Shown here piece after piece: positions 1 to 5,701 of a stretch of 5,701 bases of DNA. The first letter of the stretch is position 1, and each line of letters starts with the position of its first letter. The stretch covers positions 5,828-11,528 of the forward strand of contig DNHK01000397.1 in assembly GCA_003485905.1 (NCBI GenBank). Reading direction: 5' to 3'. The position numbers and the translations under genes were made by a program. Under the pieces are notes generated by a model that worked only from the letters and a program-made list of their open reading frames with translations, did no database searches and was not told the origin of the DNA. The DNA is from Gammaproteobacteria bacterium (GTDB lineage: Bacteria > Pseudomonadota > Gammaproteobacteria > Arenicellales > Arenicellaceae).

Positions 1-482
1 CGGGTCTAAAAACTGAAATTGAAGACATCGAAATACCGCTCGATGAACCACGATCAGGCGGCTCCGACGATATAGGCGATGTCTCGTGGAACGTGCCGAC
101 CGTCACGCTGAGATACCCATCGAATATTGCTGGCCGCCAGGGTCACCACTGGTCAAGTGCAATCGCAATGGCAACGCCTGTCGCTCACAAGGGTGCGGCA
201 GCAGGCGCGAAAGTTGTGGCGGCAACGTTGCTAGATCTTGTACAGAACGAATCTTTACTGGAAGCGAGTTGGGAGTACTTTCGCGAGGAACAAACAGCTA
301 ATGAAAGCTACGTTCCGTTCATTTCGGATGAAGACCTTCCAGCAATTGAGAAAAATGCGGATGTAATGGCAGAGTTCAAAGAACGATTGAGGGGTTTGTA
401 TTACGACCCGTCAGAATTCGACAGCTATCTTGAGCAGCTCGGGGTTGAATATCCACAGTTAACACGACCAGAACAGGAATGA
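1..482 (+). CDS. AbgB-like M20 family amidohydrolase (3' part, 5' end outside window)
   Basis: The first full codon is at 3 and the frame runs open to TGA 480-482, giving the last 159 residues of a protein whose family is usually about 480 residues long. The family are zinc-dependent M20 peptidases/amidohydrolases related to the B subunit of p-aminobenzoyl-glutamate hydrolase, which cleave amide bonds of N-acylated amino acids in the cytoplasm. Seen here are GSDDIGDVSWNVPT (about residues 20-33 of the fragment), a glycine-rich catalytic-domain block typical of AbgB, and GHHW (47-50), whose histidine is expected to be the C-terminal metal ligand. They are followed by AMATPVAHKG (55-64). The tail, with YYDP and YLEQLG, fits an AbgB-like subgroup I recall. 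The true substrate cannot be read from this part; the N-terminal metal ligands and dimerisation domain lie outside. It could equally be annotated simply as amidohydrolase. Confidence 0.85.
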   Translation, partial: GLKTEIEDIEIPLDEPRSGGSDDIGDVSWNVPTVTLRYPSNIAGRQGHHWSSAIAMATPVAHKGAAAGAKVVAATLLDLVQNESLLEASWEYFREEQTANESYVPFISDEDLPAIEKNADVMAEFKERLRGLYYDPSEFDSYLEQLGVEYPQLTRPEQE

Positions 483-732
483 CCTATCGCTGGCATGGCC
501 AGCAACAGAATGTATGAATTGGAGAAATTTGTTTAAAATTACTTCGAACATGCACGTGTCGGATATAGATATAAACATAAAATGAGACAATCCTTGATCC
601 AAATAGAAATCCCCTACAGATATCTATAACCTTTTTGTAGTTCGGGTTTAAATATAGGTGCGAACTTTCTAGATTCTAAGAGTGAATTCTCAATTTCAAC
701 AGATTTTCCACAAGTATTCTTGATCGAATATA
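483..732. other. A+T-rich spacer between amidohydrolase and propeller-glycosyltransferase gene
   Basis: About 250 bases with low G+C (22 of 60 bases in 541-600). Only tiny open frames occur: 13 codons from ATG 495, 11 from ATG 550 and 15 from ATG 582. None has a Shine-Dalgarno, and none resembles a known leader. No sigma70 promoter with acceptable spacing was found; fragments such as TTGATC at 594 and TATAAC at 625 are 25 bases apart. The stretch must hold the control region of the downstream gene if that gene is expressed from nearby. Confidence 0.5.
489..503. other. Perfect 6-bp inverted repeat just after the amidohydrolase stop
   Basis: GCTGGC - ATG - GCCAGC forms a perfect six base-pair stem with a three-base loop, starting 7 bases after the stop codon. 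The position suits a transcript 3' end, but no T-run follows (AACAGAATG), so it is not a canonical intrinsic terminator. It may be a processed 3' end stem or chance. Confidence 0.3.
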
Positions 733-2163
733 TTGGATTACAACCCCAACCCAAGTAGATTAGCATTGAATACATCGAAGAACGATAGCACCCAACAGAC
801 TGTCGAAGACCCCACGGTTGATCAAATTTTCGCTGGAAATTCTTGTGGGCTAAATAGACCAGAAGGCATCTGCTACTCTCCTAGTAATAAATACGCCGCG
901 ATTGCGAACTCTGGTGACGATTCAATTTCGGTCTATATAAATCGGAACAATTTCGAGCCGAGGATTGAAAGTGAACCTTACCTAACTATAAAAAACGCAT
1001 GCCTGCATTATGTCCATGATCTAGACTTTTCTCCGTGTGGCACTATGCTCGCTGCAATCGCAAGAGAAGGTCACTCCTTATCAATATTTCACAAAAGCGA
1101 GCAACAACAACCTCTATTCGATAATAACCAGAAGGTTTTTATTAAGGGTAGTAAAACTAATCTAAGCTATCCAGCCTCAGTAAGTTTTGACCCTCGCGGC
1201 CAGCAGCTTGCCGTCGCCAATCGACAAACTGGTGGAATTTCGATATTTAAAGTTCCTGAATTGGTTTCCGCTAGCGCTCTGAACATAGAACCTGAACAAA
1301 TAATTAGTGAACAGGAGCTTTTACGTTTTGGCATGGCGGCACCCCACGGACTAAGCTTCTCGCCAGATGGACGCTTTCTAGTTGTTCTACACAAACGATA
1401 TTATTTAACAGAGAATGCTCAAGGTAATCATGGAATCTCGGTATTCAAAACCCATCCGAACTCCCATATGGGTATCTACCCAACTCCTATTGTTATGTTT
1501 GAGACAAGTGGTTCCTGTCTGCACTCTATTGGTTTTCATCCTGACAATCAATATTTTGCGACCTCATCAGAGAAAAGTGAAATTGATCTATATCAATGGC
1601 AATCCACTGCTGCGCCAAAAGATATGATCCTCAGGTTACCCAGCATCAGAAGCTTAGGAAATGAAGTAAAAGGCGTCGGCTTTAGCGGAGATGGAACTCA
1701 GTTAGCCGCTTGCACATCCAACGATCAAGTCATTGTCCATTCTGATTGGCTGACAACAAAAAGTTCAAATGAAGGAAACTTAAAGTCTGATATAGATACA
1801 TTTGTTTCAATCAAAACGCCTCCAAATGCTACGCCCAATAAACCAGAATTTCTGGTTTATTATACGATTGGCGGTAATAAGGCGTACGCCGACGCTGCAA
1901 TTCTATCTGCTAAATCACTTAAAAAAACTTCAAGTGTAGGCTTTGATCTACTTGCTTTGTGTGACGAAAAACTCGTTCCTCTGCTCTCAAAAAATGGCTT
2001 TAATTGTAGAGTGTTTCCTAACTACGAATCAGAGCTTGACGTGGCGGCAAGGCGCTTGAAGGTATTAGAAGACAAGACAGTATGGGGGTATGACCAAATT
2101 GTGTACCTTGATGCAGATGTTATTGCAGATGCAGACATCGGCCAATTTTTTCCGAGCAATTGA
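733..2163 (+). CDS. Beta-propeller fused to GT8-like glycosyltransferase, N-terminal part (frame broken inside the glycosyltransferase)
   Basis: Residues 1-340 hold at least six imperfect repeats of the form x-F-S-P-x-G-x-x-L-A...S-I-x-V. They centre on GICYSPSNKYAAIAN (45-59), DLDFSPCGTMLAAIA (96-110), SVSFDPRGQQLAVAN (149-163), GLSFSPDGRFLVVLH (206-220), SIGFHPDNQYFATSS (265-279) and GVGFSGDGTQLAACT (314-328). This is a YVTN/WD40-like beta-propeller with no signal peptide. A linker (340-370) leads into a nucleotide-sugar glycosyltransferase domain starting near EFLVYYTIGGNKAYADAAI (372-390), with the metal/UDP-sugar DxD motif in YLDADV (D460, D462). The frame then hits TGA 2161-2163, only ten codons past the core of the domain. 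The missing half lies in the -1 frame at 2160-2894, so this is the 5' part of one gene of about 720 codons. The start is uncertain: an in-frame stop at 721-723 leaves TTG 733 or TTG 766, neither with a visible Shine-Dalgarno. The repeats suggest a binding scaffold; the acceptor is unknown. Confidence 0.75.
   Translation: MDYNPNPSRLALNTSKNDSTQQTVEDPTVDQIFAGNSCGLNRPEGICYSPSNKYAAIANSGDDSISVYINRNNFEPRIESEPYLTIKNACLHYVHDLDFSPCGTMLAAIAREGHSLSIFHKSEQQQPLFDNNQKVFIKGSKTNLSYPASVSFDPRGQQLAVANRQTGGISIFKVPELVSASALNIEPEQIISEQELLRFGMAAPHGLSFSPDGRFLVVLHKRYYLTENAQGNHGISVFKTHPNSHMGIYPTPIVMFETSGSCLHSIGFHPDNQYFATSSEKSEIDLYQWQSTAAPKDMILRLPSIRSLGNEVKGVGFSGDGTQLAACTSNDQVIVHSDWLTTKSSNEGNLKSDIDTFVSIKTPPNATPNKPEFLVYYTIGGNKAYADAAILSAKSLKKTSSVGFDLLALCDEKLVPLLSKNGFNCRVFPNYESELDVAARRLKVLEDKTVWGYDQIVYLDADVIADADIGQFFPSN
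2146..2151 (+). other. T6 run, probable frameshift site inside the glycosyltransferase domain
   Basis: The upstream frame reads GQ-F-F-PSN-stop through this run. Moving to the -1 frame here gives GQFFSEQLNRDTLYVCKEG, which continues the glycosyltransferase fold smoothly. The downstream frame is closed by TGA at 2109-2111, so the shift must lie in 2112-2160. The upstream frame still looks family-like through DADIGQFF, which places it at or just after the T6 run. The zero-frame context is A TTT TTT C, a poor match to a classical X XXY YYZ slippery heptamer. I see no strong stem-loop or internal Shine-Dalgarno nearby. A one-base loss (mutation or homopolymer sequencing error) is the simplest reading. 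Confidence 0.65.
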
Positions 2164-2894
2164 ATCGTGACACGCTTTACGTTTGCAAAGAGGGTGACAT
2201 AAGTAACTTCAAAAGCCCTTTTTGGGGGATTTATGGCAAGTACTTCGACGATCAACAATTAGCAGCGCTGGAATCAAATAAAATTTATCCATTCAACTCT
2301 GGGTTCTACCTTTTTCGCCCTTCAAAAAGGATGGCGAACGACTTTGATGAGGTGCTACGAATCGCGCTAAATTCACCAGAATCTTCATCCTGGGATCAAG
2401 CTTCCTTTAATCACTACTTCCCCATTCACGGCAAACTAAACCAGCTTATTATAAATAGTACGAACTACGATCTTGCCTATGTAAAACCAGGTGAACCACA
2501 GCGGCAGAACGGGAAGTTCGTACATTTTTGTGGAAAAGGTACAGATATAGAACACAAGCTTTACAAAATGTATCGCTATGTAGAAACTCATTTGGCTGCG
2601 CAGCACGATGAGTTTCGACCCCGTAGATATGAACTAAGTAAAAACGTCAGGATAAACATGCAGTCGAAGAGCCACTTTTTGACAGGCATGCCAGAAGGTC
2701 CTATTCACCTAAACAATTCGGCACGAATTATTATCGAGTTATTAGACGAGGGCTGGACGATCAGTGAAACAGTCGACGAAATAGCAGAACTAATGAATCA
2801 ACCTCATGCACAAATTGCAGGGGAAGTTGATTCCCTTATCCGAACTTTATTGAGTAGAAACGCAATTGAAGAAGTAACAACTCCCAGCTTATAA
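2160..2894 (+). CDS. C-terminal half of the glycosyltransferase plus PqqD-like (RRE) domain, separated by frameshift
   Basis: This open frame overlaps the end of the previous one by four bases and continues the same glycosyltransferase in the -1 frame. It carries the second half of the GT8-like fold: PFNSGFYLF (44-52, the NSG block), WDQASFN (78-84, acceptor/active-site block) and VHFCGKG (121-127, the late histidine-glycine motif that contacts metal and diphosphate). Residues about 156-238 form a PqqD-like domain: YELSKNVRIN, a two-strand start with PEGPIHLN (178-185), then helices SARIIIELLDEGWTISETV (187-205) and AGEVDSLIRTLLSRNAIEEV (220-239). In PqqD and other RiPP recognition elements this winged-helix fold binds the leader of a precursor peptide. 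The TTG at 2160 is only the first in-frame start-like codon and has no Shine-Dalgarno. An independent start is unlikely, because the product would lack the Rossmann half and the DxD motif. Confidence 0.7.
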   Translation: MNRDTLYVCKEGDISNFKSPFWGIYGKYFDDQQLAALESNKIYPFNSGFYLFRPSKRMANDFDEVLRIALNSPESSSWDQASFNHYFPIHGKLNQLIINSTNYDLAYVKPGEPQRQNGKFVHFCGKGTDIEHKLYKMYRYVETHLAAQHDEFRPRRYELSKNVRINMQSKSHFLTGMPEGPIHLNNSARIIIELLDEGWTISETVDEIAELMNQPHAQIAGEVDSLIRTLLSRNAIEEVTTPSL

Positions 2895-3040
2895 ACTCCT
2901 TAACGATTTAGCGACCCAGTATAAAAAAGAATATACCGACTAATCAAAAGCGAATTCTTCATGAGCGGAATCAATATCCTTGCAATGGAGTCTAACCCGC
3001 CCAACTTAGCTAGAACCCCTTTAGCCGGCTCTTTGCGCAA

Positions 3041-3466
3041 CTAATTCCATAAGTCCTGATCAAGCATCCACTGTCCATCGACATTGTGCCAGATATGTGT
3101 AAAGTTCCCTGAACCTAAGGTCTCGCCCGAATCTCTTCCGGTAACTTCATAATTACCGCGCACCAACATCATGTCGTACCCCATGATGCTGTCGGTCGCA
3201 TTTAAGGTGGTCAACGGGTTATCAATAGTAAAGTCACCCGCCCAAAACTCTTCTATTGGTTTTCTGCCTATAATCATTGGCGTACCGCGCAGGTAAAGGT
3301 GCGCATTTTCAGTATAAAGTTTACCCAGTCCCTCAGCATCAAATGCGTTGTAGGCTGTTGACCACTTATTAGCTAGTGCTTGAATATCTTCTTGAGCACT
3401 GGCAGAAAAAGTAACAAGGGTAAAGAATGCCAAGGCCAAGGTACATGTAACTTTTTTAAAATTCAT
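3041..3466 (-). CDS. Secreted SnoaL/DUF4440-like (NTF2-fold) protein
   Basis: The protein is 141 residues, starting at ATG 3466 and ending at TAG 3041-3043. Residues 1-24 form a clear Sec signal peptide (positive MNFKK, hydrophobic core, ASA before Q25), so the product is probably periplasmic. The mature part has the NTF2-like pattern of SnoaL/DUF4440 proteins: an opening helix ALANKWSTAYNAFDAEGLGK, the LYTENAHLYLRG strand block, an IGRKPIEEFW helix, and a C-terminal sheet ending HIWHNVDGQWMLDQDLWN. The family includes ketosteroid isomerase-like enzymes and many binding proteins of unknown role, so no reaction can be assigned. A TTG four codons upstream (3476-3478) overlaps the Shine-Dalgarno and is rejected as start. 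It lies 132 bases downstream of glpT on the same strand and converges with the glycosyltransferase gene. Confidence 0.8.
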   Translation of the reverse strand: MNFKKVTCTLALAFFTLVTFSASAQEDIQALANKWSTAYNAFDAEGLGKLYTENAHLYLRGTPMIIGRKPIEEFWAGDFTIDNPLTTLNATDSIMGYDMMLVRGNYEVTGRDSGETLGSGNFTHIWHNVDGQWMLDQDLWN

Positions 3467-3471
3467 TCTGG

Positions 3472-3476
3472 TCTCC
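3472..3476 (-). promoter_or_regulatory. Shine-Dalgarno GGAGA deciding the SnoaL-like start
   Basis: On the minus strand GGAGA lies five bases before ATG 3466. This favours that ATG over the in-frame TTG at 3478, which would sit upstream of or within the ribosome binding site. Confidence 0.7.
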
Positions 3477-3526
3477 AAAAGGTAATCGATGTGAGGTTCT
3501 AGAAAGGTGACGTGCTCTTATGCTGA

Positions 3527-3539
3527 TCGTGGGGCACGA
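3527..3539. other. Short perfect hairpin between glpT and the SnoaL-like gene
   Basis: TCGTG - GGG - CACGA (plus strand) is a perfect five base-pair stem with a three-base loop. On the minus strand it lies about 60 bases after the glpT stop, with no T-run following, so an intrinsic terminator is not supported. If the proposed promoter at 3564-3592 is used, the hairpin falls in the 5' untranslated leader of the SnoaL-like gene. Confidence 0.3.
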
Positions 3540-3563
3540 GATTCAACTTTCTTCTGTATGACT

Positions 3564-3592
3564 ATTATAGCTTAAGACTACTATTTCTTAGT
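3564..3592 (-). promoter_or_regulatory. Possible sigma70 promoter for the SnoaL-like gene
   Basis: On the minus strand a perfect TATAAT occupies 3569-3564. The hexamer 17 bases upstream (3592-3587) reads ACTAAG, a poor -35, and there is no TG extension. The site lies about 30 bases past the glpT stop and about 98 bases before ATG 3466. The small gene may therefore be transcribed on its own as well as with glpT. Confidence 0.4.
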
Positions 3593-3598
3593 GGCTGC

Positions 3599-4936
3599 TT
3601 ATGTCGGCTTTATTACCTCGGAGCGCCAGGTAAATGAAATTAGGATTATCGCCAATACACAGGCTGCTGAGATCAACACGAAACCGGCATCCCAGCCCGC
3701 CGAATCTACAACCATACCAATTACCACATTGGCTGCCACCGCACCGCCGACGTACCCAAAGAGCCCAGTAAATCCCGCGGCGGTACCTGCGGCTTTCTTC
3801 GGCACAAGATCCAAAGCTTGCACACCTATGAGCATAACGGGTCCGTAGATGAAAAACCCGATACCAATCAGCATCGCAATATCAACATTCGGACGGCCCG
3901 CAGGATTTTGCCAGTAAACCAATACACAGATTAGCGTGAGCAGAAGATAGAGAATTGATACTGGCGCTCGACGCCCATTGAATACTTTGTCGGATAACCA
4001 GCCGCAAATCAAAGTGCCAGGAATTCCGGCGAACTCATAAGATGCGTACGCCCAGCCTGAGTCTGCGAAGGAAAACTGCTTCACTTCGCTCAGGTAAGTT
4101 GGTGTCCAATCAAGCACACCATAGCGAACGAAGTAGACGAAGGCATTTGCCAGCGCGATAGTCCACAGAAGTTTGTTATTGAGCACGTACTCTAAAAAGA
4201 TCGTTTTCGCCGTGAACTCTCGTTCATGGCTTTCGCTGTACTCGAACACTTTTGGATAGTCCTTGCGATGGGCTTCGATTGCCGGCAGGCCTACCGATTG
4301 CGGCGTGTCCCGAACGGATAAGAAAATAAACGCAGCAACTGCCACCGCTAGAAATCCGTGCACATATAGGATTGCGTGCCAATCTGCGAAGGTAGTCATC
4401 GCGAAAATTGCAATCAGGCCGACCATCCCACCGCCTATATTGTGAGCGACGTTCCAGATCGCCATTTTGGTGCCACGCTCATTAGTCGAAAACCAATGAA
4501 CCATAACGCGCCCGGCTGGTGGCCAGCCCATGCCTTGAAACCATCCGTTCGCTAGCAATAGCAAAAACATGATAGCAACGGAGCCTGTAGCAAACGGCAC
4601 CGTGCCCATCATAATCATCGTAGAGGCTGAACAAAGCAATCCAAGAGACATGAAGATGCGCGCGTTACTGCGGTCAGAAACACTCCCCATGATGAATTTG
4701 GATAAACCGTAGGCTATTGACACCCCGGATAAAGCCAAACCCAGGTCGGTTTTCGAATACCCCTGCTCAATCAGATAGGGCATTGCAAGTGAGAAATTTC
4801 TTCTCACCAAGTAGTAGCCAGCGTAGCCGACGAAAATGCCGATAAATACCTGAAGCCGGAGGCGTCGATAAGTTGTGTCGACTTCGCCGTCCGGCAAAGA
4901 GTCACGATGGGCCGCCGGATTAAGAAAACCAATCAA
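3599..4936 (-). CDS. glpT: Glycerol-3-phosphate:phosphate antiporter GlpT (major facilitator family)
   Basis: A 445-residue inner-membrane protein of the organophosphate:phosphate antiporter family; E. coli GlpT is 452 residues. It imports sn-glycerol 3-phosphate in exchange for phosphate. Family signatures visible in order are [14 protein letters not shown] (22-35), GYYLVRRNF (40-48), MGSVSDRSN (83-91), [13 protein letters not shown] (131-143), AHNIGGG (164-170), RDTPQS (209-214), [13 protein letters not shown] (270-282), [15 protein letters not shown], and the C-terminal [14 protein letters not shown]. The substrate-binding arginines R45 and R271 and the central H165 are all kept (E. coli R45, R269, H165). 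The TTG start at 4936 is chosen because the N-terminus [10 protein letters not shown] lines up with E. coli MLSIFKPAPH. No ATG lies between it and the upstream in-frame stop, and the Shine-Dalgarno is weak. The gene is transcribed divergently from the oxidase gene; no glpQ partner is present in the window. Confidence 0.96.
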
Positions 4937-5119
4937 GGTTTGATCCAGCCCCGCGATTCAGTGATTGACCGACATATTGTTACACGGCCTTCATAGGCGA
5001 TCTCCAGCAACGCTGCCAAAAGAAACAGTATCTTCATAAGTGCGCCATTGTTATTTACTTGCGCTCAACAGACCAGCGCTACAATTCCTCAATATAATTA
5101 ATTAGTCATTAAACACTAC

Positions 5120-5148
5120 TTACAAGTGGTGTAGATTAACACTGTAAT
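5120..5148 (+). promoter_or_regulatory. Weak candidate promoter for the cytochrome bd gene
   Basis: TTACAA (5120-5125), a 17-base spacer and TGTAAT (5143-5148) have correct spacing, with one mismatch in the -10 but a poor -35. The site lies about 35 bases before the TTG start and overlaps the dyad at 5113-5132, so a regulator bound there would affect it. The assignment is tentative. Confidence 0.3.
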
Positions 5149-5170
5149 AAACGACATCACTCTACTTTCG

Positions 5171-5176
5171 AGGTGA
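5171..5176 (+). promoter_or_regulatory. Shine-Dalgarno AGGTGA supporting the TTG start of the oxidase
   Basis: GAGGTGAG (5170-5177) is a strong match to the anti-Shine-Dalgarno of 16S rRNA and lies seven bases before TTG 5184. It supports a TTG start where no ATG is available. Confidence 0.75.
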
Positions 5177-5183
5177 GAATTCT

Positions 5184-5701
5184 TTGGAACTCGATCCGTT
5201 CATTCTTTCGAGAATACAGTTCGCACTCAACATAAGTTTCCACATTCTGTTTCCGACAATAACGATTGGATTGTGCTGGATTTTATTGTTTTTCCGTATG
5301 TGTTTTACCTTTACGCAAGACCAGGAATGGGAATACGCGTATTACTTTTGGATCAAAATATTTGCCCTGACCTTTGCGATTGGCGTGGTTACCGGCATCA
5401 CCATGAGTTTTCAATTTGGTACCAATTGGCCTGGGTTTATGGAAAAAGCCGGCAACGTCGCTGGCCCCCTGTTGGGCTATGAAGTTATGACCGCCTTTTT
5501 TCTGGAAGCGTCTTTTTTAGCTATCATGTTATTCGGCAAGAATAAGGTCTCAAACCGCGTACATTTGTTTTCGACGTTTATGGTTGCTATAGGTACGACC
5601 ATATCTGCGTTCTGGATTATTAGCCTAAATTTCTGGATGCAAACTCCCGTTGGCTACAGCGTACAAGACGGTATAGTTCAGATCGAAAGCTGGCGAGAGA
5701 T
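5184..5701 (+). CDS. cydA: Cytochrome bd quinol oxidase subunit I, CioA-like (5' part, runs off window)
   Basis: The frame is open from TTG 5184 to the window end, giving the first 172 residues of a family of roughly 450-520. Subunit I binds haems b558, b595 and d and oxidises quinol in the inner membrane, reducing oxygen to water. The N-terminus LELDPFILSRIQFALNISFH matches subunit I. H20 corresponds to the haem ligand H19 of E. coli, and E100 and E108 in YEVMTAFFLEAS correspond to the proton-pathway/haem d glutamates E99 and E107. QFGTNW (77-82) and WMQTP (151-155) are further family blocks. Membrane segments are visible near 12-38, 55-78, 95-118 and 127-150. The wording GPLLGYEVMTAFFLEASF is closer to cyanide-insensitive CioA than to E. 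coli CydA, though the diagnostic Q-loop and remaining haem ligands lie outside. The subunit II gene is expected downstream. Confidence 0.93.
   Translation, partial: MELDPFILSRIQFALNISFHILFPTITIGLCWILLFFRMCFTFTQDQEWEYAYYFWIKIFALTFAIGVVTGITMSFQFGTNWPGFMEKAGNVAGPLLGYEVMTAFFLEASFLAIMLFGKNKVSNRVHLFSTFMVAIGTTISAFWIISLNFWMQTPVGYSVQDGIVQIESWRE

Follow-up and report, generated by a model that had tools for sequence, protein, structure and literature searches.

In glycocin systems, a small bacteriocin precursor is served by a glycosyltransferase of its own and by an ABC exporter. RREs, as the passages available from PMC7470986 describe them, read the leaders of RiPPs, typically inside one gene cluster, and RRE-Finder predicts fusions of RREs with glycosyltransferases (PMC7470986, with PF00535 given in excerpts of PMC12710340). 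The same excerpts report that lasso RREs read a YxxP leader motif, and that DUF2063-associated RREs are accompanied by DUF2282 precursors, whose signals are Sec-type and whose leader regions vary and lack a specific motif (PMC12710340). Here we describe a gene that joins a PqqD-like RRE to a glycosyltransferase and a propeller, and a family of Tat-type leaders that such RREs may read.

The gene lies in a stretch of 5,701 nt, referred to in full as the window, from positions 5,828-11,528 of contig DNHK01000397.1 (assembly GCA_003485905.1, Gammaproteobacteria bacterium, Arenicellaceae). Two overlapping plus-strand ORFs, 733-2163 (ORF 1) and 2160-2894 (ORF 2), together hold all three modules. The 5′ part of the gene (766..2163, plus strand; the ORF opens at 733) encodes the propeller and the start of the GT8-like domain up to a frame break within 2146..2163 (plus strand), a region that is broken in this copy and intact in relatives; the 3′ part (2160..2894, plus strand) encodes the remaining GT8-like domain and the RRE tail. 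Pfam matches on both ORFs, together with an intact relative, P0001, bear out the preliminary description of a propeller, a glycosyltransferase and a PqqD-like domain in that order across one frameshift. That description placed the product at 733..2894 with about 720 residues; the frameshift stands, and a later start and slightly shorter product are preferred. The first residue of P0001 and of a second relative, P0002, is the one coded at 766 (TTG in the window), so a span of 766-2894 and about 710 residues fits better. Since the frame of P0001 is continuous through the break region, intact copies exist. The break in the window may be an assembly or sequencing error.

On one side the gene is flanked by the end of a peptidase/amidohydrolase-like gene (3..482, plus strand), 92% identical in the closest genome examined (G002). 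This flank matches no Pfam family above cut-off, and we take its product to be AbgB-like. On the other side is the glycerol-3-phosphate transporter gene glpT (3599..4936, minus strand; NCBIfam TIGR00712, 681 bits over its cut-off), 88% identical to the copy in an Arenicellaceae MAG. Pfam found no exporter gene among the scanned genes of the window, and an Rfam scan of the 5.7 kb gave no match. A lasso peptide system was rejected, as neither its peptidase nor its cyclase gene is among the window's genes.

P0001 (709 aa) is intact and near-identical to the window gene, with 32 member sequences on 7 contigs; its reported identity to ORF 1 is 100% over 97% of ORF 1, with single-residue differences visible by eye. 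P0002 (716 aa), also intact, is 73% identical and likewise runs from WD40 propeller through GT8 domain to PqqD/RRE tail. The exact three-domain fusion is rare, being confined to these two protein clusters: a region search of longer proteins returned P0001 and P0002 alone among 4363 candidates, and a two-row profile found no glycosyltransferase-PqqD protein lacking the propeller at E ≤ 1e-3 among 7129 candidate proteins of about 190-620 aa. The architecture was absent from 16 genomes searched. No whole fusion occurred in 109 genomes of the order to which G002 belongs (hereafter the order), where propeller or PqqD pieces appeared in 5, or in 369 genomes of the class, which gave two weak pieces. 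Scanning genome contigs with P0001 gave 13 stretches that fit a pattern, of which 0 were confirmed, and ORF 2 matched nothing among phage and plasmid records.

The propeller (814..1755, plus strand; P0001 residues ~17-330) is of WD40 type by Pfam, model and structure matches. ORF 1 scores 39.5 bits against PF00400 (cut-off 27) and 29.2 bits against PF10282 (cut-off 21.7). It is the confident part of the whole P0001 model (residues ~21-330; 10-residue block means 63-94, mostly >75), in which the glycosyltransferase and tail are not confident. Seven blades were counted from the modelled strands, in keeping with the earlier claim of an N-terminal propeller of at least six repeats. Structure comparison of the modelled propeller retrieved WD40 structures, and the P0001 sequence gave weak propeller matches, and nothing else, among solved structures. 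Of its relatives in the order, the best two are one fused to an RRE and one encoded beside a GT2 gene, an RRE-glycosyltransferase gene and a leader gene (G038, G039), settings that are consistent with a possible role as docking module.

Because the frame break cuts the GT8 domain, neither window piece (11.8 and 13.5 bits) reaches the PF01501 cut-off of 24.3, which the intact proteins exceed (P0001, 37.0 bits; P0002, 30.8 bits). The DxD motif (2110..2118), NSG motif (2295..2303) and late histidine (2523..2525), all on the plus strand and named in the preliminary description, are present; between P0001 and P0002 both Asp residues, the Asn and Gly, and the His are invariant. The P0001 glycosyltransferase domain has no PDB match by sequence, and protein searches found no close relative of the GT8 domain besides P0001 and P0002. 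By their Pfam match the intact proteins belong to the GT8 family, and sugar transfer is predicted.

The tail (2673..2870, plus strand; P0001 residues 637-702) is detected by PF05402 and by our own profile. ORF 2 scores 28.4 bits against PF05402 (PqqD; cut-off 23.4) and 27.3 bits against the NCBIfam PqqD equivalog TIGR03859, below its cut-off of 46. Modelled by itself (pLDDT 87.6, 54 alignment rows), the tail adopts the RRE fold, with two short strands, a third not being called by DSSP, and three helices. Its best Foldseek fold matches were TbiB1 with leader, PqqD and TfuB1 with leader, the lowest E value being 0.024. The window tail sequence by itself found no PqqD match in the PDB; the profile of the tail family found TbiB1 (8e-17), PqqD (9e-14) and TfuB1 (8e-13). 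In the tail family the window sequence sits on a long branch with P0002 as its sole close neighbour. The proposal that the last residues form a PqqD/RRE domain is thus upheld by PF05402 and by a fold like that of leader-bound RREs. By profile and modelled fold we assign the tail as a PqqD-like RRE, for which leader binding is predicted.

A candidate for what such tails read came from genes outside the window, in which RR, W-x-x-P and LPxHA occur together in one ORF. Their shared motif, RR..LK..GGG..W-x-x-P-V-x-x-S-V-x-LPAHAQT, is a Tat-type signal followed by a Ser/Thr-rich protein. WxxP is present in 48 of 49 leaders and RR/KR also in 48 of 49, frequencies that are partly built in because the leaders were chosen by profile. 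The mature parts have a median length of 128 aa and a Ser+Thr content of 22.6% vs 11.7%. Searched against Pfam and NCBIfam, 10 of the first 12 leader proteins matched no family of their own, giving weak generic Tat-signal and chance matches. Literature searches found no paper on LPAHAQT and none on bacterial mucin-like O-glycosylation with a Tat signal and a glycosyltransferase; papers on PqqD with twin-arginine and precursor were off-topic by title and opening of the abstract.

The preliminary description had proposed looking for a conserved small gene beside homologues. Among RRE-bearing glycan enzymes of the order at large, the conserved neighbour is a leader-bearing gene, present at 11 of 38 PqqD-chosen loci against 1.19 expected. 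Ten of the 11 linked loci had contributed seeds to the first leader profile; a profile built on 36 leaders outside the linked loci finds the same 11. Across the order, PqqD is present in 51 of 109 genomes, and strong leaders occur in 39 genomes, all among these 51, and in 0 of the 58 PqqD-negative genomes, raw counts that are confounded by kinship. Twelve of the 51 have no leader match. Leader genes and RRE-glycosyltransferase genes, the window's included, are mostly scattered: leader-centred loci carry a PqqD domain in 1 of 20 cases, and one genome (G067) has 21 leaders and two PqqD domains. In the class sample, three leader-bearing genomes fall outside the order set, and in two of them (G247 and G317) an RRE-glycosyltransferase gene adjoins a leader gene; in G247 a GT2-RRE gene is followed by two leader genes with poly-threonine ends. 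In the same sample, G203 has a leader and no PqqD match, and G355 has ten PqqD domains and no leader at 1e-6.

On this evidence we think it probable, if by no means secure, that the intact gene encodes a leader-guided protein glycosyltransferase, which recognises WxxP in the Tat-type signal of Ser/Thr-rich proteins and places sugar on the mature part. The tail models like the lasso RREs solved with leaders, and lasso RREs read YxxP; glycosyltransferases with an RRE tail would, we infer, locate Thr-rich proteins bound for Tat export via WxxP. The RRE tail would bind the W-x-x-P motif of the signal peptide, the propeller may assist acceptor docking, and the glycosyltransferase domain would then add sugar to the Thr/Ser-rich mature part. 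Modification would precede Tat export, after which signal peptidase would cut off the leader at the AHA site; with signal peptidase doing this, a dedicated leader protease would be unnecessary. The window's own organism presumably has such an acceptor. The earlier proposal of leader-guided glycosylation of a peptide or small protein is thus partly sustained as to leader guidance; in place of a short neighbouring peptide, the substrates are likely Tat-exported Ser/Thr-rich proteins. A local RiPP cluster was rejected, there being no precursor in the window.

The RRE-bearing enzymes of the order suggest a broader and more tentative extension. Among 45 long PqqD-bearing ORFs scanned (a 304-aa ORF of G046:C12, listed as PqqD, was left out; our own profile found no PqqD in it), glycan enzymes account for 32, and these come from unrelated families. 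They may serve a general protein glycosylation system addressed by signal peptides, in which WxxP is the label, one RRE reader is shared by many glycosyltransferase families, sulfo- and pyruvyltransferases and hydroxylase-glycosyltransferase fusions, mucin-like glycans are jointly built on as many as about 20 different Ser/Thr-rich proteins that a genome encodes for secretion, and the label is then lost at export; the window protein would be one such enzyme. Separately, one locus (L084) carries a gene run read by eye as nucleotidyltransferase-like, PqqD and kinase-like; literature on PqqD with HPr kinase and nucleotidyltransferase concerns, by titles and openings of abstracts, lasso peptides.

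Several of the RRE ORFs match capsule- or LPS-type families (GT25, GT32/Caps_synth, pyruvyltransferase), and at L130 a pair of them lies within a run of glycosyltransferase genes, as would be expected if the tails were scaffold or regulatory winged-helix domains on ordinary polysaccharide enzymes and the leader proteins unrelated Tat substrates of the same lineage. The distance of most leader genes from RRE genes (no PqqD domain at 19 of 20 leader-centred loci) and the kinship behind the co-occurrence speak for this too. We nevertheless regard it as unlikely, given the enrichment of leaders near PqqD ORFs, the leader-bound RREs as nearest solved relatives of the tails, the adjoining genes in G247 and G317, and acceptor-like parts that are Ser/Thr-rich and poly-Thr.

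Somewhat less likely still is that the window enzyme is RRE-guided towards a substrate with a different leader, encoded elsewhere, with the Tat-type leader serving its relatives alone. Leader profile searches found no precursor or leader gene in the 5.7-kb window, and G002 has no leader at E ≤ 0.01 and PqqD matches below cut-off only; the long branch of the window tail also fits, and fusions of RREs with rSAM-SPASM, transglutaminase and M50-HlyD proteins indicate that other RRE systems exist in the order. Against this, a genome of the closest relative's genus (G036) encodes a leader protein as well as two PqqD-tailed ORFs, and the order's best matches to the propeller sit in leader/RRE settings. 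That the gene is decaying in the window copy, its architecture a rare dead end without function in the strain, is the least probable reading, for although its frame is broken and the fusion is limited to two clusters and found in none of the 109 + 369 relative genomes, the near-identical P0001, with its 32 member sequences on 7 contigs, is intact and P0002 keeps the glycosyltransferase motif residues and the tail.

If the predicted binding is correct, leader-guided glycosylation of this kind would amount to cytoplasmic, mucin-like O-glycosylation in bacteria addressed by a signal peptide, would give a substrate to so-far unassigned RRE-glycosyltransferase fusions, and would offer a leader tag able to steer a glycosyltransferase of choice to a protein of choice. 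Many glycan enzymes of unrelated kinds seem to carry the RRE here as a tag that can be exchanged among them. The target proposed for it lies in the Tat-type signal of Ser/Thr-rich secreted proteins, which form a multi-gene family and in some cases have tails of nearly pure poly-threonine. The G247 cluster, with two small leader proteins and a GT2-RRE gene, opens the question to direct test.

Compared with known systems, the window protein resembles GT8 glycosyltransferases (PF01501) in family match and DxD motif and differs by its fused propeller and RRE. It shares with PqqD of PQQ synthesis (3g2b, 5sxy) the PF05402 match and the fold, and differs in scoring below the TIGR03859 cut-off and in bearing its tail fused to a propeller and a glycosyltransferase. 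The DUF2063/DUF2282 system, as excerpted, likewise has an RRE partner whose precursor bears an export signal peptide, but there the signal is Sec-type with no motif, whereas here it is Tat-type with a near-invariant WxxP. With the RRE-Finder fusions, compared by text passages, it shares an RRE on a glycosyltransferase, the function being predicted in both; here GT8 is combined with a propeller, many glycosyltransferase and other glycan-enzyme families are involved, and a leader family is proposed. Closest by profile in the PDB, and alike in modelled fold, are the lasso RREs TbiB1 (PDB 5v1u/5v1v) and TfuB1 (6jx3). Lasso RREs are discrete proteins that read YxxP, according to passages of PMC12710340, whereas the RREs described here are fused domains of glycan enzymes, the leader family carries WxxP, and the leader proposed for them is a signal of Tat type rather than a lasso leader.

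The gene under study occupies two overlapping + strand ORFs: 733-2163 has WD40/propeller model matches and stops within the GT8-like domain, and 2160-2894 supplies the rest of that domain followed by a terminal PqqD domain (PF05402, 28.4 bits; Pfam cut-off 23.4). The preliminary description had read, across a frameshift, a propeller, a glycosyltransferase and a C-terminal PqqD-like domain; this order holds across the two ORFs and runs uninterrupted in two database proteins, P0001 and P0002. P0001 is an intact, near-identical relative (709 aa, 32 member sequences, 7 contigs) with a GT8 match above the Pfam cut-off (37.0 vs 24.3), and P0002 (716 aa, 73% identity) has the same domain order. Both begin at the residue coded at window position 766. 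Because these intact relatives exist, the frame break is local to the window copy, whether mutational or an error in the sequence.

The fusion is rare. Among 5.8 billion proteins, with candidates taken by shared words and length, the GT and PqqD part of P0001 retrieved only P0001 and P0002, and in a shorter size range no protein was found; the proposed collection of homologues with the three-domain order thus yielded these two alone. Nor was the fusion found in 109 genomes of the order of G002, the closest genome compared, or in 369 genomes drawn from the class, sets that overlap in at least G002, G017, G033 and G034. The window organism itself is close to the genus containing G002 and G036, since the flanking GlpT is 88% identical in G002, an Arenicellaceae MAG (locus L002), and the other flank 92%; GlpT is 87% identical in another gammaproteobacterial MAG. 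The beginning of the gene for cytochrome bd subunit I (5184-5701, +) departs from this pattern, as neither G001 nor G002 gave a match to it; in G018 it is 74% identical. At 3041-3478 (-) lies a gene for a small DUF4440/SnoaL-like protein whose N-terminus is signal-like.

Modelling of the whole P0001 protein (7 alignment rows) gave a confident propeller, with structural matches to WD40 chains, and no confident GT or tail. Remodelled alone with 54 rows, the tail reached a pLDDT of 87.6, and among its best structural matches are PqqD and the leader-containing structures of TbiB1 and TfuB1 (TM by query 0.64-0.75; 76 residues, best E 0.024 and none <=0.001). Against the PDB, the 54-row profile matched TbiB1 (8e-17), PqqD (9e-14) and TfuB1 (8e-13), none of which was retrieved from the PDB with the window tail alone as query. 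The closest PDB relative of the RRE (RiPP recognition element) tails is a lasso RRE.

PqqD is present in 51 of the 109 order genomes. At least 45 PqqD ORFs exceed 200 aa among the matches listed; 44 were located and L128:9387-11531 was added via our own profile, giving 45 ORFs scanned with Pfam. Glycan enzymes account for 32 of them, spanning GT2, GT4, GT7C, GT10, GT11, GT25, GT32, GT90, sulfotransferases, polysaccharide pyruvyltransferases, LicD and PIG-L, two with an enzyme match under the Pfam cut-off (L128:12350-13480, GT2-like; L128:8191-9324, PIG-L-like). The other 13 comprise one propeller-RRE without GT (L088), two PqqD-M50-HlyD proteins (L138:7279-9423, -, and L139:6797-8998, +), one radical SAM-SPASM (L162:8765-10126, -), one transglutaminase (L165:9323-10024, +), one 2OG oxygenase (L147:6248-8002, +), and seven without another family, including L146 of G036, which looks GT-like only by eye. 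Across the 45 ORFs, PqqD is variously C-terminal, internal or N-terminal. A poorly resolved RRE tree (79 domains, 67 columns) places 22 of 28 standalone PqqD and 7 N-terminal domains on one side and 44 fused and 6 standalone on the other, with weak split support of 76/77. Three ORFs, all on the - strand, join PhyH, GT7C and RRE (L129:368-2572, L136:9884-12151 and L145:9711-11654), two of them with ankyrin repeats, for one of these two below cut-off. By analogy with lysyl hydroxylase-glycosyltransferases, this suggests hydroxylate-then-glycosylate enzymes.

A recurring gene was noticed beside the long PqqD ORFs, encoding a Tat-type signal and a Ser/Thr-rich mature part, and is referred to here as the leader family. 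Its alignment (12 copies, 56 positions) reads RR..LK..LAGGG......W.KPVVDSVILPAHAQTS, with R, R, W, P, L, P, H and A invariant. Ten of the 12 proteins, given to Pfam and NCBIfam, matched no family of their own, and two or three gave weak Tat-signal profile matches. Among 49 distinct leader ORFs in the fetched loci, 48 have WxxP and 48 RR/KR, a conservation that is partly a product of profile selection. Ser and Thr make up 22.6% of the mature part (44 ORFs with >=20 aa), whereas the share is 11.7% for 493 background proteins and 10.7% for 9 that look secreted; a 20-residue window of >=70% Thr/Ser/Pro occurs in 8 of 49, against 6 of 545. Mature parts differ widely: by eye only, some are fasciclin-like (L189, L193) and one has a tail-spike-chaperone-like end (L198).

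Leader matches at E<=0.01 occur in 47 of the 109 order genomes (up to 21 per genome), 39 of them at E<=1e-8. All 39 strong-leader genomes fall within the 51 with PqqD, 12 of which have no leader match at all; the 58 genomes without PqqD hold no strong and eight weak leaders (Fisher 2.7e-19, a statistic that ignores kinship). Leader and PqqD counts correlate across the 51 (Spearman 0.61). Leaders occur in 18 of the 21 genomes having long PqqD ORFs among the matches listed; in the other three (G045, G046 and G056) the scanned long ORFs are radical SAM-SPASM, transglutaminase, M50-HlyD and one of unknown type. One 2.3-Mb genome, G067, has 21 leader matches but two PqqD matches.

Linkage was assessed in 38 loci (L128-L165) selected on PqqD alone. 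Eleven hold a leader gene, where genome-wide counts predict 1.19 leaders (Poisson 5e-8); nine of these have a glycan-type RRE ORF, and L157 and L161 have one without another family. Ten of the 11 contributed seeds to the first leader profile. When another profile was built from only 36 leader ORFs lying outside RRE loci, themselves found via the first, it recovered the same 11 loci and had no match in the window or L001-L080. Eighty GlpT loci contain no leader and no PqqD at the cut-offs used here; being drawn from many lineages, they are no control for kinship. Only one (L207) of 20 leader-centred loci (L196-L215) contains a PqqD domain; leader genes therefore lie mostly away from RRE genes.

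The class sample is a less circular check. Leaders at E<=1e-6 occur in 6 of 369 genomes (G017, G033 and G034 already in the order set), and PqqD in 126, including five of those six. In G317 an RRE-GT2-GT25 ORF adjoins a leader gene whose protein has a Thr/Ala/Pro stretch; around its two other leader genes, on different contigs, the fetched stretch shows no PqqD. In G247 a GT2 ORF ending in an RRE (Pfam 19.3 bits, below cut-off; own profile 7e-9) immediately precedes two tandem leader genes (L230:3223-3585 and 3803-4150, +), which encode short proteins each ending in a long, near-pure poly-threonine stretch and are followed first by a GT2-GT25 ORF, then by a standalone PqqD. No PqqD was matched in G203, yet a GT2 gene sits beside its leader gene.

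In the 109 order genomes, each of the two best propeller matches has a tie to an RRE. A single 433-aa protein of G038 combines propeller and RRE; in G039, the last 29 bases of a GT2 ORF are shared with the propeller ORF, and a leader gene and an RRE-GT2-GT25 gene lie divergently to the propeller ORF. The 557-aa database protein P0003 has the same propeller, with an N-terminal HD_4/DUF6817 region in place of the GT.

The WxxP of the leader family lies just upstream of an AHA site, which we take to be of the signal-peptidase kind. In the simplest reading of these sequences, the RRE would bind, in the cytoplasm, the part of the Tat-type signal that contains WxxP, and the attached enzyme would modify the Ser/Thr-rich mature part; Tat would then export the modified protein, as the RR motif and the weak Tat-signal profile matches suggest, and signal peptidase would cut off the leader. 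No leader was matched in G002, where PqqD stays below cut-off. In G036 there is a single leader protein, its mature part opening with a Ser/Thr/Pro stretch, alongside two PqqD-tailed ORFs, one PhyH-GT7C and the other without a further family. By way of its genus, the window enzyme's substrate may be a candidate leader protein such as that of G036.

A search among open-licence papers yielded none on the leader motif, on Tat-type leaders with PqqD or on the RRE-tagged glycan enzyme set. RRE-glycosyltransferase fusions are mentioned in a single sentence of the 2020 RRE-Finder paper (PMC7470986), and PF00535 fusions are named in a 2025 paper (PMC12710340). The 2025 paper also reports that lasso RREs read YxxP (PMC12710340), in line with the proposed reading of WxxP, which is nearly invariant in the leader family.
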